Positions 1 through 64,000 of a DNA stretch of 64,000 bases are shown piece by piece. Source of the stretch: Bdellovibrio sp. NC01 (lineage in GTDB: Bacteria > Bdellovibrionota > Bdellovibrionia > Bdellovibrionales > Bdellovibrionaceae); the NCBI RefSeq assembly GCF_006874625.1, contig NZ_CP030034.1:806001-870000 (forward strand). The letters run 5' to 3'. Position 1 is the stretch's first letter. The number at the start of each line of letters is the position of its first letter. The notes beneath the pieces are model-generated. The model saw only the letters and a list, made by a program, of their open reading frames with translations, was not told the DNA's origin and ran no database searches. Both the position numbers and the translations under genes were made by a program.

Positions 1-1240
1 AAGATCGGCGCGACCCAAGCCTGCTTTAAGCAAGTTCATGATTTCAACTGCGCAGTTGTTGCTTAGGAAATAATATCTGTTGTTATAAGACCAATGAGTT
101 TCCACGGCTCGTTCAAGAAACGATTTGATTTCTTCGCGAGTTAATGACAACGGATAGCTTTTTAAATCACGCAATTGTGTAACATTGTATTCGCTGATGA
201 TTTGTACGAATGGAACGAAGAACAGGCGACTTGGATACTGACCCGTCAAGCCACCCCAGCCGCTAATTTGTGGGCTATCAAGAAATGCGCGGAATGATAC
301 GACGATATGTGATTGAATGTCTTGAAGACATTCAGGCCCCACAGTTTTTCTTTCAGGAGCACACACAACAATGCGCGCAAGGGAATGCCCGAAAGAACTC
401 ATCAAGGCATCGCCGTCTCCGGCAAGAAGATAATGAATTTGATAAACGCGACTTGGATCAATTGAGCGAATTGCTTTTTCAGCTTTGCCGAATTGGGAAT
501 CCACAAAGGACAACGTCTCTTGGCAGGCTTGTTCCCCAAATGGTTGAAAGTTGAAGTGCTTGGCTAGATATCTATATATAGACGGACGACGGCATTGATA
601 CTCACGGTCTGTCAGAAAGTATTCCATGTTCACGGCGAACATCTCTTGAGGGCTGCGAGCTTCATATGGATCTGGAGAACGATACCCAAATGTCGTCTCG
701 TCCATGCGCATTCCATTGCCGTTTAATTCTTGATACCAACCAGTGGCATCTAAGAAATCAGGCATGGTTGAAACTGTCGTTTTTGTATTCTTATAAAGTT
801 GGCAGACGTCGGGCACACCGTATTCACGATTATGCTGCTCTGACATCTGGCAATCCCACTTCGCATCTTTAATATCCTGAGGAATAACCTTCAGGAAATC
901 ATAGACGTGAGAAAGCTCATGCACGATCGTGCGAGTCACGAGGTCATCGCGATCAAGGATTCGGCTATTGATTGTAATCACGCCCTTTGAATTGGCTTCA
1001 CCCGCAACGTGAGCATCCAAATCGACAAGTTGAATTTGATAAGCAGGGAACTTCACGCGGCCTTCTAAACGAATGCGCATGATTGGGGGTAAAAGATTGT
1101 AAGCGCCTAAGAAAGCGGTTGCCACTTGATCTCTTTGTTTGCTGGTTCCTCCAAAAACGGAAAAACGTGGCTGAACGTTTCCGCTCGCCCAAGAAATCGA
1201 AGCCGCCATAACTATAAATAGAGACAGTAGTGCTTTCATA
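1..1240 (-). CDS. Secreted metalloprotease-like protein with DUF4105/Lnb-like domain (partial, C-terminus beyond left edge)
   Basis: On the minus strand an open frame runs from ATG 1240 to the window edge without a stop (413 codons). Residues 1-19 look like a signal peptide (hydrophobic, ending SWA-S). Residues 107-111 are HELSH, a zincin zinc-binding motif, and a Glu at about 199 in SPQEMFAVNMEY is a possible third ligand. From about residue 268 the text changes to features of the DUF4105 family (related to the Lnb lipoprotein N-acyltransferase domain): GDGDALMSSFGHSLARI near 275-290 and SNNCAVEIMNLL near 393-404, supplying candidate His and Cys. This suggests a two-domain periplasmic or outer-membrane enzyme. 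The zincin and DUF4105 assignments are by motif only; substrate unknown. No clear Shine-Dalgarno lies before the ATG. Confidence 0.75.
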
Positions 1241-1446
1241 TATAGATATCAGAGCAAAGATCGCACCCAGTTTGCTTTTCGATTCACGCATTTAAGAAGC
1301 TTTGAGCATCTAAGTCGTCTATTTCATCAACACACGGACCGACAATTGTTGTCGCTTTTGAGTGTTTCGCGTCTCAAATTGAATAGGATCAAACTGAGAC
1401 GGCACACCCGTTGCTTTATGGCTCTGCGACACATTAGGAGGTTATT
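1241..1446. promoter_or_regulatory. Divergent intergenic region with two dyads
   Basis: This 206-bp gap separates the divergent genes at 1240(-) and 1447(+), so it must hold both promoters. It contains a perfect dyad at 1340-1354 (arms CGACAA/TTGTCG, 3-nt centre) and a wider inverted repeat with 7-bp arms CGTCTCA at 1370-1376 and TGAGACG at 1395-1401. Either could be an operator or an RNA hairpin in the leader of the downstream gene. No convincing -35/-10 pair was recognised. Confidence 0.3.
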
Positions 1447-1773
1447 GTGAAAAAGGTATTACTATTGGCTTTAGTTATGGGTTCGGCAACTTCTGCATTT
1501 GCAGCTAACAAATCTGTTTCTACTCAAGTGCTTGAGAGCGTATCTTCATCTTCTTACTCTAAAGTAGAGTGTTCAATGGAAGACTATACTTGCCAGAAAT
1601 TGATTTTGGATATGGGCCGCCAAGAGGCGTTGAGCCGTGTTCTTTCTGGTGATGAAGGTAAATTGTCTGCTGTTCTTCAGCAATCAATCGCTATCGTTCG
1701 CCAAAACGATGCTTCTGCTAAAGATCTAACTGATGCGCAAATCATCGAGATCTTGGCTTCACAACAACAATAA
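1447..1773 (+). CDS. Small secreted protein, unknown function
   Basis: A 108-aa protein with a GTG start at 1447, preceded by an excellent Shine-Dalgarno (AGGAGG at 1436-1441). Residues 1-19 form a classic Sec signal peptide ending AFA-A, so the mature protein is about 89 aa, soluble and rich in Ser/Ala/Gln, with two Cys in ECSMEDYTCQ that could form a disulfide in the periplasm. No family recognised. The next gene starts 32 bp downstream on the same strand and is also secreted, so the two are probably co-transcribed and may act together. Confidence 0.8.
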   Translation: MKKVLLLALVMGSATSAFAANKSVSTQVLESVSSSSYSKVECSMEDYTCQKLILDMGRQEALSRVLSGDEGKLSAVLQQSIAIVRQNDASAKDLTDAQIIEILASQQQ

Positions 1774-1805
1774 TTTTTTATTAACTACTTAAGAAGGAAC
1801 GTCCA

Positions 1806-3011
1806 ATGAAACACTTATTGACGTCTATGTTAGCTTTCTTTGCTGCTGCTCCGGCATTTGCCTATATCACGGCAACAGCTGCTAACAAACCAATTGATGT
1901 GAACACAAGAACTCACATCCTTATCGTTGGTAACGGTACTGACCTTGGTAACGCTTTGACTCAAGCAGCGACTGCTCAAGCAAAGAAGTATCAAGAGCTT
2001 TATCCGAACGAACAAGTTTATCTTATCTCTGTGAACGAGACGGGTAAAGATCAAGACACAGCTGAACTTAAAGAGTTCGGTTATTATAACATCGAAGAGA
2101 AGGGCAAATCGTTTAAGTCGAAAGACGTATTTAACGAAATGTCTCAATTCTCTAAGATCGCGTCTTTCGACGTATTCTCTCATAGCGTTGCTTACTACGG
2201 CGTGATCCTTGATGGTAAATTGAACCGTCTTGATCCTTTGGCTGATGGTTACGACAAACTTGCGAAGAACTTTACTTCTGACGCTTATGCATTCCTTCAT
2301 GGTTGCAACAGCGGTCAATTCTTGGCTGGTGTATTCTCTAAACAATGGGGTATCCCAGTAGCTGGTTCATTCACAGGTACTGACTTCCAATACATCTATG
2401 AAGGTAAAGGCTTCTTCAATGACGACGGCCGTGCACCTAAAGATGCAAGCAAAGTCAAAATCAACAAAATCGGTTACGAGAAAAACATCGGTTGCTACAC
2501 TGGCGCGTGTTCTCGTCTAATGCCAGACAACTTCGCTTACCACGGTTTCTGGGGTGAGTTCACTGAAGGCGGTCTTGGATTCTATAAATGGATCTGTGCT
2601 GGTTCGAACATCACTTCTGACAGATGTTTCACAGCAATGGCTCGCGCGGCATTGTCTTACGTCTCAATCAAACCATTGAGAGATAACTCTTCAATCGAAG
2701 ATTATAAAGACGTAGTTCTTGATTTCTTGTGCCCAGCTAACAAACGTACTGAGTGCCGTGCGGCTCTTGAGAACGCTGTTAAAACTGGCAACATGGAATA
2801 CGATCCATACGGTGGCAAATCACTTCAATGTGACTTCAAAAACTGTAAGGCGAAATTCACATGTGAACGTATCCCTCTTGTGAACTTGTTGAAATCTGGT
2901 TCATGCAAAGTTGAAAACTTGCGCGAATCAAACAAAACAACAACGATCGCAAACGAATACGCTGCATACTTGAAAGGTTACAAACTTCTTCAAGCGCAAC
3001 TTTCTAAATAA
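1806..3011 (+). CDS. Secreted protein with clan CD cysteine-peptidase-like motifs
   Basis: 401 aa with a signal peptide (residues 1-19, ending AFA-Y) and an AAGGAA ribosome site at 1793-1798. Residues 118-130 (IASFDVFSHSVAY) and 158-170 (SDAYAFLHGCNSG) each show a hydrophobic strand followed by a candidate catalytic residue, His126 and Cys167. That layout is the hallmark of clan CD folds (caspase, gingipain, CHAT, DUF4347), where DUF4347 proteins carry a similar GCN motif. The second half has eight or more Cys (GCYTGACS, CAGS, DRCF, LCPANKRTEC and others), suggesting a disulfide-rich exported domain. Inference: a secreted cysteine hydrolase, perhaps used on prey. It could instead be a non-catalytic relative. 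Co-oriented with 1447-1773 and closed by a terminator. Confidence 0.75.
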   Translation: MKHLLTSMLAFFAAAPAFAYITATAANKPIDVNTRTHILIVGNGTDLGNALTQAATAQAKKYQELYPNEQVYLISVNETGKDQDTAELKEFGYYNIEEKGKSFKSKDVFNEMSQFSKIASFDVFSHSVAYYGVILDGKLNRLDPLADGYDKLAKNFTSDAYAFLHGCNSGQFLAGVFSKQWGIPVAGSFTGTDFQYIYEGKGFFNDDGRAPKDASKVKINKIGYEKNIGCYTGACSRLMPDNFAYHGFWGEFTEGGLGFYKWICAGSNITSDRCFTAMARAALSYVSIKPLRDNSSIEDYKDVVLDFLCPANKRTECRAALENAVKTGNMEYDPYGGKSLQCDFKNCKAKFTCERIPLVNLLKSGSCKVENLRESNKTTTIANEYAAYLKGYKLLQAQLSK

Positions 3012-3044
3012 TTAAGTCCCAACCCAAAGTTCCCATCCCTCCTA

Positions 3045-3076
3045 AGCCTCACTTTCAACGAAGTGGGGCTTTTTTT
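3045..3076 (+). terminator. Rho-independent terminator of the 1447-3011 unit
   Basis: A 10-bp stem (3045-3054 with 3061-3070, one G-U pair) and a 6-nt loop are followed by seven T at 3070-3076. It lies 33 bp after the stop codon at 3011. Confidence 0.85.
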
Positions 3077-3270
3077 ATTCTTCTTTCTTTGAGAGTGCGG
3101 GGATTTGCCGAGGCTTTGCATTTTAGCTTTTGCTGCTTCGGCACGGCATCCTGCCTCGTCGCTTCGACGCCAAAGGCGTCGAGGGCCATCCAGGCCCCGC
3201 GAAGGCCTCATACGCAAAAGCTAAAATGCAAAGCCTCGGCAAATTGTGCTTCGAAAGAAGAATAAAAAAA
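3077..3270. repeat. Structured intergenic element, copy 1 (long inverted arms with inner hairpins)
   Basis: A 30-bp perfect inverted repeat pairs 3104-3133 with 3214-3243. Inside its 80-nt loop sits a perfect 8-bp hairpin with an AAA loop (3164-3171/3175-3182), flanked by two weaker ones (3145-3148/3152-3155 and 3183-3187/3193-3197), giving a cloverleaf-like fold. An outer 18-bp perfect inverted repeat (3070-3087/3253-3270) brings in the T-tracts of the two flanking terminators. A related element with the same conserved blocks lies at 29940-30118. It sits between convergent genes. No open reading frame or target-site duplication was seen. Confidence 0.9.
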
Positions 3271-3295
3271 TCCAATCATTGAAGTGATGATTGGA
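3264..3295 (-). terminator. Rho-independent terminator of pcp (minus strand)
   Basis: A perfect 9-bp stem (3271-3279 with 3287-3295, 7-nt loop) is followed on the minus strand by seven T (3270-3264). It lies 43 bp past the stop of the minus-strand gene at 3338. Confidence 0.88.
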
Positions 3296-3337
3296 TTCGC
3301 TTGAATTGTTTCAGATTAATTTTTTAAAGTTGGCTGA

Positions 3338-3943
3338 TTAAGTTTTTAATTCAGTGATCAGTGTGATGAGTTTTTCAATGATGTTTTGTTGGGTTTCTAG
3401 TTTCATCGAGGCTGTGTTTGGTTTTTCTTGGACCTGTTCTGGCAAGTAGGGGACGTGGACGAACAGGGTTGGGATTTTTGCCTGAGTGATGTGGTGTAGT
3501 GATTTAAAATATAATGAGTTGCACACGTAGGTTCCTGCGCTGAAGCTTGTTGTTGTTGGGCCGATTTTGTTGAGGTCGGTGATCCAGTCTTGATTGAAGA
3601 AATCGCTGATGTAGGACGTTGGCGCTTCTTCGATGAGTTTTTGTGGAGCTAGTTTGTTTCCGTCTTCGTCGGGGAGGGAGGTTTCGCTCCAGTTGAGGGC
3701 GACTCTTTCTAGGCACACTGCTTGTCTGCCTCCGGCTTGGCCTAACATTAAGAGTGCGTCGAAGGGGCCTTCGTTGTGCCAGAAGTTTTTTAACTCTTCG
3801 AAAGATCTTTCGTAGCTTACTGGTAAAACTAAGGGTGTTACGTTTGCGAACTTGCCTGCAAGATTCGTTGTTAGAATCTCTGCCGGATTAATTGGTTCTT
3901 TGTTGAAAGGTTTAAATCCTGTTAGCAGGATTTTGCGTGACAT
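3338..3943 (-). CDS. pcp: Pyroglutamyl-peptidase I (5-oxoprolyl peptidase)
   Basis: 201 aa, close to the family norm of about 200-215. It removes N-terminal pyroglutamate from peptides, normally in the cytoplasm, and has no signal peptide. The family catalytic triad can be placed: Glu79 in AGGRQAVCLERVALN, Cys141 in SAGTYVCNSLYF and His163 in LFVHVPYLPEQ. The N-terminus MSRKILLTGFKPFNKEPINP matches the conserved start of the family (TGFxPF...NPA). It follows the small secreted-protein gene 3949-4239 by 5 bp, so the two form one minus-strand unit ended by the terminator at 3264-3295. A role in salvaging amino acids from degraded prey protein is plausible but inferred. Confidence 0.93.
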   Translation of the reverse strand: MSRKILLTGFKPFNKEPINPAEILTTNLAGKFANVTPLVLPVSYERSFEELKNFWHNEGPFDALLMLGQAGGRQAVCLERVALNWSETSLPDEDGNKLAPQKLIEEAPTSYISDFFNQDWITDLNKIGPTTTSFSAGTYVCNSLYFKSLHHITQAKIPTLFVHVPYLPEQVQEKPNTASMKLETQQNIIEKLITLITELKT

Positions 3944-3948
3944 AAAAT

Positions 3949-4239
3949 TTAGTCCTCGTCGCCGAAACCGAAGTTTACTTTGTGGCCGTCTTTATTCAAC
4001 TGATCGTGGGCCTTCTGTAAACATGTTTGGTAAGCGGGATCCGATTTTTTGATTTCGCGGCCGCTGGCGTCTTGGCAGCTGATATGCATGACTTGTTTTT
4101 GTTTTTTCGGTTTGTACTCTTCAGGTTGTTCTTCCATTTTAAATGGCGCGAAGCCTTCTTCAACCGGGACTTTGAGTGTTTCTTCTGCCATTGCAGAGAA
4201 CGTTAGTACTGAAACTGTCGCAAAAAGAAGCCATTTCAT
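3949..4239 (-). CDS. Small secreted protein, unknown function
   Basis: 96 aa when started at ATG 4239. This start gives a clean signal peptide (MKWLLFATVSVLTFSAMA-E) with AAGG about 10 nt upstream; the frame stays open further upstream to 4338 but that stretch overlaps the promoter region of the divergent gene. The mature protein is charged (many Glu and Lys), with two Cys in HISCQDASGREIK and YQTCLQKAH, a pattern typical of small periplasmic proteins. It is co-transcribed with pcp. A possible promoter reads TTGGTC, 17 bp, TATCAT on the minus strand around 4270-4310. No family recognised. Confidence 0.7.
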   Translation of the reverse strand: MKWLLFATVSVLTFSAMAEETLKVPVEEGFAPFKMEEQPEEYKPKKQKQVMHISCQDASGREIKKSDPAYQTCLQKAHDQLNKDGHKVNFGFGDED

Positions 4240-4321
4240 TGGGAAGCCTTTTCTTAAAGTTTGCTCAATGATAAGATGAGAATTCTTCAGGACCAAGACC
4301 AAATTTACAGAAGGTAGACTT

Positions 4322-4714
4322 TTGGAAACTCTCGGCAAGATTATTAATTCTGTTTTGACCAGTTTGATCGTCTCTATTGTTTTGTTTGTGATTATGTATT
4401 CGGTTATGACTGGCGAATTCCCACCAAACTTAAAGAGATTAAAGGGTAGCTATCAAAATCTTCATAAGATGGCGCAAGTCAGTCGTGAAATTCACGATCA
4501 AGATGTTCGTCTAAGAAAACAATACGCGACAACCGGGAACGTGAATCAAGAGGACGTCGATCATCTACAAGCTTTGAACTTACAGCGCATGGAACTTGGT
4601 GCTTCGATGTTAGGTGGTTCAACTGTCGATGAAGCTTCACAAAAGAGAATAGACGAACTTGAAAAGCGAGTTTCCAAATTAGAAGCGGAATTAAAAGTTA
4701 GGTCGTCGAAATAG
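4322..4714 (+). CDS. Membrane-anchored coiled-coil protein, unknown function
   Basis: 130 aa with a TTG start at 4322 preceded by AGAAGG. Residues 8-30 form one transmembrane helix (SVLTSLIVSIVLFVIMYSVM), followed by a mostly helical charged region. Residues 105-125 show heptad-like spacing (RIDELEKRVSKLEAEL), indicating a short C-terminal coiled coil that may oligomerise in the cytoplasm or periplasm. Divergent from 4239(-). No family recognised; it resembles phage-shock or envelope accessory proteins only in outline. Confidence 0.7.
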   Translation: METLGKIINSVLTSLIVSIVLFVIMYSVMTGEFPPNLKRLKGSYQNLHKMAQVSREIHDQDVRLRKQYATTGNVNQEDVDHLQALNLQRMELGASMLGGSTVDEASQKRIDELEKRVSKLEAELKVRSSK

Positions 4715-4791
4715 CCTTATCATTTCTTTTTCAAATCATGCTTTTCACTCTGGAAGTTTGCCTTTTGTTCTAGAGAATTCTATGAAAACGC

Positions 4792-5859
4792 ATGATGAAA
4801 TCTTTGTTCCTTTTCTTGCATCGTTGGTTCGGTTTAACTGCGGGTCTTTATTTTGTTCTTCTAGGGTTAAGCGGCAGTTATTTAGTTTATGACGATAAAA
4901 TTGATGAATGGCTTAATCCCGCTCTTCGCAAATCTGTCACGAGTTCAAATTCATTTTCGCTATCGGCATTGATTGCTTCAGCTCAAAAGGGCGTTGGCAC
5001 TGATAAACCACCGATGCGTATTTCTATTCCTGAAGATCCACGCGCGAATGCCGTAATCGGTTTCAATTTGCCGACTGAAGGTCAACCACGTCGCTTTGTG
5101 ACGGCATTCGTTGATCCGGTAAATAATGAATTCAAAGGGCAAGAGATTTTCACCGAAACTTTGACGGGTTTCATGTTCCGTTTCCATCACGATTTATTCA
5201 TGGGACCACTTGGTCACACGATCATGGCGGTGTGCGGAATTATCATGACGTTGTTGTTGCTGACAGGTTTGTACTTGTGGTGGCCAAAAAATTTGAATTT
5301 TAAAAAGGCGCTAAGCTGGAAAAGAACGAAAAATTTCTTTCAATACAACTTTGAATGGCATCGTTTCACTGGTTTTTATACTTTGATTCTGATGTTACTT
5401 GTCACAGTTACCGGCGTTTATCTGTCACGTTCCGATTGGTTTACCTTTTCTAAAAAAGAAAAAGGCGGTTTCGAGCGACGTGGCGGAGAACAAAAAGGTC
5501 CAGTTGTTTTTGACTTTGCGAAGATCGAAAAGGTGCTCCAAGAAAAGCAGATGCAACTTCGACCGGCATCTTTACGTATTGATCCACGCAGTGGGATGTT
5601 GAATTTCCGTGGAGTGGAAGAGGGACGCGAAGTCGCAGTTAAAATCGATGCGAACTCATCTGAGATCGTTCCAGACAGTCCTAAAAAGAAAGAAATCAAT
5701 GCTCGCGCGATCAATCATGATCTTCATGCAGGTGATTTTTGGGATTGGTTCGGTAAGTTTTTGATCTTTGCTTCGGGAATTTTGCCCGCATTTTTTTACT
5801 TCACTGGTTTCTATATTTGGTGGAAAAAACGCCAAGCTCGTCGACCTCGCACGACTTAG
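4792..5859 (+). CDS. PepSY-associated TM family protein (iron-uptake linked)
   Basis: 355 aa inner-membrane protein. Four membrane segments are visible: about 15-33, 139-161 (IMAVCGIIMTLLLLTGLYLWW), 195-215 (TLILMLLVTVTGVYL) and 325-345. Conserved His/Arg near membrane faces (LHRWFGL at 9-15, RFHHDLF, FEWHRFTG, NHDLHAGD) and the WWPK/WWKKR ends are diagnostic of the PepSY_TM family, often found with siderophore receptors and ferric reductases. Members are thought to act in iron reduction or transport. A weak promoter TTGCCT, 17 bp, TATGAA would start transcription at or next to the ATG. No iron-uptake gene is adjacent here, so the substrate is not determined by context. Confidence 0.85.
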   Translation: MMKSLFLFLHRWFGLTAGLYFVLLGLSGSYLVYDDKIDEWLNPALRKSVTSSNSFSLSALIASAQKGVGTDKPPMRISIPEDPRANAVIGFNLPTEGQPRRFVTAFVDPVNNEFKGQEIFTETLTGFMFRFHHDLFMGPLGHTIMAVCGIIMTLLLLTGLYLWWPKNLNFKKALSWKRTKNFFQYNFEWHRFTGFYTLILMLLVTVTGVYLSRSDWFTFSKKEKGGFERRGGEQKGPVVFDFAKIEKVLQEKQMQLRPASLRIDPRSGMLNFRGVEEGREVAVKIDANSSEIVPDSPKKKEINARAINHDLHAGDFWDWFGKFLIFASGILPAFFYFTGFYIWWKKRQARRPRTT

Positions 5860-5932
5860 GTCTTGTTGACCTTAAGTCCTGTATCCAGATGGGGCGCTTG
5901 CCCCATTGCCTATAATTTTCCACAATGATTTA

Positions 5933-6433
5933 GTGGGAATAGAAATATCAAAATTGAAAAATATCAAGATGTTGGTCCTCGATGTGGACGGCGTTTTAAC
6001 TGACACTCGCCTATGGTTCGATGGCAAAGAGTGGCGCAGGTTTTTCTCTATCCGTGATGGTGTAGGGATCAAACGTCTTATCGACTCTGGATATAAGACT
6101 GCGGTTATTACTGGCAGTAAGGCTGAAGACATTCGTGCCAGAGTGAAATCTCTTGGTATTCATTACTTCTATGAAGGGGCACTTGATAAAGGGCCTTCAT
6201 TCCTTCAACTCCAAAAAGAATCAGGAATTGCGCCGCATGAGATGGCTTACATCGGCGATGACATTTTCGATATTCCAATGATTCAAGAAGCGGCCTTTGG
6301 GGCCACTGTTCCTGAAGCTGTCGATGAAGTTTTAGAAATCGCGGATTATGTGACTCGCAGACCTGGTGGTTGCGGGGCAGTTCGAGAAGTTTGTGATTAC
6401 ATTTATAAACATGGGGCCTTTGCGGGTAGGTAA
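5933..6433 (+). CDS. kdsC: 3-deoxy-D-manno-octulosonate 8-phosphate phosphatase
   Basis: HAD-superfamily enzyme that hydrolyses KDO-8-P to KDO for LPS inner core. Numbered from GTG 5933 (166 aa), the nucleophile motif DVDGVLTD places Asp17 and Asp19; TGSKA follows near 51-55 and the metal-binding GDDIFDIPM near 102-110; the C-terminal RRPGGCGAVRE matches the KdsC tail. The start is uncertain: the frame opens at TTG 5906, but a TATAAT at 5911-5916 and alignment to family N-termini (a short helix before LILDVDG) favour GTG 5933; TTG 5954 and ATG 5969 also remain possible. It lies 3 bp before the gliding operon, and lptC/lptB lie downstream of that operon. Confidence 0.9.
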   Translation: MGIEISKLKNIKMLVLDVDGVLTDTRLWFDGKEWRRFFSIRDGVGIKRLIDSGYKTAVITGSKAEDIRARVKSLGIHYFYEGALDKGPSFLQLQKESGIAPHEMAYIGDDIFDIPMIQEAAFGATVPEAVDEVLEIADYVTRRPGGCGAVREVCDYIYKHGAFAGR

Positions 6434-6436
6434 TTC

Positions 6437-7162
6437 ATGCTCAAGAATGCATTTAAAGCAGTGATCGTTATTGTGTGCGCCTTCCTATTACATAAGACGG
6501 CATTTGCAGCAGAAGTCGTAGAGCTTCCTCAAGAAGAGTTGGCAACGGAATCTGTACTTCCAGTATTTGATAAAGCAGTCAGCGTTAAAAATCGTAACGT
6601 GATGACGGCAAAACGTTGGGACGCAGACGTATTTTATAGTTATGCGATGACAGAACCTATTGCGAACGTCAGCAAACTGGGTGTGGCGCTTTATTATAAC
6701 TTCAATGAAGATCACGCACTTGGTTTGATGTACGCGAAAAACTTTTCGGGTCTTTCAAAGTACGCAGAGCAATTAGATAGCCAATACAACTTGGATTTCA
6801 GCCGTGCTCCACAACCGACGAATTCAGTGTTCCTTGATTACAACATCAAGGCGTTTTACGGAAAAATGAGTTTAACGAAATCGGTTGTGTTCAACACGAT
6901 TCTTTATGGTTCAGCAGCAGCGGGCATGATTCAGTATGAGCACAAATCATATCCAGGTGTTTCAGTGGGCTTGGGCCAAAAATTTTATTTCACAAAACAA
7001 TGGGCTTTGCGTTTTGACCTTCGCTTGTATGCGAACCAAGCGCCGATCCCATTCTTAAAAAATGGTTTGAAGCCTTCAGATCCAGTACCGGCTTACGGTG
7101 ATTTTGAAGATCGTCTGACTTTCACAACAACCCTGGATGCTGGGTTGTCTTACTTGTTTTAA
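6437..7162 (+). CDS. gltA: Outer-membrane beta-barrel protein of the gliding complex (GltA/GltB type)
   Basis: 241 aa with a signal peptide (ending TAFA-A near residue 24) and many alternating aromatic strands ending in the classic C-terminal Phe (AGLSYLF), the signature of an outer-membrane barrel. It belongs by context and pattern to the myxobacterial-type outer membrane beta-barrel domain family that includes GltA and GltB, which in Myxococcus xanthus anchor the trans-envelope gliding machine to the outer membrane. It is the first of ten tightly packed genes ending with aglS. GGTAGG before ATG 6437 serves as ribosome site. Which of the two barrels is GltA and which GltB is assigned by order only. 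Confidence 0.75.
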   Translation: MLKNAFKAVIVIVCAFLLHKTAFAAEVVELPQEELATESVLPVFDKAVSVKNRNVMTAKRWDADVFYSYAMTEPIANVSKLGVALYYNFNEDHALGLMYAKNFSGLSKYAEQLDSQYNLDFSRAPQPTNSVFLDYNIKAFYGKMSLTKSVVFNTILYGSAAAGMIQYEHKSYPGVSVGLGQKFYFTKQWALRFDLRLYANQAPIPFLKNGLKPSDPVPAYGDFEDRLTFTTTLDAGLSYLF

Positions 7163-7175
7163 GAGGGGTTAAAAG

Positions 7176-7997
7176 ATGTTGAACAAGAATCTACTGACAG
7201 CTTTGCTCCTTATCAGTTTTGCGGTTCCAGGAATCGCAAAGGCGCAAGCACAAAAAGCAGAAGGCGACGATCTTGATGTAATTGAGTTGGAGCTTGATAA
7301 GTCGGCTCCAGGTAAACCTGCGGAGCCTGCAACGGCGGCACCTTCATACAATCAAGAAGACAGCGCTAAAGATAATACTTTGACGGACTTCAAAGGTCTT
7401 GGCACGCTCGCGCCGTTTAAAGAGATTTCGATCGTACAAAAACGTTATCTGCCAAAAACAGGTCGCTTCCAATTGTTTGGTGGTATCACGACTGTTACGA
7501 ACGATCCATTCTTCAACACGTTCGGGGGCGTCGCGAAAGCCGCTTACTTCTTGAACGAAACGTGGGGTCTTGAGTTGAATTACTTTGGTTTAACGACTTC
7601 AGAACGTCAGTCGACTAAAGAGCTTCAAGATAACAATAACGTGAAGACTGAAAGTTTGGCGTATCCAAAATCTTACATCGGTGTTGATGTGATGTACGTA
7701 CCGATCTACGGTAAAATGACTTGGTTCAACGAAAGAATCTTGCCGTTCGATATGTATTTCTCTGCGGGTTACGGCACGACTCAAACTTCAACGAACGAAA
7801 ATTCAGGCACTGTGCACTTGGCGACGGGACAAATCTTCGCGTTGACGAAATCAGTGGCTCTTCGTTGGGACTTTAGCTGGAACTTCTTTAATGCCAGTGT
7901 TGTCGACCAAAACAATGTTAAAGAAACGAATTCATTTAATAACCTGTTCCTTACTGTGGGTATGAGCTGGTTCTTCCCGGAGGCTAGTTACCGATGA
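7176..7997 (+). CDS. gltB: Outer-membrane beta-barrel protein of the gliding complex (GltB type)
   Basis: 273 aa with a signal peptide (residues 1-23, ending IAKA-Q). An acidic Ala/Pro-rich stretch (25-60) precedes a barrel domain with repeated aromatic beta strands (GRFQLFGGITTV, KAAYFLNETWGLELNYFG, DMYFSAGYGTTQTS). It is a paralogue in design of the preceding gene: both carry the myxobacterial-type outer-membrane barrel pattern. The preceding stop is 13 bp away and the next gene overlaps its stop (ATGA), so translational coupling is likely. Role inferred from Glt homology: outer-membrane part of the gliding complex. Confidence 0.78.
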   Translation: MLNKNLLTALLLISFAVPGIAKAQAQKAEGDDLDVIELELDKSAPGKPAEPATAAPSYNQEDSAKDNTLTDFKGLGTLAPFKEISIVQKRYLPKTGRFQLFGGITTVTNDPFFNTFGGVAKAAYFLNETWGLELNYFGLTTSERQSTKELQDNNNVKTESLAYPKSYIGVDVMYVPIYGKMTWFNERILPFDMYFSAGYGTTQTSTNENSGTVHLATGQIFALTKSVALRWDFSWNFFNASVVDQNNVKETNSFNNLFLTVGMSWFFPEASYR

Positions 7998-9583
7998 GAA
8001 AACTATTACCATTCCTAGTTGCGACAAGCATGGCTTTGCCTTTGGTAGCGGAAGCGCAACCAGGGAAAAAATCATTAAAGCAAGCTCCGAAGAAAGCATC
8101 GTCTTCTTCAGCGTTTCAGGGTAACTCGCGTGAAAGCCAATTGAAGTATCAATTGAGCAATGCACTTCGTGCCGCACAAAGTGGCCAATATGAAGCAGCG
8201 GCGAACCAATTGTTTTCGTTAGCTCGTCGTCCTGAATTGGCTGCTGAAAGACCACAAATTAAGTATATTTTGGGTACGATGTTGATGGAGCTTAAGCTGA
8301 ATCAAACAGCGGCCTTCCAATTCGTCGATGTGATTCGCATGAATCATCCCAAGTACTCAAAGCAAGCGATCGAAAAACTTTCTATCGTTGCCGATACGTT
8401 GGGTGATGACACGATTTTGAATTACGCGATTTCACGTGTGGATGTGAACGATATTCCGCCGAATTTGAAAGACATGATCTATTACCGTTTGGGTGAGATC
8501 AAATTGCGTAACCGCGAATATCCTAAAGCTCAACAGTTGTTCAATAACGTGGGCCCGGGCAGCAGCTATTACTTCCAAGCTCTTTACAACAAAGGTTTGT
8601 CAGAGCTTGAAGCAAATCAACCGCAAATCGCAGTTGGCACATATCAAAAAATGTTGGCAGCACGCGGAAGAGCTCCTGTTACTGACGTGAACAGAGTTGA
8701 AGCGCAATTGGCTTTGGCCCGTGCACTTTATCAAAAACAAGATTGGGAAGCTTCCATCGAAGCTTATTCGCAGATCCCTCGCGACACAGTGATGTGGCAT
8801 GATGCGGTTTTTGAACAATCATGGGCAATGCTTCGCGCGGCTCGTTTCCGTTCTGCACTAAGTAATTTCCAAACTCTCCACTCGGCGTATTATGAAGACT
8901 TTTATATGCCGGAGAGTTTACTTCTGCGCTCTATCGTTTACCTCTACATCTGTAAGTACGATGAGATGGAAAAGGTCCTTAGTTTGTTTGAAAAAACATA
9001 CGGACCAGTGCGCACGAAGATTGGCGACTTCTTGAGTTCAACAAAAGATCCAATGATGTTTTACGCAGAAGTGGAAAAAGCTTATCTGATGAAAAATACG
9101 GATAAGACGGCGACTTTGCGTTTGCCTTACATCGTTCTTAAAAATGTTTTGGATCAAGGTGATGTGAAGCGTTCGATGCATTACCTGGAAAAACTAGCGT
9201 CTGAGAAAGCACGTGTTGATGCGAATTACGCATTTAAAGCGTCAGCGCTGGGTCAGTACTCTTTAAAGATTATCGCAAATCGTAGCAAGAACACGAAAAT
9301 CGCAATCGGCGATATGGTCAAAGCGCATTTGTTGAACATGCGTGTAGAACTTCGTGATTTGTACGAACAAGCGGGCTTCATCCGTTACGAAATGATCAAT
9401 GGTCGTAAGGAAAGCATTAAGAAGAAAATTGCTGGTAAAGATATCGGAACAGGACAGATCGACGAAAATGTAGATCGTCAGTTCTATATCCAAAATGGTT
9501 ATCAGTATTATCCATTCCAAGGCGAATACTGGTTGGATGAAGTTGGTAACTATCACTATCTTGGGAAACAAAGTTGCGAGTAA
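7994..9583 (+). CDS. gltC: Periplasmic TPR protein of the gliding complex (GltC type)
   Basis: 529 aa, signal peptide 1-21 (LPLVAEA-Q). After a Lys/Ser-rich stretch come tandem TPR-like helical hairpins (for example LRAAQSGQYEAAANQLFSLARRP, LGEIKLRNREYPKAQQLFNNV, ARALYQKQDWEASIEAYSQI), roughly residues 55-300. The C-terminal half is helical and less repetitive. It overlaps gltB by 4 bp (ATGA). In Myxococcus, GltC is a periplasmic TPR protein that bridges outer-membrane barrels and the inner-membrane motor; position and architecture here agree. The domain call is from sequence, the name from cluster order. Confidence 0.75.
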   Translation: MRKLLPFLVATSMALPLVAEAQPGKKSLKQAPKKASSSSAFQGNSRESQLKYQLSNALRAAQSGQYEAAANQLFSLARRPELAAERPQIKYILGTMLMELKLNQTAAFQFVDVIRMNHPKYSKQAIEKLSIVADTLGDDTILNYAISRVDVNDIPPNLKDMIYYRLGEIKLRNREYPKAQQLFNNVGPGSSYYFQALYNKGLSELEANQPQIAVGTYQKMLAARGRAPVTDVNRVEAQLALARALYQKQDWEASIEAYSQIPRDTVMWHDAVFEQSWAMLRAARFRSALSNFQTLHSAYYEDFYMPESLLLRSIVYLYICKYDEMEKVLSLFEKTYGPVRTKIGDFLSSTKDPMMFYAEVEKAYLMKNTDKTATLRLPYIVLKNVLDQGDVKRSMHYLEKLASEKARVDANYAFKASALGQYSLKIIANRSKNTKIAIGDMVKAHLLNMRVELRDLYEQAGFIRYEMINGRKESIKKKIAGKDIGTGQIDENVDRQFYIQNGYQYYPFQGEYWLDEVGNYHYLGKQSCE

Positions 9584-9585
9584 TT

Positions 9586-12500
9586 ATGAAATTCAACAGG
9601 CATCTACTTCTAGCTCCAAGTATTCTTTCTGTGCTTTTTATGGGCCCGATGGCTCATGCGAAGAAAAAGACAGTCGGTGAACTGTTGTCTCAAGCAAACC
9701 AAAGCAGCCGTGGCGGTGGGCAAACGCAGATGTCTAAAACAGACACTTCGCTTCCTTCTGCAAGCCTTGGTTTTCAGCAACCCGCAGCTTCTGTAAATCT
9801 TGAGTCAGTGAAACCTCCGCGTTCGTCAGACATCATGACTCGCGACACGGGTGGCAGTGATAAAGTGAAGTACGAACGCATCTTGGATCAACAGATTCAA
9901 GAGTTGTACAAATTAACGCAAAAATTTAAATCGTCTCCAAATCGTGGTGAGTTATGGCTGCGTTTGGCAGAGCTTTACGTTGAAAAAGCAAGCTTGATCG
10001 ACGGCCGTAAGCAAGACGAATACGATGCAAAGCTTCGCGCATTCCAAGCTGGTAAAATCAAAAAGAAGCCGGTTTTGAATACAGTGGAAGCTCGTGAATA
10101 CAATAAAAAAGCAGTGCAGTTGTACGAGTGGTTCCAACGTGATTTCCCTCGTGACGAGAAGATGAGCCAAGCGTTGTTCTTCTTGGGTTACAACTACTTC
10201 GAATTGGGTGAAGTCCAAAAGGGTGCGCACTATTACGAAGAACTGACAAAACGTTATCCAAATTCTCCGTTCGTTGGTGAAGCGCACTTTGCATTGGCAG
10301 AGTACTATTTCGAAAACGAAAGATGGTCACAAGCTTATAAAGAGTACTCTTTCTTAATTAAAGATAAGAGACATCGCTTACACACATTTGCGTTGTATAA
10401 AGGCGCATGGTGTTTGTTCCGTTTGGACCGTGTGAATCAAGGTATGAGTTATCTTGAATACATCATTAAATCGGGACGTGCGGAAACGGGTGAAAATGTC
10501 GCTGGTGGAAAAGTGGTGAACCGTACGCGTCTTGAAGGGGAAGCCCTTCGTGATATCGTGGTGTTCTATGCTGAAGGCGGTGATCCTGCTAAAGCTGCTT
10601 CGTACTTTAAGAGCCTAATCGGTAACGACAATATCAATTCGTACCTCGAGAAACTGGCGTATCAATATGCCGATCGCGGTAATAAAGACGCGTCTCGTGA
10701 CGTCTTTAAACTTTTGATTTCGCAAAATCCGACTTCGCCTAAAGCTTTCGAATATCAATATCAGATCGTACAAAACTATTACTACGGTAAGAACAATACT
10801 CGTTTTAAAGATGAATTGTATGGCTGGGTTAAAGACTATGACACTTCCGGTGCATGGTATGCGGCCAATAAGAACAATAAAGAGCTGACAGATAATTCGT
10901 ACAAACTTCGCGAAACGACGCTAAGAAACTACGTATTGCAACAGCATCAAACGGCACAGAATTCCCGTGCGCCCTATTCGCAAGCGCAAGCGAACGAAGG
11001 CTATCAACTTTATATTAAAGAATTCCCAGATTCTGCGGCTGTTGGCGACATGCACTTCTATTATGGTGAGTTGTTGTACGATATGCAAAAGTACGACGAA
11101 GCAGCGATGCAGTACAAATGGGTTGTTGATAATGCTCAACAAAACAAATTCTATAGCAAAGCCGCGCAGAACTTGATCTTGGCAGTAGAGCGCAGCATCC
11201 CTTCAGATCAAGAGATGCAAAAACGTGTAGGGAATTCTGTCGACCCGGTTCCTTTAGAACCGAAAGTTGAAAGATTCATCACGGCAGGCAAATGGTACGT
11301 TGAAAAATTCCCAACTTCTGAAAAAGCGGTTGAGATCAAATTCCGTATCGGTCGTCTTTACTATCAAAGCAACCACTTTGATGAAGCGACTAAATACTTC
11401 CGCGAGATCGTTCAGCAAAATCCTAATACAAAATATGCTGAATATTCTGCGAACTTGCTTCTTGATATTTACAACTTGAAAAAAGACTACGTCGGTCTTG
11501 AAAAGACGGGCACAGAGCTTTTGGCCGTGCCATCGATCGCGTCTTCAAAAGCGGGTTCAGATATCCGCGGCGTTCTTGAAAAAGCATCGTTCAAGCGTGG
11601 TCAGGATTTGGAAGTTGAAAAGAAATATGGCGAGTCAGCGCAAGTATTCGATGCTTTCGCGAAACAAAACCCGAAATCGACTTTAGCAACGACAGCGTTG
11701 TTCAATGCCGGTGTGAACTATGAACGTGCGGGCATGACGGCTCCAGCGATTGCATCTTATCAAGGTGTGTTGGCTTCGAAAGATCCAGCTGCTGATAAAA
11801 TCAAATCGAAAGCACGTCGTTTGTTGGCAAAACAATATCAAGATTCGGCGCAGTTTGAAGAAGCGGCAAAATTGTACAAACAAGCTGCTCAAGAAAATCC
11901 AAATGATCCGTTGGCTGCAAACTTGATGTTTAATGCCGCGGTTCTTTATGAAGCTCTAGGTAAATCGGATGAAGCGATTCGCGCTTACACTGAATTTACG
12001 AAAATGAATAAGAAACATGCTGATAACATCGAAGCGACTTTCAGCATGGCGCAAATTCACCGCAAAGCTGGTCAAAACGGTGCCGCCATCGCACGCTATA
12101 CAGAATATGTTGAAGGTGGCGGTAAGAGCCCAGAAAAAGTGGTCGAAGCTGCTTACTGGGTCAGTGAACTTTATGGCAAACAAAGAGCTGTGACGAAATC
12201 TAATGAATGGAAACAAAAGACTTTGGCTATCCAGCGTCGTTTGGCTCCGAACAAAAAAGGTCCTGGTGCGGCTTACGCAGCAAAGATCAAGTTGGATGAT
12301 GCCATGGCAACTTACGCAGAGATGAAAGCCATCACGTTCCCTCGCGATCCAGCAAAACAAAAAGCTGCGGCTGACAAAAAAGTTTCATTGTTAACCAAAC
12401 TAACGGGTGAGCTTGCGGAAGTGATCAAATTCGACAGTGCTGAAGAAATCGTAAGCGCATTGACGGTCTTGGGAGATGCAAATCAAAACATGGCGTCAGC

Positions 12501-12765
12501 GATCTTGAATGCGCCACTTCCTCCGGGCTTGAACGCGGAAGAAACAAAACAATATAAAGCGGGTGTTGAAAAGTTCGCAGAACCGTTCAATGCCAAAGCG
12601 AAAGATTCATTCAAGCTTGCAGTAGAGCGCGGTTGGGAATTGGAAGTGTATAACGATTCTTACCGTCAAGCGTATGAGTACATGAATAGAATTGATCCTA
12701 AAACTTACTACAACGGTGGCGAGATCGGTTCTGATATTCGTCTTGTGAACTGGATAGGTCAGTAA
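9586..12765 (+). CDS. gltD: Large periplasmic TPR protein of the gliding complex (GltD/AgmU type)
   Basis: 1059 aa from ATG 9586; an in-frame TTG at 9574 would overlap gltC but gives a poorer signal peptide. The N-terminus (residues 1-26, ending AHA-K) is a signal peptide. A low-complexity Ser/Gln/Gly stretch (35-85) is followed by a very long array of TPR hairpins from about 95 to 850 (for example ALFFLGYNYFELGEVQKGAHYYEELTKRYPNS split by similar units such as FRIGRLYYQSNHFDEATKYF and LLAKQYQDSAQFEEAAKLYK). This matches AgmU/GltD, a TPR scaffold of gliding motors. It shares one base with gltE (TAATG). Confidence 0.8.
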   Translation: MKFNRHLLLAPSILSVLFMGPMAHAKKKTVGELLSQANQSSRGGGQTQMSKTDTSLPSASLGFQQPAASVNLESVKPPRSSDIMTRDTGGSDKVKYERILDQQIQELYKLTQKFKSSPNRGELWLRLAELYVEKASLIDGRKQDEYDAKLRAFQAGKIKKKPVLNTVEAREYNKKAVQLYEWFQRDFPRDEKMSQALFFLGYNYFELGEVQKGAHYYEELTKRYPNSPFVGEAHFALAEYYFENERWSQAYKEYSFLIKDKRHRLHTFALYKGAWCLFRLDRVNQGMSYLEYIIKSGRAETGENVAGGKVVNRTRLEGEALRDIVVFYAEGGDPAKAASYFKSLIGNDNINSYLEKLAYQYADRGNKDASRDVFKLLISQNPTSPKAFEYQYQIVQNYYYGKNNTRFKDELYGWVKDYDTSGAWYAANKNNKELTDNSYKLRETTLRNYVLQQHQTAQNSRAPYSQAQANEGYQLYIKEFPDSAAVGDMHFYYGELLYDMQKYDEAAMQYKWVVDNAQQNKFYSKAAQNLILAVERSIPSDQEMQKRVGNSVDPVPLEPKVERFITAGKWYVEKFPTSEKAVEIKFRIGRLYYQSNHFDEATKYFREIVQQNPNTKYAEYSANLLLDIYNLKKDYVGLEKTGTELLAVPSIASSKAGSDIRGVLEKASFKRGQDLEVEKKYGESAQVFDAFAKQNPKSTLATTALFNAGVNYERAGMTAPAIASYQGVLASKDPAADKIKSKARRLLAKQYQDSAQFEEAAKLYKQAAQENPNDPLAANLMFNAAVLYEALGKSDEAIRAYTEFTKMNKKHADNIEATFSMAQIHRKAGQNGAAIARYTEYVEGGGKSPEKVVEAAYWVSELYGKQRAVTKSNEWKQKTLAIQRRLAPNKKGPGAAYAAKIKLDDAMATYAEMKAITFPRDPAKQKAAADKKVSLLTKLTGELAEVIKFDSAEEIVSALTVLGDANQNMASAILNAPLPPGLNAEETKQYKAGVEKFAEPFNAKAKDSFKLAVERGWELEVYNDSYRQAYEYMNRIDPKTYYNGGEIGSDIRLVNWIGQ

Positions 12766-13625
12766 TGATGAAGAAGAGTTTAATTCTTACAGCATTAGTT
12801 TTTCTAGCAGCGTGTTCTTCTTCGACAAAGAAAGAATCGAAAACCGATTCTATGGCTGAAGAAACAAGAGTGACCGAGGCACCGACGGTTCAAAAAGAAG
12901 AACCAACGCCAACGGTCAGCGAACCTGAACCAGAAAAACCGAAAGCACCGGTTGTGCCTTCGCAGTACGCGGCTTTAAATGATGCGATCAAAGCGCAAAG
13001 TGACGAAAGAATCTATCAAACGGCGACAGCGATTCTTACGCAGTCATCGAATGACGTGAAAGCATTGAATGCGCTTTCAATGTATCACTACAAAAAAGGT
13101 CGCTTTGAACTGTCACGCTTTCTTTTGAACAAGGCCATCGCAGCAAGTCCGAAGATGGCAGAGCTGTACTCAAACCTTGGTATAGTTCAACTTGCGCAGA
13201 ACGAACGCAGAGAGGCCGTAAAGTCCTTCCGTAAAGCTTTGGAAATCAATAACGATGACCCGGTTGCGGCAGCAAACTTGGGTGCCGTTTACGTGCAAGA
13301 AAAAGACTACAACAAAGCATCTGTTGTTCTTGAAATCGCCTACAGAAAAGGCGTTCGCGATCCTCGCGTGTTGAACAATTATGCGATTGCATTGAGTGCC
13401 ACTTCGAAGTTGGACAAAGCAGAAGAGCTTTACAAAAACATTTTGAAGGACAACTCAAATAATAAAGAAGCGATGTACAACTATGCGGTGCTGTTGGTGG
13501 ATCGCATGGGAAAATTCCAAGAGGGCTTAGAGGTCATTAACAGACTAAAGTTTGTAGGTGGGCCTGCAGATACTCGCAATAAAATTATTGCTTTGGAAAA
13601 TAAGGCGAAAGCTGGTTTAAAATAG
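12765..13625 (+). CDS. gltE: TPR lipoprotein of the gliding complex (GltE/AglT type)
   Basis: 286 aa. The signal peptide ends in a lipobox, LAAC with Cys17, followed by SSS, so it is a lipoprotein, probably outer-membrane. Residues 25-70 are Glu/Pro/Thr-rich linker; from about 75 to 265 there are four or five TPRs (AEDYSNLG-like units such as AELYSNLGIVQLAQNERREA, AAANLGAVYVQEKDYNKA, VLNNYAIALSATSKLDKA). This is the architecture of AglT/GltE. It starts on the last base of the gltD stop, so translational coupling is expected. The Met-Met start leaves a 1-codon ambiguity. Confidence 0.8.
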   Translation: MMKKSLILTALVFLAACSSSTKKESKTDSMAEETRVTEAPTVQKEEPTPTVSEPEPEKPKAPVVPSQYAALNDAIKAQSDERIYQTATAILTQSSNDVKALNALSMYHYKKGRFELSRFLLNKAIAASPKMAELYSNLGIVQLAQNERREAVKSFRKALEINNDDPVAAANLGAVYVQEKDYNKASVVLEIAYRKGVRDPRVLNNYAIALSATSKLDKAEELYKNILKDNSNNKEAMYNYAVLLVDRMGKFQEGLEVINRLKFVGGPADTRNKIIALENKAKAGLK

Positions 13626-13647
13626 AACGAAGGGTCAGGTAGAGACT

Positions 13648-13980
13648 ATGTTGCAAAGTTTAAAGTTCATGGGAGTCTTGTTAGCGGTCAGTTTTGTCTG
13701 CGAGTTTGGCTTTGCCCAAAATGAACCCATGCTGACTCAAACAACTACCAGCACAACACTTGGTACAAAAACGACGACAAGCACGGTTCGCAAAGAGCGT
13801 CGTGCCCAGTTGAACTTCGAGGACGAATTGGTCGAAGGTTCTACGCAGAAGCCAGAACTTTTTTATTTGTTCCAGAAAAAGAACTTCAACTACAAACGTT
13901 TGATTAAGCTTAGAGAAAACTTTTTACCCGAGATGAGAAGATCAGCAGAAGATGTACAGCGGGTTCGGGGTGGTAATTGA
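13648..13980 (+). CDS. gltF: Small secreted protein of the gliding cluster (GltF type)
   Basis: 110 aa with an N-terminal signal sequence or anchor (residues 5-23, ending GFA-Q). The mature part begins with a Thr/Ser-rich stretch and then a basic, helical C-terminal half (RKERRAQLNFEDELVEGSTQ, YKRLIKLRENFLPEMRRS). It is named GltF from position between the GltE-like lipoprotein and the FHA protein; sequence similarity alone would not identify it. The next gene starts with TTG overlapping this stop codon. AAGG and AGAGAC precede ATG 13648. Confidence 0.6.
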   Translation: MLQSLKFMGVLLAVSFVCEFGFAQNEPMLTQTTTSTTLGTKTTTSTVRKERRAQLNFEDELVEGSTQKPELFYLFQKKNFNYKRLIKLRENFLPEMRRSAEDVQRVRGGN

Positions 13981-16082
13981 GATCGCCATTAATATTTAGA
14001 ATTTTCAAAAACAATCAGCTCGTAGGTGTTAAGCAGTTCGATCAAGATCAAATCGTGATCGGGCATAATGCTGACGTGAATGTGGATCTTGATTCCGATC
14101 AGGTTTCACCAATTCACTGTATGATTGAACGTCGTGATAGCGGTTACTATATCTGCGATCTGGGTTCTCAATCAGGTACTTTCAAAAACGGCAACGCTGT
14201 TCTTGATGAAAGCATTTCATCTGGTGATGAGCTGACAATCGGTCCATTTAAAATTTCATTCTTCGTTGGAGTACCAAAACCGAAGGCGGCTCCGGGTGCA
14301 ACTCCTGAAGCTCCGACTCCAGCACCAGTATCTGTTGTTCCTGTCGCACCAGTTGCCAAGGCAGAACCTAACATGCCGCCAGCTGCTGTTGTAAAAACAG
14401 AAGAGATTAAGGTGACTCCTTCAATCCCAACGGAAACACCGAAGATTGAAGACAAAGCTGCTATTCCGAATTCTCCGGCTCGTCCCGAGATTAAATCAGG
14501 AAAAGTGAGCTTTAAGAAAACGAAATCTAGAAAAACTTTTGCACCTCCAAGCGAAGTGCAGGATTTGAAAACTTATTTGAAGCCGACAAAAGGCAATGTT
14601 GTACAAGTGATCGTCGCTTGGAAAGAGCGCATCATTAACACTTACCACTTTAAAGGCAACAAACCTGTAAAAGTAAACGTAGGTGAAGATCGTTCTATTG
14701 CACTTCCTGATGGTTTAGCACCAAAAGGTTTTTCAATTATCGATTTGAGCGCAGGTTTGCGAGTTAATACTTCTGGCGACATGAATGTTGAAATGGTCTC
14801 TTCGGCAGGTTTGCAACCGGTTGAAGATTTGACTCGCGCGGGGAAAGCTTCGCGCGGTGGCCAGGGATACACGGTTCGTGTCGATCAAAATGAAATGCTG
14901 GTCGTGACTTTGCCTGGTGGATATTTGTCATTGTATATCCGCTACGTGCCGTCTGCTCCAGTCGTACCGATGCTTCCACCGATGATGTTGTCAGGGTCTG
15001 AGTTAACAGGCTTGGTGATGTCGATTGTAATGGTTGCGTTGTTGGCTCTTTATATTTCTGCGACAATTCCAAAAGATTGGCAGGAAAATAAACAGGAAGA
15101 CGTGCAAAGAATTGCGCAGGTTATTTTCAATAAGACACCTACGCCAACTCCGACGCCGACGCCTCCAGCGCCGAAAGAGCCGCCTGCACCGCCACCACCA
15201 GTGGCGACGCCAACTCCTCCTCCACCAGAGAAGAAAGTTGTTGTTGCGGATCAAAACAAAGATGCTTCTCGTAAAGGCCCACAAGCTCCGCAAGCAGCGA
15301 AAGCGCAAGTGGCGGCTCGTGCCAATGAAGTGGCTCCGAAACCGAATGCAAAAGATCGTACGAAAAAATTCACTTCGACTCGTCAAGGTGGCGCAGTGAA
15401 AACGGGCGAGACGGCTGGTGCAAATGCACAGTCAGGGAACAAAGATCTTTCGAAAGTGGGATTGTTCAGTGCCTTTGGTGGCGGTGGCAGTCGCGCGAAT
15501 ATCGACAAAGCTTACTCTGGCGCCGGCGAAGTTCTTGGTATGGCTGATAAAGCTTCCGGAAGTTCGGGCTTCAATGAAAACCGTGCAGGCGATGACTTGG
15601 GTTCTAAATTTAAAGACTCAGGCGCAGGTGGTAAAGGTACGGCGACACAAGGTATCGCTGGTATCGGTACAAAAGGTCGTGGGTCAGGTCAATCTGCTTA
15701 CGGTGCTGCGGATGGTTTCGGTTCGAAATCGACAGTCGCAATCGCGGGTGGCGGTATGGAAGAATCATTCGATGCCACAATCGATAAGGAAGCGATCCGT
15801 CGCGTGATTAAAGCGAAACTTCACGAAGTAAAAAGCTGCTACGAAAGAGCACTTAATACTTTGGAAAAAGGTCGCAAGCTTGAAGGTAAGATCGTATTGG
15901 GATGGGAAATCATCGAAAAAGGACAAGCTCGTAACGTCAGCGTGAAGAGTTCGTCTTTGAACAATCCAACGGTTGAGAATTGTATTCGCGATCGTTTGGC
16001 AAGTTGGACGTTCCCAGAGCCTCCTCCAGGTCTTGTGGCCGAGGTGAAGGCGTACCCATTTGTTTTCAATCAACAGAATTAG
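13977..16082 (+). CDS. gltG: FHA-domain, single-TM, TonB-like energy transducer of the gliding complex (GltG type)
   Basis: 701 aa with a TTG start overlapping the gltF stop and GGGGTGG upstream. Domains in order: cytoplasmic FHA, about 5-95 (IVIGHNADV, SPIHCMIER, DLGSQSGTFKNG, the phosphothreonine-binding pattern with Ser44, His47 and Asn71); Ala/Pro-rich linker 100-190; a second beta-rich domain 205-330; one transmembrane helix near 341-363; a periplasmic Pro/Thr linker (PTPTPTPTPPAPKEPP) and a Gly-rich region; then a C-terminal TonB/AgmX-like domain about 600-701 (KSCYERALN, GKIVLGWEI, WTFPEPP). It should couple the proton-driven AglRQS motor to periplasmic Glt proteins, as TonB does for ExbBD. 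The FHA domain implies control by Thr phosphorylation. Confidence 0.85.
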   Translation: MRSPLIFRIFKNNQLVGVKQFDQDQIVIGHNADVNVDLDSDQVSPIHCMIERRDSGYYICDLGSQSGTFKNGNAVLDESISSGDELTIGPFKISFFVGVPKPKAAPGATPEAPTPAPVSVVPVAPVAKAEPNMPPAAVVKTEEIKVTPSIPTETPKIEDKAAIPNSPARPEIKSGKVSFKKTKSRKTFAPPSEVQDLKTYLKPTKGNVVQVIVAWKERIINTYHFKGNKPVKVNVGEDRSIALPDGLAPKGFSIIDLSAGLRVNTSGDMNVEMVSSAGLQPVEDLTRAGKASRGGQGYTVRVDQNEMLVVTLPGGYLSLYIRYVPSAPVVPMLPPMMLSGSELTGLVMSIVMVALLALYISATIPKDWQENKQEDVQRIAQVIFNKTPTPTPTPTPPAPKEPPAPPPPVATPTPPPPEKKVVVADQNKDASRKGPQAPQAAKAQVAARANEVAPKPNAKDRTKKFTSTRQGGAVKTGETAGANAQSGNKDLSKVGLFSAFGGGGSRANIDKAYSGAGEVLGMADKASGSSGFNENRAGDDLGSKFKDSGAGGKGTATQGIAGIGTKGRGSGQSAYGAADGFGSKSTVAIAGGGMEESFDATIDKEAIRRVIKAKLHEVKSCYERALNTLEKGRKLEGKIVLGWEIIEKGQARNVSVKSSSLNNPTVENCIRDRLASWTFPEPPPGLVAEVKAYPFVFNQQN

Positions 16083-16114
16083 TTTTTAAGAATAGAAAGT
16101 TTTAAGGAGATACC

Positions 16115-16780
16115 ATGAACCCAACAGTAACAGCAGACAACATGAACTTCATCCAGCGTGCGTTCGCTGAGGGCGGTTTCGTCATGTACATCATAGCGGT
16201 TATCGCTATTCTTGCGATTATCGTGATCGTCGACAGATTGATGAAACTGAAAAACCTTTCAGTAGATAAAAAAGAATTCACAGATCAAATCTTCCGTATG
16301 GTTGTTGCTGGCGATCTTCGTCAAGCAGTGAGCTTCTGTGATGCGCGCCCAGCTCCTTTGACGAACACTGTGAAAGCAGGTTTGGTTCAAGCGATGAACA
16401 AACGCCCAGACGAAGAAATTCAAGTGGCAATGGATGCAGCAGTCATGAGAGAAATGCCGAAAGTTGAAGGTTGGGTTTCTTTCCTAGCCGTATTCGGTAA
16501 CATCGCGGTTCTTGCCGGTCTTCTTGGTACGATCATCGGTATGATCGGTTCATTCCGCGCGGTTGCAGCCGCGGACCCAGCAACAAAAGCACTAGAGCTT
16601 TCTAAAGGTATCTCGCATGCCTTGAATTGTACTGCTTTCGGTCTTGGTGTCGCGATTACTTGTATTATCGCTTACGGTTTGTTCCAACATCGCATTCAAA
16701 AAACTGAAAACGAAGTTGTTGAAACAAGCATGACTCTTTTGAATCTAGTAGTAGCTAACCGCGAAAAAATCAGAGACTAA
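16115..16780 (+). CDS. aglR: MotA/TolQ/ExbB-type proton channel subunit of the gliding motor
   Basis: 221 aa inner-membrane protein with three transmembrane segments: about 18-38 (YIIAVIAILAIIVIVDRL), 123-150 (SFLAVFGNIAVLAGLLGTIIGMI) and 168-192. The GLLGTIIGMIGSFRA and GISHALNCTAFGLGVAI blocks are diagnostic of the TolQ/ExbB/MotA family. It partners the two TolR/ExbD-like products downstream to form the proton channel that powers gliding in AglRQS systems. AAGGAG at 16103-16108 is a strong ribosome site. Alone it could be a Tol or Exb protein; the Glt context makes AglR the best name. Confidence 0.88.
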   Translation: MNPTVTADNMNFIQRAFAEGGFVMYIIAVIAILAIIVIVDRLMKLKNLSVDKKEFTDQIFRMVVAGDLRQAVSFCDARPAPLTNTVKAGLVQAMNKRPDEEIQVAMDAAVMREMPKVEGWVSFLAVFGNIAVLAGLLGTIIGMIGSFRAVAAADPATKALELSKGISHALNCTAFGLGVAITCIIAYGLFQHRIQKTENEVVETSMTLLNLVVANREKIRD

Positions 16781-16802
16781 GCTTTAGAGAACAGAGGCGA
16801 GT

Positions 16803-17279
16803 ATGGCGCACATAGATAGTGGTGGTTCAGGAGGCAGAGAGCGGAATATCGAGTTGAATCTCGTGCCCGTGATCGACTTGATGAGTGTTCTCATCACGTT
16901 CTTGCTTATCACTGCAGTATGGACTCAAGTGTCTATGATTCAGATTGGCAGTTCCTTGTACGGAAAGAAATCTGATACGCAACCGAATCCAACTCCGCCG
17001 CCAATGGCTGATGTGGTATTGAAGGTTGACGTAAAAGAGATCGGTTATGTTTTAACTGTTGGGAAACAAGTGATCAGTCTTCCAATGCAAAACGGCCAAT
17101 TTGACGACGCGGGTTTGATCGCGCAATTGCAACGTGTGAAACAGCTTTATCCTGAAAAAGTGGATGCAGTTGTGACGGTGGCAGATGCAATGCCTTATGA
17201 ACAGCTAATCAAAGCTATGGATAATCTTTTGAGCTCTGGCTTTTCAGCGATTTCCGTAGCAACAGGAGCGGCGAACTAA
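16803..17279 (+). CDS. aglQ: TolR/ExbD-type motor subunit, first copy
   Basis: 158 aa. A single N-terminal transmembrane helix (about 21-40) starts with the conserved NLVPVIDLMSVLITFLL, where the Asp in IDLM is the proton-carrying residue of the TolR/ExbD family. The periplasmic part (about 65-158) has the expected alpha/beta ExbD fold, including a DAVVTVADAMPYEQLIKAMD block. It lies 22 bp after aglR and overlaps the next gene by one base. In the Myxococcus AglRQS motor two TolR-like subunits accompany one TolQ-like subunit, as here. Confidence 0.85.
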   Translation: MAHIDSGGSGGRERNIELNLVPVIDLMSVLITFLLITAVWTQVSMIQIGSSLYGKKSDTQPNPTPPPMADVVLKVDVKEIGYVLTVGKQVISLPMQNGQFDDAGLIAQLQRVKQLYPEKVDAVVTVADAMPYEQLIKAMDNLLSSGFSAISVATGAAN

Positions 17280-17878
17280 TGGCGATTTATAAACCAGGTG
17301 AAAGACACCGCTACCACAATATTTTAAGCAAAAAGAAAAGCAAACGTGGTGTGACTGCGATCCTGTCTTTGACAGCGATGGTGGACATGTTCACGGTTCT
17401 TGTGATCTTCCTTTTGCAAAACTACAATACGACGGGTGAAATTCTTTATATTCCAAAGGAAGTCACTTTGCCGAAAGCTGCCTCTGTGCGCGAACTAAAG
17501 CCCGCACACGTGGTGACGATTTCAAACAAAGAGATCCTTTTGGATAAGGACCCAGTTGCTACTTTTGACGAAGTAAAAGCTTTGGGTGCTGAAGAATGGA
17601 ACATTCCGAAATTGAAAGAACAGTTAACAGAAGCCTTGGCTAAGTCTAAAGCGGAGCAAGAAAGCAAATTGCAAAATAAAATCCGCGATGTTGTTGAAAC
17701 AACAAAGGGTCAAGACGGAACTGAAGATCCTAATGCATGGAGCAAAGTTACGATTCAAGCAGATAAAGGCGTAGATTTCCTAACTGTTAAAAAAGTTCTG
17801 TACACTGTCACAGAGGCTGGCGCTGGAGAAATCAATTTCGCAGTGACTAAGCTACCTCAAGAGTCGACATCGAACTAA
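17279..17878 (+). CDS. aglS: TolR/ExbD-type motor subunit, second copy
   Basis: 199 aa. After a basic N-terminus (HRYHNILSKKKSKRG) comes one transmembrane helix carrying the family Asp (LTAMVDMFTVLVIFLLQNY, about residues 31-48). The periplasmic region is larger than in the first copy, with a charged insert about 105-150 (LTEALAKSKAEQESKLQNK), and ends with the usual DKGVDFLTVKKVLYTVTEAG block. It starts on the last base of aglQ (TAATG). It ends the Glt/Agl operon and is followed by a terminator. Confidence 0.83.
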   Translation: MAIYKPGERHRYHNILSKKKSKRGVTAILSLTAMVDMFTVLVIFLLQNYNTTGEILYIPKEVTLPKAASVRELKPAHVVTISNKEILLDKDPVATFDEVKALGAEEWNIPKLKEQLTEALAKSKAEQESKLQNKIRDVVETTKGQDGTEDPNAWSKVTIQADKGVDFLTVKKVLYTVTEAGAGEINFAVTKLPQESTSN

Positions 17879-17895
17879 TCATCGTTTAGTATAAC

Positions 17896-17931
17896 AAGGC
17901 ACGGATCGCGTAAAGGAGCCGTGCCTTTTTT
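17896..17931 (+). terminator. Terminator of the gliding operon, overlapping the lptC leader
   Basis: A 9-bp perfect stem (17896-17904 with 17919-17927) is followed by a run of T to 17931. The 14-nt loop contains AAAGGAG at 17912-17918, the only good Shine-Dalgarno match before lptC (ATG 17935). Confidence 0.85.
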
Positions 17932-17934
17932 ATT

Positions 17935-18942
17935 ATGAAAAACATCAAGAACCTCATCTTTATCGGTCTGCTCATTTTTCTATTCGTAGAGGTTCTGATC
18001 GTATTTCCTTCAAGACTTGAACACGAAGACGACAAAGCCGTTCGTGAACGTATCGCAAAACAAGAAGCCCTTAAGAAATTGAATAACGGCAAAGAACCGG
18101 AACCATCGTCAACTCTTGCTGAACAACGCATGGGTGGCGTGCATTTAGTTGAAAGCCAACAAGGTTTGCGTGACTGGGAATTGTTTGCAACTTCTGCAGA
18201 AGGTAGTCAGAACGCTGGCAACTGGAAGCTTCATGAAGTGCGCGTCCTTTTCTACAACAAAGAAAAAGTAGAATTCACGGTAACGGGTGACACGGGGACC
18301 ATCGATGCAAAATCAAAAGACTTAAGCATCATCGGAAATGTAACGACGCGTTCAGAAAATGGTTATAGCTTTCAAACTCCTTCGGTTTATTACTCTTCAG
18401 TGAAAAGGCAAATTGAAAGCCCTGAAGAAGTCACGATGAAGGGCCCTAAAGATACCACGGGCGAAGGCATGTTGTTGAAAGGTCGACGCATGCTTGTGAC
18501 GGTTGACGATTCGAAAATGTTTATCAAAGAAAACGTCGTTGCGAAAAAACCGATGAAAGAAGGCAAATCCTTCGAAGTGGCAGCTGACGGTGCGGAATTC
18601 AGTGGAAAAAGCCGTGAAGCCAAGTTCTTGGGTAAAGTCCGCATGACTTACGATAATATGCGTCTAGAGGGCCCCGAAGCATCGTTTTTATACAGCAGTG
18701 GAGCCGCCATGCTAAGCTCTGTCGCCGTCAAAGGTGGCGTCAAAGTGAGTGACGCCGACAAATTTGCGACGGCAGAGAATGTGAACCTAGACCTTCTTGC
18801 GAATAAATACGTCTTTAAAGGTCGTCCCAAAATCATTCAAAACAATGACGAGCTGAGCGGTGAAGAAATCGTTTTTCTCGACGGCGGAAAAAAGGTTAAG
18901 ATCGAGAAAGTCCGAGCGAAAATGGAGAACAAAAAGCGATGA
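17935..18942 (+). CDS. lptC: LPS export protein LptC with extended OstA/LptA-like region
   Basis: 335 aa with one N-terminal transmembrane helix (about 7-25) and a periplasmic beta-jellyroll region. Residues about 60-195 fit LptC ([33 protein letters not shown]). The protein is much longer than typical LptC (about 190 aa): residues about 195-330 continue with further OstA-like repeats ([41 protein letters not shown]), so it may combine LptC with an LptA-like extension. It overlaps lptB by 4 bp (ATGA), fixing its role as the periplasmic partner of the LptB2FG exporter moving LPS to the outer membrane. Confidence 0.87.
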
Positions 18943-19661
18943 GCTTACTGACCATCAAAGAAATCTCGAAAGCCTTCAAAAAGCGTAAAGTTGTTGATGG
19001 CGCCTCTTTTTCTGTGGAATCCGGCCAAGTGGTAGGTCTTTTGGGACCCAACGGTGCTGGTAAGACAACTTCGTTTTACATGGTTGTTGGTATCATCCAG
19101 CCGGATACCGGCGAAATTGATTTAGATAACGAAAAAATCACAGACCTACCGATGTATAAGCGCGCGCGTGTGGGCTTAAGTTACTTGGCGCAAGAACCAA
19201 GTATCTTTAGAAAACTGACGGTCGCTGAAAACATTACGGTCGCTTTGGAAGCTCACGGTTACAGTGGGGCTCAACGCGCTGAAAAGCTTGAACAGCTTAT
19301 CGGCGATTTCCGTGTTGACCACATTCGCGACAGTTACGGCTACGCCCTATCGGGTGGTGAGCGTCGTCGTGTTGAGATCGCTCGTGCTCTTGCGGGTTCG
19401 CCGAAGTTCCTTCTTCTGGATGAACCGTTCGCAGGTATCGATCCAATTGCGGTCGCCGATATTCAAAATATCATCCGCGAGCTTAAGGCCAAAGGTATAG
19501 GAGTTCTTATCACGGATCATAACGTGCGTGAGACTTTAGGCATTTGCGATTATGCTTATATACTGAAGGACGGGAAGATCCAGGTTAGCGGAAGTTCTCA
19601 TGAAATCGCTAATTCTGAGTTAGCTCGTAAATTCTATCTCGGTGAACACTTTAAACTTTAG
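18939..19661 (+). CDS. lptB: LPS export ABC transporter ATP-binding protein
   Basis: 240 aa, the usual LptB length. Walker A is GPNGAGKTT at 36-44, the ABC signature [15 protein letters not shown] lies near 138-152, and Walker [14 protein letters not shown] near 158-170, followed by the switch His in [10 protein letters not shown]. The FAGIDP and HNVRETL texts are typical of LptB rather than of other ABC ATPases. It hydrolyses ATP in the cytoplasm to drive extraction of LPS by LptFG. It overlaps lptC and is 53 bp from rpoN, the arrangement lptB-rpoN seen in many proteobacteria. Confidence 0.95.
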
Positions 19662-19714
19662 CTTTGAGGTCATAAGACCTTCGCTGTAGTAGCGTTAGTA
19701 AGAAAGGGAACTCA

Positions 19715-21154
19715 ATGGCTCTTAGACAGACCATGAACCTGAGCCAATCACTGGTCATCACTCCGCAGTTGCAACAAGCAATCAAGCTTTTGCAAATGTC
19801 GCGTATGGAGTTGGAATCAGCGGTTCGTTCAGAGCTTGAGGAAAATCCTATTCTTGAAGAAGCGGAAGTGTTGAAGGAAGACGATCTTCAGCGCACGAAA
19901 GAAGCTGCTGCTGAAGTTGATCCATCATCGGGAGAAGCTGCCAACGATCAGCATTCTCAAGATCCACAAAAACAAGATGAGTTTGAGTGGGAATCTTACA
20001 TTGAAGCGAATCAAAAACCTCCGCAGTCTGGCATGGCCGGTTCTGAAGAGATCATGAACTATGAGAACGTCATCACGGCTTCTCAAACTTTGCACGATCA
20101 CCTTTACTGGCAAGTTAAAATGAACGGCTTTTCTGAAGAAGAAGAGCGTGCTGCTGATGCCTTGATCGGTGCGATTGATGATGACGGTTACATCAAAGTT
20201 CCACTTGATGAAATTGCTAAAGAAGAAAATATCGATCAGGGTCTTTTGGAAGACACTCTGACTTTGATTCACGAATTCGATCCACCAGGTGTGGGCGCTC
20301 GTGATTTGAAAGAGTGCTTGCTTGTTCAAGCCAAACATCTTCAAGAGGACACTCACGATCTTGTTAACTTGATCAACAATCACTTAAAAGATCTTGAAAA
20401 GAAAAACTACGAGGCGATTGCTAAGGCGATGGGCCGTGACGTTGAAGACATCGTAGAACTTTGCAAAATCATTTATGCGATGGATCCGAAACCAGGTCGC
20501 GCATTCGTAAGTAGCGATACTCACTATGTAACACCTGACGTTTACGTTTATAAAGTCGGCGACGATTACGTTGTTTCTTTGAATGAAGACGGTTTGCCAC
20601 GTTTGAAAATTTCTAACTTCTACAAAAACATGTTGAAGGGTGGAAAGTCGACGGGCGATAAAACTCAAGACTACATCCAGGAAAAACTTCGTTCCGCAGT
20701 ATGGTTGATTAAATCCATCCACCAACGCCAAAGAACGATCTATAAAGTTGCAGAATCCATCGTTAAACACCAAAGAGAGTTTTTCGAAAAAGGTTCTGAG
20801 CATCTAAAACCAATGGTTCTGCGTGATATCGCTAACGATATCGGTATGCATGAATCAACGGTATCTCGTGTGACGACGGCGAAGTACGTGCATACTCCAC
20901 AAGGTATCTACGAGCTTAAATATTTCTTCAATTCGGGCATTGCCTCTTCAGACGGGGACTCGCTTGCAAGTGAATCTGTGAAAATCAAAATCAAAGATTT
21001 GGTTGCGAAAGAAGATCCAAAAAATCCACTTTCGGATCAGAAGATCGTGGATCTTTTAAAAGTCGAAGGTATTCAAATCGCGCGCAGAACTGTGGCGAAG
21101 TACCGTGACATGTTGAAGATCTTGCCTTCATCACAACGTAAGAAGTATTTCTAG
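19715..21154 (+). CDS. rpoN: RNA polymerase sigma-54 factor
   Basis: 479 aa with all three RpoN regions. The N-terminal activator-interacting region starts LRQTMNLSQSLVITPQLQQA; an acidic region about 55-110 follows; the core-binding domain is about 110-300; the C-terminal DNA-binding part has the HTH MHESTVSRVTTAKYVHTPQG and the RpoN box ARRTVAKYRDM near residue 453. It directs transcription of enhancer-dependent promoters. GAAAGGGAAC before ATG 19715 is a good ribosome site. It follows lptB directly, so it may be co-transcribed with lptCB. No -24/-12 promoter was recognised in this window. Confidence 0.95.
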   Translation: MALRQTMNLSQSLVITPQLQQAIKLLQMSRMELESAVRSELEENPILEEAEVLKEDDLQRTKEAAAEVDPSSGEAANDQHSQDPQKQDEFEWESYIEANQKPPQSGMAGSEEIMNYENVITASQTLHDHLYWQVKMNGFSEEEERAADALIGAIDDDGYIKVPLDEIAKEENIDQGLLEDTLTLIHEFDPPGVGARDLKECLLVQAKHLQEDTHDLVNLINNHLKDLEKKNYEAIAKAMGRDVEDIVELCKIIYAMDPKPGRAFVSSDTHYVTPDVYVYKVGDDYVVSLNEDGLPRLKISNFYKNMLKGGKSTGDKTQDYIQEKLRSAVWLIKSIHQRQRTIYKVAESIVKHQREFFEKGSEHLKPMVLRDIANDIGMHESTVSRVTTAKYVHTPQGIYELKYFFNSGIASSDGDSLASESVKIKIKDLVAKEDPKNPLSDQKIVDLLKVEGIQIARRTVAKYRDMLKILPSSQRKKYF

Positions 21155-21181
21155 TCGATTCGAGCAAAAACTCAGCCCTGT

Positions 21182-21230
21182 CCCTTTAAATGCCTTTGCC
21201 CGCGCGGCAAAGATGAATTAAAAGGTGGGG
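21182..21230 (+). other. Two-tier hairpin in the apt leader
   Basis: A perfect 7-bp inner stem (21194-21200 with 21206-21212, loop CGCGC) sits within a weaker outer stem (CCTTTAA at 21183-21189 with TTAAAAGG at 21218-21225). It ends immediately before the apt ribosome site GGGGAGGAG. There is no T-tract, so it does not look like a simple terminator of rpoN; it may be a leader structure or an mRNA end stabiliser. Confidence 0.4.
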
Positions 21231-21243
21231 AGGAGTTTTGTGC

Positions 21244-21741
21244 ATGGATTTAAAATCACTGATTCGCGACGTACCTAATTTCCCAAAAGAGGGCATTCTT
21301 TTCAGAGATATGACTCCGCTTTTGCAAAATCCAAAAGCTTTGGACTTTGTTTCACAAAATTTGGTGAAAGATGTCGATCTTACGCAAATTGATTATTTTG
21401 CGGGCATCGAATCGCGTGGTTTTATTTTGGCGTCGCACTTGGCGGCGACTCACAAGAAAGGTTTTCTGCCAATTCGCAAAGCGGGGAAACTTCCTCCTCC
21501 AACAAAAAGAATTCATTACGCTTTAGAATACGGCACGGCAGAGATCGAACTTCCTGTGGGTCATGGTAAAATCATGATCGTCGACGATGTATTAGCGACA
21601 GGCGGAACTTTGCAAGCGGCGATCGATTTAAGTAATTTGGCTGGTTACACCGTGCAAGCTGTGGGCGTGCTTGTAAATCTGACGTTCTTGAACAAAATGA
21701 AATTTAATAACAAAGAGGTTTTGTCCCTTGTTCAATATTAA
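21244..21741 (+). CDS. apt: Adenine phosphoribosyltransferase
   Basis: 165 aa from ATG 21244, chosen because GGGGAGGAG (21227-21235) lies 8 nt upstream; an in-frame TTG at 21238 is too close to it. It salvages adenine plus PRPP to AMP. The family PRPP-binding loop is clear (IMIVDDVLATGGTLQAAI), the N-terminus reads IRDVPNFPKEGILFRDMTPLL, the conserved substrate segment of Apt, and GIESRGFILA is also present. The next gene starts inside its 3' end. Co-transcription with a nucleosidase that frees adenine makes a short purine-salvage unit. Confidence 0.94.
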   Translation: MDLKSLIRDVPNFPKEGILFRDMTPLLQNPKALDFVSQNLVKDVDLTQIDYFAGIESRGFILASHLAATHKKGFLPIRKAGKLPPPTKRIHYALEYGTAEIELPVGHGKIMIVDDVLATGGTLQAAIDLSNLAGYTVQAVGVLVNLTFLNKMKFNNKEVLSLVQY

Positions 21742-22303
21742 AGATGTCGCCGTTTTGATGGCCTTACAAAATGAATCACAAGGTCTTTTTGAAAAAGAAG
21801 GCATTCCTGTTGTTTACACGGGCATTGGTAAAGTGAATGCCGCGATGACAGCGATGGATGTGATTCAAAAAACTCAATGCAAAGTGATTATTAACTTAGG
21901 CACTGCGGGCAGTAGTAAATTTAAAACGCATGAATTGATTGAGGTGTCTTCATTCGTTCAGCGCGATATGGACATTTCGCCTCTGGGATTCAAAGTGGGA
22001 GAGACGCCGTTTGATCCGATTCCTGGTGCCATCAACCTGATCCCGTATTTCCCAGAATTGCCACAAGGTGTGTGCAGCACGGGTGATAATTTCGAAACGG
22101 GAACACCGAAACTTCCTTCGGATCTTGTTGATATGGAAGGTTACGCGATTGCCAAAGTGTGCCGCAAGATGGGCGTGCAATTGATTTCGTTGAAGTACAT
22201 CACAGACGGTGCGGATCACAATGCGCACAACGATTGGGCGGCGAATTTAATCCCGGGCTCACAAAAATTGTTAGAGTATTTTAAAAAGATGGTCGAGGCA
22301 TAA
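21728..22303 (+). CDS. Purine nucleosidase/phosphorylase-family protein (MTA/SAH nucleosidase-like)
   Basis: 191 aa, TTG start at 21728 overlapping the end of apt by 14 bp, with AGAGG about 10 nt upstream. The PNP_UDP fold is shown by ALQNESQGLFE at the N-terminus, GIGKVNAAMTAMD, INLGTAGSS and the sugar-binding VDMEGYAIAKVCR near 137-149, then SLKYITDGAD. This is the pattern of MTA/SAH nucleosidase and futalosine hydrolase; it is shorter than typical MtnN (about 230 aa), and the specificity cannot be fixed. Adjacent apt would recycle adenine released from methylthioadenosine or S-adenosylhomocysteine. Confidence 0.8.
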   Translation: MFNIKDVAVLMALQNESQGLFEKEGIPVVYTGIGKVNAAMTAMDVIQKTQCKVIINLGTAGSSKFKTHELIEVSSFVQRDMDISPLGFKVGETPFDPIPGAINLIPYFPELPQGVCSTGDNFETGTPKLPSDLVDMEGYAIAKVCRKMGVQLISLKYITDGADHNAHNDWAANLIPGSQKLLEYFKKMVEA

Positions 22304-22305
22304 AG

Positions 22306-22326
22306 AACTCCGACACAGTCGGAGTT
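22306..22326. terminator. Hairpin between convergent genes
   Basis: A perfect 9-bp stem (22306-22314 with 22318-22326) closes a 3-nt loop between the nucleosidase stop (22303) and the minus-strand gene end (22338). T-tracts are weak on both sides, so it may be a bidirectional terminator of modest strength. Confidence 0.6.
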
Positions 22327-22337
22327 TAAGCTTGGTG

Positions 22338-23447
22338 TTAGCGAACGCCGCTGCCATTTCCGCTGCCACGCAAAGTTTCGCTGGCAGTGCCTTTCGGGGC
22401 GAGCTTCGATTTTTCCGCAGCTTGCACCATTTTATCAAAACAGTTTGTCTTTTGATCGTTGTCACAACATTTGTAAGCGGCAGCAATAGCACGCTCTTCA
22501 GGAAGTACAGCTTTTTCCTGCATTTGGTCGGCTTTATCTTTCGGGAATGAATAAGCCGTTTCAGAACTGACTTTGCCATTTTTGATTTTCACAACCACAC
22601 CCGCGGCCGGCATATTACCAGCAGATAGTGCCGTACAAATCGCAGAGGGATGTTTAACGCCCGCAATGATTTCAGTGACGCTGCCATCTTCATGATAAAG
22701 CTTCACGACACGTGGATAAAGAGCCGCATTCACACGGGCACTTTCTTCAGCATTACAAAGATAGCTTGCGCCACCTTCTTGCACAGAATCGGTTGAAACA
22801 TCGCCAGCGGAACCTTGGCACTTTACTTCAATGCCGACTAAGTCTTTAGCTGAAAACAATTGCTTCATGGTTGCGATACTCGTCTTATCAAGTTCGGCAA
22901 CGCCGTCCTTTTTAACATAGGTATCGTACAGACGCGAACCCACCCATTTTTTTGATTCTTGATTCCATTTTTCCAATAAGCGTTCCACTAAAAACGTTGG
23001 GCTGCCTTCTGTCGCGGCGTAAGCCGAATTCACAATGAAAGACCACAATGAAGCGCGACCACGCAAAGCACGCTCAACGTATTTAATACGCTCAACCGGG
23101 TCGCGATAGGGAGTCACGTCAACTAACAAGCCATTTACGTGTGCAGAGCCGTTTTCTTTAAATTCGATCGAATACTTGCGTGAGTTGATTGAGAACTCCA
23201 TGGTCTGTTCCGTCGTTGAAACCTTCGCAAGAGTCGGTGTTGTAAAACCCGAAACTTCATAACCTGCACGCTTCAACGACGCTAAGTCGCTGGCAGAAAA
23301 ACTTGCTCCAACAATCGCCGCATCCGAAAACTTGCTATAAAGCTCGCGCACGTTTTCGAAGCTGTGCTCTTTGATGGCATCCAATGGTTTGGCGATTGAA
23401 GTCAGAGAAGTCATTAAAATAAGGGCAGAAACGACCAAGTATTTCAT
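22338..23447 (-). CDS. Secreted protein, unknown function
   Basis: 369 aa with a signal peptide (residues 1-19, ending SIA-K). The mature protein is hydrophilic. A hydrophobic stretch RASLWSFIVNSAYAATEG near 131-148 resembles an internal signal-like segment. Five Cys lie in the second half, including VKCQG, YLCNAEE, AICTAL and KCCDNDQKTNCFDK, suggesting disulfides. The last 25 residues are Gly/Ser-rich. No family recognised. Its start codon lies exactly 7 nt after a sigma-28-like -10 box and there is no Shine-Dalgarno, so its mRNA is probably leaderless (promoter at 23455-23481). Confidence 0.75.
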   Translation of the reverse strand: MKYLVVSALILMTSLTSIAKPLDAIKEHSFENVRELYSKFSDAAIVGASFSASDLASLKRAGYEVSGFTTPTLAKVSTTEQTMEFSINSRKYSIEFKENGSAHVNGLLVDVTPYRDPVERIKYVERALRGRASLWSFIVNSAYAATEGSPTFLVERLLEKWNQESKKWVGSRLYDTYVKKDGVAELDKTSIATMKQLFSAKDLVGIEVKCQGSAGDVSTDSVQEGGASYLCNAEESARVNAALYPRVVKLYHEDGSVTEIIAGVKHPSAICTALSAGNMPAAGVVVKIKNGKVSSETAYSFPKDKADQMQEKAVLPEERAIAAAYKCCDNDQKTNCFDKMVQAAEKSKLAPKGTASETLRGSGNGSGVR

Positions 23448-23454
23448 GTCATAT

Positions 23455-23481
23455 GTATCGGAATTTTACGAAAAAATTTAA
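23455..23481 (-). promoter_or_regulatory. Sigma-28 (FliA)-like promoter, leaderless geometry
   Basis: On the minus strand TTAAATTT (23481-23474), an 11-nt spacer and TCCGATAC (23462-23455) match the sigma-28 consensus TAAAGTTT-N11-GCCGATAA at 6 of 8 and 6 of 8 positions. The ATG at 23447 follows after 7 nt (ATATGAC), about where transcription should begin. Confidence 0.6.
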
Positions 23482-23516
23482 GTTTCAGTCTCAAAAAGAG
23501 AATGCAAACAAACACC

Positions 23517-23543
23517 TTATCTTTAGTCTAGTGGGGCCGATAA
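23517..23543 (+). promoter_or_regulatory. Sigma-28 (FliA)-like promoter, leaderless geometry
   Basis: TTATCTTT, 11 nt, GCCGATAA: the -10 is a perfect match to the sigma-28 consensus and the -35 matches 5 of 8. The ATG at 23551 follows after 7 nt (GTTTCCT) with no Shine-Dalgarno. It faces away from the similar promoter at 23455-23481. Confidence 0.72.
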
Positions 23544-23550
23544 GTTTCCT

Positions 23551-24081
23551 ATGATGTCTGTACGAACTGTTTTCTTATGTCTGATTGCCGTTGGTGGCCT
23601 TGCCATCGGATACAGTCAAAATCCCTTCGGAAGAAAACCTAAAGCCGCCCCCCAGATTGCTCAGAACGAAGCGCAGGCGTTGCGTGAAAAAGCGCATTTT
23701 TATTTTCTGATGCGCAACTATCAAGGAGCATTGGATCTGACGGAAAATTTTCCGTCCACTTCTAAAGAGTACGAACAAGTGCAAATCATTCGTCGTATGG
23801 CTCAATACAAGATCAAAAAAAATCAGGGCAGAAAAACCAAGGTGAACGAGTGGGATTATCAGGCGTATCCCGCGGCCGTGCGGGATTCCCTGTTTGATTC
23901 TCTTTATGCAAGTTCGCAGGGGCGCTGTTTTGATGCGTATCAAGACATGAAAGTGGTCAGCCTCTATACAAATAAATCTTACGAAGAGTGGATTTATAAC
24001 AATTGCAAAGAGTCTCGTGACAGCCGTCAACCGGCGTCGGAGCGTGCGCTGGAAGCATTGAATCTCAAAGAGACGAAATAA
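23551..24081 (+). CDS. Exported or membrane-anchored small protein, unknown function
   Basis: 176 aa with an N-terminal hydrophobic segment (about 6-20, VFLCLIAVGGLAIGY) acting as signal peptide or anchor. The rest is helical and hydrophilic: residues 40-90 resemble a TPR-like pair (LREKAHFYFLMRNYQGALDL, IIRRMAQYKIKKNQG). Two Cys (GRCFDAYQ, NNCKESRD) are late in the chain. No family recognised. A perfect sigma-28 -10 box ends 7 nt before the ATG, so it is likely expressed with flagellar or attack-phase genes from a leaderless mRNA. Confidence 0.75.
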   Translation: MMSVRTVFLCLIAVGGLAIGYSQNPFGRKPKAAPQIAQNEAQALREKAHFYFLMRNYQGALDLTENFPSTSKEYEQVQIIRRMAQYKIKKNQGRKTKVNEWDYQAYPAAVRDSLFDSLYASSQGRCFDAYQDMKVVSLYTNKSYEEWIYNNCKESRDSRQPASERALEALNLKETK

Positions 24082-24142
24082 ACTAAAAAAAATGAGAAAA
24101 ACACTAACCGGAAATAAATCGAACTGAATCTCAAAATAAGGC

Positions 24143-24169
24143 TCATCTTTGGTCGAGCTGGACCGATAA
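24143..24169 (+). promoter_or_regulatory. Sigma-28 (FliA)-like promoter of hpf
   Basis: TCATCTTT, 11 nt, ACCGATAA, followed by G. Over 28 aligned positions it agrees at 22 with the promoter at 23517-23543, including the spacer. Unlike that one it leaves a leader of about 40 nt with a normal ribosome site (GAAGGAG) before ATG 24216. Confidence 0.68.
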
Positions 24170-24215
24170 GAGCAATAGAACAAAAGGCCTTGAAAGGGGC
24201 TGAAGGAGAAAAAAC

Positions 24216-24566
24216 ATGAAACTCAACTACACTTTTAAGCACCTCGATCACTCGGATTCTCTAGAGACTTACACGGCAGAAAGAATGGAAGAGATCGGGA
24301 AATTCTTGCTTAAAGAGGGTTACGGCAACGTTTACTTCAGCAAAACGAAAAATGAGTTCTGCGTGGAAGTTTCTGTGAACACGCGCGAGAAATATTTTAA
24401 AGCTTCTGGGTTCAGCGTAGATGTGTACGCAGCAGTGGACTCAGTCGTTGAAAAACTCGAGAAGCAATTTTTGAAAAATACGAAGTTGCATAAAGATCAC
24501 AAGAAGCCAGAGCTTTCTCGCGAAGGCCGACTGGAGACAGCAATTCGTTTCAGAAAAGCCGCGTAG
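24216..24566 (+). CDS. hpf: Ribosome hibernation-promoting factor (HPF/RaiA, short form)
   Basis: 116 aa, the size of short HPF/YfiA proteins. The beta-alpha-beta-beta-beta-alpha order is readable: FKHLDHSDSLETYTAERMEEI, then FCVEVSVNTREKYFKASG and DVYAAVDSVVEKLEKQF, the conserved block that lies in the ribosomal decoding channel, and a basic C-terminal tail (LHKDHKKPELS). It binds 30S subunits and keeps ribosomes idle in starved cells. The sigma-28-like promoter upstream would tie it to the motile, non-growing phase. It has its own terminator, and its TAG stop is followed directly by A/T-rich spacer. Confidence 0.88.
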   Translation: MKLNYTFKHLDHSDSLETYTAERMEEIGKFLLKEGYGNVYFSKTKNEFCVEVSVNTREKYFKASGFSVDVYAAVDSVVEKLEKQFLKNTKLHKDHKKPELSREGRLETAIRFRKAA

Positions 24567-24597
24567 AATTTTTTTAAACTTATTTGGTGTCAGAAAT

Positions 24598-24628
24598 AAA
24601 AGGTGGTCTTTTGACCACCTTTTGTTAT
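24598..24628 (+). terminator. Rho-independent terminator of hpf
   Basis: A perfect 11-bp stem (24598-24608 with 24613-24623), a TTTT loop and a short T-rich tail (TTTTGTTATT), 31 bp after the hpf stop. Confidence 0.85.
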
Positions 24629-24638
24629 TAATGCCTTT

Positions 24639-25265
24639 ATGACAAATGTAAGGCATCAGGACGTTCCCGGAAATTGGCTCTTCAGTTCGTCAGTTTTGGA
24701 AAACGAAGAAATTTTAAATTATAAATTCCGTCTGCTATTAACGATCAATTTCGTAACGGCTTTGGTGATGTGGATGTACGTCTTCATCGCTTCATTCTTT
24801 GTCGCGGGTTCTACAGAAGGCTATATTGGCTTCGTCTGCTCTGTGCTTCACGTGTTTTCACCGCTGATCTATCGTTGGACTCGTTCGATGCCGCTTGCGG
24901 CCTATAACGTGGTTGCAACCGGCTTTGTGTTCCAAACAACTTTTGCCTACCGAACGGGTGGTTTTTACTCTCCGACATTGATTTGGGTCGCGGTCTTACC
25001 ACTAATCGTGGGAATCCTCACAAGCAAAGCTCACGCTATTCTGTGGACGATGATTTCGGCTAGCGCCGTAGTTGTGATGTTTTATCTACAACAGGCCAAT
25101 TTGATACCCCCAGATCAGCTTCTGGAGTCGGGAAGAGCCACCGTGCAGTTCATGATTGCTCTAGGACTTATTATTCTTGTTGGCGGCTTTACGCTGTTCT
25201 TTATTGAGCTAGGCTATTTCTTCTACAACAACAGATTCCAAGCCAAGTCACCGGTTGACCCCTAA
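24639..25265 (+). CDS. Integral membrane protein resembling a stand-alone histidine-kinase sensor domain
   Basis: 208 aa, about six hydrophobic segments (roughly 29-57, 62-78, 86-105, 112-130, 133-152, 166-195). The text RTGGFYSPTLIWVAVLPLIVGIL resembles the membrane sensor part of multi-TM histidine kinases and cyclases, where a G-G-x-x-S-P motif is common (quoted here as TGGFYSP). No kinase, GGDEF or HAMP domain follows; the protein ends soon after the last helix with a short polar tail. It may be a truncated sensor or a free-standing membrane domain. No Shine-Dalgarno is seen, and TGTTATTAA, an extended -10-like box, ends 7 nt before the ATG. Confidence 0.65.
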   Translation: MTNVRHQDVPGNWLFSSSVLENEEILNYKFRLLLTINFVTALVMWMYVFIASFFVAGSTEGYIGFVCSVLHVFSPLIYRWTRSMPLAAYNVVATGFVFQTTFAYRTGGFYSPTLIWVAVLPLIVGILTSKAHAILWTMISASAVVVMFYLQQANLIPPDQLLESGRATVQFMIALGLIILVGGFTLFFIELGYFFYNNRFQAKSPVDP

Positions 25266-25273
25266 ATGCGAGT

Positions 25274-25301
25274 TTGATAGGTTGCGAGTTCTTAATAGAC
25301 T
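25274..25301 (+). promoter_or_regulatory. Possible sigma-70 promoter of metK
   Basis: TTGATA (25274-25279), 16-nt spacer, TAGACT (25296-25301). It agrees at 5 of 6 and 4 of 6 with consensus and leaves a leader of about 40 nt. The leader is too short for the known SAM riboswitch classes and no such fold was recognised. Confidence 0.35.
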
Positions 25302-25350
25302 ATAGGGCGCAAGCTCTTAACAATCTTTCCTGCATAGAGGACTAAAAGAA

Positions 25351-26514
25351 GTGAAAAACTATCTTTTTACGAGTGAATCTGTTTCTGAAGGACATCCGGA
25401 TAAAATGGCAGACCAAATCTCCGACGGAGTTTTGGATGCAATCCTAGCACAAGACCCAAAAGGCCGTGTTGCTTGTGAGACTTTATTGACGACTGGTTTG
25501 ATCGTTGTAGCGGGTGAGATTTCTACTTCTGCTAAAATCAATTTCTCTGAAATCGCTCGTGACGTTGTAAAACGCATTGGTTACGACCATTCAGATAAAG
25601 GTTTCGACTACAAAACTTGTGCTGTGACTGTAGCCGTTGGTCAACAATCTCCAGACATCGCAGTGGGCGTGAAAGAAACTCTTTCTGACGACCAAGGCGC
25701 TGGTGACCAAGGTTTGATGTTCGGTTACGCAGTTAACGAAACTCCAGAGTTGATGCCTCTATCAATCTCTATGTCACACAAACTTGTGAAAGACTTGTCT
25801 GCTCTTCGTAAAGCGAACAAAGTTGATTGGTTGCGCCCAGACGCAAAATCACAAGTGACTGTTCAGTACGTTGATGGCGTTGCAAAACGTATCGACGCGA
25901 TCGTTATTTCGACTCAACACGCTGATAATGTTTCAAACGCGACAATCAAAGAATTCATCACTGAAGAGTTGATCAAAAAATCAATCCCTGCTCAGTGGAT
26001 CGATGCGAAGACAAAATTCTACATCAACCCAACAGGCCGTTTCGTAACGGGTGGTCCAATGGGCGATGCGGGTTTAACAGGCCGTAAAATCATCGTAGAC
26101 ACTTACGGTGGTCACGGTGCCCACGGTGGTGGCGCATTCTCTGGTAAAGATCCTTCAAAAGTAGACCGTTCTGCGGCTTACGCAGCTCGTCACATCGCGA
26201 AAAACATCGTGGGTGCGGGTTTGGCAGATCGCTGCTTGTTGCAAGTAGCCTATGCTATCGGTGTTGCTGAACCAGTAAGCATCTCTATCAATGACTTCGG
26301 TACAAGCAAAGTGGGTTCAGAGGTTCTAGAACAAGCGGTTCGCAAGGTATTTGACTTGAGACCAGCTAGAATCACTAAGGATTTGGATCTTTTGAGACCA
26401 ATCTACTCACCAACTGCAGCGTACGGCCACTTCGGTCGCACGGAAGAGACGTTCACATGGGAACGTTTGAATAAAGTTGAGGAGCTAAAAGCCGCTGTTA
26501 AGGGCCTAGCTTAA
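25351..26514 (+). CDS. metK: S-adenosylmethionine synthetase
   Basis: 387 aa, standard length. It makes SAM from methionine and ATP in the cytoplasm. Conserved text is complete: [19 protein letters not shown] at 8-26 (ATP/Mg binding), DDQGAGDQG in the middle, [13 protein letters not shown], and [19 protein letters not shown], the active-site and ATP-binding loop. GTG start at 25351 with GAGG about 13 nt upstream. It is followed by a strong terminator, so it is probably monocistronic. SAM supply links it to the nucleosidase and apt genes upstream only in general metabolism. Confidence 0.97.
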
Positions 26515-26545
26515 GTTCTCGAATTTTAAAGTTTTTTATCAATGT

Positions 26546-26582
26546 GCGCCGAGTTGTCTCTAGCAACTCGGCGCTTCTTTTA
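26546..26582 (+). terminator. Rho-independent terminator of metK
   Basis: A perfect 11-bp stem (26546-26556 with 26564-26574), 7-nt loop, then TTCTTTTAT. An ATG at 26542 in frame with lepA lies at the foot of this hairpin and is not used as start here. Confidence 0.88.
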
Positions 26583-26595
26583 TATAATGGCGCAA

Positions 26596-28395
26596 ATGGA
26601 TCCTAAGTTTATACGTAACTTCGCAATTATCGCTCACATCGACCACGGTAAATCTACTTTGGCGGATGGTCTTCTTTCTGTAACGGGTTCTCTTTCTGAT
26701 CGTGAAAAGAAAGAGCAATTCTTAGATAACATGGAACTTGAGCGTGAGCGTGGGATCACTATCAAAGCTCAAACTGTATGTCTTGATTTCAAATCGAAAG
26801 ATGGCAACGACTATCAAATCAATTTGATCGATACACCGGGGCACGTGGATTTCTCGTACGAAGTTTCTCGTTCACTCGCTGCTTGTGAAGGCGCGATCTT
26901 GGTTGTCGATGCCGCTCAAGGTGTAGAAGCGCAAACTTTGGCGAACGTATATCTTGCGATGGAAAATAATCTTGAGATCATTCCTGTTCTGAACAAGATC
27001 GATCTTCCTTCTGCAGATCCAGAAGGTGTTGCAAGACAAATCGAAGACACTGTGGGTTTGGATACAACTGGTATCATTCACGCGTCGGCCAAGGAAAAAA
27101 TCGGTATCACTGATATCTTGGAAGCGATCGTTGAAAAAGTTCCGCCACCAAAAGCGGATCGCACATTGACTCCGCGTGGTCTTATTTTCGACTCGTGGTT
27201 CGATGCTTATCAAGGCGTTGTCGTTCTTGTGCGTATGGTTGATGGTACAATCAAACGTGGCGACAAAATTAAATTCATGGCGACAGATCGTGATTACGAA
27301 GTTCTGCGCATGGGTAAATACAAACCATTCCCTGCAATGCAAGACACTCTTGAAGCAGGCGAGGTGGGTTTCATCATCTGCGGTATCAAAGATATTCGTG
27401 ACGTTAAAGTCGGTGATACTGTCACTGGCGCAAAACATCCAGCACCAGAACCTTTGGCAGGTTTCCAACGTATTAAGCCAATGGTTTTCGCCGGTATCTT
27501 CCCGGTCGTTGCATCTGAATACGAAAGTTTGAAAGATGCTTTGGATAAACTTTGTTTGAATGACTCGTCATTGTCGTTCGAAGTTGAAAAATCGGCAGCA
27601 CTTGGTTTCGGTTACCGTTGCGGTTTCTTGGGTCTTCTTCACATGGAGATCGTTCAAGAGCGTTTGGAGCGTGAGTTCAATCTTGATTTGATCACGACGG
27701 CTCCAACGGTTGTTTATCAAATCACGCAAACAGACGGCACGGTCATGATGTTGGAAAATCCATCAGGCATGCCGGATGAATCTAAAATTGCTAAATTCGA
27801 AGAACCTTACGTAAAGGTGACTTTGCATACTCCGACTGAATATATCGGCGGCATCTTGAAGCTTTGTGAAGACAAGCGTGGTGCTCAGCTTAAGATGGAG
27901 TATGTGAACGAAAAGAAAGTGATCATCGAATACAAACTTCCGATGAATGAAATGGTTATGGATTTCTATGACCGTTTGAAATCTATCTCTAAAGGTTACG
28001 CATCTTTGGAATATGAATTCATCGGCTTCGAAGAATCAGACCTTGTGAAGTTGGATATCTTGATCAATAGCGAACCGATCGATGCCTTGTCGTTGATCGT
28101 TCACAGATCTAAAGCTGTGACTCGCGGTCGTAAGTTGACAGAGAAAATGAAAGAACTCATCCCTCGTCAACAATTCCAGATCAATATCCAAGCGGCTATC
28201 GGTTCGAAAATTATCGCTCGTGAAACTCAAGGGGCGATCAGAAAAGACGTTACTGCCAAATGTTATGGTGGTGACATCTCTCGTAAGCGTAAACTTTTGG
28301 AGAAACAAAAAGAAGGTAAGAAGCGCATGAAGGCGGTCGGCTCGGTCGACGTTCCTCAGGAAGCATTCTTAGCGATCTTGAAAGTAGAGGACTAA
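26596..28395 (+). CDS. lepA: Elongation factor 4 (LepA, ribosome back-translocase GTPase)
   Basis: 599 aa from ATG 26596, the typical LepA length. GTPase motifs: G1 [10 protein letters not shown]3 [13 protein letters not shown]4 [13 protein letters not shown]-like domains and the LepA-specific C-terminal domain follow, with [20 protein letters not shown] and the end text [20 protein letters not shown], specific for LepA. ATG 26587 is also in frame but forms part of a TATAAT (26583-26588), which ends 7 nt before ATG 26596; an in-frame ATG 26542 lies in the upstream terminator. No Shine-Dalgarno is present, so a leaderless mRNA is possible. lepA-lepB order is widely conserved. Confidence 0.96.
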
Positions 28396-28399
28396 CATC

Positions 28400-29191
28400 A
28401 TGTCGAATCAGCAAAAACCGGCTCCTTGGGACTGGCGCACGAAACATTTTTGGACTGAAGGTTGGGGATCTTTATTCCTTGCTGTGTTCATTGCATTGTT
28501 CATTCGCTGGGGTTTCATTGAGGCTTACGTTATTCCATCAGGCTCGATGCTTCCGTCGCTTTTGATTCACGATCATATCTTCGTGAACAAATTGACTTAC
28601 GGTTTCCGCGTTCCATTCTCTGAAAGCTGGTTGGTTAAATTCAACGAACCAAAACGTGGCGAAGTGATCGTGTTCAAATATCCAAAAGATATGAGCACGT
28701 TCTTCATCAAACGTATCGTGGGTGAACCAGGCGATAAAATTTATTATGAAAACGGCACATTGTACGTAAACGACAAACCAGTCGAAAAGAAAGTTCCTGC
28801 AAATCTAGAGGACTTCGAATGGTTGCGTGATGCGGACTTCACTCGTGATGGCAACATCAACGATGCGAAGAACAACTATGTTGAGTTCACTGAAGCTCTT
28901 CCTCCTGGCAAAGGCGAATCAAAAGGTAAAGACCATGCGATTCTTCTTCGTAAAGGTGATGTTTACGAAACTTTCGGACCTGTGACTGTTCCTGAAGATC
29001 ATTTGTTTGTGATGGGTGATAACCGCATGAACTCTTCGGACAGCCGCGTGTGGGGTTTCTTGCCGAAGCAGAATATTTTGGGCCGTGCGATGTTCGTATG
29101 GTTGTCTTGTGAAGAGACTGTTCCAGCCCTTCCATTCTTGTGTAATCCAACGACAATTCGTTGGGGCCGCTTCTTCCATTCAGTAAACTAA
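28400..29191 (+). CDS. lepB: Signal peptidase I, copy 1
   Basis: 263 aa inner-membrane serine protease that removes Sec/Tat signal peptides. One N-terminal transmembrane helix (about 22-40) is followed by the catalytic Ser49 in VIPSGSMLPSL and the general-base Lys104 in FFIKRIVGEPGD; box E GDNRMNSSDSR is near 213-223. An insert of about 40 residues (DADFTRDGNINDAKNN) lies before box E. It ends with WGRFFHSVN, a motif shared by the other two copies. It lies 4 bp after lepA, with GAGG before the start, and 4 bp before copy 2. Confidence 0.95.
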   Translation: MSNQQKPAPWDWRTKHFWTEGWGSLFLAVFIALFIRWGFIEAYVIPSGSMLPSLLIHDHIFVNKLTYGFRVPFSESWLVKFNEPKRGEVIVFKYPKDMSTFFIKRIVGEPGDKIYYENGTLYVNDKPVEKKVPANLEDFEWLRDADFTRDGNINDAKNNYVEFTEALPPGKGESKGKDHAILLRKGDVYETFGPVTVPEDHLFVMGDNRMNSSDSRVWGFLPKQNILGRAMFVWLSCEETVPALPFLCNPTTIRWGRFFHSVN

Positions 29192-29195
29192 ATAG

Positions 29196-29912
29196 ATGAC
29201 TTCGGAAAATAAACCAAAAAATTTAAAGGGAACGTGGAATCAGGCGATTCTAACGTTCCTTTTTCCTATTCTTTTGGTGTTGGGAGTCCGCTGGGCTTTA
29301 TTTGAACCCTTCGTTATTCCTTCCGGCAGTATGATCCCGAATCTGTTGGTTCATGATCACATCTTGGTAGAAAAATTTGCGTTTGGTGTGCACTTCCCAT
29401 TTAGCGATAAATGGATTTTCCAGTGGCACAAACCAGAACGCGGTGAAATCGTAGTTTTCAAATACCCTGAAAATCCTGAAGTCTATTACATCAAACGTTT
29501 GATCGGTATTCCTGGTGATGAAGTTGTCGTGCAAGACGGTCACATCTCGGTGAATGGTAAAAAGTGGAATCTGGCTCCGTTGTCTTTTCCAGGCGGGGAG
29601 AATGGTTTTGCTTATTATAATGAGGCCCTTGACGGAGGACCTTCACAACACGTGGTGCGCTTCATGACTCCGGAAGTGGTGGATGGTGTTGATCCGAAAA
29701 CCTATAAAGTTCCAGAAGGTCATTACTTCTTCATGGGCGATAACCGCGATCAATCTTCTGACTCTCGTTATTGGGGTTTTGTTAAGAACGATTACATCGT
29801 CGGTAAAGCTTGGCTGATTTGGCTTTCATGCGAATCGACTCTGCCAACGATGACCTTCGTTTGCGATCCCTCGCAACTACGCTGGGACCGTTTCTTCAAA
29901 GTTCTGCGCTAA
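29196..29912 (+). CDS. lepB: Signal peptidase I, copy 2
   Basis: 238 aa. One transmembrane helix about 17-36, catalytic Ser45 in VIPSGSMIPNL and Lys100 in YYIKRLIGIPGD, box E GDNRDQSSDSRYWGF. It is a tandem paralogue of the preceding gene (same frame of motifs, similar C-terminus LRWDRFFKVL) but lacks part of the insert. All catalytic residues are intact, so it should be active; the two may prefer different preproteins or act in different growth phases. It ends at the structured repeat element 29940-30118. Confidence 0.94.
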   Translation: MTSENKPKNLKGTWNQAILTFLFPILLVLGVRWALFEPFVIPSGSMIPNLLVHDHILVEKFAFGVHFPFSDKWIFQWHKPERGEIVVFKYPENPEVYYIKRLIGIPGDEVVVQDGHISVNGKKWNLAPLSFPGGENGFAYYNEALDGGPSQHVVRFMTPEVVDGVDPKTYKVPEGHYFFMGDNRDQSSDSRYWGFVKNDYIVGKAWLIWLSCESTLPTMTFVCDPSQLRWDRFFKVLR

Positions 29913-29939
29913 AACTTAAAATAAAAATGAGTTCATCGG

Positions 29940-30118
29940 AATGCGGGGATTCGCTGAGGCTTTGGAATTTTGCCTTAGCTTCTTCGGCACACCTTCCGGG
30001 CTCAATCGTCGCCGCAGCTTTGCTGCGGTTCGCGCCATCGTGGCGCCGACGAAGGCCTCATACGCAAAGGCAAAATTCTAAAGCCTCAGCGAATTTGCCT
30101 CGAAGAAATTTTTATTCT
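29940..30118. repeat. Structured intergenic element, copy 2
   Basis: Arms of 28 nt pair 29949-29976 with 30067-30094 with only one G-T mismatch. The loop holds a perfect 7-bp hairpin (30012-30018/30022-30028, loop TTT) and a 6-bp hairpin (30032-30037/30041-30046, loop TCG). Shared blocks with the element at 3077-3270 include TGCGGGGATT at the left, CTTCGGCAC after the left arm and GAAGGCCTCATACGCAAA before the right arm. Where the arms differ between copies the opposite arm changes to keep pairing. It lies between convergent genes, as copy 1 does. No open reading frame of note. Confidence 0.88.
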
Positions 30119-30203
30119 TAATTTTAGCGAGATTTTGAAAGTATGATGTAACTGATTTTATCGTCGCTAACGCTGTTTTGGTTGGCGACGTCGTGATTGT
30201 TTT

Positions 30204-31013
30204 TTAGATGTTTGTGATGTCACCTAGTGAACGTTCCAGGATTTCGAATCCTTTGTAGTCGTTTTCTTCGATTGTGAAGGCTTGTAAAACCAACGCGGTT
30301 TTTAACTTTTCTTGCGGCTGAGTTTTTTCTTCATAACTTCCTAATTTCGCAAAAGCCTCGAAAGCCGCTTCTTGTTCTTTAATGAAAGCATTGTAGGTTG
30401 CTTCAGTGACTCGCACGGAATTCATCGACCAGCCTTTGCGAATACCACGTTTTTTTAGGTCAGCGGCTGAATACAAACCTTCTGAGATATTTTGTATGAA
30501 GAAGTCGGCGCCCGATTTGATGAAGTTTTCATAGTATGACTTCGCAAGCATGCCAGCACCCATGGGTGGAATTGATTTGAACGCAGGTTTCACTTTTTGT
30601 TTTGCGTTCACCTTGATCAAGCCGTGCTTTTCTAAACCCATCAGGTATTTATCTGTGGAGCGTTGGTTTAATTTGTACTTCTCTGCAATTTGCTCCGGCG
30701 TGTTTTCATACAGCTTAATGAAGTAAGACAGAAAGCCCTTATTCTTTGCTAAGAATTGTTCTTGCGCCTCTGTGAATTTTTCGGCCTTTTCAGTCGTCAT
30801 TTTAGTCATCGTTTCGAGGTCAGTCAGATTGACGTCTAAAATTTCGCAGAACTGCAGCAAGCGTGACAGAGTTAATTCTTCGTCGCCCAAGATGCGTTTC
30901 ACGGTTGGAACGGAACATTCCAATTCCTCTGCCACGTTTTCGTAAGTCATCTTCTTTTGTTTCAAAAGATCTTTTAGTGCGGCTTTGATTTGCTGAATTT
31001 TGAAGTCGTTCAT
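30204..31013 (-). CDS. Helix-turn-helix transcriptional regulator (XRE-like plus winged-helix)
   Basis: 269 aa from ATG 31013, chosen because AAGGAAC lies 9 nt upstream; a TTG 24 nt earlier would itself include that site. Residues 1-60 form an XRE-type HTH (LLKQKKMTYENVAEELECSV, then PTVKRILGDEE). Residues about 95-125 look like a second, MarR/wHTH-like unit (TPEQIAEKYKLNQRSTDKYL, MGLEKHGLIKV). The C-terminal half (130-269) is helical and may bind a ligand or oligomerise. Cytoplasmic. It is co-oriented with a 50-aa gene 36 bp upstream. Target genes are unknown; the divergent peptidase operon is the nearest candidate. Confidence 0.78.
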   Translation of the reverse strand: MNDFKIQQIKAALKDLLKQKKMTYENVAEELECSVPTVKRILGDEELTLSRLLQFCEILDVNLTDLETMTKMTTEKAEKFTEAQEQFLAKNKGFLSYFIKLYENTPEQIAEKYKLNQRSTDKYLMGLEKHGLIKVNAKQKVKPAFKSIPPMGAGMLAKSYYENFIKSGADFFIQNISEGLYSAADLKKRGIRKGWSMNSVRVTEATYNAFIKEQEAAFEAFAKLGSYEEKTQPQEKLKTALVLQAFTIEENDYKGFEILERSLGDITNI

Positions 31014-31049
31014 GTTCAGTTCCTTTTTTAGATACAAAAGTCGGCGTGC

Positions 31050-31202
31050 TTAGCGGGCAGAGTAATCGTAAAGTTCAACAACTTGGATGCTTCCGCGGCC
31101 CATTGGGTGAAGTGAGTGGAAGCTTTGGCTTTTGAAGTTCCCAAGTCGTGCGTTCATCAATGTGTAAGTAACCTTTGCGAAGATTTTAAATACTTGTTTC
31201 AT
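31050..31202 (-). CDS. Small basic protein (50 aa), unknown function
   Basis: A short frame with a strong ribosome site (AAAGGGG, 8 nt before ATG 31202) that precedes the HTH gene by 36 bp on the same strand. The product starts MKQVFKIFAKVTYTLMNARL and ends VVELYDYSAR; it is basic, amphipathic at the N-terminus and has no Cys. It is too short for most gene finders. It could be a partner peptide, a toxin-like or signalling peptide, or a leader peptide controlling the regulator. The ribosome site and spacing support it; function is unknown. Confidence 0.55.
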   Translation of the reverse strand: MKQVFKIFAKVTYTLMNARLGNFKSQSFHSLHPMGRGSIQVVELYDYSAR

Positions 31203-31447
31203 CGTAAACCCCTTTGTTTCAGGCTTGTCCGTGCATGCCTTGTTTTCCCTAAACTGCCTGAGATCGCAAGGGCTCTCAATGGGTGTTTTTAGGGTATCAA
31301 AAAACGATCTCTTTTTGCAAATATGGTCTTAATATATGCATTTAGTATCTAATTATGATCCCTTACTGGGGTGGCCAATGGCAGGCCAAGTCCCGCGTTT
31401 CAGAATAAGACACCTTGTGTGGCACACGCTTTGGAGCTTGGTTAAGT
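31203..31447. promoter_or_regulatory. Divergent control region between HTH unit and peptidase operon
   Basis: The region has an A/T-rich middle (31300-31360) likely to hold the promoters, and a hairpin TGGCC/GGCCA at about 31373-31389 in the leader of the plus-strand operon. No clear -35/-10 pair could be fixed. The divergent layout would suit control of the peptidase operon by the HTH protein. Confidence 0.35.
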
Positions 31448-32146
31448 ATGGAAAAGATCATAGCTTTCATTTCTATTTTATTTGTGGCTGTTACTGCTTC
31501 TGCAGAGGAACCGTCTGTTTTAGTGTGTCAGCGTCCAATAGTTCAACAGGCTATCGCTTTGGCGCAGAAGACGGTGCAAAGTACACCATACAAAATCAAA
31601 TCGCGTGCAAAGCAAGAAACATCGGATTTGCGCATTGATCTTGCGGCGATCAAACTTTTGGAAAAAACCGTTTTCAAAAAACAGATGTTCGACCTTGGTT
31701 ACGACTTCGTTGTTGGCGCTTCGATCAGTTTTGAAAAAGGCTATACGCCCCTTATCCGTATTTATCCTGATACGATTGCAGAGCTGAATAAACTAGATAA
31801 CGCAGAATACGCACACCTGTTCACGATGGCGCACGAGATGGGTCACATGGTGCAAGGAATTTGGCAGGCGCAAGATCCAAATAAACTAACACCGCATAAA
31901 ATGGTTTCTTTAGATGGTAACGTCGACAACTACAATCGCTGGCATTCTGAAACGGACTGCTTCGGGGTTGAGCTCATGTACCAAGCGGGTGTTCGCGATT
32001 TTTCGGCAGTGATTCCAGCACTCGATTCAATTAGAAAAGATTGTTATTCCCTACGTGAAAAAGAATTCTGTGACAGTGCTTTTGCAATGCGTGCGCACGC
32101 TGTACAGCTCTATTTACAAAACAATCCAGAACTTACGAAAAGATAA
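31448..32146 (+). CDS. Secreted zinc metallopeptidase-like protein
   Basis: 232 aa from ATG 31448, which gives a clean signal peptide (residues 1-20, ending ASA-E); an in-frame start 33 nt upstream would spoil it. The zincin motif is MAHEMGH (His129, Glu130, His133), and HSETDCFGVEL at 166-176 supplies Glu168 as likely third zinc ligand, the arrangement of gluzincins related to the neutral zinc metallopeptidase group. Periplasmic or extracellular. The next gene, a papain-like peptidase, starts directly after its stop codon. Predicted active, since all three ligands and the catalytic Glu are present. Confidence 0.78.
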   Translation: MEKIIAFISILFVAVTASAEEPSVLVCQRPIVQQAIALAQKTVQSTPYKIKSRAKQETSDLRIDLAAIKLLEKTVFKKQMFDLGYDFVVGASISFEKGYTPLIRIYPDTIAELNKLDNAEYAHLFTMAHEMGHMVQGIWQAQDPNKLTPHKMVSLDGNVDNYNRWHSETDCFGVELMYQAGVRDFSAVIPALDSIRKDCYSLREKEFCDSAFAMRAHAVQLYLQNNPELTKR

Positions 32147-32971
32147 ATGAAATTGCCAAAGTTTCTTGTAACTACATTGTTGCTGTTGAGTTTTGCGCAC
32201 GTCGTGCAAGCTGAAACTTTGGTATTGCCTATCAGTCGTAATTTCGATCAGGGCTCTACCGGCCTGTGTTGGGATTACGCGATGATGAGTGCTTTGGAAA
32301 CTCGTTACATGGTTCAACATCCCGGTGAAAAATTTGAACTTTCACGCGGGATTTTGCAATACGGTCACTTTTTATTGAAGGCTCAAGAAAACCCAGTGGC
32401 ACCTCTACATAAAGATCCGGAAGATGGGTACTTTGGTGAAGCTCTGGAATTAATCAGAACATTTGGTGCGGCTCCGTTTGATGCTTATCCGGATGCGAAG
32501 AAAAGAAAATACGATCATCTTCGTCCGCTTACGAACTCCGTGGAATTTTTGGCGGCGGTGCAACCGATGTTTGCGCCACTTCCTGAAAAAGTGCAGTGGC
32601 AGGGGCGCGAGCTGACTCCGGTTGAATTCGCGCAAGAAATTTTAGGACAAGATCGTTGGACTGATATTGCGGTCGCTCGTCATGGTGAACAAGGCCTTGG
32701 ACAAAATCCCGATGTGGGCGCACCAGTTGGAAAAACAGCTCTTTATCTGCCGTTAGAGCAAATCGTGTCTTTGATTAAGACGAATCTGCAAAAAGGAATT
32801 CCCTCAGCTTATGCAACGGACACGCATTCGATGCTGATTTACGGGGCGACTTACGATGCAAACGGGCAGCCGGTCGAGTACTATATTAAAGACAGCTTTA
32901 TGGGCCTTCTTTATAAAGCTAACGCCAATCAAATTCACAACATGATGAATCTGGTAAATACGATTTATTGA
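32147..32971 (+). CDS. Secreted papain-like (C1, bleomycin-hydrolase-like) cysteine peptidase
   Basis: 274 aa with signal peptide 1-22 (VVQA-E). Papain-family residues can be placed: oxyanion Gln35 and nucleophile Cys41 in NFDQGSTGLCWDYAMMSALE, His227 in TDTHSMLIYGATYD and, in the usual Asn position, Asp249 in YYIKDSFMG. The Q-G-S-x-G-x-C-W form is that of the C1B (bleomycin hydrolase) branch. Its ATG directly follows the preceding stop, so the two peptidases are co-translated. It has no visible pro-domain, and the Asp for Asn change is unusual though known in some relatives. A role in digesting prey protein is inferred. Confidence 0.8.
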   Translation: MKLPKFLVTTLLLLSFAHVVQAETLVLPISRNFDQGSTGLCWDYAMMSALETRYMVQHPGEKFELSRGILQYGHFLLKAQENPVAPLHKDPEDGYFGEALELIRTFGAAPFDAYPDAKKRKYDHLRPLTNSVEFLAAVQPMFAPLPEKVQWQGRELTPVEFAQEILGQDRWTDIAVARHGEQGLGQNPDVGAPVGKTALYLPLEQIVSLIKTNLQKGIPSAYATDTHSMLIYGATYDANGQPVEYYIKDSFMGLLYKANANQIHNMMNLVNTIY

Positions 32972-33020
32972 TATCTTTAGAATCCTCACGTTTGATGTCC
33001 CACCTAGACCTTATGGACCA

Positions 33021-33758
33021 GTGTCTTTACCGCAAAGATTCTCTGGTCTACTTGATAAAAATTTAGTTAAGATTTTCTTTATGACCCGATGGCGTGAGTA
33101 TTTTCTAACATTGCTAATTGCAGTGCTGTTTGCATTGTTTGTGCGCACGTACGTGGTCACAGCTTATAAAGTTCCAACTGGTTCGATGCAACCGACGTTG
33201 AAGCCGGGCGATTTTATTTTCTCTTCGCGCATGTCGTATGGTTTAGAGATCCCGTTTACTTCCAAAAAAGTTGATACCTCTTTTCCAGAGCGTGGCGATC
33301 TTGTCGTGTTCAGTTACCCGAATCAGCCTGAAATCAATTATGTGAAACGCGTGGTGGGTTTGCCTGGTGATCGCGTGCAGGTAAAACAAGGTCGCTTGAT
33401 TTTAAATGAAGAACCGTTTGAGTATGAAAAAGCGGAACTCGCAAAACGCGATAATCCCAACTCAGAACTTTTCGATATTTATACCGAGAAGAGCAAACTC
33501 TCTAGCTGGCCGGTGATTTTCCAAAAACAAGCGGAAGACAAAGATTTTGGTCCCATCGTTGTGCCTCCTGGAGAGGTTTTCCTTTTAGGTGACAATCGTG
33601 ATGCAAGTGACGACTCGCGCTATTGGGGCACGGTTCCTGCCACTCAAGTCCTCGGTAAAGTCGTTTTGATTTGGCTTTCGCTGGATTGGCAAAAGAAATG
33701 GGGCGGAAACCGTTATCCTTCAGTGCGTTGGAGCAGAGTTTTTTCTTCAGTCCATTGA
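33021..33758 (+). CDS. lepB: Signal peptidase I, copy 3
   Basis: 245 aa with a GTG start at 33021 (weak ribosome site; ATG 33081 is a possible later start just before the transmembrane helix). One helix about 27-45, catalytic Ser55 in KVPTGSMQPTL (T in place of the usual S before G), Lys109 in INYVKRVVGLPGD, box E GDNRDASDDSRYWG. The C-terminus VRWSRVFSSVH echoes the other two copies. It is separated from them by 3 kb and a change of strand, and is followed 35 bp later by pyrB. Confidence 0.93.
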   Translation: MSLPQRFSGLLDKNLVKIFFMTRWREYFLTLLIAVLFALFVRTYVVTAYKVPTGSMQPTLKPGDFIFSSRMSYGLEIPFTSKKVDTSFPERGDLVVFSYPNQPEINYVKRVVGLPGDRVQVKQGRLILNEEPFEYEKAELAKRDNPNSELFDIYTEKSKLSSWPVIFQKQAEDKDFGPIVVPPGEVFLLGDNRDASDDSRYWGTVPATQVLGKVVLIWLSLDWQKKWGGNRYPSVRWSRVFSSVH

Positions 33759-33793
33759 CAAGATCGGGTCGCATCCATAGGCTAAGGTTCTAG

Positions 33794-34696
33794 ATGTTAT
33801 CTAGGACTACAAACTCTCTTATTGATCTGGTTTCCCTCGAAAAAGAAAAAATCAATATTCTATTCTCTTTTGCGGACCAGATTTCTTTGAATACGCTACA
33901 AATCCCAAAGGGCTTCGGCAAAACCGGAACCCTTTTGTTTTTTGAAGCTAGCACGCGTACGCGAATGAGCTTTGAAACGGCGGCTGCGCGCTTGGGAATT
34001 TATCCTTTGTTGCTTGATGGAAAATCAGGCAGCAGTTTGGAAAAAGGCGAAACTTTCGAAGACACAGTTCTGAATGTCGCGGCAATGAATCCGTCGTTCA
34101 TTGTTATTCGCAGTGGTGACGAACTTGATTTCAATGATCTAAGTAAAAAACTTTCGATGCCTGTGATCAATGCAGGTTGGGGAAAGAAAGGGCATCCAAC
34201 GCAAGCGTTGCTAGATGCTTATACAATTCGCAAACACCTTGGCACTTGTGAAGGTCAGCGACTATTGATCGTTGGAGATGTTCGCCACAGTCGAGTGGCG
34301 GCGTCTCACTTCGAGCTTGCGAAAAAACTTGGATATGAAGTGGCGCTCTGTGGGCCTTCCGAGTTTTTACCAGAACATCCTTCACAAAAAGTATTTGCCA
34401 GCCTTCATGAAGGTTTAAAGTGGGCAACTGCTGCGATGGCCTTGCGTGTACAACTTGAGCGTCACGAACAAAAATATTCTTTAGAGACATATCGCGATCT
34501 TTTTGGATTTACGAAAAAGAATCTGCAACACTTATCTGCAAACTCGTTAATTATGCATCCAGGCCCCATCAATCAGGGCACGGAGTTGGACAGCGATGTT
34601 CTTCACGATCCGCGCTGCAAAGTTTTAGATCAAGTCTCTAACGGGGTTTTGGTCCGCCAAGCACTGCTTTATAGTTTATTGGAAGGAAAGTTATGA
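33794..34696 (+). CDS. pyrB: Aspartate carbamoyltransferase, catalytic subunit
   Basis: 300 aa, family length. It condenses carbamoyl phosphate with aspartate, the committed step of pyrimidine synthesis. The carbamoyl-phosphate loop FFEASTRTRMSFETAAARLG is present, as is the loop Lys in SGSSLEKGETFEDT and the C-terminal MHPGPINQGTELDSDV. AAGG precedes ATG 33794. It overlaps carA by 4 bp, so carbamoyl phosphate synthesis and use are encoded together. No regulatory subunit (pyrI) is adjacent. The PALA-binding HPTQALLDAYT block is intact. Confidence 0.96.
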   Translation: MLSRTTNSLIDLVSLEKEKINILFSFADQISLNTLQIPKGFGKTGTLLFFEASTRTRMSFETAAARLGIYPLLLDGKSGSSLEKGETFEDTVLNVAAMNPSFIVIRSGDELDFNDLSKKLSMPVINAGWGKKGHPTQALLDAYTIRKHLGTCEGQRLLIVGDVRHSRVAASHFELAKKLGYEVALCGPSEFLPEHPSQKVFASLHEGLKWATAAMALRVQLERHEQKYSLETYRDLFGFTKKNLQHLSANSLIMHPGPINQGTELDSDVLHDPRCKVLDQVSNGVLVRQALLYSLLEGKL

Positions 34697-35757
34697 CGGC
34701 ATATCTTGTACTAGAAAGTGGCGAAACTTATAAAGGCGTTTGGCAGGGCGGTGAAGATCGCGCTGGTGAAGTTGTCTTTAATACTTCGCACTCTGGTTAC
34801 GAAGAGATTGCGACAGATCCTTCTTATTTTTCTCAAATTGTGGTGATGACAGCGCCGATGCAAGGGAACTATGGCGTAGAAGATGCCGTGTGGGAATCAA
34901 AACGTTTATGGATCGAAGGATTCATTTGTTTGGAACTGCAAGATTCAGAACGCGATCATTCTTGGAAAAAACGCCTGACTGATAACGGTATTCCGCTTGT
35001 CACTGAAATCGATACGCGCCAATTGGTTTTGCGTTTGCGTAGCGGTGGCACTCCCTGGGGCGCTTTAGTTCAAGCTGCTAGTGAAACAGAAGCGAAACAA
35101 AAAGCTGAAAAATTGATCGCTGCTAAGAAAACTTTGGATAAAGACTGGGTCTATTTGGCTTCACGTAAGGAAACGGAAACTCGCCAAGGTCAAAACATGG
35201 TGGGGCCGCGTGTGGCGGTACTAGATTTCGGTAGCAAAGAAAACATTCTGCGTGAATTAGAATCGCGCTGCTCAGAAATTAAGATCTTCAATAGCCGCGC
35301 TTCCATGCAAGAGATCATGGACTACAATCCCGATGGTATCATGCTGACAAACGGTCCCGGCGATCCGGCCGATGTCAAAGTGGCGATCGGCACAGTTCGC
35401 GAACTTTTGGGTGTGAAACCGATCTTTGGCATCTGCATGGGCCACCAAATCTTGGGATTGGCCTTGGGCGGGAAGACATACAAGATGAAATTCGGTCATC
35501 GCGGTAGCAATCACCCGATTCAGGACTCGATTTTACAGCAAATTTACATGACCAGTCAAAATCATGGCTACGCTGTTGAGCAAAGCACTTTGCCAGAGGA
35601 CGTTAAAGTCACTCACATCAACCTAAATGATGGCACTGTGGCAGGTTTTTATAGTGAAAAAAGAAAGTGTTTGGGAATACAATATCATCCGGAAAGTTGC
35701 CCAGGACCGCATGAAGCGTCCGGGTTATTTAGTTTCTTTGTAGAGCGGATGATATGA
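34693..35757 (+). CDS. carA: Carbamoyl-phosphate synthase, small (glutaminase) chain
   Basis: 354 aa, slightly shorter than the usual 370-380. N-terminal CarA domain (residues 1-150: LVLESGETYKGVW, NTSHSGYEEIATDPSY) then class-I glutamine amidotransferase from about 174. The catalytic triad is Cys in FGICMGHQILGLA with His and Glu in YHPESCPGPHEA. It supplies ammonia from glutamine to CarB. It overlaps pyrB (ATGA) and the next, unknown gene (ATGA), making an unbroken translational chain. Confidence 0.96.
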   Translation: MTAYLVLESGETYKGVWQGGEDRAGEVVFNTSHSGYEEIATDPSYFSQIVVMTAPMQGNYGVEDAVWESKRLWIEGFICLELQDSERDHSWKKRLTDNGIPLVTEIDTRQLVLRLRSGGTPWGALVQAASETEAKQKAEKLIAAKKTLDKDWVYLASRKETETRQGQNMVGPRVAVLDFGSKENILRELESRCSEIKIFNSRASMQEIMDYNPDGIMLTNGPGDPADVKVAIGTVRELLGVKPIFGICMGHQILGLALGGKTYKMKFGHRGSNHPIQDSILQQIYMTSQNHGYAVEQSTLPEDVKVTHINLNDGTVAGFYSEKRKCLGIQYHPESCPGPHEASGLFSFFVERMI

Positions 35758-36401
35758 ACGAATACGAAAAGATAATTGAAAAGATTCTCAATCACTTTGT
35801 AAGTGATGCGTTTAAGGACGAACTAGCATTGGCGAAAAAGGAATTTTTCGAAAATGCGGGAACTTTGGATGAAAATGCCCAACACTACGAATCTCGTATG
35901 GCGCAGTTCTATGACTGGTACTTCTTCACCAGAGAACTTGTGGGTTACAAGCAAACTCCGTTGGAAGCTTGTCACTTGGTGCGTGAACTACGTTTCACTC
36001 CAGAAGAAATGGACATCATTGAGATTCTAAAACAGCACCGTCATTCTCTTTTTGAGTTCATCAAAATTAAGAATGGCGACGTTTACATCAAAGACTTGCT
36101 TGCGAATAAAAAACTTATTGTGAAGCAATCTCCATATGTATTCGGTTTTGATCCAGATGAAATTTTTGAAGTGCGTTTGATTCCTGTAGGGGACTCATTC
36201 ATCTTCACACGCGGCTTCTGCTTCCATCCAGAAAGCGCGAAGAAGTTCATCTTGAGCGAAGTAAAACGTCACAGAAAAGATCCGGATTTGGATCCAGACG
36301 TGATGATGCTTCGTCTGATCAAGATGCGCTATAAATTTGAACAGTATAAACACGTAAGGCCCGAAATGATTTACTCGAACGAAGGTAAATTGGGCATTTA
36401 A
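35754..36401 (+). CDS. Unknown protein encoded between carA and carB
   Basis: 215 aa, soluble, no signal peptide, no Cys-rich or nucleotide-binding motif that I recognise. Acidic-basic helical N-terminal half (NEYEKIIEKILNHFVSDAF, YDWYFFTRELVGYKQTPLE) and a C-terminal half with beta-strand character (FEFIKIKNGDVYIKDLLANK, VRLIPVGDSFIFTRGFCFHP) ending in a basic helical tail (RLIKMRYKFEQYKHVRPEM). It overlaps carA by 4 bp and ends 17 bp before carB, so it is made in step with carbamoyl-phosphate synthase. It might be an accessory or regulatory protein of that enzyme, but this is inference from position only. Confidence 0.8.
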   Translation: MNEYEKIIEKILNHFVSDAFKDELALAKKEFFENAGTLDENAQHYESRMAQFYDWYFFTRELVGYKQTPLEACHLVRELRFTPEEMDIIEILKQHRHSLFEFIKIKNGDVYIKDLLANKKLIVKQSPYVFGFDPDEIFEVRLIPVGDSFIFTRGFCFHPESAKKFILSEVKRHRKDPDLDPDVMMLRLIKMRYKFEQYKHVRPEMIYSNEGKLGI

Positions 36402-36418
36402 AAACAAGGGAGTGAAGA

Positions 36419-39400
36419 GTGCCGCGTAAGTCCGATATTAAGAAGGTTTTGATTATTGGTTCTGGACCTATCGTTATCGGGCAAGCCTGTGAGTTTGATT
36501 ACTCCGGCACTCAAGCCTGCAAGGCTCTGATGAAAGAGGGCCTTGAGGTTATCTTGGTGAACTCCAATCCCGCAACAATCATGACGGACCCAGAAATCGC
36601 AACACGCGTTTATGTGGAACCGCTCAAAGTCGACTATCTCGAAAAAATTATCGATAAAGAAAGACCCGACGCTGTTATCCCAACATTGGGTGGGCAAACG
36701 GCATTGAATCTGGCGTTAGATCTGCACGGCAAAGGCATTTTACAAAAATATAAAGTGCAATTGTTAGGAGCGACACCACAAGTGATCAAAGCCGGTGAAG
36801 ATCGTGAAATCTTCCGCGGCATTCTTGATAAAATCGGTGCGGGTTATCCGAAAAGCTACATGATCCGTACTTTCGAGCACGGCATGCAGATCGCTGAAGA
36901 GTTAGGTTACCCGTTGATCCTTCGCCCGAACTACACACTCGGTGGCGGTGGTGGGGGTATCGCGTACTCTCCTGAAGAATATAAAAAGATGTTGGTGGGT
37001 GCACTTCACGAAAGCCCGACATCGGAAGTATTAGTTGAAGCCAGCATTCTTGGTTGGAAAGAGTACGAACTTGAAGTCATGCGCGATTACAAAGGCACAT
37101 TTGTTGTCGTTTGTAGTATCGAAAATCTAGATCCGTGTGGTGTCCACACGGGTGACAGTATTACGGTGGCTCCGCAACAAACTCTAAGCGACCGCGAATA
37201 TCAAGCGATGCGTGATGAGGCTTGCAAGATTATTAACGAAGTTGGAATTCAAACAGGTGGCGCGAATATTCAATTCGCTGTTCATCCGACAACTCGTGAA
37301 CGCGTGGTGATTGAAATGAATCCACGTGTAAGCCGTTCGTCAGCACTTGCAAGTAAAGCAACCGGCTTCCCGATTGCAAAAATCGCAGCGTTGTTGTGTT
37401 TAGGTTATAGTCTTGAAGAAATCACGAACGATATCACGAAAGTGACACCTTCTTGTTACGAGCCGGCACTTGATTATATCGTCACAAAAATTCCACGTTT
37501 TGCTTTCGAAAAATTCCAAGGTTCCAAAGACTCTTTAACGACACAAATGAAAAGTGTCGGCGAAGTGATGGGCATCGGTCGCACTTTGCAAGAATCTTTG
37601 ATGAAGGCTCTTGCAAGTCTTGAAAAAGATCCGGAAGCGATTCGCGAAGTTGAATTAGAAACTGGTAAAGTTTCTTATCCAAACAGTCAGCGCATCTACC
37701 ATCTTTTCCAAGCGTTCCGCGATGGAAAAACTATTGCTGACATCGAAGATCTGACGGGGATTAATCCGTACTTCCTAGAGCACATTGAAGCTTTGGTGAA
37801 GTTTGAAAGAAAATTTAAATCGGAATTTAAAGAATCCAACGAAGACCTTCTAAGAGCAGCAAAACGCAAAGGTTTTACTGATGCGCGCTTAGGCGCCTTG
37901 ATTGGTCAAAGTGAAAGCTATATTCGCGAATTGCGCGAGCAGTTCAAATTGTTCCCGGCCTTCTTGCAAGTCGATACATGCGCGGGGGAATTTGCTTCTT
38001 CGACGCCGTATTTCTATTCGACATATTGGTCACAAGTTTCTGCGACAATTGATAACGCAAAAGACGCTGTTGTGATTATCGGCAGTGGCCCGAACAGAAT
38101 CGGTCAAGGTATCGAATTCGACTATAGCTGTGTTCGCGGTGTAAAAGCTTTTCAAAAAAGCGGCACGAAAGTCATCATGGTCAATTCGAATCCAGAAACG
38201 GTTTCAACGGACTATGACACGTCAGACGTATTGTTCTTTGAGCCGCTGACTGCAGAAAGTCTTGGCGAAATCATGCGTTTCATGAAGCCGCGTGGTTTTG
38301 TTGCTCAATTGGGTGGTCAAACGCCAATCAATTTGGCTCCTGAATTGGTGAAGGCGGGATACACTCTGCTTGGTTCTTCTTTGCAAACAATCGACTTAGC
38401 GGAAGACCGCGGTTTATTCACAAAGATCTGCCAAGAGTTGAATTTTGCGATTCCAAACTCGGCCATGGCGGGGGCTCTTGAGGACGCCTTAATTCACGAG
38501 AAAAAAGTCGGTTATCCAATGATCTGTCGTCCAAGTTATGTTTTGGGTGGCCGTCGTATGGAAGTGATCGAAAATCGTGATGAATTGATTTCATATTTCC
38601 AACGTCATGCTGATTTTATCTCTGCAGATAAACCATGTTTGATGGATCAATTCTTAGCTGGTGCCCTTGAAGTCGACGTAGATTTAATTCGTGGAGATGA
38701 TTGGACACTGATTGGTGGCGTTGTTGAACATATTGAAGCTGCCGGAGTGCACTCGGGCGACTCGATGGGGGTTTTGCCGCCACAACGTTTGAAACCAGAA
38801 ACATCAGCACGCATTGAAGAGCTCAGCATTTTATTAGCAAATCGTATTGGTGTGATCGGCCACTTGAATCTGCAACTTGCAGTGAAAAACGATATCGTTT
38901 ACATGCTTGAAGCAAATCCGAGAAGTTCGCGTTCGGTTCCGTTTGTTGCCAAAGCAACCGGCATTCCATTGATCGATCTCGGTGTCGCTGCGATGCTTGG
39001 TAAAAAACGTAAAGACTTGCATCTCGACAATATGAATTGGAGAAACGCACCAGCGGTTTCCGTGAAAGGTGTTGTTTTCCCATTCAAAAAATTCCCAGAG
39101 GCAGATTCTATCCTGGGTCCTGAAATGAAATCGACAGGCGAAAGCATGGGGCGCGGAAAAGACTATTCTGAAGCTTTGGCGAAAGCGTTCTTATCAAGTA
39201 ATATTCGTTTGCCGAAAACAGGCCAAGTGTTCTTCTCTTTACGTGATAAAGATAAAGAAGCGATGTTGCCTTTGGTGCGTGAGTTACAACGCATGGGTTA
39301 CGGCGTTTCTGCAACAACGGGTACGGCCTCATTCTTTAACGATAAAGGTGTGAACTGTTTGTCACTTCGTAAGGTCGATGAAGGTCGTCCGCACTGCGTG

Positions 39401-39616
39401 GATAAAATCCGCTCGGGTGAAGTGGCGTTCGTTATCAATACAACATCGGGTAAACGTGCGATCGAGGCTAGCTTCGACATTCGTCGAGCTTGTACGGACT
39501 ATAATATTCCATGCATTACTGAAAGTGATGCAGCCGAGGCGTTTGTTCTTGCTTTGAAAAATGAAAGAAATGAGTCATCATCAGTCGAAGCATTACCGTC
39601 GATGGAGGCCTTTTGA
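36419..39616 (+). CDS. carB: Carbamoyl-phosphate synthase, large chain
   Basis: 1065 aa, normal length. It contains two homologous ATP-grasp halves: the first with [20 protein letters not shown] at 15-34 and the glycine loop [13 protein letters not shown]; the second with [18 protein letters not shown] near 553-570 and [11 protein letters not shown]. The C-terminal MGS-like allosteric domain starts near 935 ([19 protein letters not shown]). GTG start at 36419 with AAGGGAG. The product joins CarA to make carbamoyl phosphate for PyrB and arginine synthesis. The next gene starts at TTG inside its last codons. Confidence 0.97.
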
Positions 39617-40506
39617 TTAAGCTCGTTCTTTTAGCTGTATCCTCTTTGCTTATTTCTGTAGTTGGTCAGGCGCAAACTGTCGCCGCCAACGAGAAAGCTC
39701 CGAATGAAATTACGATCGGGTTGATCCCCGGCGGTAATCCAGAGGTTCTAAAAACGCAAAGTGTAGAACTTGCTAAAGAATTGCAGGCAAAAATCGGTTT
39801 GCCGGTAAATATTTATATCTCTAAAAATTATGCGGGCCTAGTTGATGCAATGAAATCTAAGAAAGTGGATTTCGCTTTCTTTACTTCATCAACTTACGTG
39901 TTTGCGGAACAACAAGCGAATGCCAAAGTCTTATTGAAGAAAGTGTGGAATGCCCCTTTCTATTATTCGACGATCATCGTTCCTGCTAAATCTAAGATTA
40001 AAAAGTTAGAGGACCTAAAGGGTAAAACGATTGCCTTCGTCGATGAGCAATCTTCTTCAGGTTATTTGTATCCAAAAGTAGCTTTACAAAAGAAGCACAT
40101 TGATGACAAAAGCTTCAAGCAAGTTATTTTCAGCGGCAATCACAAAGCTTCGATCGAATTGTTAGAGCAAAAAAAGGTCGATGCAGCAGCAGTCTTTAGT
40201 GATGATGAAAAAGGGACGCAAGGTGCCTGGATTCATTTTGGTAATGGCAAAGACAAGTACCGTAGCATTTGGATGAGTGCACCGATCCCTAATGATCCAT
40301 TCTGTGTTCGCCAAGATTTTTACGAAGAGTATCCTAAAATCACCCACACTTTGATGTTCGCGATGATCGATATTATGGATCAGGCGAAAGACAAAAACGC
40401 ATATTCTGAAATTTTGGGGACTCAAACCTTGATGCCAGCCACTTCTAAACAGTATGATCCTGTTAAGGAGATGGTGAAGGCTCTAAATATCGAGTTAAAA
40501 CCATAA
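39613..40506 (+). CDS. PhnD-like phosphonate/phosphate-type periplasmic binding protein
   Basis: 297 aa with a TTG start overlapping the carB stop and GGAGG 5 nt upstream. Signal peptide about 1-20 (VVGQA-Q). The type-2 periplasmic-binding fold is shown by [75 protein letters not shown] and the second lobe [20 protein letters not shown]. This is the PhnD/SsuA-like group, whose ligands are phosphonates, phosphite or other small anions. No import permease of that type is adjacent; the ABC pair downstream looks like an exporter, so it may be an orphan binding or sensing protein. Confidence 0.82.
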
Positions 40507-40513
40507 ATTATTA

Positions 40514-41257
40514 ATGGCAGCTCTTTCTGTCGAAGGATTGAATAAGACATTTCGTGGCGGACTTTTTGAAAAAGACCGTCAGGTTTTGCGCGACATTAAT
40601 TTCTCTTTGGCAGAAGGCAAAACGACAGGTTTTGTGGGCAGCAATGGCGCCGGTAAAACGACGACTATTAAATGTCTTTTCGACTTTATCCATCCCGATT
40701 CAGGCAGCATTAAATTTTTTGGTCAGTCGATCAATAGTGATGTCAAAACGCGAATTGGTTATTTGCCAGAACGTCCTTACCTCTACGAATTCCTGACGGG
40801 TGTCGAGTTTCTGAAGCTTCACTGGAATCTGTGTTATGGCTCGAATATGAAAGACTTCTCTGCGCGGGCAGAAGAAAGTCTGCGCAAAGTCGACCTCATG
40901 GAAGCGAAAGACCGTCGTTTGCGTACCTATTCTAAGGGTATGTTGCAAAGAATTGGAATTGCGCAAGCGATTCTGACTCGTCCTGATTTGCTTATTTTAG
41001 ATGAACCGATGTCGGGATTAGATCCCGATGGTCGCGCGATGGTTAAGGACATCCTTAAAGAAGAGCAAAAGCGGGGAGTCACTTTATTTTTCAGCAGTCA
41101 CTTGCTGCAAGATATGGAAGAGCTGTGCTCAGATCTTGTCGTTATTAATAAAGGACAAATTCTTTATACAGGCGCATTGCAAGCCTTCATGTCTGAATTC
41201 CACAGTCTTGAAAAAGCCTTCCAAGTGCAAAAGAATCGCGAGGCTTCGCGTGGCTAA
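40514..41257 (+). CDS. ABC transporter ATP-binding protein (ABC-2 exporter type)
   Basis: 247 aa. Walker A GSNGAGKTTTIK near 44-55, signature YSKGMLQRIGIAQAIL near 139-154 (YSKGM in place of LSGGQ, common in ABC-2 exporters), Walker B LLILDEPMSGLDPDG, and the H-loop FFSSHLLQDMEEL. This is the CcmA/NatA/NosF-like class that pairs with ABC-2 permeases in export or membrane remodelling. It overlaps the permease gene by 8 bp. Substrate unknown. Position downstream of the PhnD-like gene and upstream of pilD gives no clear hint. Confidence 0.9.
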   Translation: MAALSVEGLNKTFRGGLFEKDRQVLRDINFSLAEGKTTGFVGSNGAGKTTTIKCLFDFIHPDSGSIKFFGQSINSDVKTRIGYLPERPYLYEFLTGVEFLKLHWNLCYGSNMKDFSARAEESLRKVDLMEAKDRRLRTYSKGMLQRIGIAQAILTRPDLLILDEPMSGLDPDGRAMVKDILKEEQKRGVTLFFSSHLLQDMEELCSDLVVINKGQILYTGALQAFMSEFHSLEKAFQVQKNREASRG

Positions 41258-42020
41258 GGTTTTAACTCTGGCAAAAACAACATTGCGTGAAATGCTCCGA
41301 GAAAGAGTGTTCCTCGTTGTCGTAGTGATTGCGGTTCTGCTTTTTGCTTTGAGTTTTCTTTTAGGAGCATTGTCGTTAGCAGAGCAAAGAAAAATCCTGG
41401 CCGATTTTGGTTTCTTGGGAATTCAAGTTGCCGTCTTAGGCGTATCGCTCTTTTCTGGTTCTTATTTGTTAGCGAAAGAAATTGAAAAGCAGACGTGCTT
41501 ATTGATTCTTTCAAGACCGGTCAGTCGTGATCAGTTTATCTTAGGAAAAATTTTGGGCGTTCTGGCGTTGAACGTTATTTTGGTCGCTTCTTTGGGTGTG
41601 TTATTAGCGCTGCTGTTGGGATTGTGGAATACGCCTGCACAAATTTTAAGTTTCTTCGAAATTTGTTTCAGTCTGTGGATGGAAAGTGCTGTCGTTTTAT
41701 GTCTGGTGATTGGACTGAGCTTGGTAGTTCGTCCGGTCCTTGCTCTTTCATCTGGATTTGTGATCTTTCTTCTAGGACACTGGCTTTCTGACTTGGCCTT
41801 CTTCGCAGAAAAAAGCAAAGAAGAATTTTTCGTGATGGCCGTTAAAGTTTTGCACTGGTTGGTACCAAATCTTTATCGTCTGAACTGGAAATCAGAATAC
41901 TTCCTGCAAAATGGAATTCCGGGTAACCAAATTCTGTGGATGTTAGGACATATGCTGGGTTGGTTCTTGATCTATCTTGTATTTACGAACTTCTTCTTTA
42001 GGAGAAAAGACATTGTTTGA
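41250..42020 (+). CDS. ABC-2 type permease
   Basis: 256 aa from GTG 41250, which overlaps the ATPase stop by 8 bp; the frame is open further upstream but that would overlap the ATPase for over 200 bp. Six hydrophobic segments: about 18-40 (VFLVVVVIAVLLFALSFLL), 53-70, 100-122 (VLALNVILVASLGVLLALL), 138-158, 161-180 and 230-250. The text LAKEIEKQTCLLILSRPVSR is typical of ABC-2 membrane subunits that follow a NatA-like ATPase. It forms the channel of an exporter of unknown substrate. Confidence 0.87.
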   Translation: MAKVLTLAKTTLREMLRERVFLVVVVIAVLLFALSFLLGALSLAEQRKILADFGFLGIQVAVLGVSLFSGSYLLAKEIEKQTCLLILSRPVSRDQFILGKILGVLALNVILVASLGVLLALLLGLWNTPAQILSFFEICFSLWMESAVVLCLVIGLSLVVRPVLALSSGFVIFLLGHWLSDLAFFAEKSKEEFFVMAVKVLHWLVPNLYRLNWKSEYFLQNGIPGNQILWMLGHMLGWFLIYLVFTNFFFRRKDIV

Positions 42021-42804
42021 TCTCGATACCACATTTTATGTTCTTTTCTTTGTTTTAGGCGCCATTTTTGGCAGCTTTGGTAATGTCATTATTCTGCGTT
42101 TACCAAAAGAAGAAAGTATCGTGAAACCTCGCAGTTATTGTTACAGCTGCAAAAAACCTATCAAATGGTTCGATAATATTCCTATTTTAAGCTGGTTCAT
42201 CTTGCGCGGAAAATGCCGCAACTGTGGCGCGAAATTCTCGTTCCGCTATCCCATGGTTGAAATCATTACGGGGGTTTTGTTCGCACTCAGCTATCATTAT
42301 GCAGGTCTTACTTGGTCTTTGCTTGAATATTTGATTTTCTGTTTTGGCCTCGTCGTGTGCACATTTATTGATCTTGATCACATGATTTTGCCGGATGAAT
42401 TTACTCTTTCAGGTATTGTGATTGGCTTGATCGGAGCGTGGTTGAATCCTCAGCGCGAATTCATGGACGCTTTCTTTGGCGTTCTGATGGGCGGCGGATT
42501 TTTGTGGGGCATGGCTTACGTTTATTATTTGATGACGAAACAAGAAGGCATGGGTGGGGGAGATATCAAACTCCTTGCGTGGATCGGTGCGATTCTTGGT
42601 TGGAAAGCAATTCCGTTCGTGATTATGTCTTCTGCCATCATCGGAAGTGTCGTTGGTTTGGTCGCAGCCAGAAAACAAAAGGCTGGACTAAAGACTGTGA
42701 TTCCGTTCGGACCTTACCTTGCTTTGGGCGCGGTTATTTATCTTTTCGGTGGCCAGACAATCGCACTGTGGTACCTAGACCTTTTTCTCCCAGGTATTAG
42801 TTAG
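42013..42804 (+). CDS. pilD: Prepilin leader peptidase/N-methyltransferase
   Basis: 263 aa from TTG 42013, preceded by AGGAG at 42000-42004; an in-frame TTG at 41977 lacks a ribosome site and overlaps the permease further. The N-terminal domain has the two zinc CxxC pairs (SYCYSCKKPIKWFDNIP and GKCRNCGAKFSFRYP). The aspartyl-protease residues are in FIDLDHMILPDEFT and in the GxGD motif MGGGDIKLLAW. Several transmembrane helices follow. It cleaves and N-methylates type IV prepilins, matching the pilMNOPQ operon that follows. Its stop is followed within bases by the inverted repeat at 42805-42904. Confidence 0.95.
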   Translation: MFDLDTTFYVLFFVLGAIFGSFGNVIILRLPKEESIVKPRSYCYSCKKPIKWFDNIPILSWFILRGKCRNCGAKFSFRYPMVEIITGVLFALSYHYAGLTWSLLEYLIFCFGLVVCTFIDLDHMILPDEFTLSGIVIGLIGAWLNPQREFMDAFFGVLMGGGFLWGMAYVYYLMTKQEGMGGGDIKLLAWIGAILGWKAIPFVIMSSAIIGSVVGLVAARKQKAGLKTVIPFGPYLALGAVIYLFGGQTIALWYLDLFLPGIS

Positions 42805-42904
42805 GTTCGTTTAAACTTTGATTTCTCCTTCGTTGTTCGTCGTCGACGTACTAAAAGTACGCCTTCCTCCTCTCGCCTCGGATAAATCAAAGTTTAAAGC
42901 GAAC
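42805..42904. repeat. Inverted-repeat element of the same design as the long structured elements, smaller
   Basis: Arms of 20 and 21 nt (42805-42824 with 42884-42904) pair perfectly apart from one bulged base. The 59-nt loop holds a perfect 6-bp hairpin with an AAA loop (42847-42852/42856-42861). The outer arm plus inner AAA hairpin repeats the layout of the elements at 3077 and 29940, though the bases differ. It begins directly after the pilD stop and may also work as a terminator, although no long T-tract follows. Confidence 0.75.
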
Positions 42905-42958
42905 TGTTTTTAGGATTTAGCTGCGCTAAATTTATATGACAACGCCTAGACCGCACGT

Positions 42959-42987
42959 TTGACATTCTATCCCACACACCTAATAAT
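42959..42987 (+). promoter_or_regulatory. Sigma-70 promoter of the pilM operon
   Basis: TTGACA (42959-42964), exactly 17 nt, AATAAT (42982-42987): a perfect -35 and 5 of 6 at -10. Transcription would begin near 42994, giving a leader of about 75 nt before ATG 43068. Confidence 0.75.
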
Positions 42988-43067
42988 TTTAATATGTTAG
43001 ACCTGTGTCTAAAGACGTTGGTCGTTGTAGAGTGCATTTAGGCATCACTTGAGAAAGCAACTTAGGA

Positions 43068-44123
43068 ATGTTTTTTAAATCAAAGAAAGTTATCGGGCTC
43101 GATATCGGAACGAGCTCTATAAAATTAGCAGAGATGGACTTCAGTGGAAAAGGAGCCCAACTGCTATCTTTTGGTTTTGCACCAACGCCTGCCAACGCCG
43201 TATCTGGTGGTGAAATTGTCGATATCGCCTCTGTCGGTGTCGCGGTTCAACAACTGGTTAATGAAGTTCAATCCAAAAGAAAAAATATTGCCACAGCGAT
43301 GTGGGGAACTGCGGTTATCGTTAAGAAAATCACAATTCCTAAGATGGATAAAAAACTGATTCGTGACCAAATTCGTTTCGAAGCAGAACAATATATTCCA
43401 TTCGATATCAATAACATCAGCTTGGCCCATCATATTCTTGCGGGCAGCGGCTCTCCTGACACGATGGATGTGTTATTGATTGCTGCCCAAAACGAACTTG
43501 TCACTCAATACACACAAGTTATTGAAGTCAGCGGGTTGAATTGTGGCGTTTTAGATGTCAGCGGTTTCGCTTTGGCGAACTCGTTTGAAATGAACTATGG
43601 CCGCATTCCCGGTGAAGTCATTGGTATCCTTAACTTCGGTGCATCGATCACAAACTTCGTGGTCTTGCAAAATGGCGAAGTGATTTTCTGTCGTGACATT
43701 CCAGTGGGTGGCGCAAACTACACAAATGAAATCCATAAAGCGATGGGCGTGACAGTTCCTGAAGCTGAAGCACTTAAATTGAGCGCGGTTTCAAAACGCG
43801 AAGTGCCTGACGACGTTCATGCGATCATCAGCGCAACCAACGAAGCCGTGACTGAAGAGATTCGTTCAAGCTTGGACTTCTTAAGTGCAACGACGAACGG
43901 TTTGATCTTGAATCGCTGTTTCTACACAGGCGGAAGCTCTGTCACATCGGGACTGGTTGAAACGGTTTCGCGCGTAACAGGCATCCAAATGGAGCAATTC
44001 AATCCATTTATCAAAGTAAAAGCGAATCCAAAAAAATTCTCTCAAGAATACTTGGATCAAATCAGCTCATTCGCAGGCGTAGTAACCGGCCTAGCCATCC
44101 GCGAGATGGGAGACGACACATGA
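43068..44123 (+). CDS. pilM: Type IV pilus assembly protein PilM (actin-like ATPase)
   Basis: 351 aa cytoplasmic protein of the FtsA/actin-like family. The phosphate-1 motif GLDIGTSSIKLAEMD is near 10-24; QIRFEAEQYIPFDINNISL is the conserved PilM text; GVLDVSGFALANSFEMNY and IGILNFGASITNFVVLQNGE give the second half; a GGSSVTSGLVE adenosine motif is near 301. It binds the N-terminus of PilN at the inner membrane and links the pilus platform to cytoplasmic ATPases. First gene of pilMNOPQ and overlaps pilN by 4 bp. Confidence 0.95.
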   Translation: MFFKSKKVIGLDIGTSSIKLAEMDFSGKGAQLLSFGFAPTPANAVSGGEIVDIASVGVAVQQLVNEVQSKRKNIATAMWGTAVIVKKITIPKMDKKLIRDQIRFEAEQYIPFDINNISLAHHILAGSGSPDTMDVLLIAAQNELVTQYTQVIEVSGLNCGVLDVSGFALANSFEMNYGRIPGEVIGILNFGASITNFVVLQNGEVIFCRDIPVGGANYTNEIHKAMGVTVPEAEALKLSAVSKREVPDDVHAIISATNEAVTEEIRSSLDFLSATTNGLILNRCFYTGGSSVTSGLVETVSRVTGIQMEQFNPFIKVKANPKKFSQEYLDQISSFAGVVTGLAIREMGDDT

Positions 44124-44725
44124 TTAAAATCAATCTAGCGTCTTCCGGCGTCGGCTCAACCGCTTCAATCAATGCATCTTTGGGTATTTCGTCTGATGGT
44201 TATCTTTCGCCAGATGAAGTACGTAAAGAGGCTCTTAAGCGTCTTATCGTGATGTTGATTCCAGCAATCGGTTTGTATGCGTACCAGCAGCAAAATGTTC
44301 CGCAAAAACAAGCGGAGTTTAATTCGAAACAACAAATGCTTGCAGAGTTGAGCAATTACAATTCTAAACAAGCGGCCTCTGTTGCAGAGATTAAAAAGTT
44401 TAAAGAAGACGAGGCTCTTATTGAAGCGCGTATTGCAGCTTTAGATAAGATCTCTAAAGATCGTCATCGTGAAATTCGCGTCTTGGATCTTTTGCAACAG
44501 GTGATCCCAGAGAAAGCTTGGTTAACTCAAATCAAGATCACTCCTGAAAAAGTCACTGTCCAAGGTCTCGCGATTAGTGATTTTGAAGTTTCAAGTTTCT
44601 TAGAGGCTCTGACAAAGAGTGTATTCTTGATGGACGTAAATCTTGTAAGTTCGAGCGAAACGTCGGTCGATGGTGTTAGCTTGAAGAAGTTTGAAATTAG
44701 TTGTCTTCTGGAGCGTCCACAATGA
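44120..44725 (+). CDS. pilN: Type IV pilus assembly protein PilN
   Basis: 201 aa. The N-terminal IKINLASSGV is the PilM-binding motif (usually INLLP-like). One transmembrane helix near 36-53 (LIVMLIPAIGLYAY) follows a charged stretch KEALKR, then a coiled-coil region (QKQAEFNSKQQMLAEL, AEIKKFKEDEALIEARI) and a ferredoxin-like periplasmic domain from about 115. It forms the inner-membrane alignment complex with PilO. Ser-rich 25-residue insertion between the motif and the helix is longer than usual. Confidence 0.9.
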   Translation: MIKINLASSGVGSTASINASLGISSDGYLSPDEVRKEALKRLIVMLIPAIGLYAYQQQNVPQKQAEFNSKQQMLAELSNYNSKQAASVAEIKKFKEDEALIEARIAALDKISKDRHREIRVLDLLQQVIPEKAWLTQIKITPEKVTVQGLAISDFEVSSFLEALTKSVFLMDVNLVSSSETSVDGVSLKKFEISCLLERPQ

Positions 44726-45312
44726 ATAAATTCTTTGAGACAATTTCCGGATACACGATTGGTAAAGCATTCATAATCGGTTTAGCGATTGGTGCCTTCT
44801 ATTATTTCACGATTTATGATGACGGTTCTTCGATCGACGCACAAATGGTGACGATTAACCAGCAGTTACAAGAGCAAGAAGCTAAGAAAAAAGATACTGA
44901 TGCTACTTTGAAGCAAGTACGAGAGATGCAGGACAAAGTCGGACGCTTGAGTACGCAGTATCAAGAAATTTCACGTCGCTTACCTTCAGCTTTATTTTCA
45001 ATCGACATCAATAAGTCTATTGATGGCTTTGGAAGAAATGCAGGCGTAAACATTAAATCGAAGAAACCTGGTGAAAACCTTAAAAAGGAAGTCGTTGAAG
45101 AAGTTCCTGTTGAGGTTGAATTAGAAGGATCATACGGCGAGCTGGCTCAATTTGTATATCTTGTGTCATCTGCGGAACGTATGTCGCGTGTTAAGAATAT
45201 TACTATCAGTGATTCTTCCCCAACGGGTGGATCAAGAAAATTAAGTTTTAAAGGACAAGTTGTAGGTTACAAGCTTGCTCCTGAAAAACCGAAAGCGGAG
45301 ACGACTAAGTGA
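44722..45312 (+). CDS. pilO: Type IV pilus assembly protein PilO
   Basis: 196 aa from ATG 44722, which overlaps the pilN stop (ATGA) and has GGAG about 9 nt upstream; the frame is open to 44701 but with no site. One transmembrane helix (about 15-33, IGKAFIIGLAIGAFYYF), coiled coil about 45-85 (INQQLQEQEAKKKDTDA, LKQVREMQDKVGRL), then the PilO periplasmic domain with VEVELEGSYGELAQFVYLVS. It pairs with PilN and contacts PilP. Confidence 0.92.
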   Translation: MNKFFETISGYTIGKAFIIGLAIGAFYYFTIYDDGSSIDAQMVTINQQLQEQEAKKKDTDATLKQVREMQDKVGRLSTQYQEISRRLPSALFSIDINKSIDGFGRNAGVNIKSKKPGENLKKEVVEEVPVEVELEGSYGELAQFVYLVSSAERMSRVKNITISDSSPTGGSRKLSFKGQVVGYKLAPEKPKAETTK

Positions 45313-46046
45313 AATCTGTAAGATGGATGATGTCTTACATTCTAGTTGCCAGTCTTGGACTTTGGCTCGCCTTTGCGGTGAGTATGAAGTTCATGGCGCC
45401 CGCGCATTCTCAAGAGGCTCCAAGCAATGGCGATCTTCCTCCGGAATTTATGAAGGAAGTTGAAGCCACTCAAGTGCCGAGCGGCAAAGCGGCGCCAAGT
45501 GCAACGCCATCAGCGCAACCAGTGACGACACCAGCGGCTACTCCGAAAATGGGAAGCAATCCTTCTTCGACTGCGGCGCAACCAACGCAGCCGGCTCAGC
45601 AGCAAGTTCCTCCACCTCCACCAGCGATGGGTGATGAGATGCCATTGGGTGACTCGATGACTGCGCCGCAAGCGTCTCAAGGTACAAACACGATGCCGAG
45701 AGATGAATATATTTACGATCCAACTGGTAAAAGGGATCCTTTCAAACCATTCAAAGTACTTCGTCCTATTGCAAAAAACGAAAAGACGGAAATCCCTTTA
45801 GAACCACTACAAAGATTTGAAGTTGATCGTCTGCAAATCGTCGGAATCTTGTGGGACGTCAAAACTCCACGAGCGATGGTTCGTGATCCAGATGGAGCTG
45901 TGTATACTGTTACTAAGAACTCTAAAATCGGTCGTAACGAAGGATTTGTTGCGGCAATTCGCGAGGGTGAAATCGTCGTCGTAGAAACAAAATACGAAGA
46001 AGGAAAACCTGTTAAAGAAACTCGCGTGATGGAATTTAAAAAGTAG
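45309..46046 (+). CDS. pilP: Type IV pilus assembly protein PilP
   Basis: 245 aa with a GTG start overlapping the pilO stop (GTGA). It begins with a hydrophobic anchor (about 9-27), without a lipobox, unlike many PilP lipoproteins. A long Pro/Ala/Gln/Thr-rich linker spans about 40-125. The C-terminal beta-barrel domain shows the PilP signature IYDPTGKRDPFKPF and LQIVGILWDVKTPRAMVRDP. PilP links the PilNO complex to the PilQ secretin through the periplasm; the extended linker may suit a wide periplasm. Confidence 0.92.
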   Translation: MKSVRWMMSYILVASLGLWLAFAVSMKFMAPAHSQEAPSNGDLPPEFMKEVEATQVPSGKAAPSATPSAQPVTTPAATPKMGSNPSSTAAQPTQPAQQQVPPPPPAMGDEMPLGDSMTAPQASQGTNTMPRDEYIYDPTGKRDPFKPFKVLRPIAKNEKTEIPLEPLQRFEVDRLQIVGILWDVKTPRAMVRDPDGAVYTVTKNSKIGRNEGFVAAIREGEIVVVETKYEEGKPVKETRVMEFKK

Positions 46047-46088
46047 GCCTACACTCTGATTTTTCGGGGTACGTTTAAGGAGGAGCTA

Positions 46089-48248
46089 ATGAACGGATTC
46101 ATTAGATTAATGATTGTAAGTGCAATGATTGCCACTTTGACTTCTTGTGCAAGTCATCCTTCTCGCAGTGGTGATGATCTATCTTTAGATGATGAAGCTT
46201 CAGCAGAAGTTTCAACTGACTCTGCGGCGGCACCTGCTTCGGGCAACTCTGACGAGTTTGCTGATTTCGATGAAACACCGGCAGACAAACAAGCAAAAGC
46301 ATCGAAAGAAGCTGCTCCTGCGGCGCCAGCTGGCGACCAAGATTTAGCAATTGAAGATGAGTTGAACCAAGCTAATGGTCAACAGGCTGCAACTCCTCCT
46401 GCAGAGACAATTCCGCCTGCTGCGGAAGCGCCTCCGGCCGAAACTTCTCCAACAGAAGATCCGTTTGCGAACAGTGGTATTGCGGATGCGCCAGCTCCGG
46501 CTCCAGAAGCTGCTCCAGCTGAAACAATTCCTGCTCCAATGCAAGAATCTGCTCCGGCCGTTCACGAAGTTGCACAGGCAGGATCTCCAGCCAACATCAC
46601 GGATCTAAAATTTAAAGCGAATGAGACGGGTGGAACTGTGATCGTTCAAGGTGACCGTCCATTGACGTTCACAACGCGCGCGAATCCAGATCTTCATCAA
46701 TATATCGTAGAAGTTGATAATGCTATTCTGCCTGAGAAATTAAAAAGATCGTTAAACACTCGCGACATCAAAGGGGCGGTTGGCGCGATCGATGCTTATC
46801 AAAATCCGGGATCAACGACAGCGCGATTTGTAATTCAAATGCGTGAGGGTTCTTCCGAACCAGCAGTTCAGTCAGAGGGCAATAGTCTTTTGATCGTAGC
46901 ATCAGGAGCCGGTGCTCCGTCTCCTGAAACTCTTGCCGCAACTGAAGAAACAACAGAATCAAAAATTCTTCCAAGCCAAAACTTGACTGAATTTTTGGCC
47001 GGCAATAGTCAGTTCTACGGTAAGAAAATTTCGATCGAAACAAACAGTATGGATATCCGCGACGCTTTGAACTTCATCACAGAAGAAAGCGGCGTGAATA
47101 TGGTTCTTTCGGACGAAGTAAAAGGCAATGTCAGCTTAAAGCTTCGCCAAGTGCCTTGGGACCAAGCTCTTGTTGTGATCATGCGCGCACGTAAACTTGG
47201 TTACACTCGCCAAGGAAACGTTCTTCGTATCGCTCCTTTGGCAGATTTGAAGGCCGAAGAAGATGATGCAAATAAACTAGCGGTTGCTCGTAAAAATCTA
47301 GAGCCACTTAAAGTACGCATGTTTCCAATCAGCTACGCGAAAGTGGATGAATTGGAAAAGAAAATCAAAGATTTCTTGGGTGATCGCGGTAAAGTTGTAG
47401 GTGACTTGCGCACGAATGCTTTAGTCGTAACGGACATCGAAGATAACTTGGATCGTATCGCAAAATTGATCACGAGTTTAGATACGCAACCACAGCAAGT
47501 TTTGATCGAAGGTAAGATCGTAGAGGCTCAAGAAGACTTCGCACGCGATATTGGTGTGAGTTGGTCAGCAAGCGGTTCGACGGTTAAGTTGGGTAACGGT
47601 AGCCGTGGCCCAGTAAACATGACACCTAAGTTTGGTGTGAACCCAGGCAAAGGCACTGGTGGTACTAACTTCAACTTCGGGTTAGATATCGGAACGCTCG
47701 ATGTTTTCGGTTCGATCTCTGCGGCTTTGGCATTGTCTGAATCTGAGAATAAAGTGAAGGTCTTGGCTTCCCCACGTATCTTCACTATGAGTAATGAAAA
47801 AGCTGACATTAATCAAACGACTGAAGTTCCAGTTAAACAAGTGACTGTAAATGGTACGTCCAACCAGACTTCGTTCCAGTTTAAGCCATTGACGTTAAAA
47901 CTTGAGGTAACTCCACAAGTTACGTCTGATGGATCTGTTATAATGAAGGTGTCCGTGAACAGACAGTTCCAAGGCGCGGTTGTGGACGCTCAATTGGGAA
48001 GTTTCCAAGTGAACTCTCGTGAAGCGAATACTCGTGTGCTAGTGAAAAACGGTCAGACGGCGGTTATCGGTGGTATCTATCAAAACGATATCCAAGATGG
48101 CGAAACGGGTGTTCCATGGTTCCGTGAAGTGCCTGTTGTGGGCTGGTTGTTTAAGACTAAAACGATTCGTAAAACGAAATCGGAATTGTTGATCTTCTTA
48201 ACTCCAAGAATTATGGGGCAAGTAGACAGCGTTTCGAAAGACATCTAA
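46089..48248 (+). CDS. pilQ: Type IV pilus secretin PilQ
   Basis: 719 aa. The signal peptide ends in a lipobox-like LTSC (Cys20), so this secretin may be lipidated itself. Domains in order: low-complexity Ala/Pro/Glu region about 30-165; AMIN domain about 170-265 (ITDLKFKANETGGTVIVQG); STN/N0 domain about 315-390 (MDIRDALNFITEESGVNMVLS); N1 domain about 405-475; secretin core about 490-715 with VLASPRIFTMSNEKADINQT and the terminal SELLIFLTPRIM. It forms the outer-membrane gate for the pilus. AAGGAGGAG at 46078-46086 is a near-perfect ribosome site. Confidence 0.95.
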   Translation: MNGFIRLMIVSAMIATLTSCASHPSRSGDDLSLDDEASAEVSTDSAAAPASGNSDEFADFDETPADKQAKASKEAAPAAPAGDQDLAIEDELNQANGQQAATPPAETIPPAAEAPPAETSPTEDPFANSGIADAPAPAPEAAPAETIPAPMQESAPAVHEVAQAGSPANITDLKFKANETGGTVIVQGDRPLTFTTRANPDLHQYIVEVDNAILPEKLKRSLNTRDIKGAVGAIDAYQNPGSTTARFVIQMREGSSEPAVQSEGNSLLIVASGAGAPSPETLAATEETTESKILPSQNLTEFLAGNSQFYGKKISIETNSMDIRDALNFITEESGVNMVLSDEVKGNVSLKLRQVPWDQALVVIMRARKLGYTRQGNVLRIAPLADLKAEEDDANKLAVARKNLEPLKVRMFPISYAKVDELEKKIKDFLGDRGKVVGDLRTNALVVTDIEDNLDRIAKLITSLDTQPQQVLIEGKIVEAQEDFARDIGVSWSASGSTVKLGNGSRGPVNMTPKFGVNPGKGTGGTNFNFGLDIGTLDVFGSISAALALSESENKVKVLASPRIFTMSNEKADINQTTEVPVKQVTVNGTSNQTSFQFKPLTLKLEVTPQVTSDGSVIMKVSVNRQFQGAVVDAQLGSFQVNSREANTRVLVKNGQTAVIGGIYQNDIQDGETGVPWFREVPVVGWLFKTKTIRKTKSELLIFLTPRIMGQVDSVSKDI

Positions 48249-48261
48249 GGAGAGGTAAAGT

Positions 48262-48816
48262 ATGAAGAAGTTAATTTTTGTATTACTCACAGTACCTTAC
48301 CTATTTTCGTGCAGTCCCGGAGAACAAAACTTGGAAGTGGCTGCGTCAGCTCAATCAGTGCCATTGATTCCTGCCTCTGCAACAAGTTGTTTAGCTCAAC
48401 GTCAGGCAAGCACGGGAACGACGCCAACTTCGGATGTAAGCGCGTCTTACTTCCGTGTAGCTAAGTTGACGTTTACGAAAAAGAATAAAGCAAATGACAT
48501 GTATATTGACCTGGTTAGGATCACGGTCGATATCCCAGGAATCTCAAGTCAGTATGTTTGTACTGTGGGTGGTGATGCCTTGGCGGCCTTAAACGCTACT
48601 TGGTACGGAAGCAACACTTCGGGCCATCAAGCTTATATTCCTGCAGGAACTGAAAGCATGACGACGGATTGTGCGCTTTATTGTGGTGGTATTGATACAA
48701 CTCAATTGTTTTCTGCTACAGCAACGATGGAGATCCGTGGGTACGAACAAGCTCCGGGCAGCGATGAACAAAATCCAGTTCGTACGACAACGTATTTTAC
48801 AGTCATCAACGATTAA
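48262..48816 (+). CDS. Lipoprotein of unknown function after pilQ
   Basis: 184 aa, lipobox LFSC with Cys17 followed by SPG, 13 bp after pilQ with GGAGAGG upstream. The mature part is beta-rich, with four further Cys (TSCLAQRQ, YVCTVGGD, DCALYCGG) likely in disulfides. No family recognised. As last gene of the pil transcription unit, closed by a terminator, it may assist PilQ assembly or the pilus, for example as a pilotin-like protein, but no TPR or known pilotin motif is present. Confidence 0.75.
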   Translation: MKKLIFVLLTVPYLFSCSPGEQNLEVAASAQSVPLIPASATSCLAQRQASTGTTPTSDVSASYFRVAKLTFTKKNKANDMYIDLVRITVDIPGISSQYVCTVGGDALAALNATWYGSNTSGHQAYIPAGTESMTTDCALYCGGIDTTQLFSATATMEIRGYEQAPGSDEQNPVRTTTYFTVIND

Positions 48817-48837
48817 CGGATTTGTAAAACTGAATTT

Positions 48838-48866
48838 AAAAGGCGCAAGAAATTGCGCCTTTTTTA
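48838..48866 (+). terminator. Rho-independent terminator of the pil operon
   Basis: A perfect 11-bp stem (48838-48848 with 48853-48863), loop GAAA, followed by more T. It also serves the convergent minus-strand gene ending at 48868 poorly, since that side has few T. Confidence 0.9.
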
Positions 48867-48867
48867 T

Positions 48868-49113
48868 TTATGGCTTGATGCAAGAAATCGAATTGGGAAA
48901 GCTTGCTGAGTTTCCGCTTTGAGTAATTGAATAACAAACAGTTCCGTCAGCTTGTTTAATCTGTACAACGCTTGTCGATGTTGGAATTCCTGTACCTGTA
49001 GGCAGCGCCAACACTTCCACCTTCGTATTATCTGAAAAAGTAACGGTATTCCCAGCAGCGGAAGCTAGCGAACCGATTCCAGCAATAGACAAAGCAAATA
49101 AGAGTGACTTCAT
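48868..49113 (-). CDS. Small secreted protein, unknown function
   Basis: 81 aa from ATG 49113, preceded by GGGAGG; an earlier in-frame start at 49137 would include the ribosome site. Signal peptide residues 1-20 (GSLASA-A). The mature 61 residues are Ser/Thr-rich beta-like sequence with two Cys (GTVCYSI, NSISCIKP) likely to be disulfide-bonded. No family recognised. It ends right at the pil operon terminator. Confidence 0.7.
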   Translation of the reverse strand: MKSLLFALSIAGIGSLASAAGNTVTFSDNTKVEVLALPTGTGIPTSTSVVQIKQADGTVCYSITQSGNSASFPNSISCIKP

Positions 49114-49239
49114 AATTCCTCCCAGTAAATTCCTCACAATCTATTTTGCCAGATTGGTCGCAACAATGCGCATTAAATAGGCAATGTATTTGTGCGAGGA
49201 CAGTATCTTTTTGCGGGCTCATCGACTATAAAACCAGGC

Positions 49240-50547
49240 ATGGACCTATTCTCAGCCTCTGCCGCAGCCCACAGTTCTTCGCCACTTTCCGAGATTCTTC
49301 GCCCGAAAAATCTCGACGAGATTATTGGCCAAGAAAAAACTCTGGGCCCGCAATCAAAGCTGGGACAAATGCTCCGCAAAGGCTATTTGCCAAGTCTCAT
49401 TGTCTGGGGGCCTCCGGGCACGGGCAAAACGACATTTGCACTGGCTCTGTCGCAACACTTTAACGCACACTTCGTAAATCTCAATGCCGTAGACACAGGT
49501 GCCAAAGCACTCCGAGAAGTGGGCGAGCAAGGTCGCGACCGTCGCATTCAATTCCAGCAAAAGACAGTTCTTTTCGTAGACGAAATTCATCGTTTCAATA
49601 AATCCCAACAAGACGTCCTTCTGCCATTCGTGGAAAAAGGCGATCTTGTCCTGATTGGTGCAACGACAGAAAACCCAAGCTACGAGCTAAATCGCGCCTT
49701 GCTTAGCCGTTGTCGTGTCGTCGTATTTGAACGCCTGACAGAGGAAAACTTAAGACAAATTCTAACAAGAGCCGGCGCTCACTACAAAAAATCCATCGAT
49801 CAAATTCTAACTCCAGAGGCGATTGAAAATTTACTGCAGTATTCAGACGGCGATGCGCGCAGACTGATCAACAGTCTCGAAATCCTGTACAACTTCTCTA
49901 AAGACATGGATGGCGAGTTGATGGACATGGCAGAAATGCGCGAGCTCCTTCAACAAAATCCACTGGGCTACGATAAAGCCTCAGAGATGCACTACGACCT
50001 GATCTCCGCATTCATCAAGAGTGTCAGAGGCAGCGATCCAGATGCAGCAGTTTATTATCTCGCAAGAATGCTTGATGGCGGCGAAGATCCAATCTTCATC
50101 GCAAGAAGACTTATCATTCTTGCCTCCGAAGATATCGGTAATGCCGACCCCCGCGGAATTTCCGTAGCCATCGCGGGTTTACAAGCCGTCGAAGCGATCG
50201 GTCTTCCAGAGGGCGCAATCACGCTTGCGCAAGTAACGACGTATTTAGCGTCATGCCCGAAATCAAATGCGGCTTACATGGCTCTCAATAATGCGCGCGC
50301 CTTAGTTGAGCAAACGCGTACTCTGCCAGTGCCGCTTCATCTAAGATCTGCAAAAACAGCTCTGGCAAAGGATCTTGGTTACGGCAAAGACTATAAGTAT
50401 CCACACAACTATCCAACCGGTTGGACAGAGCAAAGCTATCTTCCTGAAGAAGTTAAAGACGCAAAACTCTATGAGCCAACGACTCACGGCTTTGAAAAAA
50501 CCATTCGTGAATATCTCAATTGGATGAAGAACCGCAAATCAGAATAA
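49240..50547 (+). CDS. rarA: Replication-associated recombination protein A (AAA+ ATPase)
   Basis: 435 aa from ATG 49240, typical length. It is a AAA+ clamp-loader-like ATPase acting at stalled replication forks. Walker [10 protein letters not shown] at 57-65, Walker [17 protein letters not shown], sensor 1 [13 protein letters not shown], arginine-finger region [11 protein letters not shown], and the RarA C-terminal texts [20 protein letters not shown] and [15 protein letters not shown] at 49192 is in frame but less likely: TATAAA at 49227-49232 ends exactly 7 nt before ATG 49240 and no Shine-Dalgarno is present, pointing to a leaderless start. Confidence 0.94.
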
Positions 50548-50628
50548 AAACTAGTGAAGAGGCCAGCAGCGGCCTCAAGATTTCTTCAAATGTCGTATTT
50601 CAACGGCGAATGTGAAAAAGATTTTCTA

Positions 50629-50934
50629 TTATATAGCTCTTTGAGCACAGATGCAGACACATGGAACAGTTCCATGAGCGGTATGTGCGTGTTTTGTATT
50701 AGCGGGAATCTCTACGCGATCACCGGGTCTCAATACAAATTGATTCCCTGAGATGTTAAAGAGCATTTCGCCTTCTACAACGATACGCACTTCAGCGAAC
50801 GGATGACGATGATCTGGAATTTTCGTTTGTGGCTCATACACTTCCTCGTACGGCTCAAGACCTTCTGATTCAAGAATCAGATTTACTTGTGCTTTGCTCG
50901 GAATGATAGGTGCTTGCCAACGTGTGATGATCAT
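50629..50934 (-). CDS. Cupin-domain protein
   Basis: 101 aa, a single small beta-barrel cupin. Metal ligands are in place: cupin motif 1 PDHRHPFAEVRIVVEGEM gives His42, His44 and Glu48, and motif 2 VEIPANTKHAHTAH gives His82 (or His84). Cytoplasmic, no signal peptide. The last residues have three Cys (PCVCICAQ), an uncommon tail. Possible roles are dioxygenase, isomerase or metal sensor; the sequence does not decide. Confidence 0.82.
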   Translation of the reverse strand: MIITRWQAPIIPSKAQVNLILESEGLEPYEEVYEPQTKIPDHRHPFAEVRIVVEGEMLFNISGNQFVLRPGDRVEIPANTKHAHTAHGTVPCVCICAQRAI

Positions 50935-51138
50935 AAATATTCGCCTTCGCTTTCGGACTTACTATCTCAAATCGAAACGCGAGAAACAAGTCACACCGCG
51001 GATGTTCTCGTGATGAGACAACCTCTGCCGGGCAAGAGACCTGATTCAACATCTTTTTATGTTTTTTCATTAAGTCCAACAACAGATTGTCGATACCTCT
51101 ATTGTTGGAAGGACCCTAAGTATTAGGGGAGGGATATT

Positions 51139-51654
51139 TTGAGCAATTCTAAATCTAAATCGACACATGCGGAACTAGATCACATCTTGAATTTTGTCGA
51201 TTCATCGAAAGGTCTTCGTGCGAAGATCAATGAGTCGGGTCGAGTGCAAATTCGCCAAGATCTTGATGGCAAACTATTTACGTTTAGCTCTCAAGAAGTG
51301 AGTGAAGTCCTTCACCGTGCAGACTCTGAAGGTAAGCCCTTCATTCAGGTGAATTTCAAGAATGGCTCAAAGGTATTGCTGACTGAAACTCTCGTAGGTT
51401 TCAAACCAATCGAAACACTTGGTTTAGATATGGGTCGCATTCCTAAAGTAGTGACAACTCCAGATCTAGTAAGTGTGTTTGAAGCTATCGAAGAGTCTAT
51501 GGGCGCTGATAACGGCCTTGATACAGAGGTTGAGATCCTTAAAAAGGTCTATTTGGCGATTATTTCTGGTGGTGAGAAGGTTGGGTTTGACCTAACGACA
51601 GAACGTAAGTGGCTAAACAGACTTCTTGCGTCAAAATTTAAGGCTTCCGCTTAA
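51139..51654 (+). CDS. Unknown cytoplasmic protein with structured leader
   Basis: 171 aa, TTG start at 51139 with GGGGAGGG 6-13 nt upstream. No signal peptide, no Cys. The N-terminal half is beta-like (RVQIRQDLDGKLFTFSSQEV, FIQVNFKNGSKVLLTETLVG) and the C-terminal half helical (LVSVFEAIEESMGADNGLD). No family recognised. Its ribosome site overlaps the right arm of a small hairpin CCCTAA-GTA-TTAGGG (51114-51128), and a second stem CCAACAA/TTGTTGG (51078-51084/51102-51108) lies upstream, so translation may be regulated. Closed by a strong terminator. Confidence 0.75.
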   Translation: MSNSKSKSTHAELDHILNFVDSSKGLRAKINESGRVQIRQDLDGKLFTFSSQEVSEVLHRADSEGKPFIQVNFKNGSKVLLTETLVGFKPIETLGLDMGRIPKVVTTPDLVSVFEAIEESMGADNGLDTEVEILKKVYLAIISGGEKVGFDLTTERKWLNRLLASKFKASA

Positions 51655-51689
51655 ATTTAAATAAAATCGACAACTTAAAAGTAAATTGC

Positions 51690-51720
51690 AAATAAACGAG
51701 GCAGCCAGCCTCGTTTATTT
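51690..51720 (+). terminator. Rho-independent terminator after 51139-51654
   Basis: A perfect 13-bp stem (51690-51702 with 51708-51720, loop AGCCA) whose right arm ends in TTTATTTATT. It separates this gene from the rRNA operon. Confidence 0.88.
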
Positions 51721-51806
51721 ATTGGGCATTTTCAGGGTTCTCATTAAACTTTCGAAAAAAAGCTATTGACCTTTTTGAGGGCCTGAGCGAAAACCAGTCC
51801 CACTTC

Positions 51807-51882
51807 GGGGGTATAGCTCAGCTGGGAGAGCGTCTGATTTGCATTCAGAAGGTCGCAGGTTCGATCCCTGTTACCTCCACCA
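51807..51882 (+). tRNA. tRNA-Ala(UGC)
   Basis: Complete 76-nt cloverleaf with encoded CCA: acceptor GGGGGTA/TACCTCC, D-arm GCTCAGCTGGGAGAGC, anticodon stem-loop with TGC, T-arm GCAGGTTCGATCCCTGT. It lies upstream of 16S rRNA with no terminator in between, so it is probably the first product of the rRNA transcript. A TTGACC at 51766-51771 could be the -35 of the operon promoter, but the matching -10 is poor. Confidence 0.97.
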
Positions 51883-52014
51883 AGTTTTCTTTTTAAGACT
51901 TTTGTCGAAATGACGAAAAAATAAAAAAGAATGTTGACGAGGACAAAATACAGAGTAATATCTGTTCCTCGCGCCGCTGAAAAGCGGTGAGAAATTTTGA
52001 AAGTTCGCTCTTTG

Positions 52015-52048
52015 AAAACTGAATAGCTAGATATAATAGATTTTTGGG
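52015..52048 (+). ncRNA. Pre-16S processing stem, left arm (with boxA-like element)
   Basis: 52015-52048 is complementary over about 30 nt, with small bulges, to 53758-53787 downstream of 16S, the long stem normally cut by RNase III. A boxA-like GCTCTTTGAAAACT at 52007-52020 overlaps it, as in antitermination leaders of rRNA operons. The comparable spacer element before 23S is GTTCTTTGACAATTG at about 53958. Confidence 0.75.
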
Positions 52049-52145
52049 CTCTTAGTTCTATCAGCAATGATAGGACACAATTTCAAAAAAATATTCGAAC
52101 AAACAACAGCGTAAAAGCTAGCTTGTTTGGGATGAAACAGAATTT

Positions 52146-53667
<1,522 letters not shown>

Positions 53668-53816
53668 TATCCGGTCGATCTTCATCAAGACTTGATCTTG
53701 ATAAGTCAAAACGACCCAATCTTAGGTCAACGCTCCTCTTCCCGAGGAAGCGTGAGTCCCAAAAATCTTTTCTAGCTATTTAGTTTTGAAAGAGTGAAAA
53801 CTCTTCGAAGCATCTA

Positions 53817-53897
<81 letters not shown>

Positions 53898-53964
53898 ACT
53901 AATTGATCAGTTGGACTGTTGGAATGTTTTGAGGATTTTTGCTTGTGAACGTTTTTCGTTCTTT

Positions 53965-54011
53965 GACAATTGAATAGATTGATTTAGTTGATTTTTAGCG
54001 AGGTTAGTTCC
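53965..54011 (+). ncRNA. Pre-23S processing stem, left arm
   Basis: 53965-54011 pairs with two segments downstream of 23S: 54002-54011 with 57059-57068, and 53965-54000 with 57102-57136 (few mismatches). A perfect 8-bp hairpin (57073-57080/57084-57091) bulges from the right arm. This is the RNase III stem for pre-23S. Confidence 0.72.
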
Positions 54012-54017
54012 ATTTTT

Positions 54018-56953
<2,936 letters not shown>

Positions 56954-57232
56954 AAAAAAATTTTCTTCTTAACATTGTTAACGAAGTTTTCGTCTCAAAG
57001 ACTTTTCCTTCGGGAAAATAGAGACTATCTCTCTGAATAAGTAAGAGAGCTAAATCTGGAACTAACCGATCTACTCTAACGAAGTTAGAGTGCAGACGAT
57101 CGCTAAAAATCAGCTAAATCAATCATTCAGTTATCAAAATAAGAAAGTAACTTCTCCATTTGGATTGGAAGAAAGTTGCAAAACGAAAAAGGAAGTACTA
57201 AGAATGCTTCCACTTTGATTAATAAACGCTTT

Positions 57233-57348
57233 GCTGGTGTTTATAGCAGAGGGGCCACACCTGATCCCATTCCGAACTCAGAAGTTAAGTCCTCTTGCGG
57301 CGATGGTATTGCACGGGCAACCGTGTGGGAGAGTAGCACGACGCCAGC
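57233..57348 (+). rRNA. rrf: 5S ribosomal RNA
   Basis: 116 nt. Helix I pairs GCTGGTGT with ACGCCAGC; the conserved loop text CCATTCCGAACTCAGAAG and GGGAGAGTAG are present. It is the last gene of the rRNA operon, about 280 bp after 23S. Confidence 0.97.
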
Positions 57349-57361
57349 TCTTTTTTACTCG

Positions 57362-57397
57362 AACCCGATTAGCCTTAAAACTAATCGGGTTTTTTAT
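57362..57397 (+). terminator. Rho-independent terminator of the rRNA operon
   Basis: A perfect 11-bp stem (57362-57372... paired as AACCCGATTAG with CTAATCGGGTT at 57381-57391), 8-nt loop, then TTTTTTATTAT. It lies 14 bp after 5S. Confidence 0.92.
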
Positions 57398-57543
57398 TAT
57401 CCTTTTTATAAATAAAATATTATTTATGTCTCTTGGTGATTAGTTCTGGGATTTTTTTAAGTATTGATCATTGAAGAGAACCGCTACTCACTTGAAATAC
57501 CTCTCAAGCAAAGATTTTCTTCGTTCTTATTAGATCGTTTTTT

Positions 57544-57582
57544 TCGTGGGAAAAGAAAAGGCACTTCAACGAGCGCCTTTTT
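57544..57582 (-). terminator. Minus-strand terminator of the Gln-rich protein gene
   Basis: Stem 57557-57565 with 57572-57580; on the minus-strand RNA the only imperfect pair is a G-U, whereas on the plus strand it is an A-C mismatch, so it is oriented for the minus strand. The tail is TTTTCTTTTCCC. Confidence 0.65.
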
Positions 57583-57588
57583 TATTTC

Positions 57589-58344
57589 TTAGTGTTGTGC
57601 CGGCTGAGTTTGCTGATTCGGTTGTTGCTGCTGTCTTTGTGTTGGTGGTGCTTGGTTCGCTGGAGCTTGTTGAGTGTTTGGTGGTTGACCTACTTGAGCG
57701 CCACTTTGATTGCCCTGTTGGTTTGGTTGCATACCTTGAGGTGGTTGGGCTGCTTGTGGTTGTTGCACTTGTTGATTTGTTTCAGCAGCATTTTGTTGTG
57801 GATTTGCTTGCTGGTTTTGTGTCGGTGCTTGTTGTCCTTGTTGAACTTTGTTTCCACCTTGTTGTTGGGCTTCTGGTGGTGGAGTCTGATGATTCAGGTC
57901 GTTCATTGTGTATGTGCGACCGATTTCGAAGATTTTGTTTTTGGATTTGATGTCGAACAAACTCATTTGCAAAATGATGCCTGGGTTTTCTTCGTCTGGT
58001 AGATCCATGATTTCTACTTCGAGGTAAGCAGTTCCTTCTTTAACTCTTTGAATGCCGGGTTTTGCTTTTCCTAAGATGGCGCGCGCAAGTTCAGAACCAT
58101 TTCTATATTCTACAGTCGCGATGTGGCTCCATTGAGCTGGAAGTTGTTTTGCTTTTCCCAAGGCGATCAAATCGTCATCGATCAGTTTTACTAATTGTTC
58201 TGCGGGAGTTAGTTGCACGCAGGTAGCGGCGCTTTTGCCGATGATTTTTTTCTTCGCGATTTGCATGCCTTCTTCGTTCAACGTTAGAAATGCAATGGCT
58301 GCTGCTGAAATGATAACTAAGGCGCCGATGAGTTTATAAAGCAT
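57589..58344 (-). CDS. Membrane-anchored protein with Gln/Asn/Pro-rich C-terminal domain
   Basis: 251 aa, GAGGA before ATG 58344. An N-terminal hydrophobic segment (about 4-22, LIGALVIISAAAIAFLTL) is a signal anchor, followed by a folded region about 25-150 (TPAEQLVKLIDDDLIALGKA, GTAYLEVEIMDLPDEENPG). From about residue 153 to the end (some 98 residues) the sequence is low-complexity with roughly four in ten residues Gln, the rest mostly Asn, Pro, Ala and Gly. Such composition is typical of prion-like or flexible envelope-spanning segments. No family recognised. On the plus strand the same DNA is T/G-rich. Confidence 0.78.
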   Translation of the reverse strand: MLYKLIGALVIISAAAIAFLTLNEEGMQIAKKKIIGKSAATCVQLTPAEQLVKLIDDDLIALGKAKQLPAQWSHIATVEYRNGSELARAILGKAKPGIQRVKEGTAYLEVEIMDLPDEENPGIILQMSLFDIKSKNKIFEIGRTYTMNDLNHQTPPPEAQQQGGNKVQQGQQAPTQNQQANPQQNAAETNQQVQQPQAAQPPQGMQPNQQGNQSGAQVGQPPNTQQAPANQAPPTQRQQQQPNQQTQPAQH

Positions 58345-58637
58345 GATGTCCTCGCTGGTGGCTGTAGGAATATTATTAGAAACAAAGAGGAGGCGCTCAA
58401 AGGCTTTCGCAGATTAGCCCAAAATCGCTCCTTCGGGCTAGGTCCTCTTAAAAATCTAAGCAGTTGAAATTCTTAAGTAAAAGGGCCTTTTTGAGGGCTG
58501 CTGTCTAAAGGATCTACAGTTCTGTTCGTCACCCTTCCTTTTCGTAACCTGTGACATATCTAATGAATTCAATAACTTAGCCGTATCGTTAAAATCTGGC
58601 ATCAAGGTTGGATATAAGAAGGCAGGAGAGGTGTCTT
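58345..58637. other. Divergent intergenic region with hairpins, no gene seen
   Basis: About 290 bp between the Gln-rich protein gene (-) and the VWA lipoprotein gene (+). It has a hairpin AGCCC/GGGCT around 58417-58440 enclosed by AGAGGA/TCCTCT (about 58385-58450), and a GTCAC/GTGAC dyad near 58529-58556. A TATAAG near 58613 could be the -10 for the plus-strand gene. No reading frame with a ribosome site was found. Confidence 0.35.
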
Positions 58638-59795
58638 ATGAAAGCGCTTACTAAATTCGCAGCTATGTCCTTTGTTGTCGGACTTTACGTGGGATGTTCC
58701 CCAGTGAAGTTCTCTTTGGATGATAGCAAGTGCTTAGATAGCGGCTGTGTGGTTGAAAACGGAAAATACTCGTTCAACTATTCGGTCACTGCGGGTGCAG
58801 GAAAGGTTGATATCCTGATTGTCGATGACAACTCAGCATCAATGTCTTTCGAGCAAAAGCGTTTGGCTCCTCGCTTTGCTAACTTTATTCAAAACTTGGA
58901 TGCACGCGGAGTGGATTACCGTATCGCGATCACGACGACTGACGTGAGCGGTGGTAAATTCCCGCAAGGTGGTAAGTTGATTTCGTTTGGAGATGGTAGC
59001 TCTTACCTGACTCCTTCGAATGCAAACCGTTTTTCATTATTTAATTCTGCGATTCAAAGACCTGAAACAGCGTCCTGTGAAAACTGGATTGCACAGAATT
59101 TCTCATCACAGAATACATCTGCGTATGCAGCGGCTTATTCAGAGAATTGTCCATCAGGTGATGAGCGCGGTATTTATTCTGCAAATTTAGTGGTGCAGAA
59201 TAATCCAAGCAACTTCATCAGAAGTGATGCTCACTTGTCGATTATCTTCTTAGGTGATGAAGATGAAAGAAGTGGTCAATATCGTAATGCCGAAAACGGT
59301 GAAACAAACTGGTTAGTGACTTCTACATTAAGTGAATTGGACTTACCAGCGACTCTTGTGAATAAAGTGAAGTCTGTCTATGGCACTGATAAATATAATT
59401 CCTTGAGTGTGCATGCGATTATGGTGAGACCTGGCGATACAGCGTGTTTGGCAGTGCAAAACAGTCAAGCGCTTGGCAACCCAGTGAATCCGGCGACGGC
59501 GGGTGCAGTATCTGGTAGCTACGGTAAAGCATATCAAGCATTTATCACGAGCAACTGGGGTGTCGCTGCAGACATCTGTTCGGAAAACTATACGGGTCAG
59601 CTTGGCAACATTCAGACACGTATCGAAAATGCGATCAAAGATATCATGCTTCAATGTTCAAACCCTGAAGACCTTATCGTGACTGTGTCGGGTTCTGCGG
59701 TTTCTCACTGGGTTGATGGTAAGACGTTGCACTTTAATCAGTACTTGGCTCCAGGTACGAGTGTGAGCTTGTCATACAAGTGCTCGAGCTTGTAA
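58638..59795 (+). CDS. Lipoprotein with von Willebrand factor A-like domain
   Basis: 385 aa from ATG 58638 (GGAGAGG upstream; an in-frame start at 58608 lacks one and disrupts the signal peptide). Lipobox LYVGC with Cys20. A VWA domain follows from about 56: VDILIVDDNSASMSF carries the MIDAS metal site D-x-S-x-S as Asp64, Ser66, Ser68, and LSIIFLGDEDER later supplies a further acidic site. Extra Cys (DSKCLDSGCV, SCENW, NCPSGD, TACLAV, DICSENY, LQCS, YKCSS) suggest disulfides. Likely an outer-membrane surface or periplasmic adhesion/binding protein. Closed by a terminator. Confidence 0.83.
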   Translation: MKALTKFAAMSFVVGLYVGCSPVKFSLDDSKCLDSGCVVENGKYSFNYSVTAGAGKVDILIVDDNSASMSFEQKRLAPRFANFIQNLDARGVDYRIAITTTDVSGGKFPQGGKLISFGDGSSYLTPSNANRFSLFNSAIQRPETASCENWIAQNFSSQNTSAYAAAYSENCPSGDERGIYSANLVVQNNPSNFIRSDAHLSIIFLGDEDERSGQYRNAENGETNWLVTSTLSELDLPATLVNKVKSVYGTDKYNSLSVHAIMVRPGDTACLAVQNSQALGNPVNPATAGAVSGSYGKAYQAFITSNWGVAADICSENYTGQLGNIQTRIENAIKDIMLQCSNPEDLIVTVSGSAVSHWVDGKTLHFNQYLAPGTSVSLSYKCSSL

Positions 59796-59820
59796 TTCGA
59801 ATTTAAAAATTAAAACCACC

Positions 59821-59853
59821 GACGGCGAACTCACAAGGTTCGTCGTTTTTTAT
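59821..59853 (+). terminator. Rho-independent terminator after the VWA lipoprotein gene
   Basis: A 10-bp stem with two G-U pairs (59821-59830 with 59838-59847), 7-nt loop, then TTTTTTATT. Confidence 0.82.
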
Positions 59854-60052
59854 TATGGTTGAAGAAAAAATTCAGTAAATTTTGAAAGACACAATAGACA
59901 TCAGTTAAAGCTTGTAGAGATTGTTTCCGTCTCGAAGCGAGACGGAAGAGTGTGAATGTTTGAGAAAGTGGCGAAGTAGTTTACAGAAAATTTTCGAGAA
60001 TTTTTCAAACCTGTAAAAGTTTTTTTATACTGCATTTATTCGATTTCATAGC

Positions 60053-60079
60053 TTTAGTCTGGGGTCTTACTTCCGATAA
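60053..60079 (+). promoter_or_regulatory. Sigma-28 (FliA)-like promoter, leaderless geometry
   Basis: TTTAGTCT, 11 nt, TCCGATAA: 5 of 8 and 7 of 8 to the sigma-28 consensus. The ATG at 60087 follows after 7 nt (AAAATCC), with no Shine-Dalgarno. The spacing is the same as at 23455-23481 and 23517-23543. Confidence 0.65.
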
Positions 60080-60086
60080 AAAATCC

Positions 60087-60782
60087 ATGGGAATGTTAGA
60101 TCGTTACAAGAAAAAGGGCGGCTTCTTTCAACTTCTTCAATTGTTGGAGACTTCTCCTTCTGCAAAGAGGGAACAGTTTCTAACTTTGATCGCGGGTGAG
60201 AGCCCAGTATGGGAAGAGGCACTTCGACAAAGAATTCTAACTATCACAAGAGTGTATTCTTGGGATGGTCAATATCTGGTAGAGATTTTCTCGCGCGTGC
60301 AGCCGATGACTTTGGCTTATGCGCTTCATGGAAATCCTCCAGAGCAAATCGAGCAGCTATTAAGTTGTCTGCCACCGATTTCAAAAAGAAAAATCACTGA
60401 TTTGATGACGGAATCAAATCCTTCTGCAGCAGAGAAGGGAACTTGTATTTCGAAAATGCTGTCAGAGGTTCGTGGTTTTATCTCTCAAGGGATTATTCGC
60501 CTTGATAAGGTTGATCCTGAATTGCATATCCCTGAAAACATCGAAGAGGTTTTGAGCTCGACGGTGCATGCAGTTCCGCTGTATGAAACAGATGCGATGA
60601 AGAAAGACTCGAAGCCAAATATCGTTGGTGACAACGATGGTGCGGTCGCAGCTCCTGCGAATTCGCAAGAGACTGAGTTCTTGAAACGCAAAGTGAATCA
60701 ATTGGCATCAGAGGTCAATGCTTTGAAGCATGAAAACTCTGTGTTGAAAGATAAGCTCGCGCAGATTAAGAAAATCGCTTAG
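60087..60782 (+). CDS. FliG-like protein with C-terminal coiled coil
   Basis: 231 aa, cytoplasmic. Residues about 30-110 resemble the FliG C-terminal domain: VEIFSRVQPMTLAYALHGNP parallels the conserved L-A-x-A-L-x-G text of FliG, followed by EQIEQLLSCLPPISKRKITDLM, as in the K-R-x-A-x-x-I region. A second helical part (115-150) and a Ser/Glu linker lead to a C-terminal coiled coil (about 195-231: LKRKVNQLASEVNALKHENS then VLKDKLAQIKK). It lacks the full three-domain FliG architecture. With a sigma-28-like promoter ending 7 nt upstream, it is likely a motility-phase protein, perhaps a rotor accessory or FliG decoy. Confidence 0.68.
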   Translation: MGMLDRYKKKGGFFQLLQLLETSPSAKREQFLTLIAGESPVWEEALRQRILTITRVYSWDGQYLVEIFSRVQPMTLAYALHGNPPEQIEQLLSCLPPISKRKITDLMTESNPSAAEKGTCISKMLSEVRGFISQGIIRLDKVDPELHIPENIEEVLSSTVHAVPLYETDAMKKDSKPNIVGDNDGAVAAPANSQETEFLKRKVNQLASEVNALKHENSVLKDKLAQIKKIA

Positions 60783-60806
60783 TCGAAAAATAAAATATAA
60801 TTGAAG

Positions 60807-60846
60807 AAATGGCTTGCTCAGAAAACTGCGCAGGCCATTTTTATTT
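60807..60846 (+). terminator. Rho-independent terminator of the FliG-like gene
   Basis: An 11-bp stem with one G-U (60807-60817 with 60830-60840), 12-nt loop, then TTTATT. It lies 25 bp after the stop. Confidence 0.8.
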
Positions 60847-60847
60847 C

Positions 60848-60883
60848 GCCAACGCCAACGCCAACGCCAACGCCAACGCCAAC
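60848..60883 (+). repeat. Hexanucleotide microsatellite (GCCAAC) x 6
   Basis: Six perfect tandem copies of GCCAAC directly after the terminator, in otherwise non-repetitive intergenic DNA. The remaining part of the 456-bp gap (60884-61238) holds no convincing long gene; a short frame with a ribosome site is listed separately. Confidence 0.95.
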
Positions 60884-61102
60884 ACTGGTGGTAGGTTCAT
60901 TAGATGAAATAGCTGGAGAATTGTTTTGCCAGTTGCAGAACAATAACGTCGGCGGTGTCGTTGTCTACAGACGTCCACTCTTGTTTGCGCTCGTATTTTT
61001 TCTTTGTTCGTGATGTTTACAAAATAATTAGGGCTAGATTTATTTACTCAAATTAGAAAAGTCGCGCGTCGTTTTGAGAAATTGTTTGAAGGAGAAGTAA
61101 AG

Positions 61103-61186
61103 TTGCATCTCTTTCATTGGTTAATTCTATCTAGAGCAATTGTTCGGAAAACTGTTCATAGAATTGACAAAACTAGATCTGACTAA
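61103..61186 (+). CDS. Possible 27-aa leader peptide upstream of the hydrolase gene
   Basis: TTG at 61103 follows AAGGAGAAGTAAAG, a near-consensus ribosome site, and a 27-codon frame ends at TAA 61184-61186, 52 bp before the hydrolase start. The product begins with hydrophobic/aromatic residues (HLFHWLILSRAIV) and ends basic. It could be a regulatory upstream peptide or chance. Confidence 0.25.
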   Translation: MHLFHWLILSRAIVRKTVHRIDKTRSD

Positions 61187-61238
61187 ACTCGTGAAACCCG
61201 CGTCCGATAGAGCTTTCGTAGTGCGTGGGGTAGTACAA

Positions 61239-62951
61239 ATGAAAGCTTCGACTTTTCACTTAGTGATGGGTGTTCTCGTATTTTCAGTAGCAACTCAGGC
61301 TCAAGCGAGCTCTAAGAACGATGGTCGTGAGGAGCAATTCCTTACTGAAGTTGCAGTGAAGTCCGATGATGCCGCTTCTAAAACCGGATTCCTTGAATCC
61401 ATTCCAGATGGCTTGAACACAAAGGATATCAGTCCTTCCTGTGACCCGAAATATTTCGAGGACACAGTGTTAAGTAAAAAGCGCTCTTCTGCAGAGTACT
61501 TTAAACTTGCGAAAGACTATTTCGTCCGTTGTGAATCTGAATTGTCACAAAAGTCACCCAAAGGTGTGTTGGCTTTAGTGAAGTATTCGATGTTCAAATA
61601 TCCATTCTTGCAACATCCGCAAGTAAAAGAGTTCACTATGACTCTTTCGAACGGAATTAAGTTGCCAGCGATCATGGCTTTGAAAAATGATCCGCGTCCT
61701 CGTCCTCTGGTCGTGGTGAAGTGCGGAACATTTTGTTCTGCATCTGAATCACCGTCGATGAAGGCTTATTTGATGAGCTTGTTTGATCAAAGCCCATTCA
61801 ATGTTGTCTTGCTCGCAAGTCAGACGGGGCTCGACTATATGGAATTGAATCATATCGTCTCTTTAGGTGGTTATTCTGAAGGGTATGAGGCTTTGCTTGC
61901 CGGTCAATGGTTGAAGGAACAGTGGGCCTATAAAGACCGTATATCCAGCATGCATTTGATGGGTATCAGCTTGGGTGGTAACGCTGCGATCTTTGGTGCG
62001 ACATACAATGACATGTATCCTCAAGCAGACGGCTCAAAAGTTTTCAACTCTGTGGCAGCGATTTGTCCTGTGGTGAGTTTGAAGCCGACTCTTGAAAGTC
62101 TGTATGGCAGCTTGATTGTTGGTCCTGTATTCGCGAATTTGACGAAGCAGCAGTTCGTTGATGCTCGTAAAGGTTTGAATGTTGCGGACCTTTTGGAAGA
62201 TAGCCGTCTTCCTAAAAAGAAAAGCGAGATGGTAGATTTCATTGGCAATCTTGCTTCAACGTCTCTGCAGCGTCGTGGAATTGCTAGTACGCCAGATTCA
62301 TTCTTTAAATCGAATAACTTCTGGAATTGGAAGCCAAGGGTGGCAACTCCGATGTTGGTGTGGGCTGCGAAGAACGACATCGTCGTGAATAATAAGTTGA
62401 ATGCTTATGTGATGGAGAACGATGATTACTATGAGAAGTCTCCGTATGTGGGCGTTTTAAATATCGCTTATGGTAGTCACTGTGGTTTTCAAGGTGCCTA
62501 CGGTCCTTTGGCGACGTCAGCAGTACTGAGAACTTTCGTGATGACTCATAGTCCGGAATTCTTGCCGACATATTATCAAACTGTGACTCCGTGGAGTTAT
62601 GGCTTCAAAAAAATGTACGGTGTTGAAGAACACGTGGGCCAAGCATTTGAATTTAAATCTGGTTCAAGCGATGTGAAAGTGTCATTCCGTATCTTTAACT
62701 GGAGTGGCAGCAAATGTTACGAAGCGGGACCTTGGAGTGGCACAGACGAATGTGTGACGACGAAGTCTTATGCCGTGCCAGTGAGTTCGTTGAAATCACT
62801 AGGCGCGCGCGTGCCACGAAGCGCGATCGAAGCGCAGGCAATCACTCGCGAGTTCAATACGAAAGTGGAATTTAGAACGAAGGATTATCAGCCGCTCAAC
62901 GGTACTAATGCCGGGGAGTTCGTGATGGTGACTCGTACTAATTTTGAATAA
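61239..62951 (+). CDS. Secreted alpha/beta-hydrolase
   Basis: 570 aa from ATG 61239, which gives a clean signal peptide (residues 1-24, ending AQA-S); an in-frame TTG 99 nt upstream does not. The hydrolase core has the nucleophile elbow GISLGG with Ser244, the acid Asp380 in LVWAAKNDIVVNNKL and His414 in IAYGSHCGFQG, a complete Ser-Asp-His triad in the right order. The first 110 residues and a C-terminal domain of about 120 residues (after 440) are extra. It resembles secreted esterases or peptidases of the YheT-like hydrolase group in the central part; substrate unknown. Exported hydrolases fit prey digestion. Confidence 0.83.
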   Translation: MKASTFHLVMGVLVFSVATQAQASSKNDGREEQFLTEVAVKSDDAASKTGFLESIPDGLNTKDISPSCDPKYFEDTVLSKKRSSAEYFKLAKDYFVRCESELSQKSPKGVLALVKYSMFKYPFLQHPQVKEFTMTLSNGIKLPAIMALKNDPRPRPLVVVKCGTFCSASESPSMKAYLMSLFDQSPFNVVLLASQTGLDYMELNHIVSLGGYSEGYEALLAGQWLKEQWAYKDRISSMHLMGISLGGNAAIFGATYNDMYPQADGSKVFNSVAAICPVVSLKPTLESLYGSLIVGPVFANLTKQQFVDARKGLNVADLLEDSRLPKKKSEMVDFIGNLASTSLQRRGIASTPDSFFKSNNFWNWKPRVATPMLVWAAKNDIVVNNKLNAYVMENDDYYEKSPYVGVLNIAYGSHCGFQGAYGPLATSAVLRTFVMTHSPEFLPTYYQTVTPWSYGFKKMYGVEEHVGQAFEFKSGSSDVKVSFRIFNWSGSKCYEAGPWSGTDECVTTKSYAVPVSSLKSLGARVPRSAIEAQAITREFNTKVEFRTKDYQPLNGTNAGEFVMVTRTNFE

Positions 62952-62956
62952 ATAAA

Positions 62957-62983
62957 AAAAAGCGCGGAACTTCCGCGCTTTTT
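62957..62983. terminator. Bidirectional terminator between convergent genes
   Basis: A perfect 11-bp stem (62957-62967 with 62973-62983, 5-nt loop) flanked by A-tract on the left and T-tract on the right, so it can terminate both the hydrolase gene (+) and the OmpA-family gene (-). Confidence 0.88.
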
Positions 62984-63007
62984 CTATTACGTTGAGTTAG
63001 CAAATCG

Positions 63008-64000
63008 TTACTCAATGCTAGCTAATGCTTGGCGAAGAGCATCTTCATCTTTAACACCAACGAATACCAATTCTGTTTTACGATCGGCTTTGACAGAGCC
63101 ACCAGAAGCTTCAGATGCGCCTTTGCCCACTGCAGTTACTGGTACGTCTTTCAATCCATTTTTTTGTAGGATTGATTTAACTTGTTCAGCTCTGGCTTTA
63201 GAGATTCTTTCGTTAGTTTTGTCGCTACCAGTAGCGTCAGTGTAACCAACGACTTCCACTCTTTCTAAAAGGTCGCTATTTTCATTCAAGACTTTTGCGA
63301 CTTTAGACAATCTTTGAGTGTCTGCTTTAGATACTTTGTAAGCACCTGAAGAGAACTCGATCGCACCAGCTGTTGCAAGAGAGCTGTAAGCTACGTCGCG
63401 CAGTACTGGAGCTTCTTCAACTGGGGCAGCCTCAGTCAATGCTTGTGATGATGTATCTACAGGCTCTGCTTGAACTGTTCTTGCTGAAGTTTTGTAAGCG
63501 TGTGGATTCCAACCGATTTGCAAGTCCACGAGGTACATGTACGCCGGTTCGCCGGTATTATTAGTCAGTGCCATCGCACGACCACCCACGCGGCCTAACC
63601 ATGCTGGAGCCATGTTGAACTCTTTAAGTACTTGCAAACCTACGAATTGCGCGTCGGCTTGTTCTGCACCGTAGAATTCACCTTGACCCATGAATTGGTC
63701 GGCTACGACACCTGTTTGCCAGCGAGAGTCTGAACGATAACGAGCAGCGAGTTCGACCGCAGCATTATTAATGCTGGATTGTACGGCTGTTGTTTGGCTG
63801 AAAGATTGGGAGTTGAAACCGTAACCAACCTCACCAACCCAAGGCGATTCGAAATAATAAGAACCTAATAGTTTTAATGTTCCTGGTGTACCTTCCACAG
63901 AACCATTACCACCACCGTCATATCCAGTGTAACCACCACCGGCCCCGATAAATGGAATTAGGCCTTGCGGATTTGTTTCAACCGCCTCTTTCGAAAATTG
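63008..64000 (-). CDS. OmpA-family outer-membrane protein (partial, N-terminus beyond right edge)
   Basis: The minus-strand frame runs open to base 64000, giving the last 330 residues. The N-terminal part is a beta-barrel-like region (LLGSYYFESPWVGEVGYGF, WQTGVVADQFMGQGEFYG, FIGAGGGYTGYDGGGNGS at the very start). A Pro/Ala/Glu linker (QALTEAAPVEEAPVL) leads to the C-terminal OmpA domain that binds peptidoglycan: FSSGAYKVSKADTQRLSKVA, VEVVGYTDATGSDKTNERIS and KARAEQVKSIL, then PVTAVGKGASEASGG. It links outer membrane and cell wall. A GTG at 63898 is internal, not the start. Closed by the shared terminator. Confidence 0.9.
   Translation of the reverse strand, partial: QFSKEAVETNPQGLIPFIGAGGGYTGYDGGGNGSVEGTPGTLKLLGSYYFESPWVGEVGYGFNSQSFSQTTAVQSSINNAAVELAARYRSDSRWQTGVVADQFMGQGEFYGAEQADAQFVGLQVLKEFNMAPAWLGRVGGRAMALTNNTGEPAYMYLVDLQIGWNPHAYKTSARTVQAEPVDTSSQALTEAAPVEEAPVLRDVAYSSLATAGAIEFSSGAYKVSKADTQRLSKVAKVLNENSDLLERVEVVGYTDATGSDKTNERISKARAEQVKSILQKNGLKDVPVTAVGKGASEASGGSVKADRKTELVFVGVKDEDALRQALASIE

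Follow-up and report, generated by a model that had tools for sequence, protein, structure and literature searches.

Two divergent genes of Bdellovibrio sp. NC01 are very probably transcribed from FliA (sigma-28) promoters whose natural start falls on the A of the start codon, and this would give leaderless attack-phase mRNAs for both. The genes are located in the window, a stretch of 64,000 nt comprising positions 806001-870000 of the 3.98-Mb single-contig genome. As judged from the DNA sequence, the FliA start point, 7-8 nt 3' of the -10 octamer, would be the first base of the start codon itself, both genes are predicted to yield leaderless mRNAs in the attack phase, and translation would proceed via recognition of the 5'-terminal AUG and not via a Shine-Dalgarno (SD) sequence. 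Both would fall into a class that numbers some 25-30 members in this genome and is itself presumably part of a wider leaderless habit in Bdellovibrio which includes sigma-70-like promoters.

The preliminary description had assigned to each of the two genes a sigma-28-like promoter with the end of the -10 octamer exactly 7 nt 5' of the ATG and no SD sequence, and this arrangement was confirmed. The plus gene (23551-24081, + strand) encodes a secreted or membrane-anchored protein of 176 aa with a hydrophobic N-terminus. Its -35 box TTATCTTT (23517-23524) is followed by N11, the -10 box GCCGATAA (23536-23543), N7 (GTTTCCT) and the ATG at 23551, which is also the predicted transcription start of this putatively leaderless gene; the full layout TTATCTTT-N11-GCCGATAA-N7-ATG spans 23517-23553 (+). 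The minus gene (22338-23447, - strand), also predicted to be leaderless, encodes a protein of 369 aa with a signal-like N-terminus. Here the -35 box TTAAATTT (23481-23474) is followed by N11, the -10 box TCCGATAC (23462-23455), N7 (ATATGAC) and the ATG at 23447, and the layout TTAAATTT-N11-TCCGATAC-N7-ATG spans 23481-23445 (-); this -10 site is found among the whole-genome pattern matches as G000:C1:829445-829461. Both genes start with AUG, and no SD motif was found 5' of either start codon. A two-codon frame ATGACATGA (Met-Thr-stop) at 23444-23452 (-) of the window overlaps the minus-gene ATG and would sit 5' of the predicted start of its transcript. No Pfam family was found for the protein of either gene.

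Agreement with the -10 consensus GCCGATAA, as expected of a FliA promoter, amounts to 8 of 8 positions for the plus gene and 6 of 8 for the minus gene. Both promoters have a -35 element close to TAAAGTTT located 11 nt 5' of the -10 box. The minus-gene element matches in 6 of 8 positions, and only 2.3% of the CCGATA[AC] sites in 1.26 Mb are as good; the plus-gene element matches in 5 of 8 positions and is within the top 7.5% of these sites. In most orthologs of the plus gene this element reads TCATCTTT, an atypical -35 variant. FliA itself is encoded in the genome (TIGR02479, 281.6 bits at a cut-off of 189.6).

An excess of the 7-nt spacing throughout the genome had been named as a check of the leaderless reading, and the outcome was strongly positive. 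We analyzed a sample of 1.264 Mb (32% of the genome), made up of the window and 60 stretches of 20 kb taken at even intervals, and whole-genome figures were obtained from pattern counts of CCGATAAG-N{2,15}-ATG. In the sample, CCGATAA was located exactly 7 nt 5' of a gene-opening ATG in 6 cases; for the 419 alternative permutations of its letters the average, taken as the expectation, was 0.11, and none of them exceeded 2 at this distance. Within the same 1.264 Mb no case was found at 0-6 nt, two cases were at 8 nt and larger distances occurred sporadically. The excess is present with ATG and hardly with GTG or TTG starts. For the whole genome, 16 of 46 places showed the 7-nt spacing, with about 2.3 for each other spacing, and in 13 genomes of the genus 176 of 551, against an expectation of 1/14. 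In other families of the phylum the proportion was 318 of 2092 (15%, 7% expected), which is weaker than in the genus (36%). If transcription begins at a fixed point, start codons would be expected to show just such a distribution, with a sharp lower edge and a single preferred distance.

The pattern CCGATA-N8-ATG occurs at 52 places in this genome, about 25-30 of which open plausible genes as judged by reading. In genome G005, 21 of the 22 sites of the 7-nt class open frames of at least 134 aa. Many members begin with a signal-like peptide and the class is rich in secreted and surface proteins; the domains identified include a hybrid histidine kinase, an adenylate/guanylate cyclase, an HD-domain protein, an RDD membrane protein, FliG_C and a TPR protein. 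The FliG_C-domain protein (231 aa, 60087-60782, +) is encoded within the window behind a third promoter with this layout, TTTAGTCT-N11-TCCGATAA at 60053-60079 (+), with the ATG 7 nt further, and is likewise predicted to be leaderless. The biggest group is a fibre family with the motif ..LTYQGRI.. after the signal peptide, and in G005 the C-terminal parts of its proteins gave matches to the known structures 8OJN and 8OML/8ON4. The structures 8OJN (Bd3182) and 8OML (Bd1334) represent mosaic adhesive trimer (MAT) fibres on attack-phase cells (PMC10769870). Considering only MAT genes with a placeable start, CCGATA is located exactly 7 nt from the start in 8 of 22 in the NC01 genome and in 8 of 12 in G005; at several other MAT starts the box at that distance has decayed to CCGA. 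Prey-recognition fibres account for at least 8 genes of the class in NC01 and for 8 in G005. In one search, matches to the MAT N-terminal domain numbered 30 in this genome versus 19 in G005, 16 in G002 and 6 in G022.

With 7-8 of the best sites per genome being MAT paralogs, duplicated genes might simply have carried the spacing along, and the window genes might match by coincidence. After collapsing the MAT paralogs to one, however, the 7-nt excess was retained, with 11 of 41 sites in the NC01 genome (p=1e-4) and 16 of 41 in G005 (p=8e-9); moreover, the plus gene shows no relation to the MAT genes and its spacing is conserved in orthologs. The permutation control and the collapsing of the MAT genes rule out chance and paralogy as the source of the excess, and we regard this explanation as extremely improbable.

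Orthologs of the plus gene were identified in 10 other Bdellovibrio genomes, with 30-35% protein identity to the window protein. Counting the window gene, all 11 orthologs have NCCGATAA as the -10 box, and nearly all have a -35 of the TCATCTTT type. The ATG comes 7 nt after the -10 box in nine of them and 8 nt after it in the remaining two, which are closely alike. Three further genes with orthologs in G005 (71, 67 and 64% identity) have the 7-nt spacing in both genomes. When the whole collection was scanned for the shared -35 variant, 3 Bdellovibrio records and 4 unrelated matches were returned, the latter probably due to chance. In G006 an apparently different gene is divergent at the same place (L142, position 1378, strand opposite to the ortholog); it shows TCCGATAA-N7 followed by GTG, perhaps a leaderless GTG start. 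For the minus gene no match was detected among 29 relatives, and its assignment therefore depends on its own promoter sequence. This missing ortholog and the weaker -10 box (TCCGATAC) weigh against the interpretation, but on its promoter the minus gene is still probably a leaderless case of the FliA type.

Bacterial RNA polymerase favours start sites with a pyrimidine at -1 and a purine at +1. Among the sites with the 7-nt spacing in four genomes, 60 of 68 (88%) had C or T immediately 5' of the ATG, versus 65 of 116 sites with other spacings (Fisher p=3e-6). Non-coding CCGATAA sites without an ATG have a purine at the expected +1 position in 73% and C in 5%, which is only suggestive with 38 sites. 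In Campylobacter, sigma-28 transcripts start 6-8 nt 3' of CGATwt (PMC3847290). Because of this start distance and the pyrimidine-purine signature we infer that the A of the ATG is +1, give or take one nucleotide; leaders of 1-2 nt would be indistinguishable from zero. The proposal of sigma-28 promoters with leaderless mRNAs gains strong support from the spacing statistics, the initiator signature, the orthologs and the paralogs.

The further suggestion that the sigma-28 regulon is leaderless holds for a subset. Other FliA-like promoters of the same genomes have leaders with an SD sequence, and the regulon is therefore mixed. One example adjoins the plus gene: a ribosome hibernation factor-like gene (hpf, 24216-24566, +; Ribosomal_S30AE, PF02482) is preceded by the FliA-like promoter TCATCTTT-N11-ACCGATAA at 24143-24169 (+; position 24162), with 46 nt from the -10 box to the ATG and an SD-like purine stretch in the leader. 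This promoter is present in most orthologous loci, and its -35 stretch TCATCTTTNGTC resembles the -35 of the putatively leaderless plus gene upstream. Another conserved FliA-like promoter, G000:C1:1928445-1928497(-), has counterparts in G005, G002 and G011, and ATGTCTTAAGAC sits 5 nt after its CCGATAA in the four genomes. Such leadered cases lend some weight to the idea that the CCGATA boxes of the two window genes are real FliA promoters whereas the functional mRNAs are leadered, either from a promoter further upstream or through an internal translation start. We consider this quite unlikely, since the ATG opens a signal-like peptide that is common to orthologs and paralogs and since leadered mRNAs would provide no reason for an exact 7-nt spacing to be conserved.

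Leaderless transcription at the FliA promoters appears to be one part of a genome-wide habit. Among 672 SD-less starts from the window and the sampled stretches (L001-L060), 51 TANNNT boxes were located 6 nt and a further 26 were located 7 nt 5' of the first ATG, compared with about 11 at each other distance, and no such peak was seen in the genes with an SD sequence of the same survey. The excess of these sigma-70-like boxes corresponds to about 5% of genes. Their peak 6-7 nt from the ATG rules out that leaderlessness is specific to sigma-28. It also bears on a possible function in which leaderless FliA mRNAs would serve to make translation selective for the attack phase, for instance through 70S ribosomes present alongside hibernating ones. 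The adjoining hpf gene with its conserved FliA-like promoter fits such a role, but leaderlessness is not phase-specific because the sigma-70-like promoters show the same spacing, and we regard this function as unlikely. The same low probability applies to the more elaborate model that Bdellovibrio couples FliA to leaderless translation, in which the mRNAs of fibres and surface proteins would be translated preferentially by 70S ribosomes in non-growing attack cells while the hibernation factor is co-made.

If the FliA start indeed falls on the start codon, a predatory bacterium would join those with abundant leaderless mRNAs, many of them driven by a flagellar-type sigma factor, and exact 5' ends and start codons are predicted for dozens of genes, prey-recognition fibres among them. 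Reporter and toolbox design in Bdellovibrio would be affected as well: published constructs used about 100 bp 5' of the start with an added RBS (PMC12622784), and a leaderless gene would therefore become leadered in this design. Two Bdellovibrio toolbox papers, one of them PMC12622784, do not mention leaderless mRNAs, neither promoters nor FliA are mentioned in the text of the MAT fibre paper (PMC10769870), and by titles, abstracts and term counts no paper in the open-access literature searched joins Bdellovibrio and leaderless mRNAs in substance.

Both elements of the proposed mechanism, a FliA-type attack-phase regulon in Bdellovibrio and leaderless mRNAs in many bacteria, are already known. 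In B. bacteriovorus HD100, 92 of 140 promoters mapped in the attack phase carry TTAAG-N16-CCGATA according to the main text of Karunker 2013 (PMC3627812), which describes no start-codon-proximal promoters or leaderless mRNAs. The promoters analyzed here resemble this FliA regulon of the same genus in the CCGATA -10 box, the T/A-rich -35 and the FliA_WhiG-type sigma factor; the spacing class and the link to MAT genes are added to the regulon as published. Like the MAT family (PMC10769870), the fibre genes encode a signal peptide with a conserved N-terminal domain behind it, and members have C-terminal parts matching 8OJN and 8OML. Leaderless mRNAs have been reported in Mycobacterium (PMC3898074), Leptospira (PMC5243855), Salmonella (PMC3293720) and Campylobacter (PMC3847290), and the genes described here are like them in having a -10 box fixed a few nucleotides 5' of the AUG, no SD sequence and an AUG start. 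The leaderless genes of Campylobacter have sigma-70 boxes (PMC3847290), whereas in Bdellovibrio a large predicted leaderless set combines sigma-28 promoters with predation genes.

What the first reader, a model, noticed from the sequence alone, without database searches (positions are those of the whole stretch)
29940..30118. Second copy shows compensatory changes in the arms
Seen: copy 2 keeps the flanking blocks TGCGGGGATT, CTTCGGCAC and GAAGGCCTCATACGCAAA, but its arms differ from copy 1 (for example GCCGAGG/CCTCGGC becomes GCTGAGG/CCTCAGC, and the arm ends differ), with both sides changing to keep pairing. The inner hairpin changes fully in sequence but keeps a 7-8-bp stem and 3-nt loop. 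This is covariation between two paralogous copies and argues that structure is maintained. Both copies sit between convergent genes in the same orientation.
Basis: partly seen in the sequence, partly recalled or inferred. Interest (0 to 1): 0.72.

Follow-up and report, generated by a model that had tools for sequence, protein, structure and literature searches.

The report
Transposon-derived palindrome with self-rewriting arms
The repeat is one of 26 leftover ends of an IS1-like jumping gene in this Bdellovibrio genome: a long hairpin whose two arms change together, which in related species still sits right behind an intact transposase gene and next to the stop codon of a host gene.

Summary
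Confirmed and extended. Window 29940-30118 is a real ~170-nt branched palindrome; copy 1 is at ~3096-3262. This genome has 26 copies; 22 of 24 Bdellovibrio-genus genomes have them. Covariation is strong: core cells with both sides changed 309, shuffled mean 85; arms pair far better than swapped arms. (2) Mode: arms change in blocks and coordinated indels with few G.U intermediates, so arm-to-arm copying is likely part of the cause. (3) Identity: copies with identical arms led to a full insertion sequence in a related species: an intact 290-aa distant IS1-like transposase, this structure just after its stop codon, terminal repeats and 9-bp target duplications. Five of 6 full-length close transposases carry the structure, 0 of 16 distant ones. 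The right end usually abuts a host stop codon (20 of 24). This genome has no such transposase; copies persist as solo ends, some at the same loci in several species. Molecular function is inferred, not shown.

The parts
29943..30106 (-). Copy 2 (the finding): whole palindromic module, conserved box to conserved box; selected fold on the minus strand
29943..29951 (-). left conserved box GCGGGGATT (3' box on the minus strand)
29949..29981 (-). left variable arm
29982..30065 (-). conserved branched core, type A (model R1, 101.8 bits)
30012..30028 (-). variable inner hairpin CCGCAGC-TTT-GCTGCGG
30032..30046 (-). conserved hairpin, loop ACGAU read on the minus strand
29991..30001 (-). hairpin with a GGA-containing loop read on the minus strand
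30066..30095 (-). right variable arm
30090..30106 (-). right conserved box (5' box on the minus strand; follows the transposase stop codon in intact relatives)
3096..3262 (-). Copy 1: same module with a type B core (core 3136-3215)
29196..29912 (+). host gene, signal peptidase (lepB); its stop codon ends 69 nt before the core
30204..31037 (-). convergent neighbour gene, HTH regulator

Best explanation
The element is a solo 3' end of an IS1-like insertion sequence of the genus Bdellovibrio. In intact relatives the order is: left terminal repeat, transposase gene, about 5-40 nt, this structured module, right terminal repeat; the right repeat lies a few nt beyond the stop codon of a convergent host gene. 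The module's strand is the transposase-coding strand, the minus strand in the window. There it folds into a 25-40 bp stem carrying a junction with three hairpins. Inferred mechanism: it forms the 3' end of the transposase transcript and closes it off from the host gene that runs towards it. Its core is kept by selection for that fold. Its arms only have to pair, and drift quickly because one arm is rewritten from the other (palindrome-templated copying) as well as by compensatory selection. In this genome the transposase is gone and the ends remain at 26 places. Shown: repeat family, covariation, strand asymmetry, linkage to transposase, terminal repeats, position at stop codons. Inferred: transcript-end role, arm copying, how the solo ends lost the rest.
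For: 26 copies here, 22 of 24 genus genomes. Near-identical paralogs in G012 and G009 extend into a transposase gene. Intact 290-aa ORF in L340, NCBIfam IS1 transposase E 2.1e-11. R1 core follows the stop codon in 5 of 6 full-length close transposases, 0 of 16 distant ones, 3 of 8 fragments. 9-bp direct repeats read by eye at L350 (GAAGTGATC) and L351 (GAGTGCTTT). Right repeat 4-17 nt from a convergent host ORF end in 20 of 24 loci with a recognisable repeat (of 39 looked at); random positions 2.5%, intergenic-like 7.4%. Core covariation. Strand: new one-sided mismatches in one pair per orthologous cluster, plus-strand G.T 4 against A.C 24 (p 1.8e-4) and Y.Y 29 against R.R 4 (p 1.1e-5). Rewriting: L307/L315 13 double, 3 single, 8 unchanged of 24 at 96% flank identity; L118/L121 8 double, 0 single; coordinated indels in L149/L150.
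Against: No transcript of the minus strand is known here; the one HD100 attack-phase sRNA that overlaps a copy (APsRNA6) is on the plus strand of the element, assuming G005 is HD100 with the same coordinates. No shared promoter-like motif lies 5' of the minus-strand fold. Several solo copies sit between terminators of both neighbours, so they may not be transcribed (by eye). Only 5 of 174 copies keep a plausible terminal repeat. L351 has the arms but not the core; L348 shows no target duplication and L362 an imperfect one. G.U pairs are rare (8 of 1854 core cells), which is odd for an RNA. The IS1 match is below the curated cut-off (44 against 100 bits). The stability difference between strands is small (minus better in 104 of 176).
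Confidence: 0.6

Rival explanations
1. Single-stranded DNA substrate: the bottom strand folds as DNA and is recognised by an enzyme, as for integron attC sites or REP/RAYT hairpins; RNA plays no part.
For: Almost no G.U in the core (8 of 1854 cells); double changes are not dominated by transitions (44 against 63); strand-specific fold; position just after a gene, as attC; some copies between two terminators.
Against: The linked transposase is IS1-like with terminal repeats and 9-bp duplications, which by established knowledge act on double strands; 0 of 7 RAYT loci examined have a copy; G007, G012 and G016 have copies but no Y1_Tnp match.
Confidence: 0.2
2. Domesticated host element: solo copies now serve as 3'-end or antisense RNA elements of host genes and are kept for that. 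(Compatible with the IS origin.)
For: 38 orthologous clusters hold 106 of 177 copies, for example behind fusA in five species, while terminal repeats have decayed; this genome has no transposase match.
Against: Copies are gained and lost: the lepB copy is absent at the best lepB locus of all 23 other genus genomes; decayed copies L266 and L274; host genes are unrelated to each other.
Confidence: 0.3
3. Neutral long palindrome: arms stay complementary only because replication template switching corrects them; no selection.
For: Block-wise and indel changes in both arms; one-arm block difference L301/L310.
Against: A strand-symmetric process does not predict the mismatch asymmetry, the conserved junction with loops, or fast decay of the terminal repeats but not of the core.
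Confidence: 0.12
4. Intrinsic terminator or REP-like 3' stabiliser acting in the host mRNA (plus strand).
For: Sense ORF ends within 150 nt of the core in 129 of 176 copies, median 63 nt; one plus-strand sRNA overlaps a copy.
Against: Tolerated mismatches favour the minus strand; no U-tract follows most copies and several hosts have their own terminator before it (by eye).
Confidence: 0.1

Closest known systems
IS1 family insertion sequences (NCBIfam NF033558, Pfam DDE_Tnp_IS1)
   Same: N-terminal zinc-binding and HTH regions, weak DDE_Tnp_IS1 match at the C terminus, 9-bp target duplication
   Different: Profile scores below cut-offs, single ORF, a large structured 3' module, right end at host stop codons
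MITEs and solo transposon ends
   Same: Many non-coding copies derived from one IS, intergenic
   Different: Terminal repeats missing in nearly all copies while an internal structure is conserved with covariation
REP/BIME elements with RAYT
   Same: Palindromes at gene 3' ends, inverted pairs between convergent genes
   Different: About 170 nt, branched, hypervariable arms, linked to an IS1-like transposase and not to Y1 transposases
Integron attC sites
   Same: Hairpin with arms variable in sequence, read on the bottom strand, directly after a gene (recalled)
   Different: No RYYYAAC/GTTRRRY boxes seen, no cassette arrays, host genes are ordinary
IS110 bridge RNA and IS200/IS605 omega RNA (PMC11208160 seen in a search listing only; rest recalled)
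   Same: Structured non-coding segment beside a transposase gene
   Different: Different transposase family; no guide-target match was tested

Membership tests
IS1 family | IS1 transposase profile above curated cut-off | tested here: not met
   NF033558 44.1 bits against 100; DDE_Tnp_IS1 16.7 against 24.1
IS1 family | 8-9 bp target duplication | tested here: inconclusive
   clean 9 bp at L350 and L351, imperfect at L362, none at L348 and L338; the IS1 value is recalled
IS1 family | insA/insB frameshift pair (recalled) | tested here: not met
   single 290-aa ORF
MITE | terminal inverted repeats of the parent at both ends | tested here: not met
   left side 7 of 174 (5 plausible), right side 0 of 174
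REP/RAYT | repeat flanks or co-occurs with a Y1 transposase | tested here: not met
   0 of 7 RAYT loci examined; three genomes with copies have no PF01797 match
Integron attC | R boxes and integrase | tested here: inconclusive
   boxes not seen by eye; integrase not searched
Rfam RNA families | match to any of 4227 models | tested here: not met
   no match over the element at E 1
Structured RNA or ssDNA | covariation beyond shuffles | tested here: met
   0 of 500 shuffles reach the observed covariation score

The most novel reading that the evidence does not exclude
The module is a functional RNA of an IS1-like transposon that works with its transposase to place the element at stop codons: a DDE insertion sequence that finds gene ends with the help of a structured RNA whose stem is constantly rewritten.
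Probability: 0.08. Interest if true: 0.92.

Novelty: new variant of a known kind. Interest (0 to 1): 0.6.

Why it matters
It ties a dispersed structured repeat to a mobile element that lands at gene ends, in a model predator genus. It also offers a natural system in which two origins of covariation can be separated: selection, and one-step copying of one arm onto the other. That distinction matters because covariation is often taken as proof of a functional RNA. The stop-codon placement of the IS family, seen in several genera, makes a question of target choice testable.

Tried and rejected
Rfam, phage, plasmid and viral collections: nothing. RAYT as mobiliser: searched PF01797 in 39 genomes and R1 at 7 RAYT loci; no link. 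A promoter upstream of the minus-strand fold: none seen. lepB loci as empty sites: synteny too poor to read a junction; L137/L140 in G002 also unreadable. A G.U control on tRNAs failed, 0 usable tRNAs, so the statement that G.U is unusually rare rests on general knowledge. The first strand test over whole arms was not significant (150 against 176) because conserved box positions dominate; it became clear when limited to positions 12-36, a choice made; the ortholog tests use the same window of positions but new mismatches. Clusters were reduced to the closest pair; 36 of 38 clusters had enough positions. Automatic gene calls are rough. A first count of gene context suggested orientation bias, but convergent regions are uninformative; tandem regions give L+R+ 25 against L-R- 12. 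In 17 of 17 loci with two copies the order is plus then minus; several of these are orthologs. Literature searches showed no report of this repeat or IS in their listings; only PMC3627812 was opened (passages and section 16).

Full report
Observation. The described feature is there. Copy 2 runs from about 29943 to 30106 and copy 1 from about 3096 to 3262; the named blocks, arm changes and inner hairpins are as stated, both fold far better than 200 shuffles (z -8.7 and -9.4), and both lie between convergent genes. A core model (R1, 84 positions, built from 23 own copies) finds exactly these two in the window.

Family. The genome (one contig, 3,975,853 bases) has 26 copies. Among 39 genomes, 22 have copies, all in the same genus, which is 22 of its 24 members; 0 of 15 others. 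A wider sample of 290 genomes of the phylum gave 22 with a match at E 1e-5: 20 of the genus, one of another genus of the family (3 weak matches) and one weak match elsewhere. The genus is Bdellovibrio: the nearest named relative of the neighbouring lepB is a Bdellovibrio MAG, whose contig has the same length (10858) as the G009 contig holding its lepB. G005 has the length of B. bacteriovorus HD100 (recalled).

Structure and covariation. On 70 diverse cores read on the minus strand, a structure that I drew by hand from this alignment (27 pairs) is paired in 94.7% of 1854 cells; 21 of 27 pairs have changes on both sides; 309 cells are double changes (shuffled mean 85); covariation score 0.421 (shuffled 0.113 +/- 0.007; slid partners at most 0.083). 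Relatedness is not removed by the shuffles, but the slid controls keep it. The arms of 176 of 177 collected copies pair over about 40 positions at 89%; median score 53 against 13 for arms taken from different copies.

Strand. In the inner arms (12-36 nt from the core) the 26 own copies have on the plus strand 2 G.T against 28 A.C, and 30 Y.Y against 0 R.R; 150 other copies 35 against 96 and 238 against 14. Read on the minus strand these are G.U and purine.purine, the better tolerated kinds. Some of these mismatches are a fixed motif shared by descent, so I repeated the count on mismatches new between orthologs, one closest pair in each of 36 clusters: 4 against 24 and 29 against 4. Whole-arm counts without the position limit gave no G.T/A.C bias. 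The minus strand is also slightly more stable (104 of 176).

How the arms change. 109 orthologous pairs form 38 clusters holding 106 copies. One pair per cluster (36 clusters): 613 unchanged, 107 changed on both sides and still paired, 61 one-sided, 53 shared mismatches, 22 other; double changes are 44 transitions and 63 transversions. Among all pairs with flanks at least 82% identical: 945, 229, 118, 78, 49. L307/L315 replaced most of both arms at 96% flank identity; L149/L150 changed length in both arms; L301/L310 share the left arm but differ in 7 of 24 right-arm positions. I read this as copying of one arm onto the other, added to selection; the direction of the L301/L310 event is not known because the outgroup L062 has other arms.

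Identity. Searching for non-orthologous copies with the same arms gave near-identical paralogs in G012 (L070, L329, L332) and G009 (L069, L327). Their similarity runs far beyond the element on one side, into a transposase gene. L340 holds an intact 290-aa ORF, distantly IS1-like (NF033558 E 2.1e-11, below cut-off; DDE_Tnp_IS1 E 0.0099). In the genus 14 of 24 genomes match it; this genome does not. Of 30 loci, the core follows 5 of 6 full-length close transposases, 0 of 16 distant ones and 3 of 8 fragments, two of which are one element. The module lies on the transposase-coding strand, which agrees with the strand test made before this link was known (then). Ends read AAACTGATC..., with 9-bp direct repeats at L350 and L351; others are imperfect or lack them.

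Target. In 24 of 39 loci I recognised the right repeat; in 20 of these an ORF of at least 80 codons on the opposite strand ends 4-17 nt from it (counted from 6 nt inside the repeat; at least two of the sites are orthologs). At random positions 2.5% and at intergenic-like positions 7.4% do so within 17 nt. Distant relatives have no such module: the gap from stop codon to right repeat is 2 nt in nine loci, and a short hairpin stands there in L359 and L368. For the repeat copies, 129 of 176 have a sense ORF ending within 150 nt before the core, median 63, against 71 of 175 on the other side. All 17 loci with two copies have them plus then minus, as expected if each abuts its own gene.

Persistence. 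Only 5 of 174 copies keep a plausible terminal repeat (7 by pattern), so the structure outlasts the ends. Some copies are shared by several species, such as the one behind fusA in five. Others come and go: no copy at the best lepB locus of 23 other genus genomes (paralogous lepB genes may blur this), and decayed copies in G005 and G002.

Function. The best-supported reading is a transposon 3' module that closes the transposase transcript against the oncoming host gene. That role is inferred from position and strand. Against it: no transcript of that strand is known; the one published sRNA that overlaps a copy, APsRNA6 of HD100 (Table 2 of PMC3627812), lies on the other strand; and G.U pairs are very rare. 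A DNA role, or later use by the host, remains open.

Noticed in passing
L141 (G005:C1:1339157-1339242, +): Lies inside APsRNA6 of B. bacteriovorus HD100 (1,338,787-1,339,441, +; PMC3627812 Table 2), if G005 is HD100 in the same coordinates.
   Followed up: partly
L353-L368, L373, L378-L400: A wider IS1-like transposase family is common in the phylum (100 of 290 genomes) and also sits at host stop codons, without the big module.
   Followed up: partly
L109, L110, L111, L113 and L094, L148, L152, L153: Inverted pairs of copies between convergent genes recur at the same place in four species each.
   Followed up: partly
L027 and L049 (window copies 2 and 1), L046: Related arms but different core types (A against B), as if cores and arms were exchanged between copies.
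   Followed up: no
L091:1488-1634, L094:2362-2510, L044:1501-1615: Cores with extra sequence inside (115-149 nt instead of about 84).
   Followed up: no
L351 (G019): Full transposase followed by the paired arms but with the core replaced by other sequence.
   Followed up: no
window 28400-29912 and about 33030-33700: Three signal-peptidase-like genes close together (repeats D1, D2, D8).
   Followed up: no
G000 contig 1, 0.2-1.2 Mb: Copies are clustered: 18 of 26 lie between 0.2 and 1.2 Mb of the contig.
   Followed up: no
window 31379-31503: Weak match to an Rfam lncRNA model, below the gathering score, surely chance.
   Followed up: no
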